From Arthrobacter sp. U41 (GTDB taxonomy: Bacteria; Actinomycetota; Actinomycetes; Actinomycetales; Micrococcaceae), in contig NZ_CP015732.1 in assembly GCF_001750145.1 (NCBI RefSeq), forward strand, positions 4,092,001 to 4,156,000: DNA of 64,000 nt, written 5' to 3'. The notes beneath the pieces were generated by a model. The model was given only the letters and a program-made list of their open reading frames with translations, made no database searches and was not told where the DNA came from. This document shows positions 1-64,000 of this stretch, in pieces. Position numbers and translations under genes: made by a program. The first letter of the stretch is position 1. The number at the start of each line of letters is the position of its first letter.

Positions 1-2806
1 ACTGCAGATGTCCGGTCTCCAGGTAGGACGGCAGGAACGAGGCCAGCCCCAGGACGAAGACCGGGACGACCAGGACAAGGCGGTTGAACAACTGGAGCAG
101 GCTGAAGATGACGCGCCTGCGCGTGCTGCAGTTCGCTTCGGGAACCCGCCGGAATTGGGTACTCGTGCGTTCAGCGGGGGAACCATGCCAGCTTTCTCCG
201 TCGGGGACGGCCTGGTTTGTCTGCAGGGCCGAGGCATGTCCCAACTGGCTGTCATCCCCCATCGACGTGCCGATGTCGAAAGTGGTCTTCTCCGAGACAA
301 GAACGTTCCGGCCGAACGTCACCGGACCCTTCTCGAGGACACCCGGGCGCGCCCGGTAGCAGAGGAAGAAGGAGTTCTTATGGATGACGGTGTTCTCGCC
401 GATGGTGAGCAGGTCCGTGCACACCGGCACTGTCCGGGAGAAGATCACCACACCCTTTCCGATTTTTGCCCCCAGCATCCGCAGGTACACCACGTAGAGC
501 GGTGAGCCCGCAAACAGCACGAGCGGGTTAGCCCGCGTCAGGGTCTTGACTGCCCAGAACCGGACGTAGTCCAGGCTCCATATTTGAATCAGCCCCGGCT
601 TCCACCGCCCCACCAGGACCCATTTCGCGAGGACCGGGGTCAGGGAAAGCACCACGAAGGTGGCGGCGCCGAAGCCCACGGACCGCAGCCACATGTCAAT
701 GGGCGAGGTTCCCCCGGACGCCCATAAGAAGCCGAAAACCAGCAGCCAGGCGGCATACATCGTGTAGCCCAGGAAGACCAGCAACTGGATGGTCCCGCAG
801 AGAAAGTACTGGAAGGAGCTGGCACGGGGCAGTGATGGCGGGGGCACCAGGTCAGCCGACGGCCCCGCCGGTACCAGTTCAGCTTCAATGCCCCTGGCTT
901 CGAGACACTCGGCAAGCTGCCGCACCGTTGGGTGCTTGTAGACGTCCTGCATGGCCGCTGACGGCAGCCCGGTTTCTTTTCTGACACGGGCGCAGAAATG
1001 GGCCATCAGCAACGAGTCGGCGCCCAGGTCGTTGAAGAAATGCGCGTCCGTGGACACTTTCTCCAGTCCCAGCACGGCACCCAACTGCTCCGCCAGGGCC
1101 TTCTCGGACTCCGTGGCCGGGGCGGTGTAGGACCCGTTGCCCGCCAGGCTCAGCCTGTGCGTCGGCTGGGGTAAACGCTTCCGGTCCACTTTTCCGCTGG
1201 CCATCATGGGCATGGACTCAAGCTGTTCGAAATAGCCCGGAACCATATATCCTGGAAGCCGGGTGCGGAGCATCTGGCGGATTTCACGGGCATCGATGCT
1301 CACTACGTCCTTGCGGAGGGTGTAGTAGGCGGCCAGTTCGACCGATCCGCGCTCCGGCTCAAAGGTCTGAACCACTGCCTGCGCGATCCCCGGAAGCTGC
1401 AGCAGGAACGACTCAATTTCGGTCAGTTCGATACGGTACCCGCGTATTTTGACTTGTGTGTCGATCCGCCCGAAGTACTCGATCTCCCCCGCCGCATTGA
1501 TCCGCCCCAGGTCCCCCGTGCGGTAAATCCGGCCGGAGGGATTGTTTCCGATCCCGAGGAAATCCGGAATGAACGCCCGCTCAGTCAGATCCGGTCGGTT
1601 GACATAACCCCGGGCCAGGCCCACGCCGGCGAGTCCGATTTCCCCCGATTCCCCGGATGGCAAGGCCCGGGAATCATCAGGGTCCAGAATGACAGCCGAG
1701 TAGGTGGGCAGCGGCACTCCCAGCGACACCGGGCTGTCGGGGTCAAGGACGGCCCACGTGGCCGTGACGGTCGCCTCGGTGGGCCCGTAGACGTTCAGGA
1801 AGCGACGGCCGGGGCGGTGCCAGCGGGTGACCAGATCCCGGGGGCACGCCTCCCCGGAGACCAGCAGGAACCGCAGGCCTGGCAGGTCTTCGTCAAGGGT
1901 CGCCAGGAGTGTCGGTACGCAGCAAAGGGCTGTGATGCTCTTTTCCTGCAGGTACTCAGCAAGCTCGGCACCCAGCAGGCTGGGTCCGCTCGGCTTGGGC
2001 ACCAAGGTGGCCCCTGCCAGCCAGGAGACCCAGATTTCCTCCACCGAGAAATCAAAGGCGATCGTCATCCCCTGGTAAACCCGGTCCGCTGACCCGATGC
2101 CATAATGTTCGGACGCGACACGGACAAAATTGCAGATACTGGCCTGCTCCACGGCCACGCCCTTCGGCCGGCCGGTGGTACCCGAGGTGTAAATAATGTA
2201 GGCCAGTTCATCGGTTGCCCCGCCCAGCTCCGCACCGTTCATTCGGTCGGGGTCTTCCGCGTCGACGTGCGGCTGCGCATGGTCAAGGCACACCGTCTGG
2301 GCGGCGACTTCAGGCAGCAGGTCCTTCAGATGTGACAGGGACAGAACCATGGCCACATCGGCGTCTTCAACGATGTATTTGAGTCGGTCCGGGGGGAACC
2401 CCGGATCCAGGGGCACATAGGCGGCGTGGATTTTAAGCGTCGCCAGCATCGCCACGTAGGCACGCCACGGCTGATCGAACAGCAGCGCGATGCGGTCCCC
2501 GGGCCGGGCCCCGCAGGCCAGGAGGTGGCGGGCCAGTTGATTCGCCCGTCCATCCAGCTCCTGATAGCTCAAAATAACGTCACCGGCGTCGACCGCAATC
2601 TGGGCACCACGTCCATCGTTTCGCAACCTGTCACAGCGGTCCTCGAATAGCTGTTCCAGCCGTTCGCCCTGCTGCCAGCGGGCGGCCTGGTCCGGGGCGG
2701 CCGACGTCAGGATCGTTCCCTCCGTTGCCCCGCCGTCGGTCGAGATCTTGCCGCGCAACTCAGCGGGGGCGGTGATGCCACTATGGACCTTCACCTTTTT
2801 ACTCAT
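1..2806 (-). CDS. Pls/PosA-type non-ribosomal peptide synthetase (partial, C-terminus outside window)
   Basis: The frame enters from the left edge, so about 935 N-terminal residues are present and the C-terminus is missing. Seen in order: an adenylation domain (A3 TSGTTGRPKG near residue 205, A4 FDFSVEE near 252, A5 YGPTEATV near 340, A10 SGKVDRKRLP near 535), a carrier domain with the phosphopantetheine serine in LGADSL near 596, then hydrophobic segments (about 655-735) and an acyltransferase-like region. There is no standard condensation or thioesterase domain. This A-carrier-membrane layout is that of the Pls/PosA family, whose founder joins lysines into epsilon-poly-lysine at the membrane. 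Start ATG has GAAGGA eight bases upstream. The upstream genes ectB and aspartate kinase supply diaminobutyrate, so this is probably the amino acid activated. The family call is firm; the product is inference. Confidence 0.85.
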   Translation of the reverse strand, partial: MSKKVKVHSGITAPAELRGKISTDGGATEGTILTSAAPDQAARWQQGERLEQLFEDRCDRLRNDGRGAQIAVDAGDVILSYQELDGRANQLARHLLACGARPGDRIALLFDQPWRAYVAMLATLKIHAAYVPLDPGFPPDRLKYIVEDADVAMVLSLSHLKDLLPEVAAQTVCLDHAQPHVDAEDPDRMNGAELGGATDELAYIIYTSGTTGRPKGVAVEQASICNFVRVASEHYGIGSADRVYQGMTIAFDFSVEEIWVSWLAGATLVPKPSGPSLLGAELAEYLQEKSITALCCVPTLLATLDEDLPGLRFLLVSGEACPRDLVTRWHRPGRRFLNVYGPTEATVTATWAVLDPDSPVSLGVPLPTYSAVILDPDDSRALPSGESGEIGLAGVGLARGYVNRPDLTERAFIPDFLGIGNNPSGRIYRTGDLGRINAAGEIEYFGRIDTQVKIRGYRIELTEIESFLLQLPGIAQAVVQTFEPERGSVELAAYYTLRKDVVSIDAREIRQMLRTRLPGYMVPGYFEQLESMPMMASGKVDRKRLPQPTHRLSLAGNGSYTAPATESEKALAEQLGAVLGLEKVSTDAHFFNDLGADSLLMAHFCARVRKETGLPSAAMQDVYKHPTVRQLAECLEARGIEAELVPAGPSADLVPPPSLPRASSFQYFLCGTIQLLVFLGYTMYAAWLLVFGFLWASGGTSPIDMWLRSVGFGAATFVVLSLTPVLAKWVLVGRWKPGLIQIWSLDYVRFWAVKTLTRANPLVLFAGSPLYVVYLRMLGAKIGKGVVIFSRTVPVCTDLLTIGENTVIHKNSFFLCYRARPGVLEKGPVTFGRNVLVSEKTTFDIGTSMGDDSQLGHASALQTNQAVPDGESWHGSPAERTSTQFRRVPEANCSTRRRVIFSLLQLFNRLVLVVPVFVLGLASFLPSYLETGHLQ

Positions 2807-2887
2807 GGATTGCTTCCTTCGCATGAAGTGACGTGTGGCGGACGGTTGCTGATGTCATCGACGGCTCCGAACGGGCGGCGGTGTCAT

Positions 2888-4327
2888 TCACGAGATGATC
2901 CGGGAGTGCAGCGAGCCGCCCCGCGAGGCAGGGCTCGGCGCCAAACCCCGGAGGCCGTGGCCCCAGCGGATGTCGCCGCCCGGGTCCCGGCCGTGGGCCG
3001 TCGGTGAGCCTGACTGTGCCGTCTCCCCCGCCGCCGGGGCCATGCCGAACGCCAGCCGGACGGCGCGCTCGGCATCATCGATCCGCCCGGCGCGGGTGAT
3101 GGCCGCGACATAGGTCTCCGATATTTCGACCAAATCGACTTCGATACCGGCTTCCGACAGGGTCCACAGGAAGGTGCAGACGACGTCCGGCGAGGACCGC
3201 ATGCCCACGCCGGTGACTGAGACCCTGCCGACTTCACCGCGGTGCTGCAGTGCCTGGAAACCTATGGTCGCTTGGGCAGCACCCAGCACCGCGAGGGCGG
3301 GAGACGCCTCCGGTGCCGGGATGATCAGGGCAACGTCGGAACGCGTGGAGCCTGTGCCTGCCGCGCTTTGGACGATTGTCTGGACGTTCACCCCTGAACG
3401 CGAAAGCACCTGGAACAGACGCGCCATGCTGTCGGGTTCGTCGGGAACTCCGACAACGATGACCTTCGCCGCCGAGTTCACGCCACCCACGCCGGTCACG
3501 ACAGGTTGTTCCCTCACCGGTTTCCGGAACGGGTGGCGGTCAAGTCCAGGCAGGATCAGCGTTCCCGGCGCGGGCACGAATGAGGACCGGACATGGATCG
3601 GAATGCCGAATCGGCGGGCGTATTCAACACACCTCAGGTGCAGCACCTTGCACCCGGAGGCCGCGAACTCCAGCATGACCTCGCTTGAGAGGACGCCGAT
3701 TTTGCGGGCCTTCGGGACAATTCGCGGGTCCGCGGTGTAGACACCGTCCACATCCGTGAAAATCTCGCAGATGCTGGCGCCGAGTGCCGCGGCCAGCGCA
3801 ACTGCGGTGAGGTCTGAGCCACCCCGGCCGAGGGTGGTTACCCTCTTGCCCTTCCTGGTTCTTCCCTGAAAGCCCGCAACAATCGGAGTTTCTCCACGGG
3901 CCAGGGCGGTGCGGATGCGGTCGGGCCGGACGTCAGTGATCTGGGCTTTGCCGTGGACGCTGTCGGTGATGAGGCCCGCCATGCTGCCGGTGAAGGTGAC
4001 GGGCGTCTGGCCAAGATCTGCCAAGGCGATGGCCAGCAGTGCCGACGACACGAGTTCGCCGGTGCTCAGCAGGGCGTCGAGGTCGCTGGGACGCGGTCGG
4101 CGTGAGACTTCGGCGGCCAGATCGCACAGTTCATCGGTGGTGTCGCCCATGGCGGAGACAACCGCCACGACCTGGTACCCGTTCTCCCGGGTCATGGCGA
4201 TCCGCTGGGCCGCGCGGAGGATGCCGGAGGGATCCGCGAGGGATGAGCCCCCGAACTTTTGCACGATGACGCTCCCCCGGGGAGTCGTCCGGTCCCTTTC
4301 GTCTAGCACGACCCAAGGCCTAACCAT
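2888..4327 (-). CDS. lysC: aspartate kinase, divergent regulatory domain
   Basis: Phosphorylates L-aspartate, the first step towards aspartate semialdehyde. The N-terminus carries the kinase signature VQKFGGSSLADP, followed by FQGRTRKGKRVTTLGRGGSD and the ITDVDGVY-like block (FTDVDGVYTADPR). The C-terminal third is a pair of ACT domains, but the usual M(R/K)SxPGV and TSEIxISV segments read MRSSPDV and ISETYVAAI, so allosteric control may differ from a housekeeping enzyme. A low-complexity tail of about 45 residues follows the ACT region. It lies 21 bp behind ectB and 81 bp before the peptide synthetase, all on one strand, so it is probably a pathway-dedicated copy feeding EctB. The start is the upstream ATG; a start nearer the FGG motif is possible. 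Confidence 0.9.
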   Translation of the reverse strand: MVRPWVVLDERDRTTPRGSVIVQKFGGSSLADPSGILRAAQRIAMTRENGYQVVAVVSAMGDTTDELCDLAAEVSRRPRPSDLDALLSTGELVSSALLAIALADLGQTPVTFTGSMAGLITDSVHGKAQITDVRPDRIRTALARGETPIVAGFQGRTRKGKRVTTLGRGGSDLTAVALAAALGASICEIFTDVDGVYTADPRIVPKARKIGVLSSEVMLEFAASGCKVLHLRCVEYARRFGIPIHVRSSFVPAPGTLILPGLDRHPFRKPVREQPVVTGVGGVNSAAKVIVVGVPDEPDSMARLFQVLSRSGVNVQTIVQSAAGTGSTRSDVALIIPAPEASPALAVLGAAQATIGFQALQHRGEVGRVSVTGVGMRSSPDVVCTFLWTLSEAGIEVDLVEISETYVAAITRAGRIDDAERAVRLAFGMAPAAGETAQSGSPTAHGRDPGGDIRWGHGLRGLAPSPASRGGSLHSRIIS

Positions 4328-4348
4328 CCAGCCGGGGATGTCCTATCC

Positions 4349-5623
4349 CTAGGCAATGGACTTCACCGTGACCTTCCCGCCGGTCACCGACTCGGCTGCG
4401 TCTGCAAGGATGTCGAGTCCCTTCAGCAACTGTGCGGGGTCTATCGTCAGCGCCGGCATCGTCTTGATGACTTCGCCCTCCGGCCCCGAGGTTTCCGCCA
4501 GCAGGCCCCGGGCGAACGACTCGGCCGCGATTTTCCCTGCCATCTGGTGGTCGGGGTAGTAAATGCCCGCTAGCAGTCCCCGGCCCCGGACGAGCGCACC
4601 TTCAGTACCCGCTGCGATCTGGGTGAGGCCCTCGTGCAGTTGCGAAGCGAGCCCCGCGACTTTCGATTCAAACCTCCGGTCCTGCCAATAGAGCTCCAGG
4701 GCAGCAGTTCCGGTCACGAACGCCGGGTTGTGTCCCCGGAAGGTCCCGTTGTGCTCCCCCGGCTTCCAGATGTCCAGTTCCGGTTTGAAGAGTGTGAGGG
4801 ACAGGGGCAGTCCGAACCCTGAAATGGACTTGGAGAGGCAGACAATATCGGGGGTTATGCCGGCATCTTCAAAACTGAAGAATGTTCCCGTGCGCCCGCA
4901 TCCGGCCTGCACATCGTCAACGATGAGCAGGATGCCGTGTTGGTGGCAGAGTTCTGCAAGGCCCCGCAGCCAGGAGGGCCGGGCGGCTCTGAGGCCGCCC
5001 TCGCCCTGTACGGTTTCCACGATGACCGCGGCGGGTTTGTCGACGCCTGAGCCGCTGTCCTCCAGCGCATGGCGAAGCCACAGGAAGTCGGCTGGCTGGC
5101 CGTCAAGGAATCCGTCATAGGGCATGCTGGAGGTGTTCGTGAGGGGAACCCCGGCGCCCTCCCGTTTCATTGAATTGCCTGTCACTGACAAAGAGCCCAG
5201 CGTCATTCCGTGGAACGCATTCGTAAAGCTGATGATGTGTGTCCGGCCGGTGACCTTTCGGGCCAGCTTCAAGGCCGCTTCCACCGAGTTTGTACCCGTG
5301 GGACCGGGAAACATGACTTTGTAGTCAAAGTCCCGGGGCTTCAGGATCAGCTCATGGAAAGTTTCCAGGAAGCGTCGTTTAGCCACCGTTTTCATATCGA
5401 GGGAATGAACTATTGCACCGGAGAGAAGATATTCCACGAGCGGTCGGAGCAGCTCCGGGTTGTTGTGTCCGTAGTTCAGCGCTCCGGCGCCGGAGAAGAA
5501 ATCAAGAAAGTCCCTGCCGTCCTCGCTGTAGAGAGTACTGCCTGCAGCGCGGTCAAAGACCGTGTCCCAGGTGCGGCAGTAAGTGCGGACTTCCGACTCC
5601 AGATTTTCAAAGATATCCATCAT
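4349..5623 (-). CDS. ectB: diaminobutyrate--2-oxoglutarate transaminase (EctB-like)
   Basis: Class III PLP aminotransferase converting L-aspartate 4-semialdehyde and glutamate to L-2,4-diaminobutyrate and 2-oxoglutarate. Visible family features are the N-terminus [31 protein letters not shown], the nucleotide/PLP segment [35 protein letters not shown] and the PLP lysine in [10 protein letters not shown]. From this start the protein is 424 residues, the usual EctB length; the longer frame upstream lacks family sequence. The ATG pair at 5618-5623 has GAAGGAAAG just upstream. EctA and EctC are not adjacent, unlike ectoine operons; instead aspartate kinase and a Pls-like synthetase follow, so diaminobutyrate is more likely a building block than an ectoine intermediate. 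Confidence 0.92.
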
Positions 5624-5937
5624 TAGCTTTCCTTCGTTCTTTCCCCAGCCTTGGAGCGGCTCAGACATCCGGAAAACGGTCACGGCGAGCGAATTGCTGC
5701 GGCGCAAAGTCGCAAACAGGAAGTGACCGGGTAACTCCAAGCTATGTAACCCCGGTAGCTTCGGGACCCGTAGGCCGTACTCGAAAACTCGCCGCCCATC
5801 CGACCCGGTCTACTTAGCTGTACTCACACAGGAGGGGTGTTCACTCAAGTAGTCAGCATTCCGCCGCAGCAGCCCGCCGGCGGGCCGCCCCGGACGGCAC
5901 ACCGAAGGGGCTGCTGCGGTTATCGAGAAGCGGCTGT
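5624..5937. other. intergenic region holding the promoter side of the ectB operon
   Basis: A 314-bp gap between the M28 peptidase stop and the ectB start, both genes on the minus strand. Apart from the hairpin at 5864-5919 no feature is clear. The base composition near ectB is visibly less GC-rich than the surroundings. No convincing -35/-10 pair was found by eye, although the ectB promoter must lie here unless the operon is read through. Confidence 0.5.
5864..5919 (-). terminator. hairpin behind the M28 peptidase gene
   Basis: Perfect 12-bp arms CCGCAGCAGCCC and GGGCTGCTGCGG flank a GC-rich loop of 32 bases, 19 bp beyond the peptidase stop. There is no U-tract, so this is a probable but not classical terminator. 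Confidence 0.5.
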
Positions 5938-6954
5938 TTAGCCCCGCGGGGCCAGCGCGTACGTGGCGGTGGCGTAGGCCAGGGCGGCGGACATTTCCTT
6001 GAGCAGGTCCGGGTTGGTGTTCTTGATGGTGTCGCAGGCCCGGTGGTAGCAGGAATCGAGGTCCTTGCCGGCCGTGCCGCCGTAGGACTGCACCTGGGCC
6101 CTGGTCTTGGTTTCCACGTCGCCGCTGAACAGTCCGCCGCCGGGGATGCCGGCCTGCAGGAACGGCTCGTAATCGGACCCGCCGTCAAACGGCGTGGTTT
6201 CGGCCGGCAGCGAGTTCTCCTCGAAGAAACGGAAAAACACGTCTTCGATCTGCTTCGAACCCGCCGGGCCGGCCTGCTCGAAATCGGACCCGTCGCCGTC
6301 GTGGATGGACCGCACCCCGTTCGGGGAGGCCAGCATGTCCACGTTCAGGTTCGCCGCGGTCCGGGCCTTCTCGGCCCGGCTCAGCTCATCGACATAGTGC
6401 TGGGATCCGTACAGGCCGTCCTCTTCAGCGCCCCAGAACGCAAACCGCACCCGGTTCGCCGGGGTGATCCCGTTCTCCTTCATCCAGCGGGCAATCTCAA
6501 TCATGGCCGCGACCCCGCTGGCGTTGTCATTGATCCCCGGCCCCTCGCGCACCGAATCCAGGTGCCCGCCCACCACCACGGTGTTCTCGGCGCTGCCCCC
6601 GGTATCGGCGAGGATGTTGAAGCTCTCCACCTGCTTCCGGTTCTTGCCCTCGCCCCGGAAGGAAAAGGCCTGCCGGACCGGGTTGTACCCGGCCGCGCGC
6701 AACTGCTCCTCAACGTACCGGGCGGATTCCTCATAACCGGAGGTCCCCGACGCCCGGTTCCCATCATTGTCATCAGCGATGCGCTGCAGCGCCTCCAGGT
6801 GATCCACCATGCCCCGGCCCTTGAACTCCGCCAGGACCGCCCGTGCGTCCACCCCGCCCACCGGCTCCAGCCGCGGAGCCGTGCATCCCGGGAGGACGAG
6901 GCTGATCGTCAGCAAGATCGCGGCGGCCGCTGCGGTTCCAAGCCTTTTCATCAT
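5938..6954 (-). CDS. secreted M28-family zinc aminopeptidase lipoprotein
   Basis: Predicted extracytoplasmic metallopeptidase of 338 residues. The N-terminus is a lipoprotein signal peptide ending in LPGC. The M28 zinc site is visible: GGHLDSV with its first ligand, GINDNASGVAAM with the bridging aspartate, and FWGAEEDGLYGS with the catalytic and ligand glutamates, followed by a conserved region near FDGGSDYEPFLQAGIPGG. It is related to bacterial leucyl aminopeptidases and aminopeptidase S. The start ATG has GGAGGA about nine bases upstream; a second ATG follows immediately. It stands alone between divergently and tandemly placed neighbours. Likely role: trimming of external peptides for nutrition. 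Confidence 0.9.
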   Translation of the reverse strand: MMKRLGTAAAAAILLTISLVLPGCTAPRLEPVGGVDARAVLAEFKGRGMVDHLEALQRIADDNDGNRASGTSGYEESARYVEEQLRAAGYNPVRQAFSFRGEGKNRKQVESFNILADTGGSAENTVVVGGHLDSVREGPGINDNASGVAAMIEIARWMKENGITPANRVRFAFWGAEEDGLYGSQHYVDELSRAEKARTAANLNVDMLASPNGVRSIHDGDGSDFEQAGPAGSKQIEDVFFRFFEENSLPAETTPFDGGSDYEPFLQAGIPGGGLFSGDVETKTRAQVQSYGGTAGKDLDSCYHRACDTIKNTNPDLLKEMSAALAYATATYALAPRG

Positions 6955-7075
6955 GTGGGCATCCTCCAGGCTATGAAGATAACGCCCTGGCCTCTTCTGA
7001 GAAAGTGCCGGCCCTCCCCTACCGGAGGAACACCCGTGGGGAATATTCGGACGTGGCGGACGTTATACCGCTCAA

Positions 7076-7106
7076 TAGATGCAAATGCATCTAAATCGGC
7101 TATAGT
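7076..7106 (+). promoter_or_regulatory. MarR-type operator with adjacent -10 box
   Basis: A perfect inverted repeat, TAGATGCA-AA-TGCATCTA (7076-7093), lies directly upstream of a TATAGT -10-like hexamer (7101-7106). It is 42 bp in front of the LLM oxidoreductase gene, which is cotranscribed with a marR gene. The position suits autorepression by that MarR protein (inference). Confidence 0.6.
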
Positions 7107-7148
7107 AGAAGCAGCTCCCGGAAAAGTCCGGCCACGGAAGGGCATATC

Positions 7149-8279
7149 ATGCAGATCGGCGTCTTCAGCGTCAGCGACATCACCACCGACCCCACCACGG
7201 GTCGTACCCCCACGGAGCACGAACGCATCAAGGCGTCCGTGGCGATCGCCAAAAAGGTCGAGGAAATCGGCATGGATGTCTACGCCATTGGCGAGCACCA
7301 TAACCGGCCTTTCTTCTCTTCCTCCCCCACCACGACTCTGGCCTACATTGCCGCGCAGACAGAGCGCATCATCCTGTCCACCGCCACGACGCTGATCACC
7401 ACCAATGACCCGGTGAAGATCGCCGAGGACTTCGCCATGCTCCAGCACCTGGCCGACGGCCGCGTGGACCTGGTCCTGGGCCGCGGCAACACCGCCCCCG
7501 TCTACCCCTGGTTCGGCAAGAACATCCAGGACGGAATCGAACTCGCGATCGAGAACTACAGCCTGCTGCGCCGCCTCTGGGACGAGGACACCGTCAACTG
7601 GTCCGGCAAGCACCGCACACCGCTGCAGAACTTCACCTCCACTCCGCGCCCGCTCGACGGCGTAGCCCCCTTCGTCTGGCACGGTTCGATCCGTACGCCG
7701 CAGATCGCGGAAGTCGCTGCCTACTATGGCGACGGATTCTTCGCCAACAACATCTTCTGGCCCAAGGAGCACTACCAGCAACTGATCGGCCTCTACCGCG
7801 AACGCTACGAGCACTACGGCCACGGCCAGGCCGACCAGGCAATCGTGGGCCTCGGCGGACAGTTCTTCATGCGCAAGAACTCCCAGGACGCCGTCAAGGA
7901 GTTCCGGCCCTACTTCGACAACGCCCCGGTCTACGGCCACGGCCCGTCGCTCGAGGACTTCACCTCGCAGACCCCGCTGACCGTCGGCAGCCCGCAGGAA
8001 GTCATCGAAAAGACGCTGAGCTTCCGTGAGTACTTCGGCGATTACCAGCGGCAGCTGTTCCTGATCGACCACGCGGGCCTGCCGCTGAAGACCGTGCTGG
8101 AACAGCTGGACCTGTTCGGCGAGGAGGTCCTGCCGGTCCTGCGCAAGGAATATGCCGAGAAGACCCCGGCCCATGTCCCCGAACCGCCCACCCACGCCGG
8201 ACGTGTCGCCGCGTCCCTGGCCGCAGCCGGGCAGTCCTCCGGCGAAACCGCCCGCACCGCCGGCACGAAGAGCGTGTGA
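7149..8279 (+). CDS. LLM-class flavin-dependent oxidoreductase
   Basis: Bacterial luciferase-like TIM-barrel flavoprotein of 376 residues, of the FMN-dependent CE1758-like group. Recognisable stretches are MQIGVFSVSDIT at the N-terminus, YAIGEHHNRPFFSSSP, the conserved ISTATTLITTNDPVKIAEDFAMLQHLADGRVDLVLGRG-type block, and TVGSPQEVIEKTL near the C-terminus. The tail after about residue 340 is alanine/proline rich and not conserved. The start has GGAAGG upstream. Its stop overlaps the start of the marR gene by one base (TGATG), so the two are translationally coupled. The substrate cannot be read from the sequence; the MarR partner suggests induction by a small, perhaps aromatic or oxidised, molecule. 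Confidence 0.88.
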   Translation: MQIGVFSVSDITTDPTTGRTPTEHERIKASVAIAKKVEEIGMDVYAIGEHHNRPFFSSSPTTTLAYIAAQTERIILSTATTLITTNDPVKIAEDFAMLQHLADGRVDLVLGRGNTAPVYPWFGKNIQDGIELAIENYSLLRRLWDEDTVNWSGKHRTPLQNFTSTPRPLDGVAPFVWHGSIRTPQIAEVAAYYGDGFFANNIFWPKEHYQQLIGLYRERYEHYGHGQADQAIVGLGGQFFMRKNSQDAVKEFRPYFDNAPVYGHGPSLEDFTSQTPLTVGSPQEVIEKTLSFREYFGDYQRQLFLIDHAGLPLKTVLEQLDLFGEEVLPVLRKEYAEKTPAHVPEPPTHAGRVAASLAAAGQSSGETARTAGTKSV

Positions 8280-8740
8280 TGTCCGCCAAAACCACCCAGT
8301 CGCCGGTGCGCCTGGCCGCGGAAACCTGGGAATCCCTGTTCCGCGCCCAGGTGGCGGTCATGCGCCGGCTGCAGGCCGGCCCGGCGTTCAAAACCCTGGC
8401 CGTGAACGAGTACGACGTGCTGTTCACGCTCTCGCGCTGCCCGTCGGGGTGGCTCCGCCAGAACGAGCTCAACGACCACGTGCTGCTGAGCCAGTCCAGC
8501 CTGAGCCGGCTCGTGGAACGCCTCGAAAAGCGCGGCCTGGTGGAGCGGATGCCGGCGCCCGACGACGGCCGCGGCGTCCTGGTCAAGCTCACCGAGGCCG
8601 GCTGGGAGCTGCAGAAGCAGATCGGCCGGGAGCATGTCCGCGACATCGCCAACCTGGTGGGCCCGGCCCTGACAGCGGCGGAGCAGCAGGAGCTGCTGCG
8701 CCTGACGGAGAAGCTGCGGGCCTCAGTGACGGCACGCTGA
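8279..8740 (+). CDS. MarR-family transcriptional regulator
   Basis: A 153-residue winged-helix protein. Helix-turn-helix and wing are seen in LNDHVLLSQSSLSRLVERLEKRG and LVERMPAPDDGRGVLVKLTEAG, with alpha-helical dimerisation ends. The ATG shares one base with the LLM oxidoreductase stop. It probably represses its own operon through the palindrome at 7076-7093. The ligand is unknown. No cysteine is visible at the N-terminus, which argues against an OhrR-type peroxide sensor. Confidence 0.9.
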   Translation: MSAKTTQSPVRLAAETWESLFRAQVAVMRRLQAGPAFKTLAVNEYDVLFTLSRCPSGWLRQNELNDHVLLSQSSLSRLVERLEKRGLVERMPAPDDGRGVLVKLTEAGWELQKQIGREHVRDIANLVGPALTAAEQQELLRLTEKLRASVTAR

Positions 8741-8772
8741 CCCGCGGTGCAGGGCCCCGGGGCCGCTGACGC

Positions 8773-9579
8773 TTAGTGGAGCGTGACGAGCTTCGCCGGA
8801 TCCTCATCCGGCAGCTCGCCGTCCACGACGGCAGTGACCTGGAGCTGCGTCAGGGACAGGCTGCCGCCCACCGTCGACAGGAACGCGGTGTCCGAGGAAT
8901 CCCGGCCGGCGGTGATCCGCAGCATGCTCTCCCGCGGTGCCAGGCCGGTGGGGTCGATGACGTGCCAGGCACCGTTGATGTGGGCCTCGGCCACCGCGTG
9001 GAAGTCCATGGGACTCAATCCCGGGGCATAGACGGCGGCCAGCCTGGCCGGGACATTTCTCGCGCGCAGCAGGGAGATGGCCAGGTGGGCGAAGTCGCGG
9101 CAGACCCCGCGGCGGTGCAGCAGGGTCTCGACGGCGCCGTCGGTCCCCCGTGAGGATCCGCTGATGTAGCGCAGCTCGCTGAAGACCCAATTGCGTACGG
9201 CGTGCAGCAGCTCCGCGCCCTGCAGGCCGCCGAATTCCGCGTAGGCGGTGGGCAGGAGCCGGTCGGACTCGGCGTAGCGGCTCGGCCTGACGTAGCGGAT
9301 GAGTTCCATCAGCCGGGTTTCCTCCGGCAGCGCGAACCCCGTAACGGTTGCCGTGTACTCCACGAGGACCTCCGTGGGGTCCGCAAATTCCATGTAGTGG
9401 AAGCGCCCGCCGTGATGGTCCGAGAGCTCAGTCAGCGGGACATCGGTGCCGCCGGAGGTCACGGACAACGACTCCATGAAGCCGCCGTAGCCGGCGTTGC
9501 GCGCCAGGGACACCGCCAGCGCGACCTTGGTGTCGGCCACGGTTTTGAAGGACAGGCGGGTGGCAACAGAGCGTTCCAT
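8773..9579 (-). CDS. transglutaminase-like cysteine protease domain protein
   Basis: A 268-residue protein of the bacterial transglutaminase-like superfamily (group with an N-terminal beta domain). The catalytic triad is visible: cysteine in RRGVCRDFAHL, histidine in DFHAVAEAHI and aspartate in WHVIDPTGLAP. No signal peptide, so it is cytoplasmic. It is convergent with the marR gene, with 32 bp between stops. GGAG precedes the ATG by seven bases. The group is widespread in actinobacteria, and the natural substrate is not known; protease or amidase activity is more likely than true cross-linking. Confidence 0.85.
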   Translation of the reverse strand: MERSVATRLSFKTVADTKVALAVSLARNAGYGGFMESLSVTSGGTDVPLTELSDHHGGRFHYMEFADPTEVLVEYTATVTGFALPEETRLMELIRYVRPSRYAESDRLLPTAYAEFGGLQGAELLHAVRNWVFSELRYISGSSRGTDGAVETLLHRRGVCRDFAHLAISLLRARNVPARLAAVYAPGLSPMDFHAVAEAHINGAWHVIDPTGLAPRESMLRITAGRDSSDTAFLSTVGGSLSLTQLQVTAVVDGELPDEDPAKLVTLH

Positions 9580-9652
9580 GTATCTCCGGGGTGTGAGGTA
9601 ACGGCGGTGAAGTGGCCGCTCCCGGCCCTGCGGGTGGGCGGGCGGTGCGGGA

Positions 9653-10498
9653 CTAGTTTTTGATCTTCAGAGACATTAGCATCCGCTGGACGTTGGCGAA
9701 TTCCGAGCCTTCGTTGACGTATTTGGCCGCCTGGTCGAGGGTGTCGAACGCCTTGGCCGGCGCAACCTTCTGATCCGGGGCGAACGCCTTCAGCTCCGCC
9801 AGGTCGCCGAAGGAGTAGTCGCCCATGCCCTCAGGGCCGCGGACCAGGCTTTGCAGCGCGCAGGACTTCCCTGCTGGACCGCCGACGATGTTGGTGATGC
9901 CGTAGGAGCCAAAGTACTTGTAGCCCTGGATCACCCGGAACACCACACGCGGCTCGATCGTGCCTTCCCCGCCGCGATGCGGCAGCTCCACCGGGACGCT
10001 GCTGACGACGACATACGGTTTCGCGGTCTCGTCGGCGCAGGCCGCGGCCGGCTGCGGGCTGAGCCCGGTCTGCAGGGTGGCGAGGTAGCCGCCCTTGGCG
10101 TCCTTGACCTCGATCTTCAGGGCGCCTGTCAGGGTTCCCTGATCCGGGGCCACCGACTGGGCGATCCACTCCTGCGGGAGCTCGAAGCTGACAGTCTTCG
10201 CCGGATCGGTGAAGACCTTCCAGGGGGCCGCGGTCGAACCCGGTTCCGCCGGGCCGGTGCTCGTGGATCCCGTGGCAGCGGCGGTGGAGCCGGGCGAAGC
10301 GGCCGGTGTGCTGCCGGCCGCTGATGATTCCGGGGAGGGCACGCTTCCGCCTGCGCCCGGGCTGCTGCCCGCGGTCCAGGCCGGGGTGCCCTTGTTTTCG
10401 CTGCTGCAGCCGGACAGCGCGGCCGCCGTCAGCGTCAGGGCAGCGGCGATCCGGCTGCCGCGGGCCAACGTCCGCCGGAATGTACCCGTCCCAGTCAT
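9653..10498 (-). CDS. conserved lipoprotein of unknown function
   Basis: 281 residues from the ATG chosen here, which puts a typical lipoprotein signal at the N-terminus (basic FRRTLARGSR, hydrophobic core, lipobox LSGC). A Ser/Ala/Pro/Gly-rich linker of about 60 residues follows, then a folded domain containing WKVFTDPAKTVSFELPQEW and a C-terminal segment AAKYVNEGSEFANVQRMLMSLKIKN. The longer frame upstream has no signal peptide at its own start. No enzyme motif was recognised. It is divergent from the DUF1684 gene, 175 bp away. Confidence 0.75.
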   Translation of the reverse strand: MTGTGTFRRTLARGSRIAAALTLTAAALSGCSSENKGTPAWTAGSSPGAGGSVPSPESSAAGSTPAASPGSTAAATGSTSTGPAEPGSTAAPWKVFTDPAKTVSFELPQEWIAQSVAPDQGTLTGALKIEVKDAKGGYLATLQTGLSPQPAAACADETAKPYVVVSSVPVELPHRGGEGTIEPRVVFRVIQGYKYFGSYGITNIVGGPAGKSCALQSLVRGPEGMGDYSFGDLAELKAFAPDQKVAPAKAFDTLDQAAKYVNEGSEFANVQRMLMSLKIKN

Positions 10499-10673
10499 GG
10501 TGCCAGCGTAGCGGGACTTCGGGACGCCCGGAGTACCCGGATCGGTGTTTCCTGGAAGCCGCCGCCGCGCTGCAGCAAGTCCTGCGGGATCGGCGTCACC
10601 GGGTGCCATCAGCACGGCGGGCGCGCCGCCGAAGGCGCCGTTCGCCGGAAGGAAAGCGGGATACGCTGGGGAC

Positions 10674-11348
10674 ATGGCGGATCAGGATTTTGTCTCCACG
10701 GATTTCGGGGACCAGGACAGCGTGGCGGAGATCTCCGCCGTCGACATCGCGGACTGGCGGATCCGAACCTTCGCGCTCTACGCCAATGTGCGCAAAATCG
10801 CGGCGGAGGATCCGGCCGAGGCGCATTCCTACTGGCGCCAGGAGCGGGACCGGATGTTCGGCACGCACCCCGCCTCGCCGCTCACGGCGGCCGCGAAGTC
10901 CAGCTTCAGCGGGCTCAAGACGGCGGACTACGACCCGATCCACCGCTTCCACATTCCGCTCACCATGCAGGGCGCCGGACGGGAAATGAACGTGGAAACC
11001 GGGACCGACGGTGTGGTCCGTTTTGTCCGGCTGGGCACCTTCGATCTGCCGGAACTGGGCCAGCTCGCCGTGTGGAAGCTCAACGGCTACGGCGGTGGCA
11101 TCTTCGTGCCGTTCCGTGACGCCACTGCCGGGCAGCCCGGCGGCAGCTATGGCGCAGGGCGCTACCTGCTGGACACCATCAAGGGTGCCTTCCACGGGGT
11201 GCGGGGTTCCGGCCCGGAGGCTGAGTTCGTCGTTGATTTCAACTTCGCCTACAACCCGTCATGCGCCTACAACGAGGCGTGGGCCTGCCCCCTCCCCGGC
11301 CCGTCCAACCGCCTGGCCGTGGAGATCCCGGTCGGCGAGCTGTACTGA
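10674..11348 (+). CDS. DUF1684 domain protein
   Basis: 224 residues. The DUF1684 hallmarks are present at the C-terminus: FNFAYNPSCAYNEAWACPLP and the closing EIPVGE. The N-terminal part has the family's WR-rich helical region (ADWRIRTFALYANVRK and YWRQERDRMFGTHPASPL). The family has no established activity. The internal ATG was chosen because the upstream part of the frame has no family similarity. The next gene, gtrA-like, starts five bases after the stop, so the two are probably cotranscribed. Confidence 0.85.
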   Translation: MADQDFVSTDFGDQDSVAEISAVDIADWRIRTFALYANVRKIAAEDPAEAHSYWRQERDRMFGTHPASPLTAAAKSSFSGLKTADYDPIHRFHIPLTMQGAGREMNVETGTDGVVRFVRLGTFDLPELGQLAVWKLNGYGGGIFVPFRDATAGQPGGSYGAGRYLLDTIKGAFHGVRGSGPEAEFVVDFNFAYNPSCAYNEAWACPLPGPSNRLAVEIPVGELY

Positions 11349-11352
11349 GCGG

Positions 11353-11844
11353 ATGGATGCCCAGCTCGAGCAGCACTCCCCTGCCCCTGCCGTCACCGCC
11401 GTCCCTGTTCCCGTCCGTCGCCGGCACCGCGGCGTCCTCCGTTACCCGCTGGTCCGCCAGCTGCTGAGGTTCACCGCCGTCGGGCTTGTCTGCACGGCGA
11501 CGTCCCTGGCGCTCTATGCCCTCCTCCGCCCGTACCTCGGCTCACAGCCGGCCAACGCGGCGGCCCTCATCCTCACCTCACTGATGAACACGGCGCTGAA
11601 CCGCCGGCTGACATTCAAGATCACCGAACGCCACCGGATGAAGCGCGACCATCTCAACGGCCTGATCGTGATCCTCGTGGCGCTGCTGATCACCGGAGGC
11701 AGCCTCGGCGTCCTGCACTGGATCAACCCTGGGACCACCGTCGCAGATGAGTTGTGGACCACCACGCTCTCCGGCTTCGTGGCGACCGCCGTACGTTTCA
11801 CCCTGCTTCGGCACTGGATCTTCCGCCGGGCCCGCCACCGCTAG
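11353..11844 (+). CDS. GtrA-family membrane protein
   Basis: 163 residues with four hydrophobic segments, as in GtrA/DPMS-like proteins that help move lipid-linked sugars across the membrane. Family features are RQLLRFTAVGLVCTATSLALY at the first helix, the N-rich SLMNTALNRRLTF turn and the final basic segment TLLRHWIFRRARHR. The N-terminal 35 residues are a disordered, Pro/Val-rich lead. The start lies just behind the DUF1684 stop. No glycosyltransferase lies next to it, so the partner is unknown. Confidence 0.85.
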   Translation: MDAQLEQHSPAPAVTAVPVPVRRRHRGVLRYPLVRQLLRFTAVGLVCTATSLALYALLRPYLGSQPANAAALILTSLMNTALNRRLTFKITERHRMKRDHLNGLIVILVALLITGGSLGVLHWINPGTTVADELWTTTLSGFVATAVRFTLLRHWIFRRARHR

Positions 11845-11943
11845 GTTTTCCGCACCCCGCCGCGCCGAAGACCCCCGCTTGCGCTGTCGGATGACGTGTT
11901 TTGGAGGGCCCCGGAACAGCACTAAGTGACAGGGCAACCGGGG

Positions 11944-13101
11944 TCAGGGGGCGCCGAGGGACCGGACGCTCCCGACGGCGGTGCCGACCGCGGCCGCTGC
12001 CTCCTGCAGCTCAGCGGCCGTGATCGTTGAGTCGAAGCTGAAGCGGACCGCGGTCTGCGCGATCTCGGCGTCGATGCCCATCGCCCGCAGCACCGGGGAG
12101 GGCTCGTCTGAACCCGCCGCGCAGGCCGAGCCGCTGGAGCAGATGACTCCCAGGCGTTCGAGTTCGAGCAGCACGGATTCGCCGCTGGTTCCCGGGAAGC
12201 AGAACGAGGCGACCGAGGGGAGCCGCCCGCTCGGGTCGCCGGTGAGCACCGCGCCCGGAACCTGCGCCTGCACCGAGCGGATGAAGTCGTCCCGCAGGGC
12301 GGAAACGTGTGCCGCGCGGTCCCCCTGTGCGGTCAGCGCGAGGGTGAGCGCCGTCGCGAGGGCGACGGCACCGGCCACGTTCTCGGTCCCCGACCGGCGC
12401 CCGCGTTCCTGCCCGCCGCCGTGGATCACCGGTTCCAGCCGGATCCGGCTCCGCACGAACAACGCCCCGCTTCCTTTCGGCGCGCCCAGTTTGTGGCCGG
12501 AGATACTCAGCGCGTCCACGCCCAGTGCCGCGGTGTCGATGGTCAGCCAGCCGGCGGCCTGGACCGCGTCGGTGTGGAACGGGATTCCCTGGGCGCGGGC
12601 CAGCGCGGCCAACTGTGCCACCGGCTGCACGGTTCCCACCTCGTTGTTGGCATAGATGATGCTGACCAGGGCGGTCTCGGGCCGGAGCACGGCGGCGAGG
12701 GCCTCCCCGGTGACGCGGCCGCAGGAATCGACCGGCACCACGTCGACGGCGAAGCCGTGCACTCGTTCCAGGTAGCGGGCGGACTCCTCCACGGCAGGGT
12801 GCTCGACGGCGCTGATGACCACCCGGTCCAGCCGGGGGTCCGCGGCCCGGCGGGCCAGCGCAATGCCCTTGACTGCCAGGTTGTCCGCCTCCGTGCCCCC
12901 TGAGGTGAAGACCACCTCGCCCGGCCTGCAGCCGAGCGCCCGGGCCGTTGCTGCACGTGCCCCGGCGAGCGCCGCGGCGGCAGAGTCGCCGAGCGAATGG
13001 TGGCTCGAGGGGTTGCCGAAGTCCCCGCTGAGGTAGGGCCACATGGCCTCGAGCACCTCCCGGCGCACCGGTGTGGTGGCAGCGGCGTCCAGGAAGATCA
13101 C
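11944..13101 (-). CDS. nadS: cysteine desulfurase of the NAD operon (NadS/IscS-like)
   Basis: PLP enzyme of 385 residues that takes sulfur from L-cysteine. The PLP lysine is in SISGHKLGAPKGSG and the reactive cysteine in SSGSACAAGSDEPSP; the N-terminus FLDAAATTPVRREVLEAM is typical of the NifS/IscS class. It is the last gene of the nrtR-nadABC operon, where such an enzyme is thought to build the [4Fe-4S] cluster of NadA. The GTG start overlaps by four bases the stop of a 28-codon ORF that bridges from nadC. A general IscS role cannot be excluded. Confidence 0.9.
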   Translation of the reverse strand: MIFLDAAATTPVRREVLEAMWPYLSGDFGNPSSHHSLGDSAAAALAGARAATARALGCRPGEVVFTSGGTEADNLAVKGIALARRAADPRLDRVVISAVEHPAVEESARYLERVHGFAVDVVPVDSCGRVTGEALAAVLRPETALVSIIYANNEVGTVQPVAQLAALARAQGIPFHTDAVQAAGWLTIDTAALGVDALSISGHKLGAPKGSGALFVRSRIRLEPVIHGGGQERGRRSGTENVAGAVALATALTLALTAQGDRAAHVSALRDDFIRSVQAQVPGAVLTGDPSGRLPSVASFCFPGTSGESVLLELERLGVICSSGSACAAGSDEPSPVLRAMGIDAEIAQTAVRFSFDSTITAAELQEAAAAVGTAVGSVRSLGAP

Positions 13102-13184
13102 GGCGTCGCCCGGCCGGCCGTCTGTTCGCCGATCATGTCGCCGGTCACGTCGCTGATCATGCGGCTGGTCACGTCGTTGATCAT
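13098..13184 (-). CDS. 28-codon ORF linking nadC and the cysteine desulfurase, made of internal repeats
   Basis: Starts with ATGA overlapping the nadC stop and ends with GTGA overlapping the desulfurase start, so it fills the gap exactly and keeps the whole operon overlapped. The peptide reads MINDVTSR-MISDVTGD-MIGEQTAGRATP: two and a half copies of an eight-residue unit, each starting with Met-Ile. No homologue is recognised. It may act only as a translational coupler that carries ribosomes across the gap, or may be a chance frame made by a DNA repeat. Confidence 0.45.
   Translation of the reverse strand: MINDVTSRMISDVTGDMIGEQTAGRATP
13131..13184 (-). repeat. 24-bp tandem repeat between nadC and the cysteine desulfurase
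   Basis: On the minus strand two 24-bp units (13161-13184 and 13137-13160) share ATGATCA-CGACGTGACC, followed by a partial third unit starting ATGATCGGCGA. The period is a multiple of three, so copy number changes would keep the frame of the small ORF. Confidence 0.7.
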
Positions 13185-14104
13185 TTTTCGGTCAGGCCCA
13201 GTTCAATATCCAGGCCCAGGTCCAGGGCGGCGACACTGTGGGTAAGTCCGCCGATCGAGATGACGTCCACCCCGGCGGCGGCGATGCCGGCCACGGTGGC
13301 CAGGTTGACGTTGCCGCTGGCCTCGACCCGTGCCCGGCCGCCCACGAGGGCCACTCCGGCGGCGAGGTCCTCCGGGGTGAAGTTGTCGAGCATGATGGTG
13401 TCCACCCCGGCGGCAAGCACCGGCCCGATCTGGTCGATGCTGTCCACCTCCACCTCGAAGTGCGTGGTGTGTCCGAGGCGCGCCCTGGCCTCCCGCAGCA
13501 CGGCGGTGAGCTTGGCCGGGTCTCCCCCGGTCAGAACGGCCAGGTGGTTGTCCTTGGCCAGCACGGCGTCGGAGAGGCCAAAGCGGTGGTTGGCCCCGCC
13601 GCCGCAGCGCACGGCGTACCTTTCGAGCACCCGCAGGCCCGGCGTTGTCTTCCGGGTGTCGGTGATGCGTGCCCCGGTGCCGTCCACGAGGGCGACGAAC
13701 TCCGCAGTTTTGGTGGCGATTGCGCTCATCCGCTGGACCAGGTTCAGTGCCACGCGTTCGGCGAGCAGCACGGCCCGGGCGTTCCCGCGGACCCTCGCGA
13801 GCGCCGTGCCGGCGGCAAAGGCGGCACCGTCGGCCACCAGGAGTTCGACGACGGCGTCCGGGTCAGTGAGCTTCATCGCGGCAGCGAACACCTCCCCGCC
13901 GCTGAGCACGCCGGGCACGCGGGCGGCCAGGACCGCCGTCGCGCGGGTGTCCGCGGGGATGAGCGTCTGCGAGGTGATGTCGCCGTACGGCGCGTCCTCC
14001 AGCAGGGCTGCCCGCAGCACCGCGTCCACGGCGGCTGCGGGCAGGGTTCCGGCGAGCGCCGTCACCGGGAGTGCGCCCGGGCGGGCGGCAACGGGAGCTG
14101 TCAT
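13181..14104 (-). CDS. nadC: nicotinate-nucleotide pyrophosphorylase (quinolinate phosphoribosyltransferase)
   Basis: Converts quinolinate and PRPP to nicotinate mononucleotide, the third de novo NAD step. Family motifs are DAPYGDITSQTLIP near the N-terminus, NLVQRMSAIATKT, the signature TRKTTPGLRVLERYAVRCGG, NHRFGLSDAVLAKDNH, and the barrel end ASGNVNLATVAGIAAAGVD. It is 307 residues, slightly longer than usual because of an alanine-rich N-terminus. Its ATG overlaps the nadB stop (ATGA) with AAAGGA upstream, and its own stop overlaps the small ORF. Confidence 0.96.
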   Translation of the reverse strand: MTAPVAARPGALPVTALAGTLPAAAVDAVLRAALLEDAPYGDITSQTLIPADTRATAVLAARVPGVLSGGEVFAAAMKLTDPDAVVELLVADGAAFAAGTALARVRGNARAVLLAERVALNLVQRMSAIATKTAEFVALVDGTGARITDTRKTTPGLRVLERYAVRCGGGANHRFGLSDAVLAKDNHLAVLTGGDPAKLTAVLREARARLGHTTHFEVEVDSIDQIGPVLAAGVDTIMLDNFTPEDLAAGVALVGGRARVEASGNVNLATVAGIAAAGVDVISIGGLTHSVAALDLGLDIELGLTEK

Positions 14105-15843
14105 GACGAAATCCTTTGTTTGGGACGGGATGCGGCTGCGTGCCGGCGGCCGTGCTGGCCGGGCGGCGGGGCCGCGAGCAGGGCGGGGGCTGCGGGCAGG
14201 GCGGGGCGGGCGGCTGCGGGGTCCGTATCGGCACGATAGTGTGCGCCCAGCGAGCCGGTGCGTTTCCGGGCCGCCGCCACCAGCAGCTGCGCGGCGAGCA
14301 GCAGGTTCCGGTCCTCATGGGCGGACTGGTCCAGGGCGGCCCGGTCCTCGCCGGCCGCGGCCGCAGCCCACTCCTCGAGCCGGACGGCGGCGGCATCAAG
14401 GCCCGCACCCGTGCGCATCACCCCGGCGGCGCCGGTCATGAGGCGCCGCAGCGCGTCCCTGCTGAACGCAGCGGTGCCCTGCCGCGGCTCCGCGGCGGCC
14501 ATCGCGTCCCTGGCACCGCCCGGCGATTCAGCCGGACCGGGTCCCGGACCCGCTGCGCCCAGGAATGCCTCCACCGCACGGCGGCCGAAGACCAGCCCTT
14601 CCAGGAGCGAATTGCTGGCCAGCCGGTTGGCGCCCTGCGCTCCCGTGCACGCGACTTCACCGGCCGCGTACAGTCCCGGCACGGAGGTGCGGCCCCAAAG
14701 GTCGGTGGCCACGCCGCCCATCCAGTAGTGGGCCGCCGGGGAAACCGGGAGGGTTTGTGTGGTCCAGTCGTAGCCGGCGGCGCGGGTGGCGGCGGTGATG
14801 GTGGGGAAACGCCGGGCCAGGAAACCGGGACCGCGGGCGGCCTCGATCCCCCGGGCGTCCAGGAAGACGGGGCTGTCCGCCGGTGCACCGGTCGCGGCGA
14901 GGTGCAGGGCAATGCTGCGGGAGACGACGTCGCGCGGGGCCAGCTCGGCGGCCGGGTGGTAATCCGGCATAAAGCGGTAGCCGGCCGCGTCGAGCAGGAC
15001 AGCGCCCTCCCCGCGAACCGCCTCGGAGATGAGCAGGGCCGGCGGACCGCCGGGGACCTCGTCCGCCGCCAGCGTGGTGGGGTGGAACTGGAAGAACTCC
15101 AGGTCCCGGACGGCTGCGCCGGCCCGCCAGGCCAGGGCCAGCCCATCGGCCGTGGCGACCGAGGGATTGCTGGTGCGGGCGAAGAGCCGGCCGGCGCCGC
15201 CGGTGGCCAGGAGCACCGCGTCGGCGTCCAGCTGGCGGGGCTGTCCGTTGGCCAGGTAGGCGACGCCGGTCACGCGGGCGGCGTCCGCCGTCGGGCCCGG
15301 TTCCCGGGGATCGGTGAGCAGTTCGGTCACGAAGGCGCCGGTCTCAACCCGCAGCCGGCCCTGGAACGCGCGGTCCAGGACTGCGGCTACGAGGGCGCGG
15401 GCGATCCGGGCACCCGTGGCATCTCCGCCGGCGTGCAGGATGCGGGCGGCGGAATGTGCCGCCTCAAGGCCAAGTGCCGGGGCGCCGCCGGGGCCGGCGT
15501 CGAAGTGCACGCCCAATCGCTGCAGCCCCGCGATGTCCCCGGCCGCCTCGGCGCACAGAACACGCACGGCCCCGGGGTCGTTGAGCCCCGCGCCGGCGGC
15601 GAGGGTGTCGGCGATGTGGGCCGCGACGGAATCGCCGGGCGCGGCCTCCCCCGGAGCGAGCACGGCCGAGACGCCGCCCTGGGCATAAAAGGTGTTGCTC
15701 AGCTCAAGGGTCCCCTTGCTCAGGAGCACCACCTCGCAGGCCGGTCCGCCGTCGGGCGCAGCGTCAAGGACGGCGTCGGACGCGAGCAGCGCGGCGTACA
15801 GTCCGGCAATGCCGCTGCCCACCACCACCAGGCGCCTGGTCAC
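14101..15843 (-). CDS. nadB: L-aspartate oxidase
   Basis: FAD enzyme that oxidises L-aspartate to iminoaspartate, the substrate of NadA. The FAD-binding start VVVGSGIAGLYAALLA, the SNTFYAQGGVSAVLAPGE substrate loop, the EFFQFHPTTLA segment and GEVACTGAQGANRLASNSLLEG are all present, as is the helical C-terminus. At 580 residues it is a normal length. The GTG start overlaps the nadA stop by four bases. The C-terminal tail is rich in Ala, Pro and His and looks unconserved. Confidence 0.96.
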   Translation of the reverse strand: MTRRLVVVGSGIAGLYAALLASDAVLDAAPDGGPACEVVLLSKGTLELSNTFYAQGGVSAVLAPGEAAPGDSVAAHIADTLAAGAGLNDPGAVRVLCAEAAGDIAGLQRLGVHFDAGPGGAPALGLEAAHSAARILHAGGDATGARIARALVAAVLDRAFQGRLRVETGAFVTELLTDPREPGPTADAARVTGVAYLANGQPRQLDADAVLLATGGAGRLFARTSNPSVATADGLALAWRAGAAVRDLEFFQFHPTTLAADEVPGGPPALLISEAVRGEGAVLLDAAGYRFMPDYHPAAELAPRDVVSRSIALHLAATGAPADSPVFLDARGIEAARGPGFLARRFPTITAATRAAGYDWTTQTLPVSPAAHYWMGGVATDLWGRTSVPGLYAAGEVACTGAQGANRLASNSLLEGLVFGRRAVEAFLGAAGPGPGPAESPGGARDAMAAAEPRQGTAAFSRDALRRLMTGAAGVMRTGAGLDAAAVRLEEWAAAAAGEDRAALDQSAHEDRNLLLAAQLLVAAARKRTGSLGAHYRADTDPAAARPALPAAPALLAAPPPGQHGRRHAAASRPKQRISS

Positions 15844-17153
15844 GGCCGCGCCGCCAGCATCCGCTCAAGGGCAACCCTGGCCGGGGCGGCGACGGTGTCC
15901 TCCACCGTGATGCGGTTGACCACCTCGCCGCGGACCAGCGCTTCCAGGACCCAGGCGAGGTAGCCGGGGTGGATGCGGTACATGGTGGAGCAGGGGCAGA
16001 TGACCGGGTCCAGGCAGAAGATCGTGTGCTGCGGGTTCTCCGCGGCCAGCCGGTTGACGAGGTTGATCTCGGTGCCGACGGCGAAGGTCGCGGGCTCGGC
16101 CGCGGCGGCGATGGCCTTGCGGATGAAGTCCGTGGAGCCGGCGGAATCGGCGGCGTCCACCACTTCCATGGGGCACTCCGGGTGCACGATCACCTGCACG
16201 CCGGGGAATTCGGCGCGGGCCTTCTCGATCTGGCCGACGTTGAAGCGCTTGTGGACCGAGCAGAAGCCGTGCCACAGGATCACCCGGGAGTCCTTGAGGG
16301 TCTGTTCGTCGTTGCCGCCGAGGTCCTTGCGCGGGTTCCACATTGGCATCTGTTCCAGCGGCACCCCCATGGCCTTGGCGGTGTTGCGGCCCAGATGCTG
16401 GTCCGGGAAGAACAGCACGCGCCGGCCCCGCTCGAATGCCCATTCCAGCACCGTGGCGGCGTTGGAGGAGGTGCAGACGATCCCGCCGTGCTCGCCGCAG
16501 AAGCCCTTGAGGGCGGCGGAGGAGTTCATGTAGGTGACCGGGATGACCGGGACCCGGCCGTCGGCGTCGGGCTCGGTGCCGAACAGTTCCTCAAGCTGTT
16601 CCCAGCACTCGGTCACGGAGTCGATGTCCGCCATGTCCGCCATGGAGCAGCCGGCGGCCAGGTTGGGCAGGATCACGGCCTGGTCCGGCCGGGAAAGGAT
16701 GTCCGCGGTCTCGGCCATGAAGTGCACACCGCAGAAAATGATGGCTTCGGCGTCGGGCCGGGTCAGGGCGGCATTGGCCAGCTGGAAGGAGTCCCCCACG
16801 AAGTCGGCGTATTCCACCACTTCGTCGCGCTGGTAGAAATGGCCCAGGACGACGGCGCGGTCCCCGAGGGTTGCCTTGGCGGCCCGGATCCGGGCGTCAA
16901 GTTCGGCGTCGCCGGCGAGCTTGTACTCCTCCGGAAGCTGGCCCTGCCGGGGGGTGGACGCCGGGGCGAGGTCCGCCGCGGAGGCGCCGGGGCCGTAGGC
17001 GGGCACGCCGGCGCGGGCCTCGGCGAGGTCGTAGTCCCAGGGCCCGCGGGCGAGCGCCGGGCTGCAGGTGGAGGCTGTAGCCCTGCCCTTGGCCGTGCTG
17101 CTGGCGGCCTGTTCGCGCGTGATCAGCTGGATGGCCGTGTTGACGCTGCTCAT
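15840..17153 (-). CDS. nadA: quinolinate synthase A
   Basis: Condenses iminoaspartate with dihydroxyacetone phosphate using a [4Fe-4S] cluster. Cluster cysteines are visible in FCGVHFMAE, in IVCTSSNAA and in the C-terminal VICPCSTMYRIHP region. Other hallmarks are LGHFYQRDEVVEYADFVGDS, FFPDQHLGRNTA and HPECPMEVVDAADSAGST. The protein is 437 residues; about 70 N-terminal residues before AKATLGDRAVVLGH form an actinobacterial extension. Its ATG overlaps the nrtR stop, so regulator and enzyme are coupled. Confidence 0.96.
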   Translation of the reverse strand: MSSVNTAIQLITREQAASSTAKGRATASTCSPALARGPWDYDLAEARAGVPAYGPGASAADLAPASTPRQGQLPEEYKLAGDAELDARIRAAKATLGDRAVVLGHFYQRDEVVEYADFVGDSFQLANAALTRPDAEAIIFCGVHFMAETADILSRPDQAVILPNLAAGCSMADMADIDSVTECWEQLEELFGTEPDADGRVPVIPVTYMNSSAALKGFCGEHGGIVCTSSNAATVLEWAFERGRRVLFFPDQHLGRNTAKAMGVPLEQMPMWNPRKDLGGNDEQTLKDSRVILWHGFCSVHKRFNVGQIEKARAEFPGVQVIVHPECPMEVVDAADSAGSTDFIRKAIAAAAEPATFAVGTEINLVNRLAAENPQHTIFCLDPVICPCSTMYRIHPGYLAWVLEALVRGEVVNRITVEDTVAAPARVALERMLAARP

Positions 17154-17860
17154 GGTGTGCTCCTGTTGTCTGGGTCAAGGCCTGGGCGGCCGGTAAAGCG
17201 GTAGAGGCGGGGCGGGCGGTGTTTGCCACCCTGCAGGTAATGCTCGGTTGCTTCGATCTCCGGCGTGGCTTTGATCTGCCGGCGGAAATTCGCCGGGTCC
17301 AGCTCGCGGTCCAGCACGGCCTCGTAGACCTCCCGGACCTGCGCCAGGGTGAAGTACTCGCCCAGCAGGTGGTACGCGATGGACCCGTAGGCCATCTTGT
17401 TGCGGAGCCGCCAGAGCGCGTACTCGATGATCGCGTTGTGGTCGAAGGCCAGTTCGCCGAGCCGGTCGGCGCGGAACCACCGCACGTTTTCGGATTCGTC
17501 CGCGAGCGCGGCCTCGGTGGGCTGCACCAGCGCCCAGTACACAATGGAGACCACACGCTGGGTGGGCGAACGGTGCAGCCCGCCGAAGGCGTAGAGCTGT
17601 TCGAGGTAGCTGGGCGCCAGGCCGGTGGTCTCCTGCAGGTTCCGCGAGGCGGCATCCGGCAGGGACTCGGAATGGGTCAGCGGGCCGCCGGGAAGTGCCC
17701 ACATCCCCTTGAAGGGTTCGCGGATCCGGCGCACCAGCGGGATCCAGAGGGTGGGGCGGCCGGAACGCTCGCTGGGGCGCAGGGCGAAGATCACCGTGGA
17801 GATGGCCAGCGACGGCGGCGCGAGCTGGCGTTCGGCGACGTTTGCTGCTGCTGTGTACAC
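17150..17860 (-). CDS. nrtR: NrtR-type NAD regulator (Nudix domain plus winged helix)
   Basis: 236 residues: an N-terminal Nudix fold followed by a C-terminal winged-helix region (LLGEYFTLAQVREVYEAVL, then NFRRQIKATPEI), the layout of NrtR repressors of NAD genes. The Nudix box starting at G59 keeps the glycine, first glutamate and arginine, but the catalytic REXXEE core reads RNLQET at 73-78. Loss of two glutamates suggests it binds ADP-ribose-like ligands without hydrolysing them, as known for several NrtR proteins. It is the first gene of the operon it should control, so autoregulation is likely, through the palindrome at 17936-17960. The start is a GTG with weak GGGGTG upstream. Confidence 0.88.
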   Translation of the reverse strand: MYTAAANVAERQLAPPSLAISTVIFALRPSERSGRPTLWIPLVRRIREPFKGMWALPGGPLTHSESLPDAASRNLQETTGLAPSYLEQLYAFGGLHRSPTQRVVSIVYWALVQPTEAALADESENVRWFRADRLGELAFDHNAIIEYALWRLRNKMAYGSIAYHLLGEYFTLAQVREVYEAVLDRELDPANFRRQIKATPEIEATEHYLQGGKHRPPRLYRFTGRPGLDPDNRSTP

Positions 17861-17935
17861 GGTGATTCACCCCGCATTCTGAGGTTCGGGCCGGTCCCCC
17901 GGGACTGTCCCGTCGTTCCGGCCAACCGCCGGAGT

Positions 17936-17989
17936 AGTTATGGTCAACTTGACCAGAACTAATTCTACGACGTCACCGGCCGGGCGCAA
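17936..17989 (-). promoter_or_regulatory. candidate nrtR-nadABC promoter and NrtR operator
   Basis: An inverted repeat of 12-bp arms around one base, AGTTATGGTCAA-C-TTGACCAGAACT with one mismatch, occupies 17936-17960. Just upstream on the minus strand is a possible promoter: TTGCGC (17984-17989), 16-bp spacer, TAGAAT (17962-17967). The palindrome would cover the transcription start, the expected place for a repressor. Assignment to NrtR is inference from position. Confidence 0.6.
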
Positions 17990-18054
17990 AATGTTTCAGC
18001 TCTCACATTCCGGCGGCGCCGGAGCGGGCCGGGGTGCAGCCTGGCCCGCCGCAC

Positions 18055-18528
18055 TCACCTGGCCCTGGCGGCGGCTTCCAGCAGCGGGAGCGTGCGGCCC
18101 TGGAAGTGGGTGTTGAGCACAATCACTGAGGAGGAGCGAAGCACCGTCCGGGTTGCGATCATGGCATCGAGCACCCGCTGCAGGTCAGGATTGGAGCGGG
18201 CGGCAATGCGGGCCATCAGGTCCGAGCTGCCGGAGACGGTGTGGATTTCTATCAGTTCCGGGATCTCCGCGAGCGCCTCGACAACCGCGTCGTGCCCCAG
18301 GTCCTGATTGATGGTCAGCGAGCAGAAGGCGACCACCGGGAAACCGAAGCGGGCCGGATCCGGCTGCGGCACCCACGAGCCGATGACCCCGGTGTCCTGC
18401 ATCCGGTCCAGCCTCGACTGCACGGTGGCGCGCGCAACCTTGAGCACCCGGGAGGCCTCCAGCACCGAGGCCCGCGGTGAGTCGGTGAAGAATCGGACAA
18501 TCTTCGCGTCCAGAGGATCCACGTCCAT
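18055..18528 (-). CDS. Lrp/AsnC-family transcriptional regulator
   Basis: 157 residues. The N-terminal helix-turn-helix (DPLDAKIVRFFTDSPRASV, then ASRVLKVARATVQSRLDRM) is followed by the ligand-binding AsnC domain with VSGSSDLMARIAARSN. The ATG, not the upstream TTG, was chosen because AAGGA lies at a suitable distance. It diverges from an amino-acid permease and the 2-oxoacid dehydrogenase genes behind it, so it probably senses an amino acid and controls uptake and breakdown. The ligand is unknown. Confidence 0.9.
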   Translation of the reverse strand: MDVDPLDAKIVRFFTDSPRASVLEASRVLKVARATVQSRLDRMQDTGVIGSWVPQPDPARFGFPVVAFCSLTINQDLGHDAVVEALAEIPELIEIHTVSGSSDLMARIAARSNPDLQRVLDAMIATRTVLRSSSVIVLNTHFQGRTLPLLEAAARAR

Positions 18529-18549
18529 CAAAAATTCCTTCTTCGGCCA

Positions 18550-18566
18550 GGTTTGCAGTACAAACC
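18550..18566. promoter_or_regulatory. inverted repeat in front of the asnC-type gene
   Basis: Perfect repeat GGTTTG-CAGTA-CAAACC, starting 22 bp upstream of the regulator's ATG. The size and symmetry fit an Lrp/AsnC half-site pair, so autoregulation is possible. A related TTTG/CAAA-rich stretch (CCAACAAACTG) follows about 22 bp further. Confidence 0.45.
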
Positions 18567-18657
18567 GGTGCGCTAGATCCGTTTACGTCCAACAAACTGT
18601 CACCATGATCTCACGGCCGACGCACCGGGACCCCGCCCTGTGGCGGTAAATTCAATA

Positions 18658-18672
18658 GGTCCCATAAGGACC
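18658..18672. promoter_or_regulatory. inverted repeat in the permease leader
   Basis: Perfect GGTCC-CATAA-GGACC, 33 bp upstream of the permease ATG and overlapping the likely promoter or leader. It could be a second operator site or a weak RNA hairpin; which is not decidable from sequence. Confidence 0.35.
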
Positions 18673-18705
18673 AAAAGATCCACGACCACAAGAAGGTTCG
18701 CCAGC

Positions 18706-20118
18706 ATGACAATGAAGTCCACCGCGGAGCGCCCCGGCCTGAAACTCGGCCACAGCATGAAGCCACGCCAGCTCACCATGATGGGACTCGGCAGCGCCAT
18801 CGGCGCCGGCCTGTTCCTGGGCTCGGGGGCCGGAGTCCAGGCCGCCGGACCCGCCGTCCTGATCTCCTACCTGGTCGCGGGAACCCTGATCATCCTGGTG
18901 ATGTGGGCCCTCGGCGAAATGGCCGCCGCGAACCCCAACAGCGGCGCCTTTTCCGTCTACGCCGCCAAGGCCATGGGCAGGACCGCCGGCGCAACCGTGG
19001 GGTGGCTCTGGTGGCTGCAGCTGGTCGTGGTCATCGCCGCCGAGGCCCTCGGCGCTGCCGCCCTGCTCTTCACGGTATGGCCGGTGGTCCCGGTCTGGGC
19101 CCTGTCCCTGGTCTTTATGGTGCTCTTCACCGCGATCAACCTCGCCGGGGTGAAGAACTTCGGCGAGTTCGAGTTCTGGTTCGCCATCCTCAAGGTGGCC
19201 GCCATTCTGCTGTTCCTCGGCATCGGGACCGCCCTGCTGCTGGGCTGGCTGCCCGACGTCGAGTCCCCGGGCCTGTCCAACATCACCGCAGACTTCGCCC
19301 CGGCAGGCCTGGGCGGCATCGCCACGGCGCTCTTCGTCGTGATCTTCGCCTTCGGCGGCACCGAGATTGTCAGTGTTGCCGCAGCCGAGACCGAGAACCC
19401 GCAGCACAGCGTGGCGCAGGCCATCCGCACCGTCGTGTGGCGGATCCTGGTCTTCTACATTGGCTCGGTGTTCGTCATCGCCGCGGCCCTTCCGTACACC
19501 TCCGACGCCCTGGCGTCGCCCTTCGCCGGCGTCCTGGATCTCGCCGGGATCCCCGGCGCCGGGTCCGCCATCACCCTGGTGGCCGTCGTCGCTCTCCTCT
19601 CGGCCCTGAACGCGAACCTCTACGGCGCGTCCCGGATGGTTTACTCACTGTCCGAACGCGGCGAGGCTCCCCGCTTCCTTTCCAAGCTCAACAAGGCGCG
19701 CGTGCCGGTGCTCGCCGTCGGCGTCTCCGTGGCGTTCGGATTCCTGGCCACCGTGCTGGAGCTGCTCTTTCCGGAGCAGATCCTTCCCGCGCTGTTCCAG
19801 CTGGTGGGCTCGACCTGCCTGATGGTCTGGGGCTCCGCGCTGGTGTCCCAGCTGATCCTCCGCCGCCGCGCCGACCGCGAGGGAACCGTCCTCCCGCTGC
19901 GGATGAAGGGCTTCCCGGGGCTGACGGTCTTCGGTCTCGTGCTCCTGGCCCTGATTTTCGCCGTCGGCTTCAGCAGCCCGGACAGCAGCAAGCAGCTCGT
20001 CAGCACCATCGCCCTGGTCGCCGGCATTGCCGCTGCCTGCTGGATCGGCGCCCGGCTGACCCGCAACCGCGGCGTGGAACCGGCCGAGCAGGCCGAACCC
20101 GCCGACGCCGGGAAGTAG
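18706..20118 (+). CDS. amino-acid permease, APC superfamily
   Basis: 470 residues with about twelve hydrophobic segments. The first helix carries the APC family signature MMGLGSAIGAGLFLGSG, where the unwound GSAIGAG binds the substrate backbone; PALGEMA-type sequence appears as WALGEMAAANPNSGAFSVYA, and the helix-6 FGGTEIVSVAAAET stretch is typical of the AAT/GABA-permease group. The start ATG at MTMKSTAERP has AGAAGG nine bases upstream. It diverges from the Lrp-type regulator and precedes the E1 genes by 120 bp. A branched or neutral amino acid would fit the context, but the substrate is not proven. Confidence 0.88.
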   Translation: MTMKSTAERPGLKLGHSMKPRQLTMMGLGSAIGAGLFLGSGAGVQAAGPAVLISYLVAGTLIILVMWALGEMAAANPNSGAFSVYAAKAMGRTAGATVGWLWWLQLVVVIAAEALGAAALLFTVWPVVPVWALSLVFMVLFTAINLAGVKNFGEFEFWFAILKVAAILLFLGIGTALLLGWLPDVESPGLSNITADFAPAGLGGIATALFVVIFAFGGTEIVSVAAAETENPQHSVAQAIRTVVWRILVFYIGSVFVIAAALPYTSDALASPFAGVLDLAGIPGAGSAITLVAVVALLSALNANLYGASRMVYSLSERGEAPRFLSKLNKARVPVLAVGVSVAFGFLATVLELLFPEQILPALFQLVGSTCLMVWGSALVSQLILRRRADREGTVLPLRMKGFPGLTVFGLVLLALIFAVGFSSPDSSKQLVSTIALVAGIAAACWIGARLTRNRGVEPAEQAEPADAGK

Positions 20119-20238
20119 CCGGACCGGGCTGCACAAACTGTAAAGCTAGACTGCGGTCTCGCTGACACTCTTGTGCAGTCTGGCCAGCAATTTTCCGGCT
20201 GATTGCACAGCTCCGGGCGGGTGACTAGGGTCACAACC

Positions 20239-21273
20239 ATGGACACACTTCCCGTGGCTTCCGGCGACGCCGCCGATCCGCTCACTCCCGCCCAGCTCCG
20301 CGAGCTTTATTCGCTGATGGTGGCCGTCCGCCACCTGGATACTTCGGCCATCGCCTGGCAGCGCCAGGGCATCATCCCCGGCTACGCCCCCGAGCTTGGC
20401 CAGGAGGCGGCCCAGGTGGGCAGCGGCTATGCCGTTGACACCACCCGGGACTTCGTCTTCCCGACCTACCGCGAGATGGGCGTAGCCCGCACCATGGGCG
20501 TGGACATGGTGGCGTACATGTCCACCCACAAGGCCACCTGGCACGGCGGCCTGTACGACCCGCTGGAGTCCCGGCTCGCCCCGATCCAGGCGGTGGTGGC
20601 CGGCTCGGTGCTGCACGCCGTCGGCTGGGCCCACGGCCAGACCCTGGATCGGAAGGACGGCGTCGCGATGACCTATTTCGGCGACGGCGCCTCCTCCCAG
20701 GGCGATGTGCACGAGGCCCTGAACTTCGCCGCCGTGATGAAGACCCCCGTGGTCTTCTTCGTCCAGAACAACGGCTGGGCGATCTCGGTTCCCACCGAAC
20801 GCCAGGTGGCCGGCGGCTCCGTCGCCGCCCGTGCCGCCGGCTACGGCATGCCGGCCCTGCAGATCGACGGCGACGACGTTGTCGCCGTCGTCGAGGCCAC
20901 CCGGCGCGCCTTCGCGCACGCCCGGGCAGGCAACGGCCCCGTGCTCATCGAGGCCATGACCTACCGCCGCGGTCCGCACTCGACCTCCGATGATCCCGGA
21001 CGCTACCGCTCACTCGACGAGGAGCGCGACGGCGCCGGCCAGGACCCGCTGCAGCGCTTCCGGCAGCAACTGCTCGCCGACGGAATCGCCGACGAGGCCT
21101 TCTTCGCCGGGGCCCTGGCCGCGGCCAAGGCCGAGGAGGAGCAGATCCGCACCGGCATCCAGGCCCTCGACTCCCGGCCCGGCACCGAAATGTTTGACCT
21201 GGTCTTCCAGGAAACCACCCCTGCCCTGCAGGCCCAGGCCGCCAACTGGCGCGAGGAGTCCGAACATGTCTAA
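20239..21273 (+). CDS. 2-oxoacid dehydrogenase E1 component, alpha subunit
   Basis: 344 residues. The thiamine diphosphate motif runs from GDGASSQGD to QNNGWAIS, and the loop RGPHSTSDDPGRYR resembles branched-chain 2-oxoacid dehydrogenase E1 alpha more than pyruvate dehydrogenase. It would decarboxylate a 2-oxoacid and pass the acyl group to a lipoyl domain. The start at MDTLPVASG has AGGG upstream. Its last eight bases overlap the E1 beta gene. Acetoin dehydrogenase E1 (AcoA) is the main alternative, given the hydrolase at the end of the cluster. Confidence 0.88.
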   Translation: MDTLPVASGDAADPLTPAQLRELYSLMVAVRHLDTSAIAWQRQGIIPGYAPELGQEAAQVGSGYAVDTTRDFVFPTYREMGVARTMGVDMVAYMSTHKATWHGGLYDPLESRLAPIQAVVAGSVLHAVGWAHGQTLDRKDGVAMTYFGDGASSQGDVHEALNFAAVMKTPVVFFVQNNGWAISVPTERQVAGGSVAARAAGYGMPALQIDGDDVVAVVEATRRAFAHARAGNGPVLIEAMTYRRGPHSTSDDPGRYRSLDEERDGAGQDPLQRFRQQLLADGIADEAFFAGALAAAKAEEEQIRTGIQALDSRPGTEMFDLVFQETTPALQAQAANWREESEHV

Positions 21274-22357
21274 CTCGATTCTCGAAGGCGTACCCGCCGC
21301 AGGCGACAACACCGCCGACAACACCTCCGACAACACCGCCAGCAGCGCGGTAAGCCCGGCAGCCGCCACCGTGATGTCCATGCAGCAGGCCCTGAACCGG
21401 GCCCTCGACGAGGTCCTCGCGGAGAACCCGAAGACCCTGGTCTTCGGGGAGGACTGCGGCCGGCTCGGCGGCGTCTTCCGCATCACCGACGGACTGCAGG
21501 CCAAACATGGCGAACAGCGCGTCTTCGACACACCGCTGGCGGAATCCGGAATCCTGGGCATGTCCGTGGGCCTGGCAATGGCGGGGTTCCACCCCATCCC
21601 CGAGGTCCAGTTCGACGGCTTCGCCTACCCGGCCATCAACCAGATCGTCTGCCAGATCGCCCGGATGAACTACCGCAGCCGTGGCACCATGCCGATGCCC
21701 ATCACCCTGCGCGTGCCCAGCTTCGGCGGCATCCGCGCCCCGGAGCACCACGGCGAAAGCCTTGAGGCGCTCTTCGCCCACGTGCCGGGCCTGAAGGTGG
21801 TCTCGCCGTCGAACCCGCACGAGGCGTACCACCTGCTCAAGTACGCCGCCACGCGCCCGGACCCGGTGATCTTTATGGAGCCGAAGTCCCGCTACTGGCA
21901 GAAGGGCGAGGTGGACACCGCCAGTCACGACGCAGCCGGCGGCTCCCCCACCGGCGCGAAGGTCATGCGCGAAGGCCGCCACCTCACCCTCGTCGCATGG
22001 GGTGCCATGGTCGCCCGCTGCCTCCAGGTGGCCGAACTCGCCGCCGAGGACGGGATCGACATCGAGGTCCTGGACCTGCGCTGGCTCAAACCGATCGACG
22101 CCGGGGCGCTGGCCGCCTCCGTGCGCAAGACGCGGCGCGCCGTCGTCGTCCATGAAGCGCCGCTGACCTCCGGGCTCGGCGCCGAGGTGGCCCAGCTGAT
22201 CACCCAGGGCTGCTTCGACACGCTCAGGGCCCCGGTGGAACGCGTCACCGGCTTCGATGTCCCGTACCCCTCGGGGGACCTGGAAGACGAATACATCCCG
22301 AACATTGACCGGATCCTCTTCGGGATCCAGCGAGTATTGGAGTACAAACGTGGCTGA
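21266..22357 (+). CDS. 2-oxoacid dehydrogenase E1 component, beta subunit
   Basis: 363 residues. Family blocks seen are ALNRALDEVLAENPKTLVFGEDCGRLGGVFR, FDTPLAESGILGMSVGLAMAG, PVPEVQF-like HPIPEVQFDGF, FGGIRAPEHHGES and LDLRWLKPIDAGAL. The first 35 residues before MSMQQALN are an unusual Asn/Thr/Ala-rich leader made of three DNT repeats, absent from typical E1 beta proteins. GAGGAG precedes the ATG. It overlaps the alpha gene by eight bases and the lipoyl gene by eight bases, so the subunits are made together. Confidence 0.9.
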   Translation: MSNSILEGVPAAGDNTADNTSDNTASSAVSPAAATVMSMQQALNRALDEVLAENPKTLVFGEDCGRLGGVFRITDGLQAKHGEQRVFDTPLAESGILGMSVGLAMAGFHPIPEVQFDGFAYPAINQIVCQIARMNYRSRGTMPMPITLRVPSFGGIRAPEHHGESLEALFAHVPGLKVVSPSNPHEAYHLLKYAATRPDPVIFMEPKSRYWQKGEVDTASHDAAGGSPTGAKVMREGRHLTLVAWGAMVARCLQVAELAAEDGIDIEVLDLRWLKPIDAGALAASVRKTRRAVVVHEAPLTSGLGAEVAQLITQGCFDTLRAPVERVTGFDVPYPSGDLEDEYIPNIDRILFGIQRVLEYKRG

Positions 22358-22679
22358 AATTTCCTTCCCGCTCCCCGACCTCGGCGAGGGCCTGATTGAG
22401 GCAACCGTGCTGGAATGGCTCGTGGCCCCGGGCGACCAGGTGGAGCGGAACCAGCCCCTCGTTGAGGTTGAAACGACGAAGTCAGCCGTTGAATTGCCCA
22501 GCCCTCAGGCAGGTAAGGTGGTGCGTATCCACGGCGGGCCCGGTGACAAGATCAATGTCGGCGAGCCCCTGATTGTGTTTGAGGTTCCGGACAACACCGC
22601 CGGAATCGTGGGCACCGTCCCGAAGGAAGAGGCACCGAAGCGCCGGGTCCGCCTGAGCGCCGTACTTGATGAGGACTGA
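22350..22679 (+). CDS. free-standing lipoyl-domain protein (E2-like)
   Basis: Only 109 residues: one lipoyl domain with the modified lysine at K44 in ETTKSAVELPSP, then a 25-residue basic tail. The peripheral-subunit-binding and acyltransferase domains of a normal E2 are missing, and no frameshift remnant follows, since the hydrolase starts four bases after the stop. Start is GTG with TGGAG upstream, overlapping E1 beta. Acetoin dehydrogenase AcoC proteins are known to fuse a lipoyl domain to an alpha/beta hydrolase; this looks like the same pair encoded as two proteins. Catalytic acyl transfer would otherwise need an E2 from elsewhere. Confidence 0.85.
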   Translation: MAEISFPLPDLGEGLIEATVLEWLVAPGDQVERNQPLVEVETTKSAVELPSPQAGKVVRIHGGPGDKINVGEPLIVFEVPDNTAGIVGTVPKEEAPKRRVRLSAVLDED

Positions 22680-22683
22680 CACC

Positions 22684-23511
22684 ATGAGCGGCAGACACAC
22701 CGGCGAACAGCATTCCCACACCGTCGAGGGCACCGACCCCCAGCTGCATGTCGGCGTGCATGAGCCCGCGTCCGACGCCGGACTGCGCCCGGTGCTGCTG
22801 CTGCACGGCTTCTCCTCCTCCTCCAAGCTCAACTGGGAGGACACCGGCTGGCTGGCCGCGCTGCTGGAAGCCGGCCGCCGCGTCATCACGGTGGACCTGC
22901 CCGGCCACGGCCGCAGCGGGGCCCCCGAGGACATGGACTCCTACACGCCCAGCAGGATCCGCGCGGACCTGCTGCAGATCGCGTTCGACGCCGGCGTCCG
23001 GCCCCTGCGTGACGGCGACCCCTCCAGCGGGCTGGACCTGATCGGTTACTCGCTCGGCTCGCGGCTGGCGTGGGAATTCGGCGCCACCCAGCATGAGCTC
23101 GTGCACCGGCTGGTCCTCGGCGGGCCGAACGTCTCCGATCCGCTGGCTGACTTCGACCTGGTCGCCGCGCAGCGCCACCTGGCCGACGGCACCCCGATCG
23201 CCGACGCGTCCACGGCCGGGCTGCTGAAAATGGCCCAGATGCTGCCCAGCAACAATATCTTCTCGCTGCTGTCCCTCGTGGAGGCCGTCAAAAGCGAACC
23301 GTTCGATCCGGCCGAGGCGGTGCCGCACATGCCGATGCTGCTGGTGGCCGGCGAGAAGGACGAACGCGCCCGGTCGATGCCGGAGCTTGCCGCCCTGGGC
23401 GCCAAGGCGGGCGCCATGGTCGAGCAGCTGGTCCTGCCGGGCCGGAACCACACGAACGCCATCACCAGCCGCGCCTTCAAGCAGGGGGCCATCAGCTTCC
23501 TAAGCGTCTAG
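22684..23511 (+). CDS. alpha/beta-fold hydrolase of the E1/lipoyl cluster
   Basis: 275 residues. LLLHGFSSSSKLNW forms the oxyanion region, the nucleophile serine S123 lies in GYSLGS, and the C-terminal GRNHTNAI holds the catalytic histidine. DLPGHGRSGAPEDM is typical of the fold. The start ATG, with GAGG nine bases upstream, follows the lipoyl gene by four bases. Its position and the known AcoC layout suggest it works on, or with, the acyl-lipoyl protein. A separate esterase role is possible. Confidence 0.85.
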   Translation: MSGRHTGEQHSHTVEGTDPQLHVGVHEPASDAGLRPVLLLHGFSSSSKLNWEDTGWLAALLEAGRRVITVDLPGHGRSGAPEDMDSYTPSRIRADLLQIAFDAGVRPLRDGDPSSGLDLIGYSLGSRLAWEFGATQHELVHRLVLGGPNVSDPLADFDLVAAQRHLADGTPIADASTAGLLKMAQMLPSNNIFSLLSLVEAVKSEPFDPAEAVPHMPMLLVAGEKDERARSMPELAALGAKAGAMVEQLVLPGRNHTNAITSRAFKQGAISFLSV

Positions 23512-23531
23512 TCTCCCCAGCCTTCCCAAAC

Positions 23532-23594
23532 CAACGCGGGGTCACCTTCGGCCCATCCGAACGACGCGGATGGGCGTGGAGTGACCCCGCGTTG
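23532..23594. repeat. 63-bp palindromic element, copy 1
   Basis: Ends are CAACGCGGGGTCAC and its exact complement GTGACCCCGCGTTG; inside is a second pair GCCCATCC/GGATGGGC around a nine-base loop. It lies 20 bp behind the hydrolase stop and 25 bp from the end of the convergent lipoprotein gene. A T5 run follows on the plus strand, so it may also terminate transcription. Same length and ends as copies at 26304 and 38499. Confidence 0.85.
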
Positions 23595-23619
23595 TTTTTG
23601 CGGGGAACTGGCTGGGGTT

Positions 23620-24135
23620 CTAGTACTCGACACCCGGCTCGGGCTTGCCCTCCATTTGGAAGCACGCGGAGGAGGACAAAATGTTGAGCGCGTTCCGCTC
23701 CGGGTTGAATTCGATCGCGTGCCGGTAGCCTTCCTCACTGACGATCACCAGTTCCGGGTCGCCGTTGACGCTCCTCTTGTCCCTCACGGTCCAGCCGCTC
23801 TTAGCGGACCAGTCGGCCTTGATCTGCTCCAGCAGGGCCGCGCCGTCGGCGACTTCGCTGAGGACGATATCCAGGGTGCCCGGCCAGTAGAAGCCGCCGG
23901 TCTCACACTCGAAGAGGGCACGGGAGGTCTCGGTCTGTCTCGTCCTCGATACAGCCGCGGAGGGGACCACCGACAGCAGTTCATCCTGCTGCGCGCGGGT
24001 GGACTGTTTGGCGGTGGCAAGATCCATGCTGGGGCTCCGGGGTTCGGTGGCGGGTGCGCAGGCTGCCAGTGAGGCTGCCAGGCAGAGGACGGATACGGCG
24101 TAGGACAATCGTGAGGGATGCCTGGCGGTGTTCAT
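23620..24135 (-). CDS. small lipoprotein, possible immunity partner of the upstream hydrolase
   Basis: 171 residues with a lipoprotein signal (LSYAVSVLCLAASLAAC, lipobox LAAC). The mature part contains a single domain with CETGGFYWPGTLDIVLSEV and SSSACFQMEGKPEPG; two cysteines could form a disulfide. No family was recognised. Its ATG overlaps the stop of the WXG100-like hydrolase gene by four bases, so the two proteins are made in a fixed ratio. A membrane-anchored protein coupled to a putative secreted lipase resembles an immunity or chaperone lipoprotein, but this is inference. Confidence 0.75.
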   Translation of the reverse strand: MNTARHPSRLSYAVSVLCLAASLAACAPATEPRSPSMDLATAKQSTRAQQDELLSVVPSAAVSRTRQTETSRALFECETGGFYWPGTLDIVLSEVADGAALLEQIKADWSAKSGWTVRDKRSVNGDPELVIVSEEGYRHAIEFNPERNALNILSSSACFQMEGKPEPGVEY

Positions 24136-25451
24136 TTACGGCGCCCAAATACCACGCGGGCGATGTCCTCGCGGGCTTCCCGGTTCTTGTTATCCTGTGC
24201 GCTGGCGATCAGGCTGTGGTTGTCTATCTTGGCCATCGGATCCGTTGTGATCTTTACCGGGCCGACCTGATAGTTCCTGGCAGGGTCATCGTAGATGTGC
24301 TTCGTAAACGCCGGATCCTCCAGCGGGTAGTTGTCGCCCACAAGGCCCAGCCGCTGCGCGGTGGCCAGCGCATCAAAGTCATAAGCGAAATGGTGGTATT
24401 CGGTCTCCGGATCGGCCTTCCAGCCGTCCGGCATCCAGGCACCTGAAAGGGAGAGCTGTTTGTCGTAATGTGTCCCGTACATTTCAGACGACGCTACCGC
24501 AGCTTCGCCCCAACTGTGAGACACCGCCACCGTCCGGGAGCCGGGCGGGTTCTGCACCGCGAGACCTTCTTCGAAATCCGCGAGCTTTTGGCCGGCCTGC
24601 TCCCCAAAGCTCTTGTCCGCTGACTGCACGAACGTCTGGTCCTGGGGGAACCCACTGTTCTTGTAGACAAAAGCCGCCGTGCTGCCGTCCGGATCCGACT
24701 GCTGCAGGAACGCCGCCATTTTCTGGGCGCCGCCCGAATAGAAGTCCTCTGCTTTCGCAAAGGTTCCCGGGACGTACGTCAGGACCGTCGTGGTGCCGCC
24801 GTCGTACCGGCCAATCAGCTCGATGAGATTCCCGTTGACGGGATCGTAGGCGGCGAGACTGATCTGTCCGTCGAGTACCCGCCGAAGGTATCGGGCCTCC
24901 TCGCTCCCGCCGTGTCCGCTTGCCTCAAGGCCCGCCAGTTGCCCGGAGGCGGCAACCCGGTTGGCCTCGATCCTGCTGGCGATCGGGAGTCCGTCCAGGT
25001 TGCCGGCCGTCAGCGGGTGGAGCCGGGCGAACTCGGCCTGCCGTTCCTCCCCGAGACCTGCCCACCATTCCTGGACCTGCTGAGGGGACATTGCCCCGAG
25101 TCCGGCCGATGTGGGAAAGGCAGCGGACGGCGCCGCCGGCAGTGCCGTGGCCGCGGGCCCGGCGACTGACGTGTCGGCGGCTCCGCTGGCATTTTCTTGC
25201 TGGTCAGCGTTGGCCGCGAGCTCCCGCTGCATCTTTTCCAGCAGCTGGACGGCCCGAATCATGGAACGCGAATGGCTGGTCTCCCAGTCCGTTCTGAACG
25301 CTCTGGCATCGTTTCCCTGCCAATACCCTGACGCGGTAAGCTCCGATGCCAGCCGGCGGTGGAGGGTGCTGAGCGTCAGGGCGCTGCTTCCGGCCTGCGA
25401 CGCCAGCGTGCGAAGGTGCGCCACGTCCGCGCCGTAAAAGCTTCCGGCCAT
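24132..25451 (-). CDS. WXG100-like domain fused to alpha/beta hydrolase (DUF1023-like)
   Basis: 439 residues. Residues 1-90 are a helical hairpin with the W-X-G turn at 44-46 (YWQGNDA), as in ESAT-6/WXG100 proteins. An Ala/Pro-rich linker (about 95-130) leads to an alpha/beta hydrolase with the nucleophile serine in AVSHSWGEA and a late histidine in KIDNHSLIA. DUF1023 hydrolases of actinobacteria have this fold and site. There is no Sec signal, so export through a type VII system is possible. The ATG, with GGGGGA upstream, was preferred to an upstream TTG. It overlaps the lipoprotein gene. Substrate is unknown; a lipid or ester is likely. Confidence 0.78.
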   Translation of the reverse strand: MAGSFYGADVAHLRTLASQAGSSALTLSTLHRRLASELTASGYWQGNDARAFRTDWETSHSRSMIRAVQLLEKMQRELAANADQQENASGAADTSVAGPAATALPAAPSAAFPTSAGLGAMSPQQVQEWWAGLGEERQAEFARLHPLTAGNLDGLPIASRIEANRVAASGQLAGLEASGHGGSEEARYLRRVLDGQISLAAYDPVNGNLIELIGRYDGGTTTVLTYVPGTFAKAEDFYSGGAQKMAAFLQQSDPDGSTAAFVYKNSGFPQDQTFVQSADKSFGEQAGQKLADFEEGLAVQNPPGSRTVAVSHSWGEAAVASSEMYGTHYDKQLSLSGAWMPDGWKADPETEYHHFAYDFDALATAQRLGLVGDNYPLEDPAFTKHIYDDPARNYQVGPVKITTDPMAKIDNHSLIASAQDNKNREAREDIARVVFGRRK

Positions 25452-25642
25452 GGATTCCCCCAAGTCATCCCCCCATTGACGGGTCGGCCGGCACGGTCAA
25501 CCCGTGGACATGCTACAGCGTTTTTCCATTCGATGGATGGATAGAACTCCCCGCAGGAATACCGGCCCCGATCTCGCGCCGCTTCCCCTGCCGGACGTAG
25601 GCTGGCCGCACCGGAATGGGCCGGAACCGGAAGAGGGCCGCC

Positions 25643-26299
25643 ATGGGCATGCGCTTCACAGACCGCGAGCAGGCAGGCAGGCTGCTGGCCGCTGCCCTGC
25701 CCCAGTTCCGAGGACGCCCGGACACCGTGATGCTGGGCCTGGCTCGCGGCGGGGTCCCGGTTGCCGCGGCGGCCGCCGCGGCGCTCCGGCTGGACTGGGA
25801 CGTGCTTCCGGTCCGCAAGCTGGGGATTCCCGGGCAGGGGGAAACGGCCTTCGGTGCGCTGGCTGCGGTCAACGGGCGGGTGGTGCAGGTATTGAACCGG
25901 CCTTTTGTGGATCAGCTGCTTGAGCTGGGGATCCCACAGTCAGCACTCGATGAGGTTGCGGGGTTCGAGCAGGCGGAACTTGAGCGCCGCGACCGGGCCT
26001 ATCCGGGGCCGCGGCTGCCGCTGGCAGGCAGAACCGTGATCGTGGCCGACGACGGGATGGCCACCGGGGCGACGATGCGGGCCGCGGCCGAAGCGGTGCG
26101 GGCGGCCGGTGCGGCGACCGTCGTCGTCGCCGTTCCCGTCGCCTCGCTGGAGGCACAAACGTCCCTGCAGCAGATCGCCGACGCCGTCTTCAGCCTCCTT
26201 ATCCCCGGCCAGTTCCGCGCCGTCGGCAGCTACTACCGCACCTTCCGGCAGGTGCGGGACGACGACATCGTCCGGCTACTGGGCACCCGGCCCGCCTGA
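25643..26299 (+). CDS. phosphoribosyltransferase-fold protein
   Basis: 218 residues. The PRPP-binding loop is seen in VIVADDGMATGATMRAA, and the N-terminal LARGGVPVAAAAAAAL matches the family that is often joined to dienelactone hydrolase or found alone in actinobacteria. The conserved VRKLGIPGQGETAFGAL and LLIPGQFRAVGSYYRTFRQVRDDDIVRLL regions support the same group. It is not one of the known purine or pyrimidine salvage enzymes; the base it handles is unknown. The internal ATG at MGMRFTDREQ has GAGGG upstream. Confidence 0.82.
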   Translation: MGMRFTDREQAGRLLAAALPQFRGRPDTVMLGLARGGVPVAAAAAAALRLDWDVLPVRKLGIPGQGETAFGALAAVNGRVVQVLNRPFVDQLLELGIPQSALDEVAGFEQAELERRDRAYPGPRLPLAGRTVIVADDGMATGATMRAAAEAVRAAGAATVVVAVPVASLEAQTSLQQIADAVFSLLIPGQFRAVGSYYRTFRQVRDDDIVRLLGTRPA

Positions 26300-26303
26300 A
26301 CAG

Positions 26304-26366
26304 CAACGCGGGGTCAGATCCGGCCCATGCGGAGCCACTTTATGGGCGCGAGGTGACCCCGCGTTG
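26304..26366. repeat. 63-bp palindromic element, copy 2
   Basis: Ends CAACGCGGGGTCA and TGACCCCGCGTTG are identical to those of the other copies; the inner arms are GCCCAT and ATGGGC, and the central loop differs. It starts four bases behind the phosphoribosyltransferase stop, between convergent genes. Confidence 0.85.
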
Positions 26367-26375
26367 GCTTAACGG

Positions 26376-26411
26376 CAGAGGGGCACGGACCTTGCGGCCC
26401 GCGCCCCTCTG
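26376..26411 (-). terminator. hairpin behind the MHS transporter gene
   Basis: Nine-bp arms CAGAGGGGC and GCCCCTCTG enclose an 18-base loop containing further GC pairs, 13 bp from the transporter stop and 10 bp from the palindromic element. No clear U-tract. Confidence 0.55.
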
Positions 26412-26423
26412 GCTTGCTTGGTG

Positions 26424-27779
26424 TTAGTGCCTTGCCGCATCATCCGTTGCGCCGTGGCTGACGCCGAGCGCGCGGCCCTTGGTTTCCCCGGCCAGCAGGA
26501 CGCCGACTGCGGAGATAACGCACAGGATCATGATGTAGATGCCGATGGAACCGGTCCACCCGGTGCCCTGCAGCAGGGCCTCCGCGATGGTGGCCGCGAA
26601 CGCACCGCCCAGGATGGCGCCGAAGGCGTAGCCGATCGAGATGCCCGAGTAGCGCACGTTCGCCGGGAACATCTCGGCGTACATTGCGGACATCGGGCCG
26701 TAGGACAGGCCCAGGCCGATGGTCAGGACGAACAGCGCGACACCGTAGAGCACGATGTTCTTGGTGTCGATGAGGGCGAACATCGGGATCATCCAGGCGA
26801 AAACGATGCCGTAGCCGATCAGGAAGGTCTTGACGCGGCCGATCTTGTCCGAGAGCCAGCCGCCGACCAGGGTGAAGATGAGCCAGCCGAAGGACGCCAG
26901 CGTGGTGGCCAGCAGGATCTGTGCGACGGGCATCTTCAGGGACTTGGTGGCGTAGGAGATGAAGAATGCGATCAGCAGGTAGCCGGCAGCGTTGTTGCCG
27001 ATGAAGATCATCGTCGAGTAGAGGACGGCCTTCTTGTGCTTGCGGATGAGCTCGCCGAGCGGCGCCTTGCTCTCTTCCTTGCGGTCCTGCATCTCCTTGA
27101 AGACGGGGCTCTCAGCGACGGCGCGGCGGATCAGGTAGCCGACGACGATCAGCACGATGGAGAGCAGGAACGGCACACGCCAGCCCCAGGACGCGAAGTC
27201 TTCCTTCGACATGCTGGTGTTGAGGAAGTACAGCAGGCCGGTGGCGAGGATCATGCCGACCGGAACACCGATCTGCGGGTACGCGCCGAACAGGCCGCGC
27301 TTGCTCTTGGGTGCGTGCTCGACGGCCATCAGGGCGGCGCCGCCCCATTCACCGCCGGCGGAGAAGCCCTGGATGACACGGAGCAGGATCAGCAGGACCG
27401 GGGCCCACACGCCGATCTGGGCGTAGGTCGGCAGCATGCCGATCAGCGCCGTGGCGGCACCCATCATGATCAGGGTGAAGACCAGCATGGCCTTGCGGCC
27501 GAGACGGTCACCCAGGTGGCCGGCGACGATGGCGCCCAGCGGGCGGAACAGGAAGCTGATGCCGATAAGGGCAAAGGACAGGATCTGCGCCAGGCCCGGG
27601 TTGGAGGCGTTCAGCGGCGCCAGGAACAGCGGGGACAGCAGGGTTGCCGTCAGCTGGGCGAAGATGAAGAAGTCGTACCACTCGATGGTGGTCCCGACCA
27701 GGGTGCCCGCGAGGACCTTGCGTTCCTCATGCTTGCTGCTGGGGCCCGCCTCAGAATCGACACTTGAAGTTGCGGTCAT
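26424..27779 (-). CDS. MFS transporter, metabolite:proton symporter family
   Basis: 451 residues with twelve hydrophobic segments. The MHS signature is present: GTTIEWYDFFIFAQLTA at helix 1, GHLGDRLGRKAMLVFTL between helices 2 and 3, and RVIQGFSAGGEWGGAALMAVEH in helix 4, as in ShiA, KgtP and ProP relatives. GGAG precedes the ATG. It lies on the same strand as hpaB and hpaC, 185 bp downstream of hpaB, so uptake of 4-hydroxyphenylacetate or a related aromatic acid is likely. It has its own promoter region with a TetR-like palindrome. Confidence 0.87.
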   Translation of the reverse strand: MTATSSVDSEAGPSSKHEERKVLAGTLVGTTIEWYDFFIFAQLTATLLSPLFLAPLNASNPGLAQILSFALIGISFLFRPLGAIVAGHLGDRLGRKAMLVFTLIMMGAATALIGMLPTYAQIGVWAPVLLILLRVIQGFSAGGEWGGAALMAVEHAPKSKRGLFGAYPQIGVPVGMILATGLLYFLNTSMSKEDFASWGWRVPFLLSIVLIVVGYLIRRAVAESPVFKEMQDRKEESKAPLGELIRKHKKAVLYSTMIFIGNNAAGYLLIAFFISYATKSLKMPVAQILLATTLASFGWLIFTLVGGWLSDKIGRVKTFLIGYGIVFAWMIPMFALIDTKNIVLYGVALFVLTIGLGLSYGPMSAMYAEMFPANVRYSGISIGYAFGAILGGAFAATIAEALLQGTGWTGSIGIYIMILCVISAVGVLLAGETKGRALGVSHGATDDAARH

Positions 27780-27854
27780 TGGAACTCCGTTGCTGGGGGC
27801 AGAGGTACTGCCCGGGGTGGGTGCGATGCGAATAACTGAATGCCTCTGGCATTT

Positions 27855-27872
27855 ACTGATCGAACGGTCAGT
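27855..27872 (-). promoter_or_regulatory. TetR-like operator in front of the MHS transporter
   Basis: ACTGATCG-AA-CGGTCAGT is an 18-bp inverted repeat with one mismatch. On the minus strand it lies just downstream of a possible promoter (TGACCT, 16 bp, TAAGAT). No tetR gene is present in the window, so the regulator would be encoded elsewhere. Confidence 0.45.
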
Positions 27873-27964
27873 TAGTATTCAGAATCTTACTATGAAATAT
27901 GCGCTAGGTCACACATTTTGAAAAAAGGCTTCCCGCTGCCAATAAATGACACCGGAGTGCCCGG

Positions 27965-29419
27965 TCAGTCGGCCCGGTTCAGGAACTCCCGGACCCTGGC
28001 CCGGACGGGCTCACGGTCATAGCTGTTGACCATGGCCGCGGCCATCCTCACCGGATCGCCGAAGAAGAAGTACTCGTACAGCGACTGCCGGCCGGAGAAC
28101 CCGGAGACCGAGGCGTCGAAGGCCAGCTTGAACAGCCGGACTCGCTCCGGGCCGGTCAGCGACTTGCCCTGCAGGTACATCTCGATATCGGCCCGGGCGT
28201 CGCTGTTGACGTCGGCCTCGCCGGGAAGCGCCATCAGCCCGGAGGCGGAGAACTTCCTGATGATCTGCGGGAACCGCTGGGCGACTTTCGGGTACCAGTT
28301 GCGGGCGGCGTTCAGCGTGGACCACTTCGGCAGCATAACGCCGGCCTCGTTGAGCGCCGCGTCCACTTCGGAGGCCCGGACCAGCGCCTTGCCGATCTCG
28401 ACGTCGACGATCAGTTCGGCGATGTCCTCCTGGATGTGCTGGAAACCGTCGATGCCGATCGAGTCGGCGAGTTCGGAGGCCAGGCCCAGGAAGAACTCGC
28501 TTTTCGCGATGGTCCTGGTGACCACCTGGTGCGTCATCAGGGCGCCGGCGCCGGTTTCGGAGTAGAAGCCGTTGCACAACTGCGGATTGCCGAGCATGAA
28601 AATGCGCTCGTTGGGGACGAAGACATTGTCGAAGACCGCGACGGCGTCCATTTCCTCGTAGCGCGACGCGAGCGGCTCGTCGTGGGTGCTGCCGCCGTTG
28701 TACAGCGAGGTGCGGCACAGGTAGCGCAGTCCCGGCGCGTCGTTGGGGATGGCGAAGGCGTAAGAGTACGGGGCATCCTCCGGCGTTCCGCGGAGCACGG
28801 TGGACGGGAAGACCAGGAGCTCGTCCGCGATCGGGGCGATGGTGGCCAGCATCCTGGCACCATGGACGACGATCCCGTCCTCGCGCTCCTCGACAATCCG
28901 GGCCGATAGCTGGCCGCCGAGCTGTTCGGAGCCGGAGACGGAGCGGTTGACCTGCGGCGGGATCAGGGTGTGCGTGGCGAGGACGTCGTTTTCACGCGCC
29001 CACTCGTAGTAGTTGCGGATGTTTTCGCCGAATTTGGGGTCAGCCTGGGAAAACCACTTCTCGGCCGTGCTGAGGGCGGTGAGCGAGGAGTTCATGTAGT
29101 CGCCGGAGCGGCCCAGGAAGCCGTTGGAGGACTCGGCCCAGGTGGAGATGGCGCGACGGCGGCGCTCGAGGTCCCCGACGGTCTTCGGCACCAGGAAGGA
29201 TGCGTTTACCAGGTCCCCCGTGGTGGGCGAGGTGTACGTCAGCGCGTCCTGGTACTTGGGGTCGTGCTGCATATCGAAGAGTTTGGCGTAGGAGCGCGCC
29301 ACATTCCGGAACGCGGGATGCTCGGCGATCTTCTCGCTGATAACCTCGCCGTCGATCACCACGTGCGGGGTCATTCCATTGAGCTTGTCCAGGTACTGCT
29401 GTCCGGTACGGATACCCAT
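27965..29419 (-). CDS. hpaB: 4-hydroxyphenylacetate 3-monooxygenase, oxygenase component
   Basis: 484 residues of the FADH2-dependent HpaB family (acyl-CoA dehydrogenase-like fold). It hydroxylates 4-hydroxyphenylacetate to homoprotocatechuate. Typical stretches are MGIRTGQQYLDKLNG, NASFLVPKTVGDLERRRRAI, THTLIPPQVNRS with the aromatic-substrate region, LLVFPSTVLRGTPEDAPYSYAFAIP and FDNVFVPNERIFMLGN. The length matches the shorter Gram-positive and Thermus-type enzymes, not the 520-residue E. coli form. GGAG precedes the ATG. It follows hpaC by 60 bp in the same direction, which supplies the reduced flavin. Confidence 0.93.
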   Translation of the reverse strand: MGIRTGQQYLDKLNGMTPHVVIDGEVISEKIAEHPAFRNVARSYAKLFDMQHDPKYQDALTYTSPTTGDLVNASFLVPKTVGDLERRRRAISTWAESSNGFLGRSGDYMNSSLTALSTAEKWFSQADPKFGENIRNYYEWARENDVLATHTLIPPQVNRSVSGSEQLGGQLSARIVEEREDGIVVHGARMLATIAPIADELLVFPSTVLRGTPEDAPYSYAFAIPNDAPGLRYLCRTSLYNGGSTHDEPLASRYEEMDAVAVFDNVFVPNERIFMLGNPQLCNGFYSETGAGALMTHQVVTRTIAKSEFFLGLASELADSIGIDGFQHIQEDIAELIVDVEIGKALVRASEVDAALNEAGVMLPKWSTLNAARNWYPKVAQRFPQIIRKFSASGLMALPGEADVNSDARADIEMYLQGKSLTGPERVRLFKLAFDASVSGFSGRQSLYEYFFFGDPVRMAAAMVNSYDREPVRARVREFLNRAD

Positions 29420-29479
29420 TGTTTATCTCCAGTCGTCGTTGAGCTGAGTCGTAAGAGGCGGAGTTGGTGGTGCGGAGGG

Positions 29480-30019
29480 TCAGAGCAGGTCCTCCATCCC
29501 CAGCTGGCTTTCCGGGATGGTCGTGAAGGTGCCGTTCGCGAAGGCCAGCGCGTCGCCGTTGCGGTAGTTGAAGTCCATTACCTCGCCGATGTAGAGCGTG
29601 TGGTCGCCGCCGTCGTACGCCGCCCAGGGCTTGCATTCGAAGTAGGCGAGCACGTGGGAAAGCCGGGGAGCCGTCTCGCCCTCGACCCAGAGCGGCTCGG
29701 GTCCGGGGCGGCCGGCGAAGTGCATTGCGAGCTGCCGCTGTTCCGCACCCAGGATGTTGACCGTGAAGGGCCTGCCGGCGAGCTCGTCGTGCGCCTTCGC
29801 CGTGCGGGCGATACTGACGAGCACCAGCGGCGGGTCCAGGGACACGGAGGTGAAGGAATTGACGGTGATGCCATGGCGCTTGGTGGCGCCGTCAAAGGTC
29901 ACGATCGCGACGCCTGTGGCGAACCGGCCCAGGCTCCCGCGGAAGTGCTGGGCCCGGGGTCCGGACGTACGGCCCGGAACAACCGGAACGGGTTCGGTGC
30001 GGGGCCTGGCAATCATCAT
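29480..30019 (-). CDS. hpaC: flavin reductase, HpaC-type partner of HpaB
   Basis: 179 residues of the flavin reductase-like FMN-binding split-barrel family. Seen are FRGSLGRFATGVAIVTF, GITVNSFTSVSLDPPLVLVSI and FTVNILGAEQRQLAMHFAG, with DGGDHTLYIGEV near the C-terminus. It makes FADH2 from NADH and FAD for HpaB. The ATG pair at 30014-30019 has AAGGGA just upstream; the longer upstream frame lacks family sequence. It is the first gene of the hpaC-hpaB unit, divergent from the IclR regulator. Confidence 0.9.
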   Translation of the reverse strand: MMIARPRTEPVPVVPGRTSGPRAQHFRGSLGRFATGVAIVTFDGATKRHGITVNSFTSVSLDPPLVLVSIARTAKAHDELAGRPFTVNILGAEQRQLAMHFAGRPGPEPLWVEGETAPRLSHVLAYFECKPWAAYDGGDHTLYIGEVMDFNYRNGDALAFANGTFTTIPESQLGMEDLL

Positions 30020-30068
30020 TGATCCCTTGCATTTGCCGATGATGTTGTGGGGGCGTGTTCTGCAGCTC

Positions 30069-30122
30069 TTGTCCTGACGGCAAAATTGTTCTATAATCGA
30101 ACACGTAGTTCCCATATGGAAC
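30069..30122 (+). promoter_or_regulatory. divergent iclR/hpaC control region: promoter inside two palindromes
   Basis: A strong promoter for the iclR gene is TTGTCC (30069-30074), 17 bp, TATAAT (30092-30097). The -10 sits exactly inside an inverted repeat TGTTC-N7-GAACA (30087-30103). A second, GTTCC-CATAT-GGAAC, follows at 30108-30122. Both have the GTTC/GAAC half-sites; one could serve autorepression and the other control of hpaC-hpaB (inference). Confidence 0.6.
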
Positions 30123-30201
30123 GCTAGCGCACTGTGAGGCGGAGCACAAGGGCCGTCCGGTGCATCCCGGCTTCACGACCGACCGCACCTAGGATGGACC
30201 C

Positions 30202-30918
30202 ATGACCCCGACCGCCGGCAGCGCCCAGGCCTCCCCGTCCCAGACGTTGTCGCGCGGCATCCGCGCCCTGGAAATCCTCGCCGAAGCCGAGCACCCGCTG
30301 ACCATCGCCGAACTCGCGGATGCGATGGGGGTGCACCGCTCCGTGGCCTACCGGATCCTCCGCACCCTGGAGGACCACTCCCTGCTGGTGCGCGACGACG
30401 GCGGCCGGGTCCAGCCCGGCCCGGGCCTGGCGGTCCTCGCCCGGGGAGTTTCGCGGAACCTGCAGACGGCGGCCCTGCCGGAGCTCACCCAGCTCGCCAA
30501 TGCGCTGATGATGAGCGCCTTTGTTGCCGTCTGGGACCACGAGGAATGCGTCACCCTCGTCACCGTGGATCCGCGCCACACCGGGGCCACCGTGGTCCAG
30601 CATCCCGGCTCCCGGCATCCGATCAGCGCCGGCGCCCCCGGCATCGCAATCCAGTCGGCCTTGTCAGACCAGGAATGGGCCGACGCCGCGCCCGGCATCC
30701 CGTACCGGGCCGAAGCGGCCGAGGCGCGACGCCGGGGTTATGCCGCCAGCCACGACGAGGTTATCGCCGGCGTCTCCTCGCTGGCCGTCCCGATCCGGGT
30801 GCCGGGCGGGCGGCCGGCGGCCCTCGGCGTTGTCTACATCCGCGCCGCCCAGGACCCTGCCGAGGTCGCCGCGGCCCTGGCTGCGAGCGCCGCGCGGATC
30901 GAAAGCCAGCTGGGCTGA
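30202..30918 (+). CDS. IclR-family transcriptional regulator
   Basis: 238 residues. An N-terminal winged helix (LSRGIRALEILAEAEHPLTIAELADAMG, HRSVAYRILRTLEDHSLLVRDD) is followed by the IclR effector domain (RYRLG-like RVQPGPGLAVLARG, GAPGIAIQSALSDQEW, ISSLAVPIRVPGGRPAALGVVYI-like sequence). It diverges from hpaC-hpaB and is followed by hpaE in the same direction, so control of aromatic acid breakdown is likely, probably with hydroxyphenylacetate or a product as ligand. Confidence 0.9.
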   Translation: MTPTAGSAQASPSQTLSRGIRALEILAEAEHPLTIAELADAMGVHRSVAYRILRTLEDHSLLVRDDGGRVQPGPGLAVLARGVSRNLQTAALPELTQLANALMMSAFVAVWDHEECVTLVTVDPRHTGATVVQHPGSRHPISAGAPGIAIQSALSDQEWADAAPGIPYRAEAAEARRRGYAASHDEVIAGVSSLAVPIRVPGGRPAALGVVYIRAAQDPAEVAAALAASAARIESQLG

Positions 30919-30967
30919 TGCCCGGCCTTGCCCGGGCCGGGGGGCCGGGCTCCCTTCGAGGTAATGC

Positions 30968-31010
30968 TTGACAAGCGGTACGGTCTCCGGCAGTTTGTAT
31001 CGTATACGAT
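30968..31010 (+). promoter_or_regulatory. hpaE upstream region with perfect palindrome
   Basis: A TTGACA hexamer (30968-30973) lies upstream of the perfect 12-bp palindrome ATCGTATACGAT (30999-31010). No good -10 at standard spacing was found. The palindrome does not match the GTTC/GAAC repeats at hpaC, so a different regulator, for example GntR type, may act here. Confidence 0.4.
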
Positions 31011-31041
31011 TTCGTACTCAATGAGGAGAATGATTATTTCC

Positions 31042-32547
31042 ATGGCTGAGCACTACATCCCGGACGACCTCCCGACCCGCATCCGCCACTACATCAACGG
31101 CGAATTCGTTGACTCCGTCAGCGGGAAGACCTTCGACGTGCTGGACCCGGTGTCGAACGAAACGTATGCCACCGCCGCGGCCGGACAGAAGGAGGACATC
31201 GACCTGGCCGTCGCGGCCGCGCGCAAGGCCTTCACCAGCGGCCCGTGGCCGCGGATGAAGCCGCGCGAACGCGCCCGCATCCTGAACAAGATCGCGGACG
31301 CCGTCGAGGCCCAGGAAACCCGCCTGGCGCAGCTGGAGACCTTCGACACCGGGCTGCCGATCACCCAGGCCAGGGGCCAGGCCCTCCGCGCGGCGGAGAA
31401 CTTCCGGTTCTTCGCGGACCTGATCGTGGCCCAGTTCGATGACGCCATGAAGGTCCCCGGCGCGCAGATCAACTACGTCAACCGCAAGCCGATCGGCGTC
31501 GCCGGGCTCATCACGCCCTGGAACACTCCGTTCATGCTGGAGTCCTGGAAGCTGGCACCCGCACTGGCCACCGGCAACTGTGTGGTGCTCAAACCCGCCG
31601 AGTTCACGCCGCTCTCGGCGTCCCTCTGGGCGCAGATCTTCAAGGACGCAGGCCTGCCCGACGGCGTGTTCAACCTGGTCAACGGCCTCGGCGAGGAGGC
31701 CGGCGACGCGCTCGTGAAGCACCCGGACGTGCCGCTGATCTCCTTCACCGGCGAAACCACCACCGGCAAGACGATTTTCCGCAACGCCGCGGAGAACCTC
31801 AAGGGCCTGTCCATGGAGCTCGGCGGCAAGAGCCCGGCGATCATCTTCGCCGACGCCGACCTGGACGCCGCGATCGACTCCACCCTGTTCGGGGTCTTCT
31901 CGCTCAACGGCGAGCGCTGCACCGCCGGGTCCCGCATCCTCGTCCACCAGGACATCTACGAGGAGTTCTGCGACAAGTACGCCGCCCGCGCCAAAAACAT
32001 CGTGGTCGGTGACCCGCACGACCCCAGGACCGAGGTCGGCGCCCTGGTCCACCCCGAGCACTACGACAAGGTCGCCCGGTACGTCGAGATCGGCAAGTCC
32101 GAGGGCCGGCTGCTGGCCGGCGGCGGGCGGCCCGAGGGGCTTCCGACCGGCAACTACATTGCACCCACGGTCTTCGCCGACGTGATGCCGGACGCCCGGA
32201 TCTTTCAGGAGGAGATCTTCGGCCCCGTGGTCGCGATCACCCCGTTCGCGGACGACGCCGAGGCGCTGGCTTTGGCGAACAACACCCGGTACGGGCTGGC
32301 CGGCTATGTCTGGACCAACGACCTGACCCGCGCGCACAACTTCTCGCAGAACCTGGAGGCCGGCATGGTCTGGCTCAACAGCCACAACGTCCGGGACCTC
32401 CGAACCCCCTTCGGCGGCGTCAAGGCCTCCGGCCTCGGCCACGAGGGCGGCTACCGCTCGATCGACTTCTACACCGACCAGCAGGCCGTCCACATCACCC
32501 TCGGCACCGTGCACACGCCAAAGTTCGGCGCCTCGGCGGCGCGGTAG
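31042..32547 (+). CDS. hpaE: 5-carboxymethyl-2-hydroxymuconate semialdehyde dehydrogenase
   Basis: 501-residue NAD-dependent aldehyde dehydrogenase. The catalytic cysteine is in FSLNGERCTAGSRI and the general-base glutamate in SMELGGKSPA; LITPWNTPFMLESWKLAPALATGNCVVLKPAE is the cofactor region. The N-terminus HYIPDDLPTRIRHYINGEFVDS is characteristic of HpaE, the enzyme after ring cleavage in the homoprotocatechuate pathway. The start at MAEHYIP was chosen by comparison with the family; GAGGAG is rather far (14 bases), so an earlier ATG at 31021 or 31030 is possible. The ring-cleavage and later enzymes are not in this window. Confidence 0.88.
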   Translation: MAEHYIPDDLPTRIRHYINGEFVDSVSGKTFDVLDPVSNETYATAAAGQKEDIDLAVAAARKAFTSGPWPRMKPRERARILNKIADAVEAQETRLAQLETFDTGLPITQARGQALRAAENFRFFADLIVAQFDDAMKVPGAQINYVNRKPIGVAGLITPWNTPFMLESWKLAPALATGNCVVLKPAEFTPLSASLWAQIFKDAGLPDGVFNLVNGLGEEAGDALVKHPDVPLISFTGETTTGKTIFRNAAENLKGLSMELGGKSPAIIFADADLDAAIDSTLFGVFSLNGERCTAGSRILVHQDIYEEFCDKYAARAKNIVVGDPHDPRTEVGALVHPEHYDKVARYVEIGKSEGRLLAGGGRPEGLPTGNYIAPTVFADVMPDARIFQEEIFGPVVAITPFADDAEALALANNTRYGLAGYVWTNDLTRAHNFSQNLEAGMVWLNSHNVRDLRTPFGGVKASGLGHEGGYRSIDFYTDQQAVHITLGTVHTPKFGASAAR

Positions 32548-32625
32548 CCCGTGCGCTATCACTTCGGTCGTTCCGGGGCCCTGTGTGCAACTACACCTCA
32601 TAGGGCAACCGCGGGTCAGCCTGCG

Positions 32626-34026
32626 TTAGTTGGGGGCCGTTGCCCTGTTCCGTCGCCGGGACACGACGGCGGCTGCCGCACCCAGCAGGAACAGTGCCGC
32701 CGCGGCGCACACCGGCACGAGGAACGCCGCGGGATAGCCGTGGTTCTGCGCCAGCGGCCCCGCGACGGACGAGCCGATCGCGGTGCCGGCGACGATGCCG
32801 CTGGCCAGCGCCGTCATGACCGTGCCGAGTTTTCCGGCCGGGGCGGCGAATCCGCCAATCGCGAAGACCGTGACCATCAGCGGTCCCACCGGCAGCCCCA
32901 GGACAAGCAGCACGAGGACCATCGGCAGAGCGGTCGAGGGCAGTAGCAGCAACAGCGAGAGACCCGCCATCAGCGCCGCGCAGGCCAGCCAGCGGGCGTT
33001 TGCGGTGAACCGCCGGGGCCAGTACGCCACCGAGAGGGCAGCCGCGGCGGAGCTCAGTCCCATCACCGCGTAGAGCAGGCCGGCCAGCTCGGAGGTGGCG
33101 AAGCTGGCGGAAAAGGAACTCAGCGAGGTCTGGGTGGAACCGAAGAAGGTTCCCATGCAGACCATGGCCAGTACCGGGAGTCCGACGGCGGCGAAGGCCA
33201 CCGCACGCTGTCCGGCGGTCCGGGAGGCCCGGAGCTGTTTGTCGTGCGCCGCGCCGGCCACGGTCCGCGCCGGCGTCCGGACCACTGCGTGATGCGTGGG
33301 GTGCACGGCAAAGGCCGGGACGAGCGTGATGGTCAGTGCCGCGGCGAGGGCGAGCGGCAGCCACGGTGTGATCATGCTGGCGAGGATCCCCACCAGCGCC
33401 GGGCCCAGGACAAAGGTCAGTTCGTCGGCGGTGCTTTCATAGGACAGGGCAGTGTCCAGGTCCGCGGGGCTCGCGCCGGGTCCGCCCCGGGAAGTCAGTG
33501 CCATCCAGCGGACCCGGGCCAGCGGTCCCACCTGCGGGCAGCTGGCGCCGGCAACGAAGGCAGCCACCAGGACGGGGACGGCCGCGGCCAGGTCCCGTCC
33601 GCCGGGAATCAACTGGGCGGCGAGGATCAGCGCGATGACGGCGACGGTGTTGAAGACGGCGGCGAAGATCAGCACGGGGCGCTGTCCCAGCCGGTCCGCC
33701 AGCGCGCCGAGGACGGGGGCGCCGAGGGCCGAACCGATGCCCACCGCGCCGGCCGATACCCCGCCGACCGCATAGGAGCCGGTGACTGCCGTGACCAGGG
33801 TGAGGGCCCCGACGGTGAGCATCGCGAGCGGGAGGCGGGCGAAGAGCCCGATCGGGATAAAGCCTCGGCCGGCAAGCAGCGGAAGCCGGGCAAAACGCCC
33901 GCCAGTGTGTGTTGCCCGCGGCGGGGCTGCAGGTTCCGGCGGAGCTGAGGGCACGGAAGGTGCAGCGGTTTCAGGACGGTGCGGCGCCGCGGCGGCGGGC
34001 ACCTGGGAAGACGGTGAAAGGGCCAT
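32626..34026 (-). CDS. MFS transporter, drug-efflux-like
   Basis: 466 residues from the ATG; an upstream TTG at 34044 behind GGAGGG is an alternative start. About twelve hydrophobic segments, with GALADRLGQRPVLIF between helices 2 and 3 as the MFS loop signature. The N-terminus is a long Pro/Ala-rich cytoplasmic lead of about 50 residues. The second half begins after a hydrophilic loop (TPARTVAGAAHDKQLRASR). No substrate can be inferred; neighbours are unrelated (hpaE convergent, sbcC upstream on the same strand). Confidence 0.82.
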   Translation of the reverse strand: MALSPSSQVPAAAAPHRPETAAPSVPSAPPEPAAPPRATHTGGRFARLPLLAGRGFIPIGLFARLPLAMLTVGALTLVTAVTGSYAVGGVSAGAVGIGSALGAPVLGALADRLGQRPVLIFAAVFNTVAVIALILAAQLIPGGRDLAAAVPVLVAAFVAGASCPQVGPLARVRWMALTSRGGPGASPADLDTALSYESTADELTFVLGPALVGILASMITPWLPLALAAALTITLVPAFAVHPTHHAVVRTPARTVAGAAHDKQLRASRTAGQRAVAFAAVGLPVLAMVCMGTFFGSTQTSLSSFSASFATSELAGLLYAVMGLSSAAAALSVAYWPRRFTANARWLACAALMAGLSLLLLLPSTALPMVLVLLVLGLPVGPLMVTVFAIGGFAAPAGKLGTVMTALASGIVAGTAIGSSVAGPLAQNHGYPAAFLVPVCAAAALFLLGAAAAVVSRRRNRATAPN

Positions 34027-34156
34027 GATTCCGGGTTCGTTCAATGGTGCGCATCGTCCCTCCTCCCGATGCGCGCGACCCGGTAACGCCCCAAGTCTAG
34101 CCCCGCCGGGCCCGCGCAGCCGGTCAGTGCCGGATCGCGCCGGGCCGGGGCGGGTG

Positions 34157-37100
34157 TCAGCCCTCGGCGTCGTCCGAAATGTGCAGGGTGGAACCGTTGC
34201 GTCCCTTGACCACCTGCAGCTGGGTGCTGATGCGCTGTTTCATCTCCCCCACATGGCTCACCAGCCCGACCACACGGCCGCCGTCCCGGAGCCCTTCGAG
34301 GGCGTCCATCACCTGTTCCAGAGCCTGTTCGTCGAGGCTGCCGAATCCCTCGTCCACGAACAGTGTCTCGATGTCCACACCGCCGGATTCCTGCTGCACC
34401 ACGTCCGCCAGCCCAAGGGCCAGCGCGAGCGAGGCCATGAAGGACTCACCGCCGGACAGCGTTGCGGTGTCGCGCCGCTGACCGGTCCACTGGTCCACCA
34501 CTTCCAGGCCGAGACCGGATTTCGCACCGCGGGCCGCTCTGGCGTCCGTGTGCTGCAGGGTGTAGCGGCCGTCGCTCATCCCGATCAGCCGTTCCGAGGC
34601 CGCCACCGCAACCTGCTCAAGCCGGGCGGCGAGGACATAGCTGTTCAGGCTCATCCGGTAGTTGTTGTCACCGGCGCCCCGGGCCGCGTCGGCGACGGCG
34701 GTCAGCAGCTGCGCCCGTTCGCGCGGTTCCCGTCCGGCTGCCGCGAGCTGAGCGTAGTTCGCGGTGATCGTGCCCAGGGTCCGCACGGACTTTTCCGCGA
34801 GACCGGCCGCGAGTTCCGCGTCCCGGGCAGAGCGCTCCGCGGCGGCCGCGTCCGCACGGAGCCCTTCTACACGTTCCTCGGCGAGGGGGCCTTCCGTTTC
34901 CAGCTCGTGCGCCGCCAGCACGAGTTCCTCGCTGGCAAAGAGTTCCCCGATCCGGGCCGCTTCGTCCTGTGCGGCGCGGACCGCAGATTCCAGTGCAGCC
35001 GCGTCCGCGGCCGGAAGCAGCACGGCCCGGGCCGCATCCGCGGATTCGAAGCCGGTGCCCGGAAGTGCGAGCGCGAGCTGCTGCCGGGCATCCCCGGAAC
35101 GGGCTGCGGCCTGTTCGACCCGGGCCCGCGCCGCGGCGGCGCGTTCCAGCACGGCCGTTGTGCCGTCCAGCGCGGTGATCCGGTCGGCCAGGACCGGGTG
35201 GCCTGCCCGGAGTGTGTCGAGGGCAAGTTCAAGGGAATCGGCTTGCTCCTGGACTTCCGTGAGGGTGGATTCGGTCTGGGCGATACTGGACGCAGCGGCC
35301 GTCCGGGCCTGCTCGGCGCCGGCGATCTGCTCATCCAGTTCGGAGTGCCGCGCACGGTTGACGGCGAGGTCATCCGCGGCGCGGCGCGCTTCGGCGGCAC
35401 GTTCCCTGGCCAGGGTGGCGTCCTGGCTGGCGTCCTCGGGCGCGGTGTTTCCGCCCTGGGCCGCCAGCACGGCGATGTCCTGCTGGGCATCGGAGAGTTC
35501 CCGTTCGAGCGACGCGAAGGCAGCTTCTGCGGCCTCGCAGGCCTGCTGCGCGGTTTGTTCGGCCTCTGCCACTGCCAGCGCTGAAGCGGCGGCGGGTGCG
35601 GGGACCGGATGCTCAGGGCTACCGCAGACCGGGCACGGGACTCCGGCCTGCAACTGGGAAGCGAGTTCGGCCGCGGCATTGGCCAGCCGCTCCTCGCGGA
35701 GATCTAGCCAGCGCTGGCGCCGGTCCTGGTACTCCTCCCGGGCGCCGCGATGGCGTTCCGCAACCGCTCCGCAGGCTTTCTGGGCCGCGGCGTAGCGCCG
35801 GACCAGGACCAGGAGCTCCTCGGCAGCGGCTGCCTCCTTCGTCCGCAACGGCACTTCCGCGGCGAGCTCTTCGAGCGGACGCAGCCCGGCGAGCAGGGCA
35901 ACAGATTCCTGCCGCAGGGCGGCGAGGACGGCAGCCCCGGACGTCTGTGCGTCTTCCAGCTGGGCCACGTCCCCGCGGAGGTTGTCGATCCGGCCCCGCA
36001 GTCCGGAGAGCCTTGCTTCGTCGGGCAGCCGCTCCTCCAGCACCGCACGCAGTGAACGGAGTCCCCCCAGCGCGGACCGGAGGGCACCGCCGTCGAACGC
36101 GGAGCCGTCCGCAGCGCCGTCGCTAATGGCGGGGGCAGCGGAGATGGAGCCCGGGTGCCCGTCCGCCGTTCCGTTGCGCAACATGGCAAGTTCGGGGTCG
36201 GTGAGGGAAGCTGAGTGCAGCTCTTCCGCGGCGGCGGCCATGGCGGCCGCGGCCAGTTCTTCCGCCAGCCCGGCACTGTCCACCGCTTGCAGTTGCCCGC
36301 CCAGGACCTCGGCTTTGCGGTGCAGGCCCAGCTGTCCGCTCCGGGCGGCGGCGTCGGCGGCGGTGGCCTCAACCTCGGAGCGCCGGCGTTCCGCCGCGGC
36401 CAGCCTGGCCTGTCGGGCAGCGCGCGCCGTCGCGGCGTCCCTCTCGTGCAAACGGTCGACGCGCAGCCTCTCGGCCTGCAGCGCGGCCGCGCGGCGCTGC
36501 TCCGCGGCAGTGGCCGCATTCTCCCCGAGCCAGGCCAGGAAGGAGTCCGGATCGATCCGGTCAGGAGCATCCGCCGTGTCGAGCTCAAGCGCCGCTGTTT
36601 CGGCTTCCGCCTGGGCGAGCAGGAGCTCGAGCCGGCCGTTGAGGCCGGCGACCTCGGTGCGGGCGGCCTGCGCCTTCCGGCCGAGCTCCTGTTCCACGGC
36701 TTCGAAACGCTGGGTGCCGAAGAGGCTTTGCAGCAGCTCCAGGCGGTCGGCTGCTTTGGATCGCAGGAAGGCCGCGAAATCGCCCTGCGGCAGCATCACC
36801 ACGCGGGTGAACTGCTCCCGGTTCATACCGAGGACCCCGGCGATCTCAGCGCCGGCTTCGTCGTTGCGGCCGGACTTCTCGGTCCATTCGCCGTCGACGC
36901 GTTCGCGCAGCACGGTATTGGCCTGCTGGACGGTGAAACCCTTTTTGCCCCGGGCGCTGGGTTTGTCCCAGGCGGGAGAGCGCGAGACCTCGAAGTGCCG
37001 CCCGCGCGCGGAGAACTCGCAGGTGACCCGGGGCTCCACGGTGGCCCCGGCGTGGTCGCTGCGCAGCCGTTTTCCGTCCTGCCGCGCCCCGGGCACCGAA

Positions 37101-37261
37101 CCGTAGAGCGCGAAGCAGATGGCGTCCAGGACGCTTGTCTTGCCGGCGCCGGTGGGACCGTTCAGCAGGAACAGTCCGTGCGCGCTCAGGCGGTCGAAAT
37201 CGATGTGTTCGGTGCCGGCGAAGGGTCCGAAGGCGGAGATTTCCAGACGGTGGATCCTCAC
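34157..37261 (-). CDS. sbcC: exonuclease SbcC (SMC-like ATPase subunit)
   Basis: 1034 residues with the Rad50/SbcC layout: Walker A GPTGAGKTS at 35-43, a long Ala/Glu/Arg-rich coiled coil, the zinc-hook CPVC near residue 540, a second coiled coil, the ABC signature LSGGESFMASLALALG near 935 and Walker B/D-loop LFVDEGFGSLDEQAL near 970. With SbcD it cuts hairpins and processes DNA ends. The GTG start overlaps the sbcD stop by four bases. Confidence 0.95.
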   Translation of the reverse strand: MRIHRLEISAFGPFAGTEHIDFDRLSAHGLFLLNGPTGAGKTSVLDAICFALYGSVPGARQDGKRLRSDHAGATVEPRVTCEFSARGRHFEVSRSPAWDKPSARGKKGFTVQQANTVLRERVDGEWTEKSGRNDEAGAEIAGVLGMNREQFTRVVMLPQGDFAAFLRSKAADRLELLQSLFGTQRFEAVEQELGRKAQAARTEVAGLNGRLELLLAQAEAETAALELDTADAPDRIDPDSFLAWLGENAATAAEQRRAAALQAERLRVDRLHERDAATARAARQARLAAAERRRSEVEATAADAAARSGQLGLHRKAEVLGGQLQAVDSAGLAEELAAAAMAAAAEELHSASLTDPELAMLRNGTADGHPGSISAAPAISDGAADGSAFDGGALRSALGGLRSLRAVLEERLPDEARLSGLRGRIDNLRGDVAQLEDAQTSGAAVLAALRQESVALLAGLRPLEELAAEVPLRTKEAAAAEELLVLVRRYAAAQKACGAVAERHRGAREEYQDRRQRWLDLREERLANAAAELASQLQAGVPCPVCGSPEHPVPAPAAASALAVAEAEQTAQQACEAAEAAFASLERELSDAQQDIAVLAAQGGNTAPEDASQDATLARERAAEARRAADDLAVNRARHSELDEQIAGAEQARTAAASSIAQTESTLTEVQEQADSLELALDTLRAGHPVLADRITALDGTTAVLERAAAARARVEQAAARSGDARQQLALALPGTGFESADAARAVLLPAADAAALESAVRAAQDEAARIGELFASEELVLAAHELETEGPLAEERVEGLRADAAAAERSARDAELAAGLAEKSVRTLGTITANYAQLAAAGREPRERAQLLTAVADAARGAGDNNYRMSLNSYVLAARLEQVAVAASERLIGMSDGRYTLQHTDARAARGAKSGLGLEVVDQWTGQRRDTATLSGGESFMASLALALGLADVVQQESGGVDIETLFVDEGFGSLDEQALEQVMDALEGLRDGGRVVGLVSHVGEMKQRISTQLQVVKGRNGSTLHISDDAEG

Positions 37262-38445
37262 AGCGAAATTCCTTCCAGGCGCACGGATTCCAGTGCTTCG
37301 GCCAGGGCAGCTGCCTCACGGTCATCGGCTGCCCGGCCCCGGACGTGCTCCAGAAAACCGCAGCAGATGGACAGGTCATCCGTGGCCTCGGCGAGTTTGC
37401 TGCTGTAGCTGGTTCTGGCGGCGGCGCCGGCACCTTCCGGGTCGAACCCCAGGACCAGGGTGTCGGGGAACCGCGAGCGCAGTCTTTCCATGGCCTGGGC
37501 CGGGCGCTGCGCGTCGGTCAGGGTGATCTGGCAGTAGGCGGATTCCGCCCACGCGAGATCGCCGGCAGAGAGCAGATCCTCCAGTGTGCCGCGCAGCACG
37601 GCCAAGGTCCGGGGCGCCTCCCAGAGCACCTCACGGACCTCGCCGATGCCGCCGGCGCCGACGTCCAGGAGCCAGCTGCCCTTCTTGTGCTGCGCTTCCG
37701 AGAAGGAGTACGCAAGCGGGGAACCGGAGTATCGGACGGAGGGCGAGAGCGTCTGCCGGCCGTGCAGGTGGCCGAGCGCCGTGTAGCCGAAGCCGTCGAA
37801 GAGATCCAGCGGGACGGCGCCGACCCCGCCGATGCTGAGGTCCCGCTCGCTGTCGGAGCTGATCCCCCCGCTGGCGAAGGTGTGGGCCAGCACCACGGAA
37901 TGGACCGTCCGGGTCCCGGCCCGGGCCGCAAGATCGGCCCGGATCCGTGCGGTGGCCGCCCGGGTCACCTCGAAGTGGCTGGCGGTTTCGACGCCGAGCT
38001 GTTCGGCCACCAGCCGCGGCTCCAGCCAGGGAATGCCGTAGATGGCGAGCAGCGGCCCGGCGCCGCCGTCCGTGTCCGCACCGACGTCGAGCGGGAACAG
38101 CACAGGCTGGTCGAGTTCGGCGAGCCGGGTACGCAGGTGCACTCCTCCGCGTTCCAGCAGCCGGGAGGCGAAGCCGAGCCGGATGGCCGAGTCGTGGTTG
38201 CCGCTGGTCAGCACTACCTGGGCGCCGGCGCCGGTCAGGCCCACCAGGGCGTCATCGAGCAGCCGGACGACGTCGACCCCCGGAAGGGCGCGGTCGAAGA
38301 CGTCGCCGGCAATCAGGACAACGTCGACCGACTCATTCCGCACGAAGCTGACCAGCTGCTCGATGAACGCGCGCTGGGCGTCGAGCATCCCGACGCCGTG
38401 GAAGGACCGGCCCAAATGCCAGTCCGAGGTGTGCAATAACCGCAT
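37258..38445 (-). CDS. sbcD: exonuclease SbcD (Mre11-like nuclease subunit)
   Basis: 395 residues with the calcineurin-like phosphoesterase metal motifs LHTSDWHLGRSF, AGDVFDRALPG, LTSGNHDSAIR, VVLAHTF and GHLHGRQTL. The Mre11-type capping domain follows. It forms a complex with SbcC, encoded directly downstream with a GTGA overlap. The 63-bp palindromic element lies 54 bp upstream of its start, of interest because SbcCD cleaves such hairpins. Confidence 0.95.
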   Translation of the reverse strand: MRLLHTSDWHLGRSFHGVGMLDAQRAFIEQLVSFVRNESVDVVLIAGDVFDRALPGVDVVRLLDDALVGLTGAGAQVVLTSGNHDSAIRLGFASRLLERGGVHLRTRLAELDQPVLFPLDVGADTDGGAGPLLAIYGIPWLEPRLVAEQLGVETASHFEVTRAATARIRADLAARAGTRTVHSVVLAHTFASGGISSDSERDLSIGGVGAVPLDLFDGFGYTALGHLHGRQTLSPSVRYSGSPLAYSFSEAQHKKGSWLLDVGAGGIGEVREVLWEAPRTLAVLRGTLEDLLSAGDLAWAESAYCQITLTDAQRPAQAMERLRSRFPDTLVLGFDPEGAGAAARTSYSSKLAEATDDLSICCGFLEHVRGRAADDREAAALAEALESVRLEGISL

Positions 38446-38498
38446 GCTCCTACGGTATCGGCTGGCACCGACGGTAATGCGCCAACGCTCCGCAACAG

Positions 38499-38561
38499 CA
38501 ACGCGGGGTCACCCAGCGCCCATCATCCGCCGCCGGATGGGCCGGAGGTGACCCCGCGTTG
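38499..38561. repeat. 63-bp palindromic element, copy 3
   Basis: Ends CAACGCGGGGTCAC and GTGACCCCGCGTTG as in copy 1; inner arms GCCCAT and ATGGGC with a CCGCCGCCGG-rich loop. It lies ten bases behind the aquaporin stop, between two genes on the minus strand. Confidence 0.85.
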
Positions 38562-38571
38562 CAGGTGCGGG

Positions 38572-39519
38572 TTACTCGCCGCGCTCTCTTCGCTCTCCGC
38601 GTTCCCCGTCGAAGAAGGCGCGCGCATCATCGCTGCCGGCAACCGGTCCGCCGCCGGCCGCGGGTCCCCGTGCCGGCACCGGCATCTCGTCCTGGGCGTC
38701 CACGTCGCCGGCGTCGTCCAGCTCGTCCACCGCAGCGTTCACGGGCACGGGGGCCGGGGTTGACTGAGCGAAGCCGCGGAAAACAAGTCCCGCGAGGGCC
38801 GCGCCCACCAGCGGAGCTACCCAGAAGAGCCACAGCTGCCCCAGCGTGTCGGAGCTGCTGAAGAGCGCGGACGCGGTGGCGCGCGCCGGATTAAAGGCAG
38901 TGTTGCCGGCCGCCTGGCCGAACTGCAGCAGGACCGCCATGGTCAGGCCGACGGCGAAGGGCGCGGCCAGCCGTGACGGGTTCCGGGCGGCGGTGGTGCC
39001 CAGGTAGACGGCCACGAGCAGGGCAGCACCGAGCACCTCAATGAGCAGCACACCGGCCAGCGGGACCTGGATGATGGAATTCTCGCCGAAACCGGCGGTC
39101 ACCGTGTCAAAGGCGGTCCGGGTATCGGCGATGTTGGGGACGGTGCGCAGGATACCGAAGAGCGTCACCGCGCCGAGGAGCGCGCCCACCAGCTGCGCGC
39201 CCACGTAGGCCCCCGCGTCAGCGAGCCGGATGCGGCCCGCAATGGCGTTTCCCGCCGTAACAACGGGATTGAAGTGGCCGCCGGAGAGGTACCCGAACGC
39301 CAGCATCGCCGCCGTCAGTGCCAGCCCCGCGGCCAGGGCGGCGGAGAGCGGGTTCGACTGCGGAATGGTGAACAGCGGAACGCCCAGCCCGGCGACCACC
39401 ACGAAGAAGGTTCCGAGGGCCTCGGCGGACGACCGGCCCAGCAGCCCGGGCCGCAGTTCGTCATCGGGAGTGGCGGCCGGCCGGTCGGGCGACGCGAGGG
39501 CTGACGCAGGCGTGATCAT
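38572..39519 (-). CDS. aquaporin / MIP-family channel
   Basis: 315 residues with six hydrophobic segments and two pore half-helices. The first NPA box reads NPV (GGHFNPVVTAGN), the second is a normal NPA (NTAFNPARATASA). The last 60 residues are hydrophilic, with an acidic stretch (DELDDAGDVDAQDE) and an Arg/Glu repeat at the end, unusual for the family. AAGGA precedes the ATG at 11 bases. Whether it carries water or glycerol cannot be read with confidence, though the spacing resembles AqpZ-type water channels. Confidence 0.87.
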   Translation of the reverse strand: MITPASALASPDRPAATPDDELRPGLLGRSSAEALGTFFVVVAGLGVPLFTIPQSNPLSAALAAGLALTAAMLAFGYLSGGHFNPVVTAGNAIAGRIRLADAGAYVGAQLVGALLGAVTLFGILRTVPNIADTRTAFDTVTAGFGENSIIQVPLAGVLLIEVLGAALLVAVYLGTTAARNPSRLAAPFAVGLTMAVLLQFGQAAGNTAFNPARATASALFSSSDTLGQLWLFWVAPLVGAALAGLVFRGFAQSTPAPVPVNAAVDELDDAGDVDAQDEMPVPARGPAAGGGPVAGSDDARAFFDGERGERRERGE

Positions 39520-39649
39520 GTTCAGGGATTCCTTTGCTTGGGGGTCAGCGAGCAGTCTGTCAGCGGAGTCTGGACGTTGGCTGGAACCGGACTGGAACCC
39601 CAACGTGGAGTGCCGGCTCCCGGTGGGGACGGGGGTAAAATTCTTAGTC

Positions 39650-40762
39650 ATGAGTAACGAGCCCGTCATCACGCCCGCACTGGCACCAGCCCCCTCGCAC
39701 GAATCCCGGATCCACGGCTGCCTGCTGGGCGGCGCGCTCGGTGATTCGCTGGGGTACGCCGTCGAATTCGACGACATCTCGGCCATCCGCGGGAAGTTCG
39801 GCCCGGAGGGACTGCAGGATTTTTCCGCTCTCGACGGCGGCAGCCACTTCTCCGACGACACGCAGCTCACGCTTTACACCGTGGACGGGCTGCTGGAGGC
39901 GCTGGAGTGGGCCAACTCGGGGGTGGGCGCGGACACCAACGCCTGCCTGTGGCTCGCCTACCTGCGCTGGCTCGGCACCCAGGGCGTGGCGGTTCCGGAA
40001 TCGGCACCGTTCCAGCCGCCCCGCTGGATCGACTCCCACGTTGTCCTCAAGCACCGCCGCGCCCCGGGGAAGACCTGTTTGACCGGACTGGCGACCGGGG
40101 AGATGGGAACGTTCTACCGGCCGGTCAACCCGGACTCCAAGGGCTGCGGCACGGTGATGCGCTCGGCCCCGTTCGGCCTGATCCCGTACATCGAGGCCGG
40201 CGCCGTCTACAAACTCAGCTCCGACGCGGCCTCGCTGACCCACGGGCATCCGGCGGCCCGGCAGAGCGCGGGCATCTTCAGCCTCGTCATCCATGCCCTG
40301 ACCGCCGGACACGGTCTGCGCGAAGCCGCCCACTTCGCGCTCGGGGAACTGGGCGCGGGCCATCTGCGCAAGGGCGAAGAACCCGACCCGGACGTGGTCG
40401 CGCGGCTGGAGGCTGCGCTGCGGCTGGGCGGCGCGGGGGACCCGCTGGCCCCCGAGGAGCTGGTCCGGGAACTCGGCGAAGGCTGGGTGGCCGAGGAGGC
40501 ACTCGCCGTCGCGCTCTACGCGGTGCTCGCCACGGCGCCGGATCCGGCGGCTGCCGGGCACCCCGAGACCCACTTCCGCGCGGCAATCGCCCTCGCGGTG
40601 AACCACAGCGGGGACAGCGACTCCACCGCGTCGATTGCCGGCAACATCCTGGGCACCTTCTACGGCGAGGACTGCCTGCCGGCGCAGTGGCTCGCAGCGC
40701 TTGAGGCCCCGGAGGTCATCCGGGGCATGGCGTCGCGGCTGGCAGCAGTAACCGGAGCCTGA
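39650..40762 (+). CDS. ADP-ribosylglycohydrolase-family protein
   Basis: 370 residues of the DraG/ARH fold. The metal-binding motifs are visible: GCLLGGALGDSLG at the N-terminus, the FSDDTQLTLYT aspartates, and NHSGDSDSTASIAGNILG near the C-terminus. Such enzymes remove ADP-ribose from proteins, nucleic acids or small molecules. The internal ATG was chosen because the family starts there; the longer frame is a shadow of the aquaporin gene. The upstream region has no recognisable operator. Its target is unknown; no ADP-ribosyltransferase lies nearby. Confidence 0.88.
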   Translation: MSNEPVITPALAPAPSHESRIHGCLLGGALGDSLGYAVEFDDISAIRGKFGPEGLQDFSALDGGSHFSDDTQLTLYTVDGLLEALEWANSGVGADTNACLWLAYLRWLGTQGVAVPESAPFQPPRWIDSHVVLKHRRAPGKTCLTGLATGEMGTFYRPVNPDSKGCGTVMRSAPFGLIPYIEAGAVYKLSSDAASLTHGHPAARQSAGIFSLVIHALTAGHGLREAAHFALGELGAGHLRKGEEPDPDVVARLEAALRLGGAGDPLAPEELVRELGEGWVAEEALAVALYAVLATAPDPAAAGHPETHFRAAIALAVNHSGDSDSTASIAGNILGTFYGEDCLPAQWLAALEAPEVIRGMASRLAAVTGA

Positions 40763-40789
40763 ACCGGCGCCGGCCGGTGCCGCAGGCGC

Positions 40790-41338
40790 TCAGCCGCGGC
40801 GGAGCGAGATGTTGTTGCAGGCCTCGCACACGTCCTCGGGGATCAGGCCGCGGCGCTGCAGGAAGCCGAAGACTGCGCAGCCGAGGCAGAACCCGGCGAA
40901 CGCCTCCAGGGACGCGGCAACAATGAGGACCGTCAGCAGGATCCACGCCGCCGGCGCCAGCCCCGCGGCCAGCAGGAGGGCGGCGGCGGTGGACAGGGCC
41001 GCACCAATGCCCTGCGCGAAGCGCTTCGGCGGGCCCGGGACCAGCCGGGTCTTCCCCAGCCGCGGCGTCAGCACCTTTACGGACAGCTGCGCCAGCGGCG
41101 AGATCCGCGGGCCGAACAGGACCCGCAGCCAGAACCCCGCGGCAATAACGGCCAGGCCCCAGCCGAAGCCGGTCAGCAGCGTCGCCACGGACAACAGCAC
41201 CACAAGTCCGGCGGTGACGCGGGCCGCGTACTCGTTCACCGGATTGGGAAACGCAAAGGCCGTCCTCCAGCCGGTTCCACTCCGCCGGGCAATTGCGGGT
41301 GTCGGCGTCGCGGGTGGTGCCGAGGTCAGTTTGCTCAT
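40790..41338 (-). CDS. DUF4395 membrane protein
   Basis: 182 residues with four hydrophobic segments and the DUF4395 landmarks FPNPVNEYAARVTAGLV at the N-terminus, FGPRISPLAQLSVKVL in the middle and AFAGFCLGCAVFGFL near the C-terminus. A closing CEACNN gives a second cysteine pair. In other actinobacteria the family often sits next to thioredoxin or rhodanese-like genes; no such partner is here. Function unknown. Confidence 0.85.
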   Translation of the reverse strand: MSKLTSAPPATPTPAIARRSGTGWRTAFAFPNPVNEYAARVTAGLVVLLSVATLLTGFGWGLAVIAAGFWLRVLFGPRISPLAQLSVKVLTPRLGKTRLVPGPPKRFAQGIGAALSTAAALLLAAGLAPAAWILLTVLIVAASLEAFAGFCLGCAVFGFLQRRGLIPEDVCEACNNISLRRG

Positions 41339-41418
41339 CCTTCAAGGCTAGGAGCAGGCCCCGCCCGGGCGAAATGTTTGTTGCGCAGTATGACCGCGGA
41401 AGCTCCGGACCGGCCGGT

Positions 41419-42438
41419 TCAGGCCAGCGCGGCGGAGGCGACGTGCCCGCCCACCATCTGCAGGAATTCGCCTTCGGAAAGGACCTCGATCCGCTGGCCG
41501 CGGTCGTGCAGCTCCAGCACGCGCCGGGCCTTGCCGGTGAGGCGGCCGGAGCGCAGGTCGGCGGCCACGAACCCGTCGCCCACCACCAGGACGGTGGTGC
41601 GGGCCGTGACCCGGCTCTCGGGCCGGGCGCCGAACTCGGCGGAACGGACCTTCGCCTCGGGCCGGGGGATGGCCAGCTCGCCGGTGAACACCACGGTCTG
41701 CCCGAACAGGGGGTGCCCGGGCTCGGCGAGGGCGTTCGGCGGCGGATTGGCGCCCTCCTCCGGCCAGCCGGGCTGGTAGGCGCGGACCGCGCTCACGGCA
41801 GGCCCTCCCCCGGCGAGTGCGTCCAGGGCCGACTGGCTGGCTTTGGAAAGCGGATCGCGCAGCGGGTCGAAGGCGGCCTGGCGGGAGACCGTCAGGCCCA
41901 GGGACAGGTAGAGCTCCGCGATGCTGCCGGCGCCGTTGCGCGCGGCAATGTCAATCAGGATCCCGGCGCAGGCCCGCGCGTCCTCGGCGGCGTCGTGGTG
42001 GTTGACCAGCGGGACACCGGCCTCCCCGGCCGCGTAGGGCAGGGAGTTGGAGACCAGGGAGTAGCAGCGGCGGGAGAGCATGACCGTGCAGACGAAGTCA
42101 TAGGCCGGGCCCGGGAGGCCGGAGACCTCAAGTCCCGAGCGGATCACACCGAGGTCGAAGGCGGCATTGTGCGCGGCCAGGACGTCGCCGCCGATGAAGG
42201 CGCCGATCTCCGGGAACAATTCACCGAAGCGGGGCAGCCCGGCCACCTGCTCAGGCCGGATTCCGTGGATCCGGACGTTGTGGTGGTCGAAGCGGTCGTG
42301 GTTTTCCGGCGGCCGCATCAGCCAGGACGCCTCCTCGACCACGACGCCGCCACGCACCTTGCTCAGGCCAACAGCGCACGGTGAACCGCGGAAGCCATTC
42401 GCGGTCTCAAAGTCGATCGCCGTAAAGTCCAAACCCAC
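41419..42438 (-). CDS. DEDDh exonuclease with C-terminal BRCT domain
   Basis: 339 residues. The exonuclease part shows DFTAIDFETANG, HNAAFDLGVI and NHHDAAEDARACA, i.e. the DEDDh metal residues of the DNA polymerase III epsilon family. A 60-residue linker leads to a BRCT domain (LFGQTVVFTGELAIPRPEA, TTVLVVGDGF, SGRLTGKARRVLELHDRGQRIEVLSEGEFLQMV). The combination is common in actinobacteria and is linked to DNA repair. The start is taken as the GTG just before the exonuclease motif; ribosome-binding sequence is weak. Confidence 0.87.
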   Translation of the reverse strand: MGLDFTAIDFETANGFRGSPCAVGLSKVRGGVVVEEASWLMRPPENHDRFDHHNVRIHGIRPEQVAGLPRFGELFPEIGAFIGGDVLAAHNAAFDLGVIRSGLEVSGLPGPAYDFVCTVMLSRRCYSLVSNSLPYAAGEAGVPLVNHHDAAEDARACAGILIDIAARNGAGSIAELYLSLGLTVSRQAAFDPLRDPLSKASQSALDALAGGGPAVSAVRAYQPGWPEEGANPPPNALAEPGHPLFGQTVVFTGELAIPRPEAKVRSAEFGARPESRVTARTTVLVVGDGFVAADLRSGRLTGKARRVLELHDRGQRIEVLSEGEFLQMVGGHVASAALA

Positions 42439-42538
42439 GCCCCAAACTTTACCGCCGGATTCCGGCGCGGCCCGCACCGGCCCCGCCCGCGGCATCCGCC
42501 GGGAGCGCCCGACGGCGGCTGTCAAGTACCCTTGACGG

Positions 42539-43321
42539 GTGAACCTTTTTGCTTTGAGTGACCTTGCCGTGTCCACGATCGGCGGTGCAGGACCGGTCCA
42601 GCCGCAGCTGGCCTCGTTCCTGCCCGACTGGCTGAACCCCCAGGTCTTCCTGGCCGACCCCGCCCTCGCGCCGTGGGTTGTGCTGCTGGTCTGCGGCATC
42701 ATCTTCGCCGAGACCGGACTGCTGATCGGCTTCTTCCTACCGGGCGACTCCCTCCTGTTCACGGCCGGACTCCTGGTCGCCACCGGGACCATCAAGTTCA
42801 ACATCTGGGCTTTCGTGCTGCTGATCATCGGCGCTGCGATCGTCGGGAACCAGGTCGGCTACCTGATCGGGTCCAAGGCCGGACCGGCCATCTTCAACAA
42901 GCCGAATTCCAGGCTCTTCAAGCGCGAAAACGTTGAAAGCGCCCACGCCTTCTTCGAGAAGCATGGCGGCAAGGCGCTGATCCTGGCCCGTTTCGTGCCG
43001 ATCATCCGGACCTTCGTCCCGGTGATCGTGGGCGTCGCCCAGATGAGCAAGCGCAAGTTCTTCGTCTTCAACGTGATCGGCGCCGTGCTCTGGGGCGGCG
43101 GCGTGACCCTGCTGGGCTTCCTGCTGGGCGATACCTTCCCGTGGGTCCGCGAAAACCTGGACATCATCTTCATCGCGATCGTCCTGCTCTCGGTGATCCC
43201 GATCGGCGTTGAGGTCGCCCGCGGCTTCGTCGCCAAGCGCCAGGCCGAAAAGTACGGAACCGACCTCGTCGAGGAGTTCATCGAGGAGCACGAGCCCGAA
43301 GAGGAACGCAAGACGCCGTAA
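42539..43321 (+). CDS. DedA-family membrane protein (VTT domain)
   Basis: 260 residues with about five hydrophobic segments. The DedA signatures are present: ETGLLIGFFLPGDSLLFTAG and RFVPIIRTFVPVIVGVAQM. DedA proteins move phospholipid carriers such as undecaprenyl phosphate or PE across the membrane. The C-terminus is a charged tail with a Glu-rich end. GTG start with no strong ribosome-binding site. Convergent with rdgB, separated by a strong hairpin. Confidence 0.9.
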   Translation: MNLFALSDLAVSTIGGAGPVQPQLASFLPDWLNPQVFLADPALAPWVVLLVCGIIFAETGLLIGFFLPGDSLLFTAGLLVATGTIKFNIWAFVLLIIGAAIVGNQVGYLIGSKAGPAIFNKPNSRLFKRENVESAHAFFEKHGGKALILARFVPIIRTFVPVIVGVAQMSKRKFFVFNVIGAVLWGGGVTLLGFLLGDTFPWVRENLDIIFIAIVLLSVIPIGVEVARGFVAKRQAEKYGTDLVEEFIEEHEPEEERKTP

Positions 43322-43361
43322 CTCCCGTCCCGGACCAGCGGTTCCGGACCAACCAGCGCAC

Positions 43362-43396
43362 AAGGAAGGCGCCCCACAGTGTGGGGCGCCTTCCTT
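43362..43396. terminator. bidirectional terminator between dedA and rdgB
   Basis: Perfect inverted repeat with 17-bp arms starting AAGGAAGGCGCCCCACA around a single G. The AAGGAA/TTCCTT ends give short U-rich 3' ends in both directions. It lies 40 bp behind the dedA stop and 28 bp from the rdgB stop. Confidence 0.9.
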
Positions 43397-43424
43397 TGTT
43401 AACGTCCGGTTGCCGCCGGCTGGG

Positions 43425-44102
43425 CTACCTCCCGGACAGCGCCGCCACGATCGCCGGGAGCAGCGCCCGGAACGCGTGCCCGCGATGGCTGATGGCGTTC
43501 TTCTCCTCCGCGCTCAGCTCGGCGCAGCTGCGGTCCAGCCCGCTGGGCTGAAGGACCGGGTCGTAGCCGAAGCCGCCGGCACCGCGTGGTTCGCGCAGCA
43601 GGGTCCCCTCGAGCTGCCCGTACTCCACAACTTCCCGGCCCTCCCCGGAGGCGGAGCCCGGGACGGCCAGGGCCGCGGCACAGACAAATGCGGCGCCGCG
43701 GTACGCGTCGGGAACGTCCGCCAGCTGGTCAAGCAGCAGCCGCAGGTTGGCGGCGTCGTCCCCGTGGCGGCCGGCCCAGCGGGCCGAGAAGATCCCGGGA
43801 GCCCCGCCCAGCACATCGACGGCGAGCCCGGAGTCGTCGGCGATCGCCACGAGCCCGGTCGCCTGCGCCACCGCGCGCGCCTTGAGCAGCGAGTTCTCGG
43901 CGAAGGTCACACCGGTCTCGGCAACGTCGGGAGCGCCGACGGCGCCCGCGTCCACCACCTGGGTGTCGACGTCGAGGCCGGGCACCTGCCCGCGCAGCAG
44001 CTCACGAAGTTCCCGGAGCTTGCCCCGGTTGTGCGTGGCGAGCACCAGTACCGGCGCGGGTCCGGGCTGCGCTGCTCCCTGCTTTGCGGTGCCCCCTGTC
44101 AC
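43425..44102 (-). CDS. rdgB: XTP/dITP diphosphatase (RdgB/HAM1)
   Basis: 225 residues. Removes inosine, xanthosine and similar triphosphates from the nucleotide pool. The family motifs [55 protein letters not shown] and [15 protein letters not shown] are all present. The GTG start overlaps the rph stop by four bases, the usual rph-rdgB arrangement. Confidence 0.95.
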
Positions 44103-44857
44103 GGGGCTTCCGCCAGGGTGTCACGCTGGATGGCGGCCAGCTGCTCCGTGCCCATCAGGGCCAGGTCCAGCAGTTTGTTGAGCTCATCACGGTCGAAGGG
44201 GGCGCCTTCGGCGGTTCCCTGGACTTCGACGAACTTGCCGGACCCGGTGACGACGACGTTCATGTCGGTCTCGGCGCGGACATCCTCGACGTACGGCAGG
44301 TCCAGCATCGGGATGCCGTCGATGATGCCGACGGAGATGGCGGAGACGGTGTCGATCAGCGGCTGGGCGTTGCGGGCGATCATCTTGTTCTCGCGGGCAA
44401 AGCGGATGGCCTCGGCCAGGGCCACGTAGGCGCCGGTGATGGCGGCAGTGCGGGTTCCGCCGTCGGCCTGCAGGACATCGCAGTCCAGCACGATGGTGAT
44501 CTCGCCCAGGGCCTTGGTGTCGATGATGGATCGCAGCGAACGGCCGATGAGCCGGGAGATTTCGTGGGTGCGGCCGCCGATCTTGCCCTTGACGGACTCG
44601 CGGTCGGAGCGGGTGTTGGTGGCGCGCGGAAGCATGGCGTATTCGGCCGTGACCCAGCCGCGGCCCTCGCCCTTGAGCCAGCGCGGGACGCCCTCGGTCA
44701 GGGAGGCCGTGCACAGCACCCGGGTGTTGCCGAACTCGATCAGGGCCGATCCCTCGGCCTGCTTGGACCAGCCGCGGGTGATGCTGATCGGACGGAGCTG
44801 ATCGGGGGTGCGGCCATCGGCGCGGATAACGGGGACAGTTAGGGCTTCGGAAGTCAT
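44099..44857 (-). CDS. rph: ribonuclease PH
   Basis: 252 residues. Phosphorolytic 3' exonuclease that trims tRNA ends. Seen are [70 protein letters not shown] and [17 protein letters not shown]. The phosphate-binding arginines lie in the RGWVTAEY and GRTHEI segments. It is followed by rdgB with an overlap; an MBL-fold gene lies 69 bp upstream. Confidence 0.96.
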
Positions 44858-44926
44858 GCCATTAGCTTATCGACCCTTCCCGGAACGACCGCGCCCACCA
44901 GGACTGCCCGGAGGGCGGGGTCCCGC

Positions 44927-45724
44927 TCAGATGGTGTAATGCACTCCTGCGACGGCCACGGCCACGTGCTGGCCGAAGACGTCCTTGGCTTCCGCCATAA
45001 CGGTTGTCGGGGACGTCCAGACCGGGATGTGGGTCAGCAGCAGCCGCCGGGCAGCTGCGGCCACGGCGGCCTCCCCGGCGCGCTTGCCGGTCAGGTGCAC
45101 GTCCTTGATGCCGTCGTCGCGGCCTTCCTCGAAGGCCGCCTCGCAGAGGAACAGATCGGCGTCGCGGGCAGCGTCCTCGAGACCGCTGCAGGAGTCGGTG
45201 TCGCCCGAGTAGCTGAGCACCCGGGTGACGGGGTTGCCGTCGCTGTCCGGTTCGGTGACCTCCACCCGGAGCGCGTACGCCTCTTCCACCGGGTGGTTGA
45301 CGGCGTAGGGGGTGACCGTGAACGGTCCCATGGTCACCGGCTTGCGCTCGGACCAGTTGCTGAAGTCGAATTCCTCGTGCATCCCCGGGTCCAGTTCCAG
45401 GCCGTAGGCCGTGGCCATCCGGTCGGCAGTGGCGGCGGGGCCCCAGACCGGGATCCTGCCCCGTCCCCAGCCGCCCGGTTTCCAGCGCACCGCGACGTGG
45501 AGCCCGCACAGGTCCATGCAGTGGTCCGGGTGCAGGTGGGTGAGGAAGATGCCGTCGATGTCTTCCAGATCCGTGTAGCGCTGGATGGCCCCGAGCGCCC
45601 CGCTTCCGAGGTCCAGGACGATCTTCCAGTTCCGTTCGCCGTCGGTGGCGGTCAGCAGGTAGCACGACGCCGGTGAGCCCGGCCCCGGAAAGGATCCGGT
45701 ACAGCCCACGATGGTCAGCTTCAC
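44927..45724 (-). CDS. MBL-fold metallo-hydrolase (RNase Z/cyclic phosphodiesterase-like)
   Basis: 265 residues. The metal motif [15 protein letters not shown], later histidines in [33 protein letters not shown] and the C-terminal [11 protein letters not shown] match the beta-lactamase fold of the RNase Z-like group. The conserved actinobacterial position between murI and rph argues for a housekeeping role, perhaps cyclic nucleotide or RNA phosphodiester hydrolysis. The exosite loop of true RNase Z is not evident. GTG start overlaps the murI stop by four bases. Confidence 0.88.
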
Positions 45725-46737
45725 AGCAGTGTTCCCCCGCCCGCGGATCCGGCTACGAAGTTGGAGATCCTGGACCGGCCTGGGCCGGCCTGGGCAGCGG
45801 CGATCATCTCCGGCGTGATCCTGGCCAGGCTGCCCGTGGGGTACTGGGCCGCGACGTGGTCCACGTGGCGGACGCTGAGGACCTCGGGCCCGAGGAAACG
45901 GCGGGCGAGGTGCTCGAACTGTGCGGCGTCCCCCGTCGCGATGAAGTTGTGGGTCGGGTCCGAGGCGTCAGTGCGTTCCAGCCCGCGGGAGGCCAGCGCC
46001 CGGTAGACGTCCTTGGCCGTCTCCTCCGCGCTGGAGACGAGGGTGACGTCCTCCCCCATCACGTAGGAGATCACGCCGGTGAGCAGCGGATAGTGCGTGC
46101 AGCCCAGCACCACGGTGTCCACCCCGGCGGCTTTGAGCGGTGCCAGGTATTCGCGGGCGACGGCGAGCAGTTCCGGCCCGGTGGTGATGCCGGCTTCGAC
46201 GTAGGGCACGAACGCGGGGCAGGCCACCGAGGTGATGCGCAGGTCCGGGGCGGCGGCAAAGGTGTCCTCGTAGGCGCGGGAGCCGATGGTGGCCGAGGTG
46301 CCGATCACACCGACGCGGCCGCTGCGGGTGGCGGCGACGGCGCGGCGGACCGCCGGCTGGATCACTTCGATGACGGGGATCCCGTAGCGGGCGGTGTAGC
46401 GTTCGCGGGCGTCGCGCAGCACGGCGGCGGACGCTGAGTTGCAGGCGATGGTCAGCAGCTTCACACCGGAATCCACCAGTTCATCCATCACCCCCAGGGC
46501 GTTGGCCCGGACCTCGGCGATCGGGAGCGGGCCGTAGGGTCCGTTGGCGGTGTCGCCGACGTAGAGGATGGATTCGTTGGGCAGCTGGTCGATGATGGAC
46601 CGGGCCACGGTGAGTCCGCCGACACCGGAATCGAACACACCGATGGGGCGCGATCCCATCCGGCTGGCGGCGGTACTGCTCGCTGGGGAGTCCGCAGCAG
46701 CTCCCGCTGCCGGATCCGTGCTCGATGCTGAAGTCAT
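45721..46737 (-). CDS. murI: glutamate racemase
   Basis: 338 residues from the ATG at MTSASST. Makes D-glutamate for peptidoglycan. The two catalytic cysteines are visible in [12 protein letters not shown] and [13 protein letters not shown]; the N-terminal [19 protein letters not shown] and [11 protein letters not shown] are typical. The first 40 residues form a Ser/Ala-rich lead not found in most MurI proteins, so a start nearer MGSRPIGVF is possible. Followed by the MBL-fold gene with overlap. Confidence 0.94.
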
Positions 46738-46857
46738 GATTATTCGAGGATAGGGCTTAGCCCGTGGCGCGGCCATCTCATTGTGTCGTCCGACTCATGT
46801 CTAATTTGTCACATGCGTCGGAGGAGTCCGCCGCCGGGCGGCAGCCGGCGCCGCTGT

Positions 46858-47424
46858 TCAGCGGCGCGTCTCCAGCGACTGCAGCATCGCCTGGACCAGG
46901 GATTCCTGGAGCCAGGTGGTGAAGTTGTAGACCAGGGCAAGGTAGCTTTCGACGTCCTCGGCCTGGGACCAGTCCTGCATCAGGTGCACGTGCCCGGCAT
47001 CCTCGTCGTCGCGGATGTCCAGGCGTTCGGCCAGCACCAGCCGGACGTCGTTGAGCGCCATCGACCAGTGCCGCGCGTCGGCGGGGGTCAGGACCAGTTC
47101 ATCCTTGTCCAGCCCGAGGGACGCGGCCTTCAACGCACCGATCTTGCTCTCGCGCAGCGAACGCTCGGTATACCGGCGGAACTCCAGCGAGGCGGCGTCG
47201 TCGTTCTTCGAGACGTTCGGGAGCAGCCGGCGCAGGGCACGGTCCGAGGGTTCACGCGCCGCGGAATCGAGTCCGACGAGCGCGGCGAGGGGGTCCTGGT
47301 TGGTGCGTTCCTCCGGCTCCAGCATGGACACGACGTCGTCGAACAGGCTGCGCAGCAGTTCCCGCTCGGCCGGTTCCAGATAGCCGGTAATGCCCTTGAT
47401 TCCGAACTTGAATGCCTTAGCCAC
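46858..47424 (-). CDS. DUF2017 domain protein
   Basis: 188 residues, all-helical in appearance, with AFKFGIKGITGYLEPAERELLRSLFDDV at the N-terminus and a C-terminal tail YLALVYNFTTWLQESLVQAML. DUF2017 regularly follows clpS in actinobacteria and precedes murI, as here. The GTG start overlaps the clpS end by eight bases. No activity is known; the tie to clpS suggests a role with the Clp protease. Confidence 0.88.
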   Translation of the reverse strand: MAKAFKFGIKGITGYLEPAERELLRSLFDDVVSMLEPEERTNQDPLAALVGLDSAAREPSDRALRRLLPNVSKNDDAASLEFRRYTERSLRESKIGALKAASLGLDKDELVLTPADARHWSMALNDVRLVLAERLDIRDDEDAGHVHLMQDWSQAEDVESYLALVYNFTTWLQESLVQAMLQSLETRR

Positions 47425-47785
47425 GTTTTCCTTTGCCCTTGCCTGAACCTGAGCCCTCGCCGCTGCCGGTGGCTTTTTCCACCGTGGCCCAGAGACCGTA
47501 GCCGTGCATCGCGACCGCGTGCTGCTCCACCTGCTCCTTACTGCCGTGCGCCACGATGGAGCGCCCCTTTTTGTGGACCTCCAGCATGAGCTTGTTGGCT
47601 TTGGCCTCCGAATAGCCGAAGTAGCTGCGGAACACGTAGCTCACGTAGCTCATCAGGTTCACCGGATCATTCCAGATCACGAGGTTCCAAGGGATGTCCG
47701 GGGCGGTCAGGACATCGGTCGACGTCACTGTTCCGGTCTGGGTGCTCTCCTGGGTGTCAGGGCCGAGCGCAACGCTGAGGGTCAT
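47417..47785 (-). CDS. clpS: ATP-dependent Clp protease adaptor ClpS
   Basis: 122 residues. Delivers N-degron substrates to ClpC/ClpA-type unfoldases. The ClpS core is seen in PWNLVIWNDPVNLMSYVSYVFRSYFG, ANKLMLEVHKKGRSIVAHGSKEQVEQHAV and YGLWATVEKA. About 28 disordered residues precede it, and a Gly/Lys/Ser tail follows. It diverges from pncB with only 37 bp between the starts. Confidence 0.94.
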   Translation of the reverse strand: MTLSVALGPDTQESTQTGTVTSTDVLTAPDIPWNLVIWNDPVNLMSYVSYVFRSYFGYSEAKANKLMLEVHKKGRSIVAHGSKEQVEQHAVAMHGYGLWATVEKATGSGEGSGSGKGKGKRG

Positions 47786-47822
47786 CTGTCCATTCTATGG
47801 GGATGCGCACTAGAGTGAATTT

Positions 47823-49151
47823 GTGAGTACCTCAGCTGGCTGGGAACGTCCCCGCACGTCCCTGTACACCGACCATTACGAGCTGACCATGCTGCAGGCC
47901 GCGCTGCATTCCGGCGCCGCCCACCGCAGGTCAGTCTTCGAGGCCTTCGCCCGGCGCCTGCCGGACGGGCGCCGCTACGGCGTTGTGGGCGGCACCGGCC
48001 GGCTGCTGGAGGGCATCGCGGACTTCCGCTTCGGCGACACCGAAATCGATTTCCTCCGCCGCACGAAGGTGGTCAACGAGGAAACCCTGGACTATCTGGC
48101 CGGGTTCTCCTTCTCCGGCGACATCTGGGGCTACGCGGAGGGTGAAGCGTACTTCCCCAACTCCCCCATCCTGATCGTCGAGGCCACCTTCGCGGAGGCC
48201 TGCATCCTCGAGACCTACATCCTCTCGATCCTCAACCACGACAGCGCCATCGCCTCCGCGGCCTCGCGGATGATCACCGCGGCCGGCAGCCGCCCCTGCG
48301 TGGAGATGGGCTCGCGCCGCACCCAGGAGGAATCGGCCGTCTCTGCCGCCCGGGCCGCCATCATCGCCGGCTTCGACAGCACCTCCAACCTTGAGGCCGG
48401 GCTCCGCTACGGGCTTAAAACGGTCGGCACCGCCGCGCATTCCTTCACCCTCCTGCACGACACCGAACGCGAGGCCTTCGAGGCGCAGATTGCCTCGATG
48501 GGCGCCGGAACCGCGCTGCTGGTGGACACCTACGACGTCGAGGCTGCCGTGCGCACCGCCGTCGAACTGGCCGGCGACAAACTCGGTGCGGTGCGCCTGG
48601 ATTCCGGGGACCTCGTGGCCCAGGCGCAGTGGGTCCGCCAGCTCCTCGACGATCTGGGCAACGAGCGGACGCGCATTATCGTCACCTCCGACCTGGACGA
48701 ATTCGCCATCGCCGCCCTGCAGTCCGCCCCGGTGGACTCCTACGGCGTCGGCACCTCCCTCGTGACCGGTTCCGGCGCCCCGACGGCGAGCATGGTCTAC
48801 AAGCTGGTCAGCCGCACCGACGACGACGGGAACTTCGTTCCCGTCGCCAAGGCCGCCAAGAACAAATCCAGCAAGGGCGGCCGCAAGTACGCCCTGCGGA
48901 AGCTCAACGAGCGCGGCACGGCCACCCAGGAGATCGTCGGAATCGGGCACCGCCCGGAGGACGACGGCAACGACCGGCCCCTGCTGCAGCAGTTCGTCAA
49001 GAACGGCGCACTGCTGCCCGGCTGGACCGGGGCGGAGGGTGTGCTGCGGGCCCGCAAGCGTCACGCGGACACCATGAAGGAGCTTCCCGCCGTCGTGAAC
49101 CGGCTGCAGCGCGGCGAAGCAGCCATCCCCACCATCTACGAGGAGAACTGA
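47823..49151 (+). CDS. pncB: nicotinate phosphoribosyltransferase
   Basis: 442 residues. Converts nicotinate to nicotinate mononucleotide in NAD salvage. Seen are TDHYELTMLQAALHSG at the N-terminus, EMGSRRTQEESAVSAARAAIIAGFDSTSN, TAAHSFTLLHDTEREAF and VRLDSGDLVAQAQWVRQLL with the PRPP/ligand residues. GTG start; ribosome-binding sequence is weak. Its stop shares one base with the pncA ATG, so the salvage pair is coupled. No copy of the nrtR-type palindrome was found in the short clpS-pncB gap. Confidence 0.95.
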   Translation: MSTSAGWERPRTSLYTDHYELTMLQAALHSGAAHRRSVFEAFARRLPDGRRYGVVGGTGRLLEGIADFRFGDTEIDFLRRTKVVNEETLDYLAGFSFSGDIWGYAEGEAYFPNSPILIVEATFAEACILETYILSILNHDSAIASAASRMITAAGSRPCVEMGSRRTQEESAVSAARAAIIAGFDSTSNLEAGLRYGLKTVGTAAHSFTLLHDTEREAFEAQIASMGAGTALLVDTYDVEAAVRTAVELAGDKLGAVRLDSGDLVAQAQWVRQLLDDLGNERTRIIVTSDLDEFAIAALQSAPVDSYGVGTSLVTGSGAPTASMVYKLVSRTDDDGNFVPVAKAAKNKSSKGGRKYALRKLNERGTATQEIVGIGHRPEDDGNDRPLLQQFVKNGALLPGWTGAEGVLRARKRHADTMKELPAVVNRLQRGEAAIPTIYEEN

Positions 49152-49825
49152 TGTCCCGCGCCCTGATCATTGTCGACGTCCAGAACGATTTCTGCGAAGG
49201 GGGCTCGCTGCCGGTCGCAGGCGGGGCGGACCTCGCCGGCGCCATCAGCGAATACGTCGACGCCCACCACGGACAGTTTGACCACATCGTGGCGACCCAG
49301 GACTGGCATATTGATCCCGGCGCGCACTTCTCGGAGGACCCCGACTTCGTCGGCAGCTGGCCGAAGCACTGCGTGGCCGGAACCCGCGGCGCCGAACTCC
49401 ACCCGGACCTCGACACCGAATACATCCAGGCCTACTTCCGCAAGGGCCAGTTCACGGCGGCCTACTCGGGCTTTGAAGGGCTGCTCGCCCCCGACGACGC
49501 CGTGCCCACCGGTGACCGGAAGCCCGGTGCCATGCCGGTCTCCGGGGCCGCCCCCGGGAGCGACTTCGACGCCGGAGCCACCGCCGGCAGTGAATACGCC
49601 GGTGGCGAGGACGCGATCGGGCTTGACGACTGGCTGCAGAGCCACGACGTCGAAGACGTGGTGGTCGTCGGCATCGCCACCGACCACTGCGTCAAGGCGA
49701 CTGCCCTGGACGGGGTGCAGGCCGGATACTCCGTGACCGTGCTGCGTGACCTGACCGTCGGGGTCGCCGAGGATCTCGACGACGCCGTTGCTGAGATGGA
49801 ACTCGGAGGGGTTGACATCGCCTGA
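49151..49825 (+). CDS. pncA: nicotinamidase with an internal Gly/Ala-rich insertion
   Basis: 224 residues of the isochorismatase fold. Catalytic aspartate D9 (IVDVQNDFCEGG), lysine K98 (FRKGQ) and nucleophile cysteine C180 (ATDHCVKATALDG) are all there, with the metal site DWHIDPGAHF. Between residues 112 and 155 there is an insertion rich in Gly, Ala, Asp and Pro, just before the LDDWLQSHDVEDVVVVGIA strand; usual PncA proteins have a short loop here. AGGAG precedes the ATG. It acts before PncB to turn nicotinamide into nicotinate. Confidence 0.94.
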   Translation: MSRALIIVDVQNDFCEGGSLPVAGGADLAGAISEYVDAHHGQFDHIVATQDWHIDPGAHFSEDPDFVGSWPKHCVAGTRGAELHPDLDTEYIQAYFRKGQFTAAYSGFEGLLAPDDAVPTGDRKPGAMPVSGAAPGSDFDAGATAGSEYAGGEDAIGLDDWLQSHDVEDVVVVGIATDHCVKATALDGVQAGYSVTVLRDLTVGVAEDLDDAVAEMELGGVDIA

Positions 49826-49952
49826 CGCGGTGGCGTCGCGTGCCGGATTGTGGCGACATCCGGCCGGACCGCTGACCGGAAAGCCGCGCTCCGGCAGTAG
49901 ACTCGAAATCCCTGCCAATATCGCCTGACCCGTAAGGACCCCGGAGTACATC

Positions 49953-50300
49953 ATGAAGAAGACCCTGACCGTCCTGATCGCTGCCGGGGCTCTGCTCGGC
50001 GCCGCCGGCTGCTCGGCCCCCACGCAAGACACCACTGCGGAAACCTGCGCCCGGGTCCAGACCGTCGGCGCCGGACCCACCTCCAACGAGGACAAGGCAG
50101 GGATGATCCGCCTCGCGAACCGGCTCAGGCCGGTCGAGGCCACCGCCTCCGCGGACCTGAAGACCCCGCTGCACTCCATCATTGAATTCCTGGACGAGTC
50201 GGCGAAGGAGACCCCGGACTCCGCCAAGCTGCAGGAGATGCAGGGCGCGTACACCTCTGCAGGTCAGGCCCTCAGCGCGGCCTGCGGCGGCGGCCAGTAG
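49953..50300 (+). CDS. small lipoprotein of unknown function
   Basis: 115 residues. Lipoprotein signal MKKTLTVLIAAGALLGAAGC, then a mature part of about 95 residues that looks helical, with cysteines in ETCARVQ and the end SAACGGGQ that could pair. No family was recognised. AAGGA-type sequence (GTAAGGACC) lies upstream. Followed by a strong terminator, so it forms its own transcript, perhaps started in the 127-bp gap behind pncA. Confidence 0.75.
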   Translation: MKKTLTVLIAAGALLGAAGCSAPTQDTTAETCARVQTVGAGPTSNEDKAGMIRLANRLRPVEATASADLKTPLHSIIEFLDESAKETPDSAKLQEMQGAYTSAGQALSAACGGGQ

Positions 50301-50329
50301 CGGCGAGCCTGCGGCCAAAGAGCGCGCAG

Positions 50330-50361
50330 AAAAGGGACCGGGTGACCCCGGTCCCTTTTTT
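50330..50361 (+). terminator. Rho-independent terminator behind the small lipoprotein gene
   Basis: 13-bp perfect arms AAAAGGGACCGGG and CCCGGTCCCTTTT around a TGAC loop, ending in six T. The A-rich 5' side also suits the convergent helicase gene. Confidence 0.92.
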
Positions 50362-50363
50362 CA

Positions 50364-50400
50364 TGCCGTTTTTGTGCCGTTTTTGTGCCGTTTTAGTGCC
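50364..50400. repeat. 11-bp tandem repeat behind the terminator
   Basis: TGCCGTTTTTG is repeated at 50364, 50375 and, with one change, 50386, followed by a partial TGCC. It lies between the terminator and the helicase stop and is not coding in any retained gene. Confidence 0.75.
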
Positions 50401-50409
50401 TGCGGGCGG

Positions 50410-52200
50410 CTACTTCCGGCCGATGAACCAGTCCTGGAGCTTCCGCAGCCGGGTCTGCAACTGCTCCTCGTTGGCCTGGGCCACGGCCGGGCCGCCGCAG
50501 ACCGTCCGGAGCTTGGTGTGGATGACGCCGTGCGGCGTGCCCGTACGGGCAGACCAGGCCGCGACATTCTTGGCCAGTTCGGTGCGCAGGTCCATCAGCA
50601 GGCGATGATCCGGCACGGCGGGTACCTCAGCGGCCGGACCGGCGGCACCCTGCGGGGCCCGCGCATTCTTGCGGTTGAGCTGGGCGTGCTGGCGCTGGCG
50701 CAGCAGCGTGCCGACCTGTTCGGCGTCGAGCAGTCCGGGAATCCCGAGGAAGTCGAGCTCGTCCTCGGAGCCCACCTCGCCGCCGGTGCCGAACTCGCCG
50801 CCGTCGAACAGCACGCGGTCAAAGGAGGCCTGCGAATCCAGGGCCTCAAACTTGCCCTTCATCAGCGAATCGGAGGCCTTCTCCTCGCGGTTCGCCTCGT
50901 CCATCAGCGAGTCTTCCGGGTTGAAAAGCCCGTCGCCGTCGTCCTTCTCGGGGCGGTCCAGGGCGTGGTCCCGCTCGGCTTCCATGGAGTTGGCGAGCGC
51001 CATCAGCTGCGGCACGGAGGGCAGGAAGACCGACGCCGTCTCGCCGCGTTTCCGGGCGCGCACGAACCGCCCGACAGCCTGGGCGAAGAAGAGTGGAGTG
51101 GCGGTGGAGGTCGCGTACACACCGACGGAGAGCCGGGGCACGTCCACACCCTCGGAAACCATCCGCACGGCCACCATCCAGCGTTTCTCGCTGGCGGTGA
51201 ACTCCTCGATCTTGCTGGAGGCCTTGGTGTCGTCGGAAAGGATCACCGTGGGCGATTCGCCCGTGATCCTCTTCAGCTGGCCGGCGTAGGCACGTGCGTC
51301 CTCGTGGTCTGTCGCGATGACCAGACCGCCGGCGTCGGGAACCGTCCGGCGCACCTCGCTCAGCCGTTTGTCCGCCCCGGCAAGCACCGCCGGGATCCAT
51401 GCTCCTGTGGGGTTCAGCGCGGTCCGCCAGGCGTGCGCGGTGACATCCTTGGTGACCGCCGACTCGCCGAGGGAGGCCGCCATCTCCTCGCCGGCGCTCG
51501 TGCGCCAGCGCATCTGGCCCGAGTAGGCCATGAACATCACGGGACGGACCACGTGGTCCCGGAGCGCCTTGCCGTAGCCGTAGGTGTAGTCCGCCCTGGA
51601 ACGGCGGATGCCGTCCCGGTCCTCGGCGTATTCCACGAACGGGATGGGCGAGGTGTCGGAACGGAACGGTGTCCCCGTCAGTGAGAGCCTGCGCGCCGCG
51701 GGCTCGAAGGCCTCGCGCAGCCCGTCGCCCCAGGAGAGTGCCTCCCCGCCGTGGTGGATTTCGTCGAGGATGACGAGGGTGCGGGCGGCCTCGGTTTTGG
51801 CCCGGTGCAGCAGCGGTTTGCTTGCCACCTGGGCGTAGGTGACGGCGACGCCGATGAAGCCGCGGCCGTGCTGGCCGTCGGCGTTCTTGAAGTTCGGGTC
51901 GATGGCGATCCCCACCTTCGCGGCGGCGTCAGCCCACTGCCGTTTCAGGTGGTCCGTGGGCGCCACGATGGTGATGCGGTTGACGACGTTGGCCTCGACC
52001 AGCATGGACGCCACCCGCAGCGCGAAGGTGGTCTTGCCGGCGCCGGGCGTGGCCACCGCCAGGAAGTCCTTCGGATGGGTGCTGAAGTAGCTGTCGAGGG
52101 CTTCCTGCTGCCAGGCACGGAGTTTCGGCGCGGTGCCCCAGGCGGCCCGCTCAGGATACGCGGGAGGCAGGACGGGTCCGCCGAAGAGTGTCTCTGTCAC
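50410..52200 (-). CDS. DEAD/DEAH-box superfamily 2 helicase
   Basis: 596 residues. Motif I ATPGAGKTTFA, motif II ILDEIHHGGEA, motif III SLTGTPFRSD and motif VI QAVGRFVRARKRG mark an SF2 helicase of the type III restriction/UvrB-like group. The C-terminal 180 residues are charged and probably regulatory or nucleic-acid binding. It stands alone, without methylase or specificity subunit, so a restriction role is unlikely; DNA repair is more probable. The GTG start has GGAGG eight bases upstream. Confidence 0.88.
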   Translation of the reverse strand: MTETLFGGPVLPPAYPERAAWGTAPKLRAWQQEALDSYFSTHPKDFLAVATPGAGKTTFALRVASMLVEANVVNRITIVAPTDHLKRQWADAAAKVGIAIDPNFKNADGQHGRGFIGVAVTYAQVASKPLLHRAKTEAARTLVILDEIHHGGEALSWGDGLREAFEPAARRLSLTGTPFRSDTSPIPFVEYAEDRDGIRRSRADYTYGYGKALRDHVVRPVMFMAYSGQMRWRTSAGEEMAASLGESAVTKDVTAHAWRTALNPTGAWIPAVLAGADKRLSEVRRTVPDAGGLVIATDHEDARAYAGQLKRITGESPTVILSDDTKASSKIEEFTASEKRWMVAVRMVSEGVDVPRLSVGVYATSTATPLFFAQAVGRFVRARKRGETASVFLPSVPQLMALANSMEAERDHALDRPEKDDGDGLFNPEDSLMDEANREEKASDSLMKGKFEALDSQASFDRVLFDGGEFGTGGEVGSEDELDFLGIPGLLDAEQVGTLLRQRQHAQLNRKNARAPQGAAGPAAEVPAVPDHRLLMDLRTELAKNVAAWSARTGTPHGVIHTKLRTVCGGPAVAQANEEQLQTRLRKLQDWFIGRK

Positions 52201-52411
52201 TTAGGTGCCCTCCATTCCGCGCACTGCCGCCGCTGCCGGAGAAAACCAATTAAGCACAAAAACACCAATCTTTTCGGATGAACCGTAAGCAATCACCGGC
52301 CGGCACGGACCGGTCATCAGTCACCGGGAGAACAGGTCGCTCCGGGTCCAGGGCGGCGCGCCTGAGGGCGGGACGCAGGGACCTGCCGCGCCGCCGCCGC
52401 GAACTACCGCG

Positions 52412-52729
52412 CTACTTGTCGCCGGAACCGTTGCCGCCGTCTTTGCCCGGGCGGAGGCCGTCGTAGACCTCTTTGCACTCGGGGCACACGGGGAACTTCT
52501 TCGGGTCGCGGCCCGGCGTCCAGACCTTGCCGCACAGGGCGATGACCGGTTCACCGGACAGCGCCGATTCCATGATCTTTTCCTTGCGCACATAGTGCGA
52601 GAAGCGGTCCCGGTCACCGGGTTCCACTTCCTGGCGCAGTTCCTCGCGCTCGATCGTGGCCGTCGACGTCCCGGCTCCGGAGAGCTCGCGCATCGGGTCG
52701 TTTTCGAGGGGATCGGTCATGCTGTTCAT
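52412..52729 (-). CDS. DUF3039 protein
   Basis: 105 residues. The actinobacterial DUF3039 features are EELRQEVEPGDRDRFSHYVRKEKI, ALSGEPVIALCGKVWTPGRDP and the zinc-like pair CPECKEVYDGL. Together with the cysteine in ALCGK this suggests a small metal-binding protein. ATGs at 52720 and 52738 are alternative starts. Function unknown. The 211 bp between it and the helicase start hold nothing recognisable. Confidence 0.85.
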   Translation of the reverse strand: MNSMTDPLENDPMRELSGAGTSTATIEREELRQEVEPGDRDRFSHYVRKEKIMESALSGEPVIALCGKVWTPGRDPKKFPVCPECKEVYDGLRPGKDGGNGSGDK

Positions 52730-52799
52730 GTGACCCATCTTAGCCGCTCGATCTGGCGGACGTGCGACGGTACCCCGGCGGGATCGCGGGAACCGGTCC

Positions 52800-53582
52800 C
52801 TACAGGCCCTGCCACGAGGGCTTGTTCTCGTAGCTGTGGCGGTAGTAATCGGCGAGCCGCAGCGACGAGGCCGCCGCCTCGTCAACCAGGATCGTGGCGT
52901 GCGGGTGCAGCTGCAGGACGGATGCGGCGCAGATGGCGGCAACGGGTCCTTCCACGAGGTCCCGGACCGCCTGGGCCTTCTGCGCGCCGGTGGCGATGAG
53001 GATCACATGCCGGGCTTCCAGGATGGTTCCCAGCCCCTGGGTCACGACATGGTGCGGGACCTGGGACAGGCTCCCGAAGAACCGTGCATTGTCCCGGCGT
53101 GTCTGCTCGACCAGGGTCTTGACCCTGGTCCGTGAGGCAAGGGATGAGCCGGGCTCGTTGAACGCGATGTGGCCGTCAGTTCCGACTCCCAGCAGTTGCA
53201 GGTCCACTCCTCCGGCCGCCCGGATGGCGTCCTCGAAGGCCATACAGGCTGCGGGGATGTCCGCGGCGCCGCCGTCCGGCCCGCGCACGTTCGCCGGGTT
53301 GATGTTCACCCGTTCCGTGAATTCGCGCCTGACCACCTCACGGTAGGACTCCGGGTGGCCGGCCGGCAGACCCACATACTCGTCAAGGGAGAAGGCCCGC
53401 ACCCGGCTGAAGTCCAGGCCGTCGCGCTCGTGCCGCAGGGCCAGCTCGTTGTAGACCGGCAACGGTGACGAACCGGTGGCCAGGCCCAGGACGGCGTCGG
53501 GCTTGCGCCGGAGCAGCGCCTCAATCGCATCCGCCGCGAGCGCGGCGATCAGCTTGCTGCCGGACAGAATGACAACTTCCAT
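52800..53582 (-). CDS. nagB: glucosamine-6-phosphate deaminase
   Basis: 260 residues. Converts glucosamine 6-phosphate to fructose 6-phosphate and ammonia. The phosphate loop GLATGSSPLPVYNEL, SLDEYVGLPAGHPESYREVV and the active-site GVGTDGHIAFNEPGSSLASRTR are clear. No other amino-sugar gene is adjacent. Length is normal for the single-domain form. Confidence 0.95.
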   Translation of the reverse strand: MEVVILSGSKLIAALAADAIEALLRRKPDAVLGLATGSSPLPVYNELALRHERDGLDFSRVRAFSLDEYVGLPAGHPESYREVVRREFTERVNINPANVRGPDGGAADIPAACMAFEDAIRAAGGVDLQLLGVGTDGHIAFNEPGSSLASRTRVKTLVEQTRRDNARFFGSLSQVPHHVVTQGLGTILEARHVILIATGAQKAQAVRDLVEGPVAAICAASVLQLHPHATILVDEAAASSLRLADYYRHSYENKPSWQGL

Positions 53583-53663
53583 GGCCTGCCTTTGCGCTTG
53601 CCGTGCCCCTTGGCGGTTGTGCCTTAGTGGCAGGCTACCGCAGTCCCGGCCCGGGCGCGCGGG

Positions 53664-55235
53664 TCAGCGGTGGACGGCGACCTGGGCCAGCAGTTCCGGC
53701 CCCCGGGCGTCGAGCCATTTCCCGCCCAGCCGCACCCCGGCGGCAAACAGCCCGAGCCCCAGGCCCGGGCCCACCACCAGGTTGATCCAGCCGGGCACGG
53801 CACTGCCTGTGGCGAATTGTGCCGCCACCAGCGCCACTTCGGGCACCAGCAGCAGGAAGAGCACCCCCATGCCGCCGAACTGGACCGCCATGGTCTGCGC
53901 CACATTGCCCGGCGGTTTCTTGAACGGGCTGTCGCCGGGGATCGGCACAGCGGCGGTGTAGCGTGCCGATACCACCGAGGAGAGACCCAACCCGCTGAAC
54001 AGGACACCGAGGGACAGCCCGAGCACGCCGGGCAGCAACTGCCAGTCCGCGCCAAAGACGAACGGCAGGACGCTGAGCGCCAGCACCGCCGGCAGGGCGA
54101 AGACCAGGCACGCAACGGCCCGGCCGAGCCGGTCGTGGACCCCCCGCACCCCCGTGGACAGGTGCAGCGCGAAAGCGGTGCTGTCATAGGAAACGTCTGT
54201 TGAGATGGACCAGGCAAGCAGGAACGCTGTCAGCGGTCCGACGAAGAGGAGCAGACCGTAGGATCCCGTCTGGGCGGCCTGGAACAGAAACAGGACCGGC
54301 AGCAGCGGGACAACCACGAGGGCGCCCGCGTAGCGGGGATCCCGGACCCAGTAGCTCAGCGACCGCGCCGCGACCGCGCCGGTTGGCGTTGCCGGGAACA
54401 GCCTGAAGAAGCCCAGTCCCCGGGCTCGTCTTTTGGAGCCGCCGGAGTAGGACGGCGTCACGAGCGCCCGCTGAAGCAGCAGCTTCCAGCACAGCGCGAG
54501 TCCGGCGAGTGTGGCCAGCGCGATCAGGAACTTCAGGGCCGCGGCGCCGTAGCTTCCCGCGGCAAGTTCCCCGCCGAGGGACCACGCTGCCCCCGCCGGG
54601 GTCCAGGACAGCGTCCGGGCCAGCCCGGTCAGGAAGTCCCCGGAACCGGCAATCCCTTCGGCGACACCCGCCACGATCGGTCCCATCAGGACGAGGGGAA
54701 TCAGGAAGACGACCGCACTGGCGTCCTTGAAACGGCGGGAACTCGCCAGCCCTGCGGTGGCCGTGGTGACCACTTTGGACAGCACAATGCAGCTCAGCAC
54801 ACCAAGGACCGCGCCCACCAGGGCTCCCCCGGCGGCGGGAAGGCTCCGGGACCAGGTCCCGACGGTGCCAAGTGCCACCAGCGCGGTCGCCGTGCCCGGA
54901 ATTCCGATCAGCCCGCCGAGGGCCAGTCCGGTCAGCAGCTGGGGCATCGGCACAGCGAACGTGGTGAACCGTGCCGGGTCAAGGGTCATATCCGCGGCCG
55001 AGGCCGCGATCGGGACAACGGCCCACCCCAGCAGCGCCGCCGCGCCGCCCAGCACAATGACCGTCTGGGCCAAACCGGCGTCCGCCCCGCGGAGGAGCAG
55101 CAGCCCCGTGATGCCGAGCCCGACGAGTCCCAGCGCATACAGGGTGCCGATGCCGAGGCCCACCAGCTGCCACGGGCTGCGCCGGAGGCTGTTGCGCAGC
55201 AGTGTCAGCTTGAGCCTTAGAAGGTCCGCAACCAT
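53664..55235 (-). CDS. ABC-2 type transporter permease
   Basis: 523 residues with about twelve hydrophobic segments, beginning MVADLLRLKLTLLRNSLRRSPWQ. No conserved catalytic motif, as expected for the permease half of an exporter. Its first 19 bases overlap the end of the ATPase gene upstream, so the two form one complex. Short charged loops (SYSGGSKRRARG, PGDSPFKKPPGN) face the cytoplasm. The cargo is unknown; such pairs often export peptides or drugs. Confidence 0.85.
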   Translation of the reverse strand: MVADLLRLKLTLLRNSLRRSPWQLVGLGIGTLYALGLVGLGITGLLLLRGADAGLAQTVIVLGGAAALLGWAVVPIAASAADMTLDPARFTTFAVPMPQLLTGLALGGLIGIPGTATALVALGTVGTWSRSLPAAGGALVGAVLGVLSCIVLSKVVTTATAGLASSRRFKDASAVVFLIPLVLMGPIVAGVAEGIAGSGDFLTGLARTLSWTPAGAAWSLGGELAAGSYGAAALKFLIALATLAGLALCWKLLLQRALVTPSYSGGSKRRARGLGFFRLFPATPTGAVAARSLSYWVRDPRYAGALVVVPLLPVLFLFQAAQTGSYGLLLFVGPLTAFLLAWSISTDVSYDSTAFALHLSTGVRGVHDRLGRAVACLVFALPAVLALSVLPFVFGADWQLLPGVLGLSLGVLFSGLGLSSVVSARYTAAVPIPGDSPFKKPPGNVAQTMAVQFGGMGVLFLLLVPEVALVAAQFATGSAVPGWINLVVGPGLGLGLFAAGVRLGGKWLDARGPELLAQVAVHR

Positions 55236-56023
55236 TCCAGCCCTTCCGTGTGGTTGCGGCCGCCGACCAGCTGGACGAAGCGGTCCTCGAGGGACTCACC
55301 GGCCCGGACCTCGTCCACCGTGCCGGCGGCGAGCAGCCGGCCGGCGGCCACAACGGCGACGTGGTCGCACATCCGCTGCACCAGGTCCATAACGTGGCTC
55401 GAGACAATGACGGTGCCGCCGGAGGCCACATAACGGTCCAGGATCTCGCGGATGTTGGCGGCGGACACAGGATCCACCGATTCGAACGGCTCGTCCAGGA
55501 CCAGCAGCCGGGGCGCGTGGATCAGGGCCGAGGCGAGGGCGATTTTCTTCGTCATGCCGGCGGAGTAGTCCACCACCAGCGTTCCGGCGTCGGGACCCAG
55601 GTCCAGTGCGGCGAGCAGTTCCTTGACGCGCACGGCCACAACGTCCTTGTCCATGCCGCGCAGCAGGCCGGCGTAGCTGACCAGCTGCGCGCCGGTCAGC
55701 CGGTCAAAGAGCCGGACACCGTCCGGGAGGATGCCCATCAGCTTCTTCGCTTCCAGCGGGTGCGTCCAGACATCCACTCCGTGCACGAACGCCGTGCCGA
55801 ACTCGGGCCGCAACAGTCCCGTGGCCATCGACAGGGTGGTGGTCTTGCCGGCCCCGTTCGGGCCGACGATCCCGTAGAAGGAGCCGGCCGGAACGTCCAG
55901 GCTGAGGCCGTCGACGGCGATCTTGTCGCCAAAGCGCTTGGCCAGCCCGCGCAGCGACAGCGCGGGAACCGCCGGCCCCGGCTTGTTTCCAGGGGCAGGC
56001 GGACGCGGCTGCTGAAAAGTCAT
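55217..56023 (-). CDS. ABC transporter ATP-binding protein
   Basis: 268 residues. Walker A GPNGAGKTTTLSMATG, Walker B LLVLDEPFESVDP and the H-loop VIVSSHVMD are present. The signature motif reads YSAGM instead of LSGGQ, a variation seen in ABC-2 exporters of this class. The N-terminus has a Pro-rich lead of about 20 residues. It overlaps the permease gene, with which it makes an exporter. Confidence 0.92.
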   Translation of the reverse strand: MTFQQPRPPAPGNKPGPAVPALSLRGLAKRFGDKIAVDGLSLDVPAGSFYGIVGPNGAGKTTTLSMATGLLRPEFGTAFVHGVDVWTHPLEAKKLMGILPDGVRLFDRLTGAQLVSYAGLLRGMDKDVVAVRVKELLAALDLGPDAGTLVVDYSAGMTKKIALASALIHAPRLLVLDEPFESVDPVSAANIREILDRYVASGGTVIVSSHVMDLVQRMCDHVAVVAAGRLLAAGTVDEVRAGESLEDRFVQLVGGRNHTEGLEWLRTF

Positions 56024-56109
56024 GTCGCTAGACTAACCGTCCCGTGCGGGGAACGGATCGTCCGCAGGGCACAGCCGGGCCGGCGGACCCCGCCCCGGGC
56101 CCCGTCCCG

Positions 56110-57210
56110 CTAGAAGGAGTGCCGGGGAACGGCGCGTTCGTACTGCGGCGGCCAGGCCAGCTCATGGCCCAGCTCGAACGCGGCCCGCAGCCACCAGTGC
56201 GGGTCGCGCAGCGCGGCACGGGCGATGAAGACACCGTCGGCCTGGCCGGTGGCAACGGCGTGCTCGGCCTGGCCGGCCGACGTCAGCAGCCCCACGGTAC
56301 CCGTCCGGACCCCGGTTTCACGCCGGATCCGCGCGGCGAAGCCGGTCTGGTAGCCGGGTCCCACCGGAATCTGCTGGTACGCCACGGCGCCGCCGCTGGA
56401 CACGTCCACCAGGTCCACGCCGTGTTCGGATGCCGCTTTGGCCATCCGCACCGACGCCTCAATATCAAGGCCGCCCTCGGCCCAGTCCGAGGCAGAGATC
56501 CGGAGCAGCAGCGGCATGGAGTCGGGGATGACGTTCCGCACGGCATCAACAACGGCCAGGGTCAGCCGGTTCCGGCCTGCCTCGTCGCCGCCCCACCGGT
56601 CAGTGCGGTCGTTGACGAGCGGACTCTGGAACTGGTGCAGCAGGTAGCCGTGGGCGCCGTGGATTTCGATCGTGTCGAAGCCGGCTCCCACGGCCCGGAC
56701 CGCAGCCGCGGCGAAATCGGCGATCACGCCGCCGATCTGCTCCTCCGTCATCGCCGACGGGGCCTCGTAGCCGTCAAAGGCCGAGGTGCCGGGTCCCGCG
56801 GTGGGCCAGCCGCCGTCGGCGACGGCCACCGTGCCCTGCTTGCCGGAGAACGGCCAGTACGAGGACGCCTTCCGGCCCGCGTGCGCCAGCTGGGTGCCGA
56901 TCTTGGTGTCCGCGGTGCCGTGCCGGTGCACGAAGGATGTGATCCGTTCCCATGCCGCGGCCTGATCGTCGTTGTAGAGTCCGGCGTCCCGGGGGCTGAT
57001 CCGTCCGGAGGCGTTCACGGCGGCCGCCTCGGTGAGGATGAGGGCGGCTCCTCCCGTGGCAAAGGAACCCAGGTGCATCAGATGCCAGTCGTTGGGAACT
57101 CCTTCCCCGGTTTCCGGCTCACAGCTGTACTGGCACATCGGAGACACCCAGCCGCGGTGCTGCAGGTGCAGGGCACGCAGTTCCAGCGGCGTAAAAAGCG
57201 CCGAACCCAT
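56110..57210 (-). CDS. NADH:flavin oxidoreductase (old yellow enzyme, YqjM-like)
   Basis: 366-residue FMN enzyme that reduces activated alkenes. YqjM-group marks are the redox cysteine in VSPMCQYS, the WHLMHLGSFATGGAALILTEA strand, IGTQLAHAGRKAS, the substrate-binding pair in IHGAHGYLLHQFQSPLVNDRTDRWGG and ISASDWAEGG. The ATG shares one base with the stop of the YbbN-like gene. Physiological substrate unknown; stress by reactive electrophiles is a common setting. Confidence 0.93.
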   Translation of the reverse strand: MGSALFTPLELRALHLQHRGWVSPMCQYSCEPETGEGVPNDWHLMHLGSFATGGAALILTEAAAVNASGRISPRDAGLYNDDQAAAWERITSFVHRHGTADTKIGTQLAHAGRKASSYWPFSGKQGTVAVADGGWPTAGPGTSAFDGYEAPSAMTEEQIGGVIADFAAAAVRAVGAGFDTIEIHGAHGYLLHQFQSPLVNDRTDRWGGDEAGRNRLTLAVVDAVRNVIPDSMPLLLRISASDWAEGGLDIEASVRMAKAASEHGVDLVDVSSGGAVAYQQIPVGPGYQTGFAARIRRETGVRTGTVGLLTSAGQAEHAVATGQADGVFIARAALRDPHWWLRAAFELGHELAWPPQYERAVPRHSF

Positions 57211-58220
57211 CAGAAGAGGACCCGTGCGAGGTTTTGGCGCGCTTTCGCGACGCGGGCGTCGGCGGTGCCCACGACGTCGAACAGTTCCAGCAGCCTGACC
57301 CGTGCCGTTTCCCGCTCCGGTCCGAAGTTCCTGCCGATGAACGCAACGATCCGGCCCAGTCCGTCCTCGACGTGTCCGCCGGCAACGTCCAGGTCAGCCA
57401 CAGCCAGCTGGGCTTCGAGGCTGTCCGGCTCGGTGGCGGCCTGCTGGCGCAGCGCTTCGGTGTCCGCGGCGGACAGCGGCTGGAGCCGGCCCATCAGCTC
57501 CACCTGCGCGAGTCCGGCCTTGGCCTCGGAATCGGCGGGCATCTCCAGGAGGGCCTGGCGGTAGGCGTCCGCGGCGGCGGCGTAGTCACCGGCTTCGATC
57601 GCGTCAAACGCTTTCTGGTGCAGGGGCGGCAGCGGCGGCGCCTCGGCCTCATCGGCGCCGGGTCCGCCGGCGCCGATCCGCCCGGTCACGCCGTTGGCGG
57701 CAGCGACCTTGAGCAGCTCGTCCAGCAGGCTGCGGACCTGCTGTTCCTCGGCGGCACCCTGGAAGAGGGGCACCGGCTGGCCCTTGACGAGGGCCACGGC
57801 GGTGGGAACGGCCTGCACCTGGAACGCCTGGGCAAGTTGCGGGAACACCTCGACGTCGGCGGCGCCGAGGACCAGCTGGCCCTCGTAGCTGTTCACGATC
57901 CGCTCGAGGACGTCAGCCTGCTCGGCCGAGCCCGGCGAATAGGCGGCCCACAGCGCTATGACAACGGGCACCTGGGCCGAGAGCTCAACGAGTTCCTGGA
58001 AGTTGGCTTCGGTGATGTCCACCCGAAGCGGCCGGCCGGGATGCTCCGCACCCCCGTTGCCTGCGGCGGGAGTACCCGGTGTGCCGGCGGTGCCGGCGGG
58101 GGCCGGGCCGGCCGGTGGCGCAGCGGGACGCTGTTTCAGGGCGGACAGGTCGACGGCGCCCCGCAGGTTGAGCGGGTTGGCGGCAGCCGGCGGGACGGGG
58201 CGGGAAGCTGGCGAAGTCAT
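57210..58220 (-). CDS. YbbN/CnoX-like co-chaperone (thioredoxin fold plus TPR)
   Basis: 336 residues. A Pro/Ala-rich lead (about 1-75) precedes a thioredoxin-like domain in which the CxxC site is replaced by SPGS (LWAAYSPGSAEQADVL); the cis-proline stretch QAVPTAVALVKGQPV is kept. The C-terminal half consists of TPR-like helices (KAFDAIEAGDYAAAADAYRQALLEMPADSEAKAGLAQ). This is the actinobacterial form of YbbN, a holdase without redox activity. It overlaps the old yellow enzyme gene by one base. Confidence 0.88.
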   Translation of the reverse strand: MTSPASRPVPPAAANPLNLRGAVDLSALKQRPAAPPAGPAPAGTAGTPGTPAAGNGGAEHPGRPLRVDITEANFQELVELSAQVPVVIALWAAYSPGSAEQADVLERIVNSYEGQLVLGAADVEVFPQLAQAFQVQAVPTAVALVKGQPVPLFQGAAEEQQVRSLLDELLKVAAANGVTGRIGAGGPGADEAEAPPLPPLHQKAFDAIEAGDYAAAADAYRQALLEMPADSEAKAGLAQVELMGRLQPLSAADTEALRQQAATEPDSLEAQLAVADLDVAGGHVEDGLGRIVAFIGRNFGPERETARVRLLELFDVVGTADARVAKARQNLARVLF

Positions 58221-58274
58221 GGTTCCACTCTAGCCACATCGGCCCCCGCCGGTGCCACGTGAGGGGCCCCGGCA

Positions 58275-58312
58275 ACAGAAAAGACCCGGCCTTGCGGCCG
58301 GGTCTTTTCTGT
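58275..58312 (-). terminator. strong terminator behind the large membrane protein gene
   Basis: 17-bp perfect arms beginning ACAGAAAAGACCCGGCC around a TTGC loop. On the minus strand the hairpin is followed by the TTTTCT side, 49 bp from the stop of the 58361-60154 gene. Confidence 0.88.
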
Positions 58313-58360
58313 CAGCGCCGGTCAGGCCGGCGCTACTCCTCTGTGGGCCTGGTTGCGGGC

Positions 58361-60154
58361 CTACTTAAAGCTGGCCCCCACGAGGCCGCGGGTGGCGGCC
58401 ACGAGCTTCATCGGGTCCTGGGACCCTGCCGGGGGGATATAGACGGCCGCGGACTCGGCGAAGTTCAGCACCATTCCGGTGCTGGTCTCCTTGCCGCCGG
58501 CCAGGGCCGCTGCGTCGTCACCGATGGTCAGCTTGTCGCCGGCGGCCTTGGGGGTGCCATCAAACGCGAAGTTCAGGCGGCCCAGGGCCAGTGCTCCGCC
58601 GTCTGCGGTCCGGAACACCACAATGCTTTCCGGGACGACCTTGTGGGTGAAGGAGAAGGTGCCGTTGACGCCCGAACTCACCACATCGGCCTGGTAGGCC
58701 AGCGTGTCAGCGATGTACGGGGACGACGCGCCTTCGGCGAGTTTGTCCTTGAACGCGGAGTCGGCGGAATTCAGCCGGTCGCCCAGCCCGCCCAGTGCTT
58801 CCTCGCCGCTGTAAAGCAGACCCGTTTTGTCCGAGGGTGCCAGTGTCTCGGTGCCGCCGCGGGCGATCCCCGGGAAGGTCGTTCCCGGCTGCAGCGGCGT
58901 CGTGAGGACCAGCTTGTAGTTCTCCCGCGGGGATACCTGGGTCAGGGTAAGCAGCTGAGGCACAACGTTGCCCTCGCCCTGGGTGACGGCCATGACGGTG
59001 CGCGGCCAGCTGCGCTTGTCAGTGACCACTGTCGTGAGGAGCTTCGTGGCGCGGACCGGCATCCGGGCCTCGTAGGTCCCGACCTGGGAACGGATCTTGT
59101 AGTTCTGCGTGCGGACCTCGAGTTCGGGTCCGGCCACGCGCGGCTCGAGTTTGCTGGCATCCTTGGCCGCGTCACCGGCGTCGGCCGCACTGGCAACCTG
59201 TTCAAGGATGCGGCGGAACTGGGCATCAACCAGCACCGGTGAGCCCGGAGCCTGCCCGGCGGCGGCAGAGGAAGGACTCGGCGACGGGGCGGGCGTCTGG
59301 CTGGCGTGGGCCGCGACGCCGCTTCCGGCGACGGCCGTGGCGGTCAGCACCGCCACAACCACGCCGGAGCGCCGCAGGCGCCGGGCGATGGTGGCGGGTT
59401 CGGCGGTGAGTTTTTCGGAGCCGGTTTCGTTCCGTGCCGTTCCCGTGCGTGCCTCAGGCTTGGCCTCGGCGCGGGGGGAAGGCGTGCTGCCGCCGGTTGC
59501 CGTGCCACTGCCCGGTCCGCCGTTGCCTGTCCCGGCGCGGGCGCCGGACTTGGGCTTGAGCACCAGCAGGGCGGCTCCGGCCAGGATCAGCAGGCCGCCG
59601 AGAACCATAAAGGGAATGGCCCACGGAGTGGAAGTGTCATTCGGGAACGTTATGGTGATCGAGCTGGGGGCCGGCTTGGTCCCGTCCGTGGCGAGCAGCA
59701 GGTCCCAGTCGCCGTCCGCCGGCGGGGTCCAGTTGTACTTCAGCTCGCCGCTGGCGTTTTCGGTGGTTACCCACAGGTCCGATCCGGCGGGCGAGGGCGC
59801 GGTCGCTTCGCCGCCGGCATGCGTCAACTGCAGCGCCTTGCCGTCCTCGGAGACGCCGGAGACGGTGTTGTGCGCGGTCGTGCCGACCCAGGCCTCGACG
59901 TCGTCCGGGCGGCCGGCGGCCAGCATGAAGCTGCCCTCGCCCTTGACATTGATCGTCACCGGGCCGTCGTGCAGCGTGCGGAGCTTCCCGTCAAAAACGG
60001 TCAGCGGTGCGGCGGCGGCATCGGCCGGTGCGGTGGCGGTCACGGTCTCGGCCGGAGCCCAGAATGTCTTCTGGCCGATTCCGGCGAGCAGTGTCAGGAG
60101 GCCGAGCAGCACTAATGCAACTGCAGTCTTGAAACGCAAAATTTTACCTATCAT
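58361..60154 (-). CDS. large membrane-anchored protein of unknown function
   Basis: 597 residues from the ATG at MIGKILRF; an ATG ten codons earlier has no better ribosome-binding site. Seen are an N-terminal hydrophobic segment (about 10-30), an extracellular region, two further hydrophobic segments (about 190-210 and 280-300) separated by a Pro/Gly/Thr-rich cytoplasmic linker, and a large C-terminal domain of about 290 residues, probably outside. The N-terminal 170 residues read like a beta-sandwich (NWTPPADGDWDLLLATDG). No enzyme or transport motif was recognised. The gene diverges from the AI-2E family transporter. Confidence 0.75.
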   Translation of the reverse strand: MIGKILRFKTAVALVLLGLLTLLAGIGQKTFWAPAETVTATAPADAAAAPLTVFDGKLRTLHDGPVTINVKGEGSFMLAAGRPDDVEAWVGTTAHNTVSGVSEDGKALQLTHAGGEATAPSPAGSDLWVTTENASGELKYNWTPPADGDWDLLLATDGTKPAPSSITITFPNDTSTPWAIPFMVLGGLLILAGAALLVLKPKSGARAGTGNGGPGSGTATGGSTPSPRAEAKPEARTGTARNETGSEKLTAEPATIARRLRRSGVVVAVLTATAVAGSGVAAHASQTPAPSPSPSSAAAGQAPGSPVLVDAQFRRILEQVASAADAGDAAKDASKLEPRVAGPELEVRTQNYKIRSQVGTYEARMPVRATKLLTTVVTDKRSWPRTVMAVTQGEGNVVPQLLTLTQVSPRENYKLVLTTPLQPGTTFPGIARGGTETLAPSDKTGLLYSGEEALGGLGDRLNSADSAFKDKLAEGASSPYIADTLAYQADVVSSGVNGTFSFTHKVVPESIVVFRTADGGALALGRLNFAFDGTPKAAGDKLTIGDDAAALAGGKETSTGMVLNFAESAAVYIPPAGSQDPMKLVAATRGLVGASFK

Positions 60155-60356
60155 CAGCGGACACTTAGCTTCAATAGTAACCATTTTGTTACCAGAGAGT
60201 CAGATCGGGCAGGTTGTCAACCCCTGCCGCGGCACCCGCGGGAACCATCCAACCGCGCCAAAACAAGCCTGCTGATAAGGTTTGCGGTGATCATCACACC
60301 ATGGCCGCGACAGCGGCTTCGCCGGGAATATCCACAGGACAAGGGCTTTCAACGCA

Positions 60357-61655
60357 GTGACTGGACACACGGACTCGTCCCCCTCAGGACCGGAAGAAAA
60401 CCAGGACTCCGGCAGTGCGGCAGTGCGTACCCGGGACGGGGTTTCCCACCGCCGGACGGCCCTGGCCGGGGTGCTGAACTCGATGGCCCACCGCTTGCGT
60501 CAGCCCCTTCCGGGCGCCCAGCCACGGCTCCGCTTCGAGATGCCCCCGGAGCAGGAGCTCGACGAGACGACGCCGGAGAGCGAGACCAGCGCCCGCTTCG
60601 GCCATCCCGGCCCGCGGATGTCCTCCCAGCACCCCCTTTACGTCGGGTTCATGGGGACGGTCGGCGTGGGCGTGGCCCTGCTCGTCTACTGGATCGGTTC
60701 CAACACCACCCAGCTGCTGCTCTGGATCGTGGCGGCACTCTTCATCGCCCTGGGCCTGGACCCGGTGGTGCGCTGGCTGGAGGGGAAAAGGCTTCCCCGC
60801 GCCGCGGGCATTGTGGCCGCTGTTTCCACGCTGGCCCTGGCGATTGCCGGGTTCTTTGCCACCCTGATCCCCACGATTGTCCAGCAGGTCACCCAGATCG
60901 TCGAAGAGGCGCCGCGCTGGGTCACGGACTTCATTAACTCCGACTTCTTCCGCAGCATCGACAACCAGTACGGGGTGCGGGAACGCATCACCCAGGAGCT
61001 GGAAAAGTTCGTCAACAACCCCGAGGCGATGGGCGGCATCTTCGGCGGCGTCGTCGGTTTCGGCACCACCCTGGCGAACGGCCTGTTCGGGGCCCTGATC
61101 GTGCTGGTGCTGAGCCTCTACTTCCTGGCGGCCCTGCCTGCCATGAAGAAGTGGGGCTACCGGCTGGCCCCGCGGTCCCGCCGGGCCCGGGTCGCGGCCC
61201 TGTCCGAGGAAATCACCGGTTCGGTGGGAAACTACGTCATCGGCCAGGCCGTCGTCGCCCTCCTGAACGCAACCTTCGCCTTCATTGTGATGTCGATCGT
61301 CGGCGTTCCGTTCGCCGTGCTGCTGGCCTTCGTCGTGGCGCTGCTGGCATTCATCCCCCTGGTTGGCGGGCTGATTGCCGGCGTCATCGTCACCGTGATT
61401 GCCCTGACAGCGGGGTGGCAGACCGCTGTGGTCTTCGCCATCTGCTATTTCGCCTACCTGCAGTTCGAGGCCTACTTCATCTCCCCGCGCATCATGCAGA
61501 AAGCGGTCGCCGTGCCGGGCGCCGTCGCCGTCATCTCGGTGATCGCCGGCGGCAGCCTGCTGGGCGTGCTGGGCGCGCTGATCGCGATCCCCACCGCGGC
61601 CGCCATTCTGCTTTTGGTCAAGGAAATCTTCATCGTCCGCCAGGACAAGCACTGA
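60357..61655 (+). CDS. AI-2E family transporter (TqsA/PerM-like)
   Basis: 432 residues with about eight hydrophobic segments. PerM-family features are the LLLWIVAALFIALGLDPVVRWLE start of the first pair, a large soluble loop (QVTQIVEEAPRWVTDFINS, QELEKFVNNPEA), GNYVIGQAVVALLNATFAF and the closing AVAVISVIAGGSLLGVLGALIAIPTAAAILLL. The first 95 residues are a hydrophilic lead. Members export small molecules or ions; sodium/proton antiport is known for some. GTG start is weakly supported. Confidence 0.87.
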   Translation: MTGHTDSSPSGPEENQDSGSAAVRTRDGVSHRRTALAGVLNSMAHRLRQPLPGAQPRLRFEMPPEQELDETTPESETSARFGHPGPRMSSQHPLYVGFMGTVGVGVALLVYWIGSNTTQLLLWIVAALFIALGLDPVVRWLEGKRLPRAAGIVAAVSTLALAIAGFFATLIPTIVQQVTQIVEEAPRWVTDFINSDFFRSIDNQYGVRERITQELEKFVNNPEAMGGIFGGVVGFGTTLANGLFGALIVLVLSLYFLAALPAMKKWGYRLAPRSRRARVAALSEEITGSVGNYVIGQAVVALLNATFAFIVMSIVGVPFAVLLAFVVALLAFIPLVGGLIAGVIVTVIALTAGWQTAVVFAICYFAYLQFEAYFISPRIMQKAVAVPGAVAVISVIAGGSLLGVLGALIAIPTAAAILLLVKEIFIVRQDKH

Positions 61656-61658
61656 CAT

Positions 61659-61726
61659 TTTCCGCTACAGAAAAGGACAGCCGCTGCGTGGATCCACGCA
61701 GCGGCTGTCCTTTTCTGTAGCGGAAA
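61659..61726. terminator. perfect 68-bp palindrome, bidirectional terminator
   Basis: 34-bp arms match without a mismatch around the centre GGATCC, which is itself palindromic. The outer part TTTCCGCTACAGAAAAGGAC gives A-rich and T-rich flanks in both directions. It starts four bases after the transporter stop and ends 13 bp from the stop of the convergent hydrolase gene. Confidence 0.9.
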
Positions 61727-61738
61727 GGCAAGAGACCC

Positions 61739-62536
61739 TCAGGCGTGCGCCGTGGCCACGGGGCCGGCCCATTCCTGCGGCAGTTCCGTCCCGGCGCCGC
61801 CGGGCAGGACCTCATCGACAATTTCGTTGAGCACCCGGCCGGCGTATTTCTCCCCCACCCACAGGTGCTTGGCACCGTCCACGCCCACGACGCGGGCCTG
61901 CGGCACCAGGGCAAAGCGCTCCGCGGCCTCGGCCGGCTGGAGGTAGTCGTCATGCTCGGGGACCAGCACCTTGAGCGGCTTGCCGGCGGACGCCCACTCC
62001 TTGAGGTGCACGTCCGTGGCCCGGTGCAGCGGAGGAGAGAGCAGGATCGCTCCCTCGACCTCGGAGGCCACGGGTTCCGCCGCCCCGTACATCAGCGCGA
62101 GCTCGGTGCCGAAGGACCAGCCCACGAGCCAGCGGTTCGGCAGGCCGCGGTCGACGGCGAACCGCACGGCCGCCTCGACGTCGAGGCGTTCGCCGATGCC
62201 CTCCTCGAACGCCCCGTCACTGGTTCCCCTGGGGGATCCGGTGCCGCGCGTGTTGAAACGGAGCACGGCGATTCCGGCCAGGGCGGGAAGCCGGTAGGAG
62301 GCCTTGCGGTAGACGTGCGAGTCCATAAAACCGCCGTGGGTCGGGAGCGGATGCAGGGTGATGAGGGTGGCCTTCACCGCGCCGGACTCAGGGAGCGCCA
62401 GCTCGCCGACGAGCCGGTGTCCGTCGCTGGTGCGGAGCTCCACGTTCTCCCGGCGGGCCGGGAGAACGGTGGACGCACGGATCGCGGTCGGTGCGGAAGG
62501 CTGGCTGAAGACGTACGACGCCGGGTCAAAACTCAT
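61739..62536 (-). CDS. alpha/beta hydrolase
   Basis: 265 residues. [19 protein letters not shown] forms the oxyanion loop, the nucleophile lies in [23 protein letters not shown] carries the acid and [10 protein letters not shown] the histidine. The fold is that of the small dienelactone hydrolase-like esterases. It begins with about 25 unconserved residues. No neighbour gives a pathway. Confidence 0.86.
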
Positions 62537-62570
62537 GCGTCCAGCTTAGCGAAAGCATCCGGCCCCCCGG

Positions 62571-62924
62571 TCAGCGGTAGCGGTAGCTGCGTGAGGTCCA
62601 GCAGTTGCTATGCCAGTGCCGCCGCTCCGCAAGGCCCGCGGCGGCCCCGAAAAGATGGTCCTCGGACCACACGACGAGGTGCGCCACGCCGGGCAGCACC
62701 GCCGTCGAGCAGCCCGGGCAGATGTAGGTCTTCTCCGCCCGGCCGGCGGTCACGGGCCGGACCGACCACTCGCCGTCAGGCGCAGTCTCCCGGCGCGCGA
62801 AGCCCGAACGGGCGCGCTCCAGATCCAGCTCCGGCACCGGGCCGCCCTTCGCGCCGGGCTTCGGGACCTTGCCGGAGGCTGCCCTGCCTGGGACGGCTCG
62901 GCGGGGGCGGTTGGAACGTGGCAT
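62571..62924 (-). CDS. small basic protein with zinc-ribbon-like motif
   Basis: 117 residues. The first 35 are basic and proline-rich ([17 protein letters not shown]). The second half has CPGC, two histidines in [10 protein letters not shown] and RRHWHSNCW, together a possible zinc site. In databases this family is often labelled ATP/GTP-binding protein, but no Walker motif is present here. It diverges from nucS with 59 bp between starts, the conserved actinobacterial arrangement. Function unknown. Confidence 0.8.
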
Positions 62925-62983
62925 GGTTCCATTCTGCCCCAGACCGGGTGCCCCTTCTCCCGGCAGACGGTAGTGTGGACCGG

Positions 62984-63679
62984 GTGCGTTTAGTCATAGC
63001 CCGTTGCTCCGTTGATTATGTCGGCCGGCTCAAGGCCCATCTCCCGCTGGCCACCCGGCTCCTGTTGGTCAAGGCCGACGGTTCCGTTTTGGTCCATTCG
63101 GACGGCGGTTCCTACAAGCCGTTGAACTGGATGAGCCCCCCGGCGTCCCTGCGGGTCTCCACCCCGGACGAGGTCGATGTCGAAATCGGCGTGGTGGAGC
63201 AGTGGACGGTGCAGTCCGCCAAAACCGACGACCGGCTCATCATCAACATCCATGAGCAGCTCCATGACACCTCCCATGAGCTCGGCCAGGACCCCGGGCT
63301 GATCAAGGACGGTGTGGAGGCGGACCTGCAGCGGCTGCTGGCCGACCAGATCGAGCTCCTCGGCACCGGTTTCTCCCTCATCCGCCGCGAGTACTTCACG
63401 GCCATCGGGCCGGTGGACATCCTGGCCAGGGACGCCAAGGGCGGCACCGTGGCCATCGAGCTCAAGCGCCGCGGTGACATCGACGGCGTCGAACAGCTCA
63501 CGCGTTACCTCGAACTGCTCAACCGCGACCCCCGCCTGGCTCCGGTCCGCGGAATCTTCGCTGCCCAGCAGATCAAGCCGCAGGCCAGGGTGCTGGCAAA
63601 CGACCGTGGCATCGACTGCGTCACCCTCGACTATGACGCCATGCGCGGCGTCGACGACGTCGAATCCCGGCTTTTCTAA
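62984..63679 (+). CDS. nucS: endonuclease NucS (EndoMS), non-canonical mismatch repair
   Basis: 231 residues. Cuts both strands at DNA mismatches in archaea and actinobacteria, which lack MutS/MutL. The N-terminal beta domain starts [16 protein letters not shown], and the RecB-like nuclease core shows GPVDILARD and [13 protein letters not shown], i.e. the D...ExK site. The C-terminus [17 protein letters not shown] ends, as in mycobacteria and relatives, with a short segment for clamp binding. GTG start chosen by family comparison; the frame is open far upstream. Confidence 0.94.
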
Positions 63680-64000
63680 AGAGTCCTTTCCAAAAAGGCG
63701 GGAGTGTTTGCCCGGGCCTGCAACGCGGGATGCGCCGGGGAAGCCCGCCTGTGCCGGGGAGGGACTGCGGCACCGTCTGCGTTCATCGATTCTTTGGACA
63801 TAATTTATGGAATTGTGCGCCGCGACCGTTGACCTGCGGCGACGGTCATGAAATTCTTATACGAGTCTTTGTGTAGGTGTTTTTCATGCTCGCAAGACAT
63901 GTTGCGAGCGTGAAGCGCCTGCCGCCGAAGCCCGGTAATTCCGGTCCCACAGCCAGGGTTCTTCTCGCGGAGTGACCAAGTCCGGCACGAAGTGTGCCGG
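63680..64000. other. intergenic region behind nucS
   Basis: 321 bp to the window edge without a firm gene. It becomes AT-richer from 63790 on, as promoter regions do; GACCGT-N12-ACGGTC and TTATAC are visible near 63825-63865. A 29-codon frame and an inverted repeat (63888-63909) lie towards the end. The next gene probably starts to the right of the window. Confidence 0.5.
63886..63975 (+). CDS. possible 29-codon leader ORF
   Basis: Reads MLARHVASVKRLPPKPG and ends TARVLLAE. AGGTG lies about eleven bases upstream. The inverted repeat GCTCGCAA-GACATG-TTGCGAGC (63888-63909) covers its first codons, so an RNA hairpin could mask its start. It may be a leader peptide of a gene outside the window or chance. 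Confidence 0.3.
   Translation: MLARHVASVKRLPPKPGNSGPTARVLLAE

Follow-up and report, generated by a model that had tools for sequence, protein, structure and literature searches.

The window analyzed here is a stretch of 64,000 nucleotides from Arthrobacter sp. U41. At its left end, three genes follow one another on the minus strand and are read in the order ectB, ask, Pls-type synthetase, as judged from the open reading frames of the window and their domains. This row of consecutive same-strand genes, first noted in a preliminary description of the locus, was confirmed (ectB 5623-4349, ask 4327-2888, synthetase from 2824 or 2806). The features are:

5938..6954, minus strand: M28 metallopeptidase with a lipoprotein-like signal (PF04389, 165.9 bits)
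4349..5623, minus strand: ectB/dat, L-2,4-diaminobutyrate--2-oxoglutarate aminotransferase of the EctB type, 424 aa (TIGR02407, PRK09264)
2888..4327, minus strand: ask, aspartate kinase, 479 aa (AA_kinase and ACT domains)
1..2806, minus strand: N-terminal part of a Pls-type single-module synthetase (TIGR02353, AMP-binding, PP-binding); the gene runs on to C1:4090565
1160..2656, minus strand: adenylation domain, approximate bounds (domain search and pocket mapping)
902..1099, minus strand: peptidyl carrier domain (PF00550, 41.4 bits)
1..802, minus strand: start of the Pls/PosA terminal region, which lies mostly left of the window (TIGR02353 residues 675-1367; AlphaFold2 model)

The ectB gene starts with an ATG at 5623 preceded by GAAGGAAAG. 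The synthetase starts at 2824 or, more likely, at 2806, which is preceded by GAAGGAAG; the protein is accordingly 1419 or 1413 aa long, crosses the left edge of the window and ends at C1:4090565 in the host genome. Database protein P0002 (1413 aa) is 99% identical to it. The spacing between ask and ectB is 21 bases and that between the synthetase and ask, with the start at 2806, is 81 bases. The three genes probably form one transcript; a scan of 4200-7200 for sigma-70-type promoters found none (0.4 expected by chance). The immediate neighbors of the trio are the M28 peptidase gene and, past the end of the synthetase on the left, a convergent gene for an AcrB-type transporter. Four more Arthrobacter loci (L026, L027, L043, and L047) keep the trio in this order.

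The part of the synthetase inside the window matched AMP-binding, AMP-binding_C, and PP-binding in Pfam, and neither a condensation (C) nor a thioesterase (TE) domain was found with Pfam or TIGR02353. Read leftward to its end, the 1419-aa protein covered all 695 positions of TIGR02353 (691.7 bits, cut-off 423.1). In an AlphaFold2 model of the terminal half (mean pLDDT 83.3), three transmembrane hairpins alternate with three strand-rich domains: the modeled helix pairs are 26-59/64-93, 257-292/301-334, and 505-551/553-578; stretches rich in strands separate the pairs and follow the last one. A plain hydropathy scan gave fewer clear peaks than the six transmembrane helices of the model. The C-terminus therefore carries the full Pls/PosA region and no different fold, and the earlier proposal of a membrane-bound adenylating enzyme that lacks a condensation domain is borne out by the Pfam domains and the modeled hairpins. 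By its domains, the protein is predicted to be a complete cationic homopoly(amino acid) synthetase of the Pls/PosA family.

To what monomer does the adenylation domain point? Its pocket letters are D F E C L S V V T at residues 258, 259, 262, 301, 321, 323, 345, 353, and 354 (1419-aa numbering); applied to L099, the mapping reproduced 8 of the 9 letters published for PosA. The conserved Glu is present and position 2 is Phe, a residue published for both PDAP and PDAB synthetases in the available part of the source (PMC10522769). The Ala at position 2 that marks a lysine pocket is absent from this synthetase and present in the other Pls of the same genome, which is lysine-type by its pocket. An adenylation domain for another residue had been named at the outset as grounds for giving up a 2,4-diaminobutyrate (Dab) product; the pocket is instead of the published Dab/Dap type (PMC10522769), and the synthetase probably accepts L-Dab.

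As Phe at position 2 is reported for Dap and Dab synthetases alike (PMC10522769), the product could be poly-diaminopropionate or a polymer of another short diamino acid, with EctB and Ask adjoining for some other reason. We consider this improbable, since Dab and not Dap is the outcome of EctB and Ask, and relatives exist in which Dat or Ask is fused to the synthetase. No cysteine-synthetase-like or ornithine-cyclodeaminase-like Dap enzyme was found among the immediate neighbors of the cluster, and no Dap pathway was recognized by eye among the ORFs near the synthetase at seven loci with other pockets.

The neighborhoods of 80 named relatives bear on a Dab monomer. A Dab aminotransferase lies nearby in 32 of the 43 loci that share the pocket class of the cluster, compared to none of the 37 others, in a comparison whose pocket classes and thresholds were set after the lists had been viewed and whose 80 rows are related to each other. 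For aspartate kinase the counts are 14/43 and 0/37, leaving 29 of the 43 without a kinase. A synthetase fused to an aminotransferase of the Dat type occurs in Pseudonocardia sp. N23 (L029), and P0109 joins a synthetase to aspartate kinase. Eleven of the 43 loci showed no aminotransferase at the thresholds used: at L030, L044, L053, L072, and L074 the sequence stops 0 to 7 kb away on one side or both; L083 carries a kinase, its only aminotransferase match being half-length; L024, L025, L034, and L041 have at least 8 kb on both sides, and L077 has 3.9 and 10 kb. On plasmid pTC1, no aminotransferase is annotated within 9 kb of a 68% relative. At 19 further places in Micrococcaceae (seven of them contigs already counted) the pocket was DFECLSVVT without exception, with an aminotransferase match in 14 (one of these cut) and none in five. 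The pocket class thus tracks with diaminobutyrate aminotransferase genes, and this link supplies a sequence rule for choosing likely poly-Dab synthetases in the large Pls/PosA family. The 80 loci include neither the PldA nor the PddA organism; the accessions given for these two synthetases in PMC8117764 are WP_110952768 and WP_083959783, respectively.

Two genes expected of a poly-Dab cluster adjoin the synthetase: a diaminobutyrate--2-oxoglutarate aminotransferase and an aspartate kinase additional to the housekeeping one. EctB scored 629 bits against TIGR02407 (cut-off 552.2) and 642.2 bits against PRK09264 (cut-off 438); six weaker matches in its own genome are 28-35% identical. The second aspartate kinase of the genome (C1:1803698) is 53% identical to the cluster Ask, and several positions of the regulatory domain differ between the two. 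For aspartate-semialdehyde dehydrogenase (Asd) there was a single genome match, under the family cut-off (107.3 vs 324.2 bits).

The Arthrobacter EctB groups with Micrococcaceae ectoine EctBs and is 66-75% identical to EctBs adjoining EctC in seven family genomes. EctB and Ask might on these grounds serve ectoine or general aspartate-family metabolism and be unrelated to the synthetase. This is extremely unlikely: the order of the trio is conserved in the four Arthrobacter loci named above, and no ectoine synthase was found, PF06339 giving no match in the whole genome while the same search gave hits in 32 of 120 family genomes and in none of the 14 named controls. Ectoine was therefore rejected as the purpose of the cluster, and the earlier view that it was unlikely holds as far as EctC is concerned. 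In the Streptomyces relatives L032 and L033 the aminotransferase is 38% identical to the Arthrobacter EctB, and model scores assign that of L032 to the Dat type; none was found near the synthetase in L030 and L074. Where an aminotransferase was found, the Streptomyces and Actinokineospora clusters have the distant Dat type. Such a swap of aminotransferase type next to one synthetase family points naturally to the monomer.

We consider it likely that the trio is an operon for gamma-poly-L-2,4-diaminobutyric acid. Aspartate would be phosphorylated by Ask and reduced by an aspartate-semialdehyde dehydrogenase encoded elsewhere, and EctB would convert the semialdehyde to L-Dab by transamination. 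Dab would then be activated by the adenylation domain and kept as a thioester on the carrier domain; the membrane half would add residues successively and free the polymer without a thioesterase. Of the two products first suggested, poly-Dab or a short Dab-containing peptide, we favor poly-Dab, whose homopolymer nature, linkage, configuration, length, and role we infer. The gene set itself is already published: synthetase, dat, and ask are known for poly-Dab in other actinobacteria, and the EctB-type aminotransferase is an added detail.

Sequence does not reveal chain length or branching, and bacterial cationic isopeptides include oligomers and branched polymers (PMC9606270, as far as its available text goes). 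A product other than a linear homopolymer, whether a capped Dab peptide, a short oligomer of Dab, or a polymer that is branched or mixed, is nevertheless quite improbable, given one module with one adenylation domain, flanking genes that read as a transporter and a peptidase rather than tailoring enzymes, and the homopolymers made by characterized relatives (PMC8117764). Configuration raises a similar question. Synthetase, dat, and ask are common to published poly-D-Dab clusters (PMC8225329), so a racemase elsewhere in the genome could yield gamma-poly-D-Dab; this is very unlikely, as PddB, the racemase published for such clusters, is related to DapF and its gene is coupled to that of the synthetase (PMC8225329). 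A genome-wide TIGR00652 search for DapF-type racemases found one DapF, far off at C1:2755884, and no second. With this single homologue and no PddB-like racemase found, the L form is favored. Separately, phmmer with the longest ORF on the plus strand of L102, possibly something other than DapF, gave no match at E <= 1e-3 among the ORFs of the 80 loci.

The M28 peptidase is a candidate polymer-degrading or self-protection enzyme. Of 93 distinct loci examined, six have an M28 relative close to the synthetase (L024, L042, L077, L084, L150, and L152). This role is a weak proposal because the window gene duplicates one near C1:3246888 (98.6%, 940 bases) and no M28 gene occurs in the stretch examined of L026, L027, L043, and L047, which have the same trio. 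More tentatively, it is possible, though doubtful, that all these threads belong together: poly-Dab synthetases would repeatedly have recruited aminotransferases of two distant lineages to supply the monomer, the Arthrobacter enzyme having been captured from the ectoine pathway; Ask would be freed of lysine and threonine inhibition; in some lineages, including Arthrobacter sp. U41, the M28 peptidase would degrade the polymer or protect the cell; and the genome would also make epsilon-polylysine, so that one bacterium would yield two cationic polymers.

To our knowledge, only a small number of cationic amino acid homopolymers have been described. If our reading is true, the compact Arthrobacter-type three-gene set would be another source of poly-Dab. 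Among the literature matches listed, no paper dealt with poly-Dab in Micrococcaceae; the producers named in the available text of two sources are Streptomyces and Streptoalloteichus strains (PMC8117764, PMC8225329). A Pls gene may stay silent in culture, and the C. variabile Pls was expressed in Streptomyces coelicolor from the S. albulus pls promoter (PMC8117764).

Compared to the ectABC ectoine operon, the cluster has EctB in common but carries Ask and the synthetase instead, in a genome where no EctC was found. PosA, the delta-poly-L-ornithine synthetase of Acinetobacter baumannii, belongs to the same family and has the same Asp and Glu binding the two amino groups, but uses ornithine and has Met at position 2 (PMC10522769). 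Pls, the epsilon-poly-L-lysine synthetase of Streptomyces albulus (A domain PDB 7wew), is alike in domain layout and membrane terminal region, whereas Ala occupies position 2 of its lysine pocket, where the Arthrobacter synthetase has Phe; its peptidase partner is PldII, and the available text of PMC8117764 does not name dat and ask in the context of Pls. With pddABCD, for gamma-poly-D-Dab in Streptoalloteichus hindustanus, the cluster shares the synthetase, dat (PddC), and ask (PddD) (PMC8225329), but no PddB-like Dab racemase was found in Arthrobacter sp. U41, whose genome has one DapF homologue. In pldA-dat-ask, for gamma-poly-L-Dab in Streptomyces celluloflavus, a Pls-type synthetase likewise stands with an aminotransferase and an aspartate kinase (PMC8117764). 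The Arthrobacter set differs in its Micrococcaceae host and its EctB-type aminotransferase, the contrast with the Dat type being drawn from the Streptomyces relative L032. A poly-L-Dab producer strain also makes epsilon-polylysine (PMC8117764), and the Arthrobacter genome likewise has a lysine-type Pls.

As the preliminary description had proposed, three genes follow one another on the minus strand, from 5623 to beyond the left edge of the window:

5623-4349, minus strand: ectB, diaminobutyrate (Dab) aminotransferase, first gene of the trio
4327-2888, minus strand: ask, aspartate kinase, between ectB and the synthetase gene
2806 or 2824, leftwards past the window edge to C1:4090565 (C1, the contig itself, on which the window spans 4092001-4156000), minus strand: Pls-type synthetase

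Counted from the first ATG, the synthetase has 1419 aa; the ATG preceded by the better ribosome site gives 1413 aa, the length of a database protein (P0002) that is 99% identical to the synthetase. Pfam finds an AMP-binding and a carrier domain and no condensation domain, in agreement with the enzyme first described. Extension to the left, which had been proposed for reading the C-terminus, gave a match to TIGR02353 (NCBIfam) across all 695 positions (691.7 bits, cut-off 423.1). An AlphaFold2 model of the C-terminal 775 residues (17 aligned sequences, mean pLDDT 83.3, pTM 0.84) contains three long helical hairpins, each with a strand-rich stretch after it. This predicted layout matches the one that PMC8117764 gives for Pls, in which six TM segments accompany three tandem domains; clear peaks were fewer in a plain hydropathy scan. 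In four relatives (P0074, P0075, P0076 and P0079; 60-62% identical) the same protein also contains a phosphopantetheinyl transferase domain, which may allow the synthetase to activate itself. Near synthetases of this kind, a HGSNAT_cat-family membrane protein (L138:8444-9685 in one locus) is found repeatedly, at 10 loci in 8 genus-level groups.

To map the substrate pocket of the A domain, nine of the ten classical positions were placed on an alignment of 80 relatives, using motif positions that we take to be the right ones. The same mapping gave DMEHNGTVT for the synthetase of locus L099, one difference from the published PosA code DMEHNGTVSK. The window synthetase reads DFECLSVVT. Position 2 is Phe in synthetases of poly-diaminopropionate (PDAP) and poly-Dab (PDAB), Met in PosA and Ala in Pls, according to PMC10522769; Phe therefore points to Dab or diaminopropionate as monomer.

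A search of genome contigs found 573 synthetase relatives, and the best 80 were taken as loci with up to 10 kb of flank on each side. For each locus the pocket was read and the best matches to the window EctB and Ask were tabulated. The lists had already been seen when the pocket class was defined by Ser at position 301 and the thresholds were fixed: a minimum identity of 33% over 85% or more of EctB for the aminotransferase, and of 35% over 80% or more for the kinase. Among these best 80 of 573 relatives, a Dab aminotransferase was present in 32 of the 43 loci of the Ser-301 class (18 of EctB type, at least 45% identical, and 14 of the distant Dat type) and an aspartate kinase in 14 of the 43, while none of the 37 remaining loci had either gene at these thresholds; weaker aminotransferase matches, 26-29% identical, occurred in three of those 37. 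Fisher's test on the aminotransferase gives p = 2.7e-13, which is not a true probability because rows are related and the class was chosen afterwards. Eleven Ser-301 loci are without a full aminotransferase: contig ends truncate L030, L044, L053, L072 and L074, L083 combines a kinase with an aminotransferase match of half length, and L024, L025, L034, L041 and L077 are real exceptions within the flanks examined.

In a second set, drawn from Micrococcaceae genomes and made up of 19 places of which seven are contigs included among the 80 loci, the pocket was DFECLSVVT throughout (19/19), with an aminotransferase match in 14 (one cut by the stretch end) and a kinase in 8. A 20th place, L153, has the pocket DFEYLGTVT and neither gene. 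Two fusions link the synthetase to Dab supply enzymes: a 2048-aa frame of synthetase and Dat-type aminotransferase in Pseudonocardia sp. N23 (L029:9764-15910), and an aspartate kinase domain at the synthetase C-terminus in the database protein P0109. At the loci of alphaproteobacterial synthetases whose pocket reads DFEALGTVT or DFEALGSVT (L051, L055, L063, L065 and similar), no Dab aminotransferase was found. On the synthetase tree (40 rows, quick method: 38 chosen of the 80 loci and two own-genome proteins), such Gly-301 rows are nested next to EctB-bearing Ser-301 rows, suggesting a possible change of substrate.

The aminotransferases themselves fall into two kinds. In a 48-row tree, from which frames above 700 aa were omitted (for example the L029 fusion and an L045 frame), long, fully supported branches separate EctB-type from Dat-type partners; each of the four Dat-type proteins scanned scores above the cut-off of TIGR00709 and below that for EctB. 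The window EctB and the EctBs of six further Arthrobacter-type clusters form one group (support 94/87, which falls short of the tool's star level), within a 99/99-supported group that also holds EctBs from ectoine synthase (EctC)-encoding loci of seven family genomes; the window EctB is 66-75% identical to the latter. On the synthetase tree the EctB label needs seven changes, at least five on well-supported branches; some are changes to "none", partly from short contigs. The two types intermix there: L023, with EctB, forms a pair with L032, with Dat, and the group L028, L031, L040, L042 and L084 contains both types. We read this mixing as an exchange of the Dab supply enzyme that would have left the pocket constant.

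Ectoine had been considered an unlikely purpose, and this was borne out: ectoine synthase has no match in the own genome, while 32 of 120 family genomes (the own genome not among them) have one and none of 14 named control genomes does. The genome has one DapF homologue and hence no PddB-like racemase was found in it, which points to the L form of the polymer. A match to aspartate-semialdehyde dehydrogenase at C1:225457 lies under its family cut-off; we assume from general metabolism that the enzyme is present.

A second aspartate kinase in the genome is 53% identical to the cluster Ask. At C. glutamicum positions 279, 301, 308, 311 and 374, which we take to matter for lysine/threonine inhibition, the residues are M, A, S, A and E in the cluster kinase and A, S, T, S and N in the housekeeping one. 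That the cluster kinase might be deregulated is only a guess, since those positions are highly variable among the kinases of other clusters. A feedback-resistant kinase is reported for Streptomyces albulus (PMC9205021).

ectB is preceded, 314 bases upstream, by an M28 peptidase gene of the same orientation. M28 relatives (35-43% identical, about three lineages) occur near the synthetase in 6 of 93 distinct loci:

L042, L084: frames that begin 81 and 9 bases behind the synthetase, on its strand and two in tandem
L152: 271 bases behind the synthetase
L150: 1.7 kb behind the synthetase
L024, L077: upstream of the synthetase, other strand

Four Arthrobacter loci that share this trio had no M28 gene in the flanks examined. 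The own genome has about three of this type, and the gene body is duplicated elsewhere in the chromosome (window 5942-6881 and L158:8890-9829, 98.6% identity), with no similarity found beyond it between the window's first 12 kb and L158. PldII, a polylysine-degrading enzyme coupled to pls, is a two-zinc metallopeptidase by homology model (PMC9223678). A polymer-degrading or protective role for the M28 peptidase is a fair guess.

The synthetase has matches at E <= 1e-200 in 25 of 197 family genomes, 15 of which (own included) have a relative at least 50% identical over most of its length; among those listed, 2 of 12 same-genus genomes do. Among plasmid records, 49 of 72,556 match at E <= 1e-100; the best match (L165:9010-13233, 68% identical) comes from pTC1, a conjugative plasmid of Paenarthrobacter aurescens TC1, whose annotation shows neither ectB nor ask within 9 kb. 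A gene annotated as a zinc metallopeptidase signature protein lies close to the pTC1 synthetase. G+C of the cluster stretch is 62-65%, below most of the window. Of the 25 neighbour families listed as most widespread, this locus shares the trio, the frames opposite it and the M28 gene. A mobile cassette fits the cluster, which is not proof.

The genome also encodes another enzyme of this kind:

L012:9065-13114 (C1:2795064-2799113): second Pls-type synthetase, lysine-type pocket, candidate epsilon-polylysine locus

Its A domain matches the S. albulus epsilon-polylysine synthase (7wew, 646.8 bits), its pocket is DAESIGTVV, and an M1 peptidase gene adjoins it. About 4 kb away there is a gene for a 4'-phosphopantetheinyl transferase. 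One other genome (G176, L150) holds a cluster of the present kind and a lysine-type synthetase (DAESIGTVI) inside one 19-kb stretch, and both polymers are reported from S. celluloflavus (PMC8117764).

Poly-Dab had been called little discussed for Micrococcaceae, and our literature search, with most subscription journals outside its coverage, found no paper on it. The published poly-Dab clusters comprise pldA with dat and ask (PMC8117764) and pddA with pddB, pddC and pddD (PMC8225329). Because the gene set here equals these sets, the trio is well supported as a new case of the already published poly-Dab clusters.
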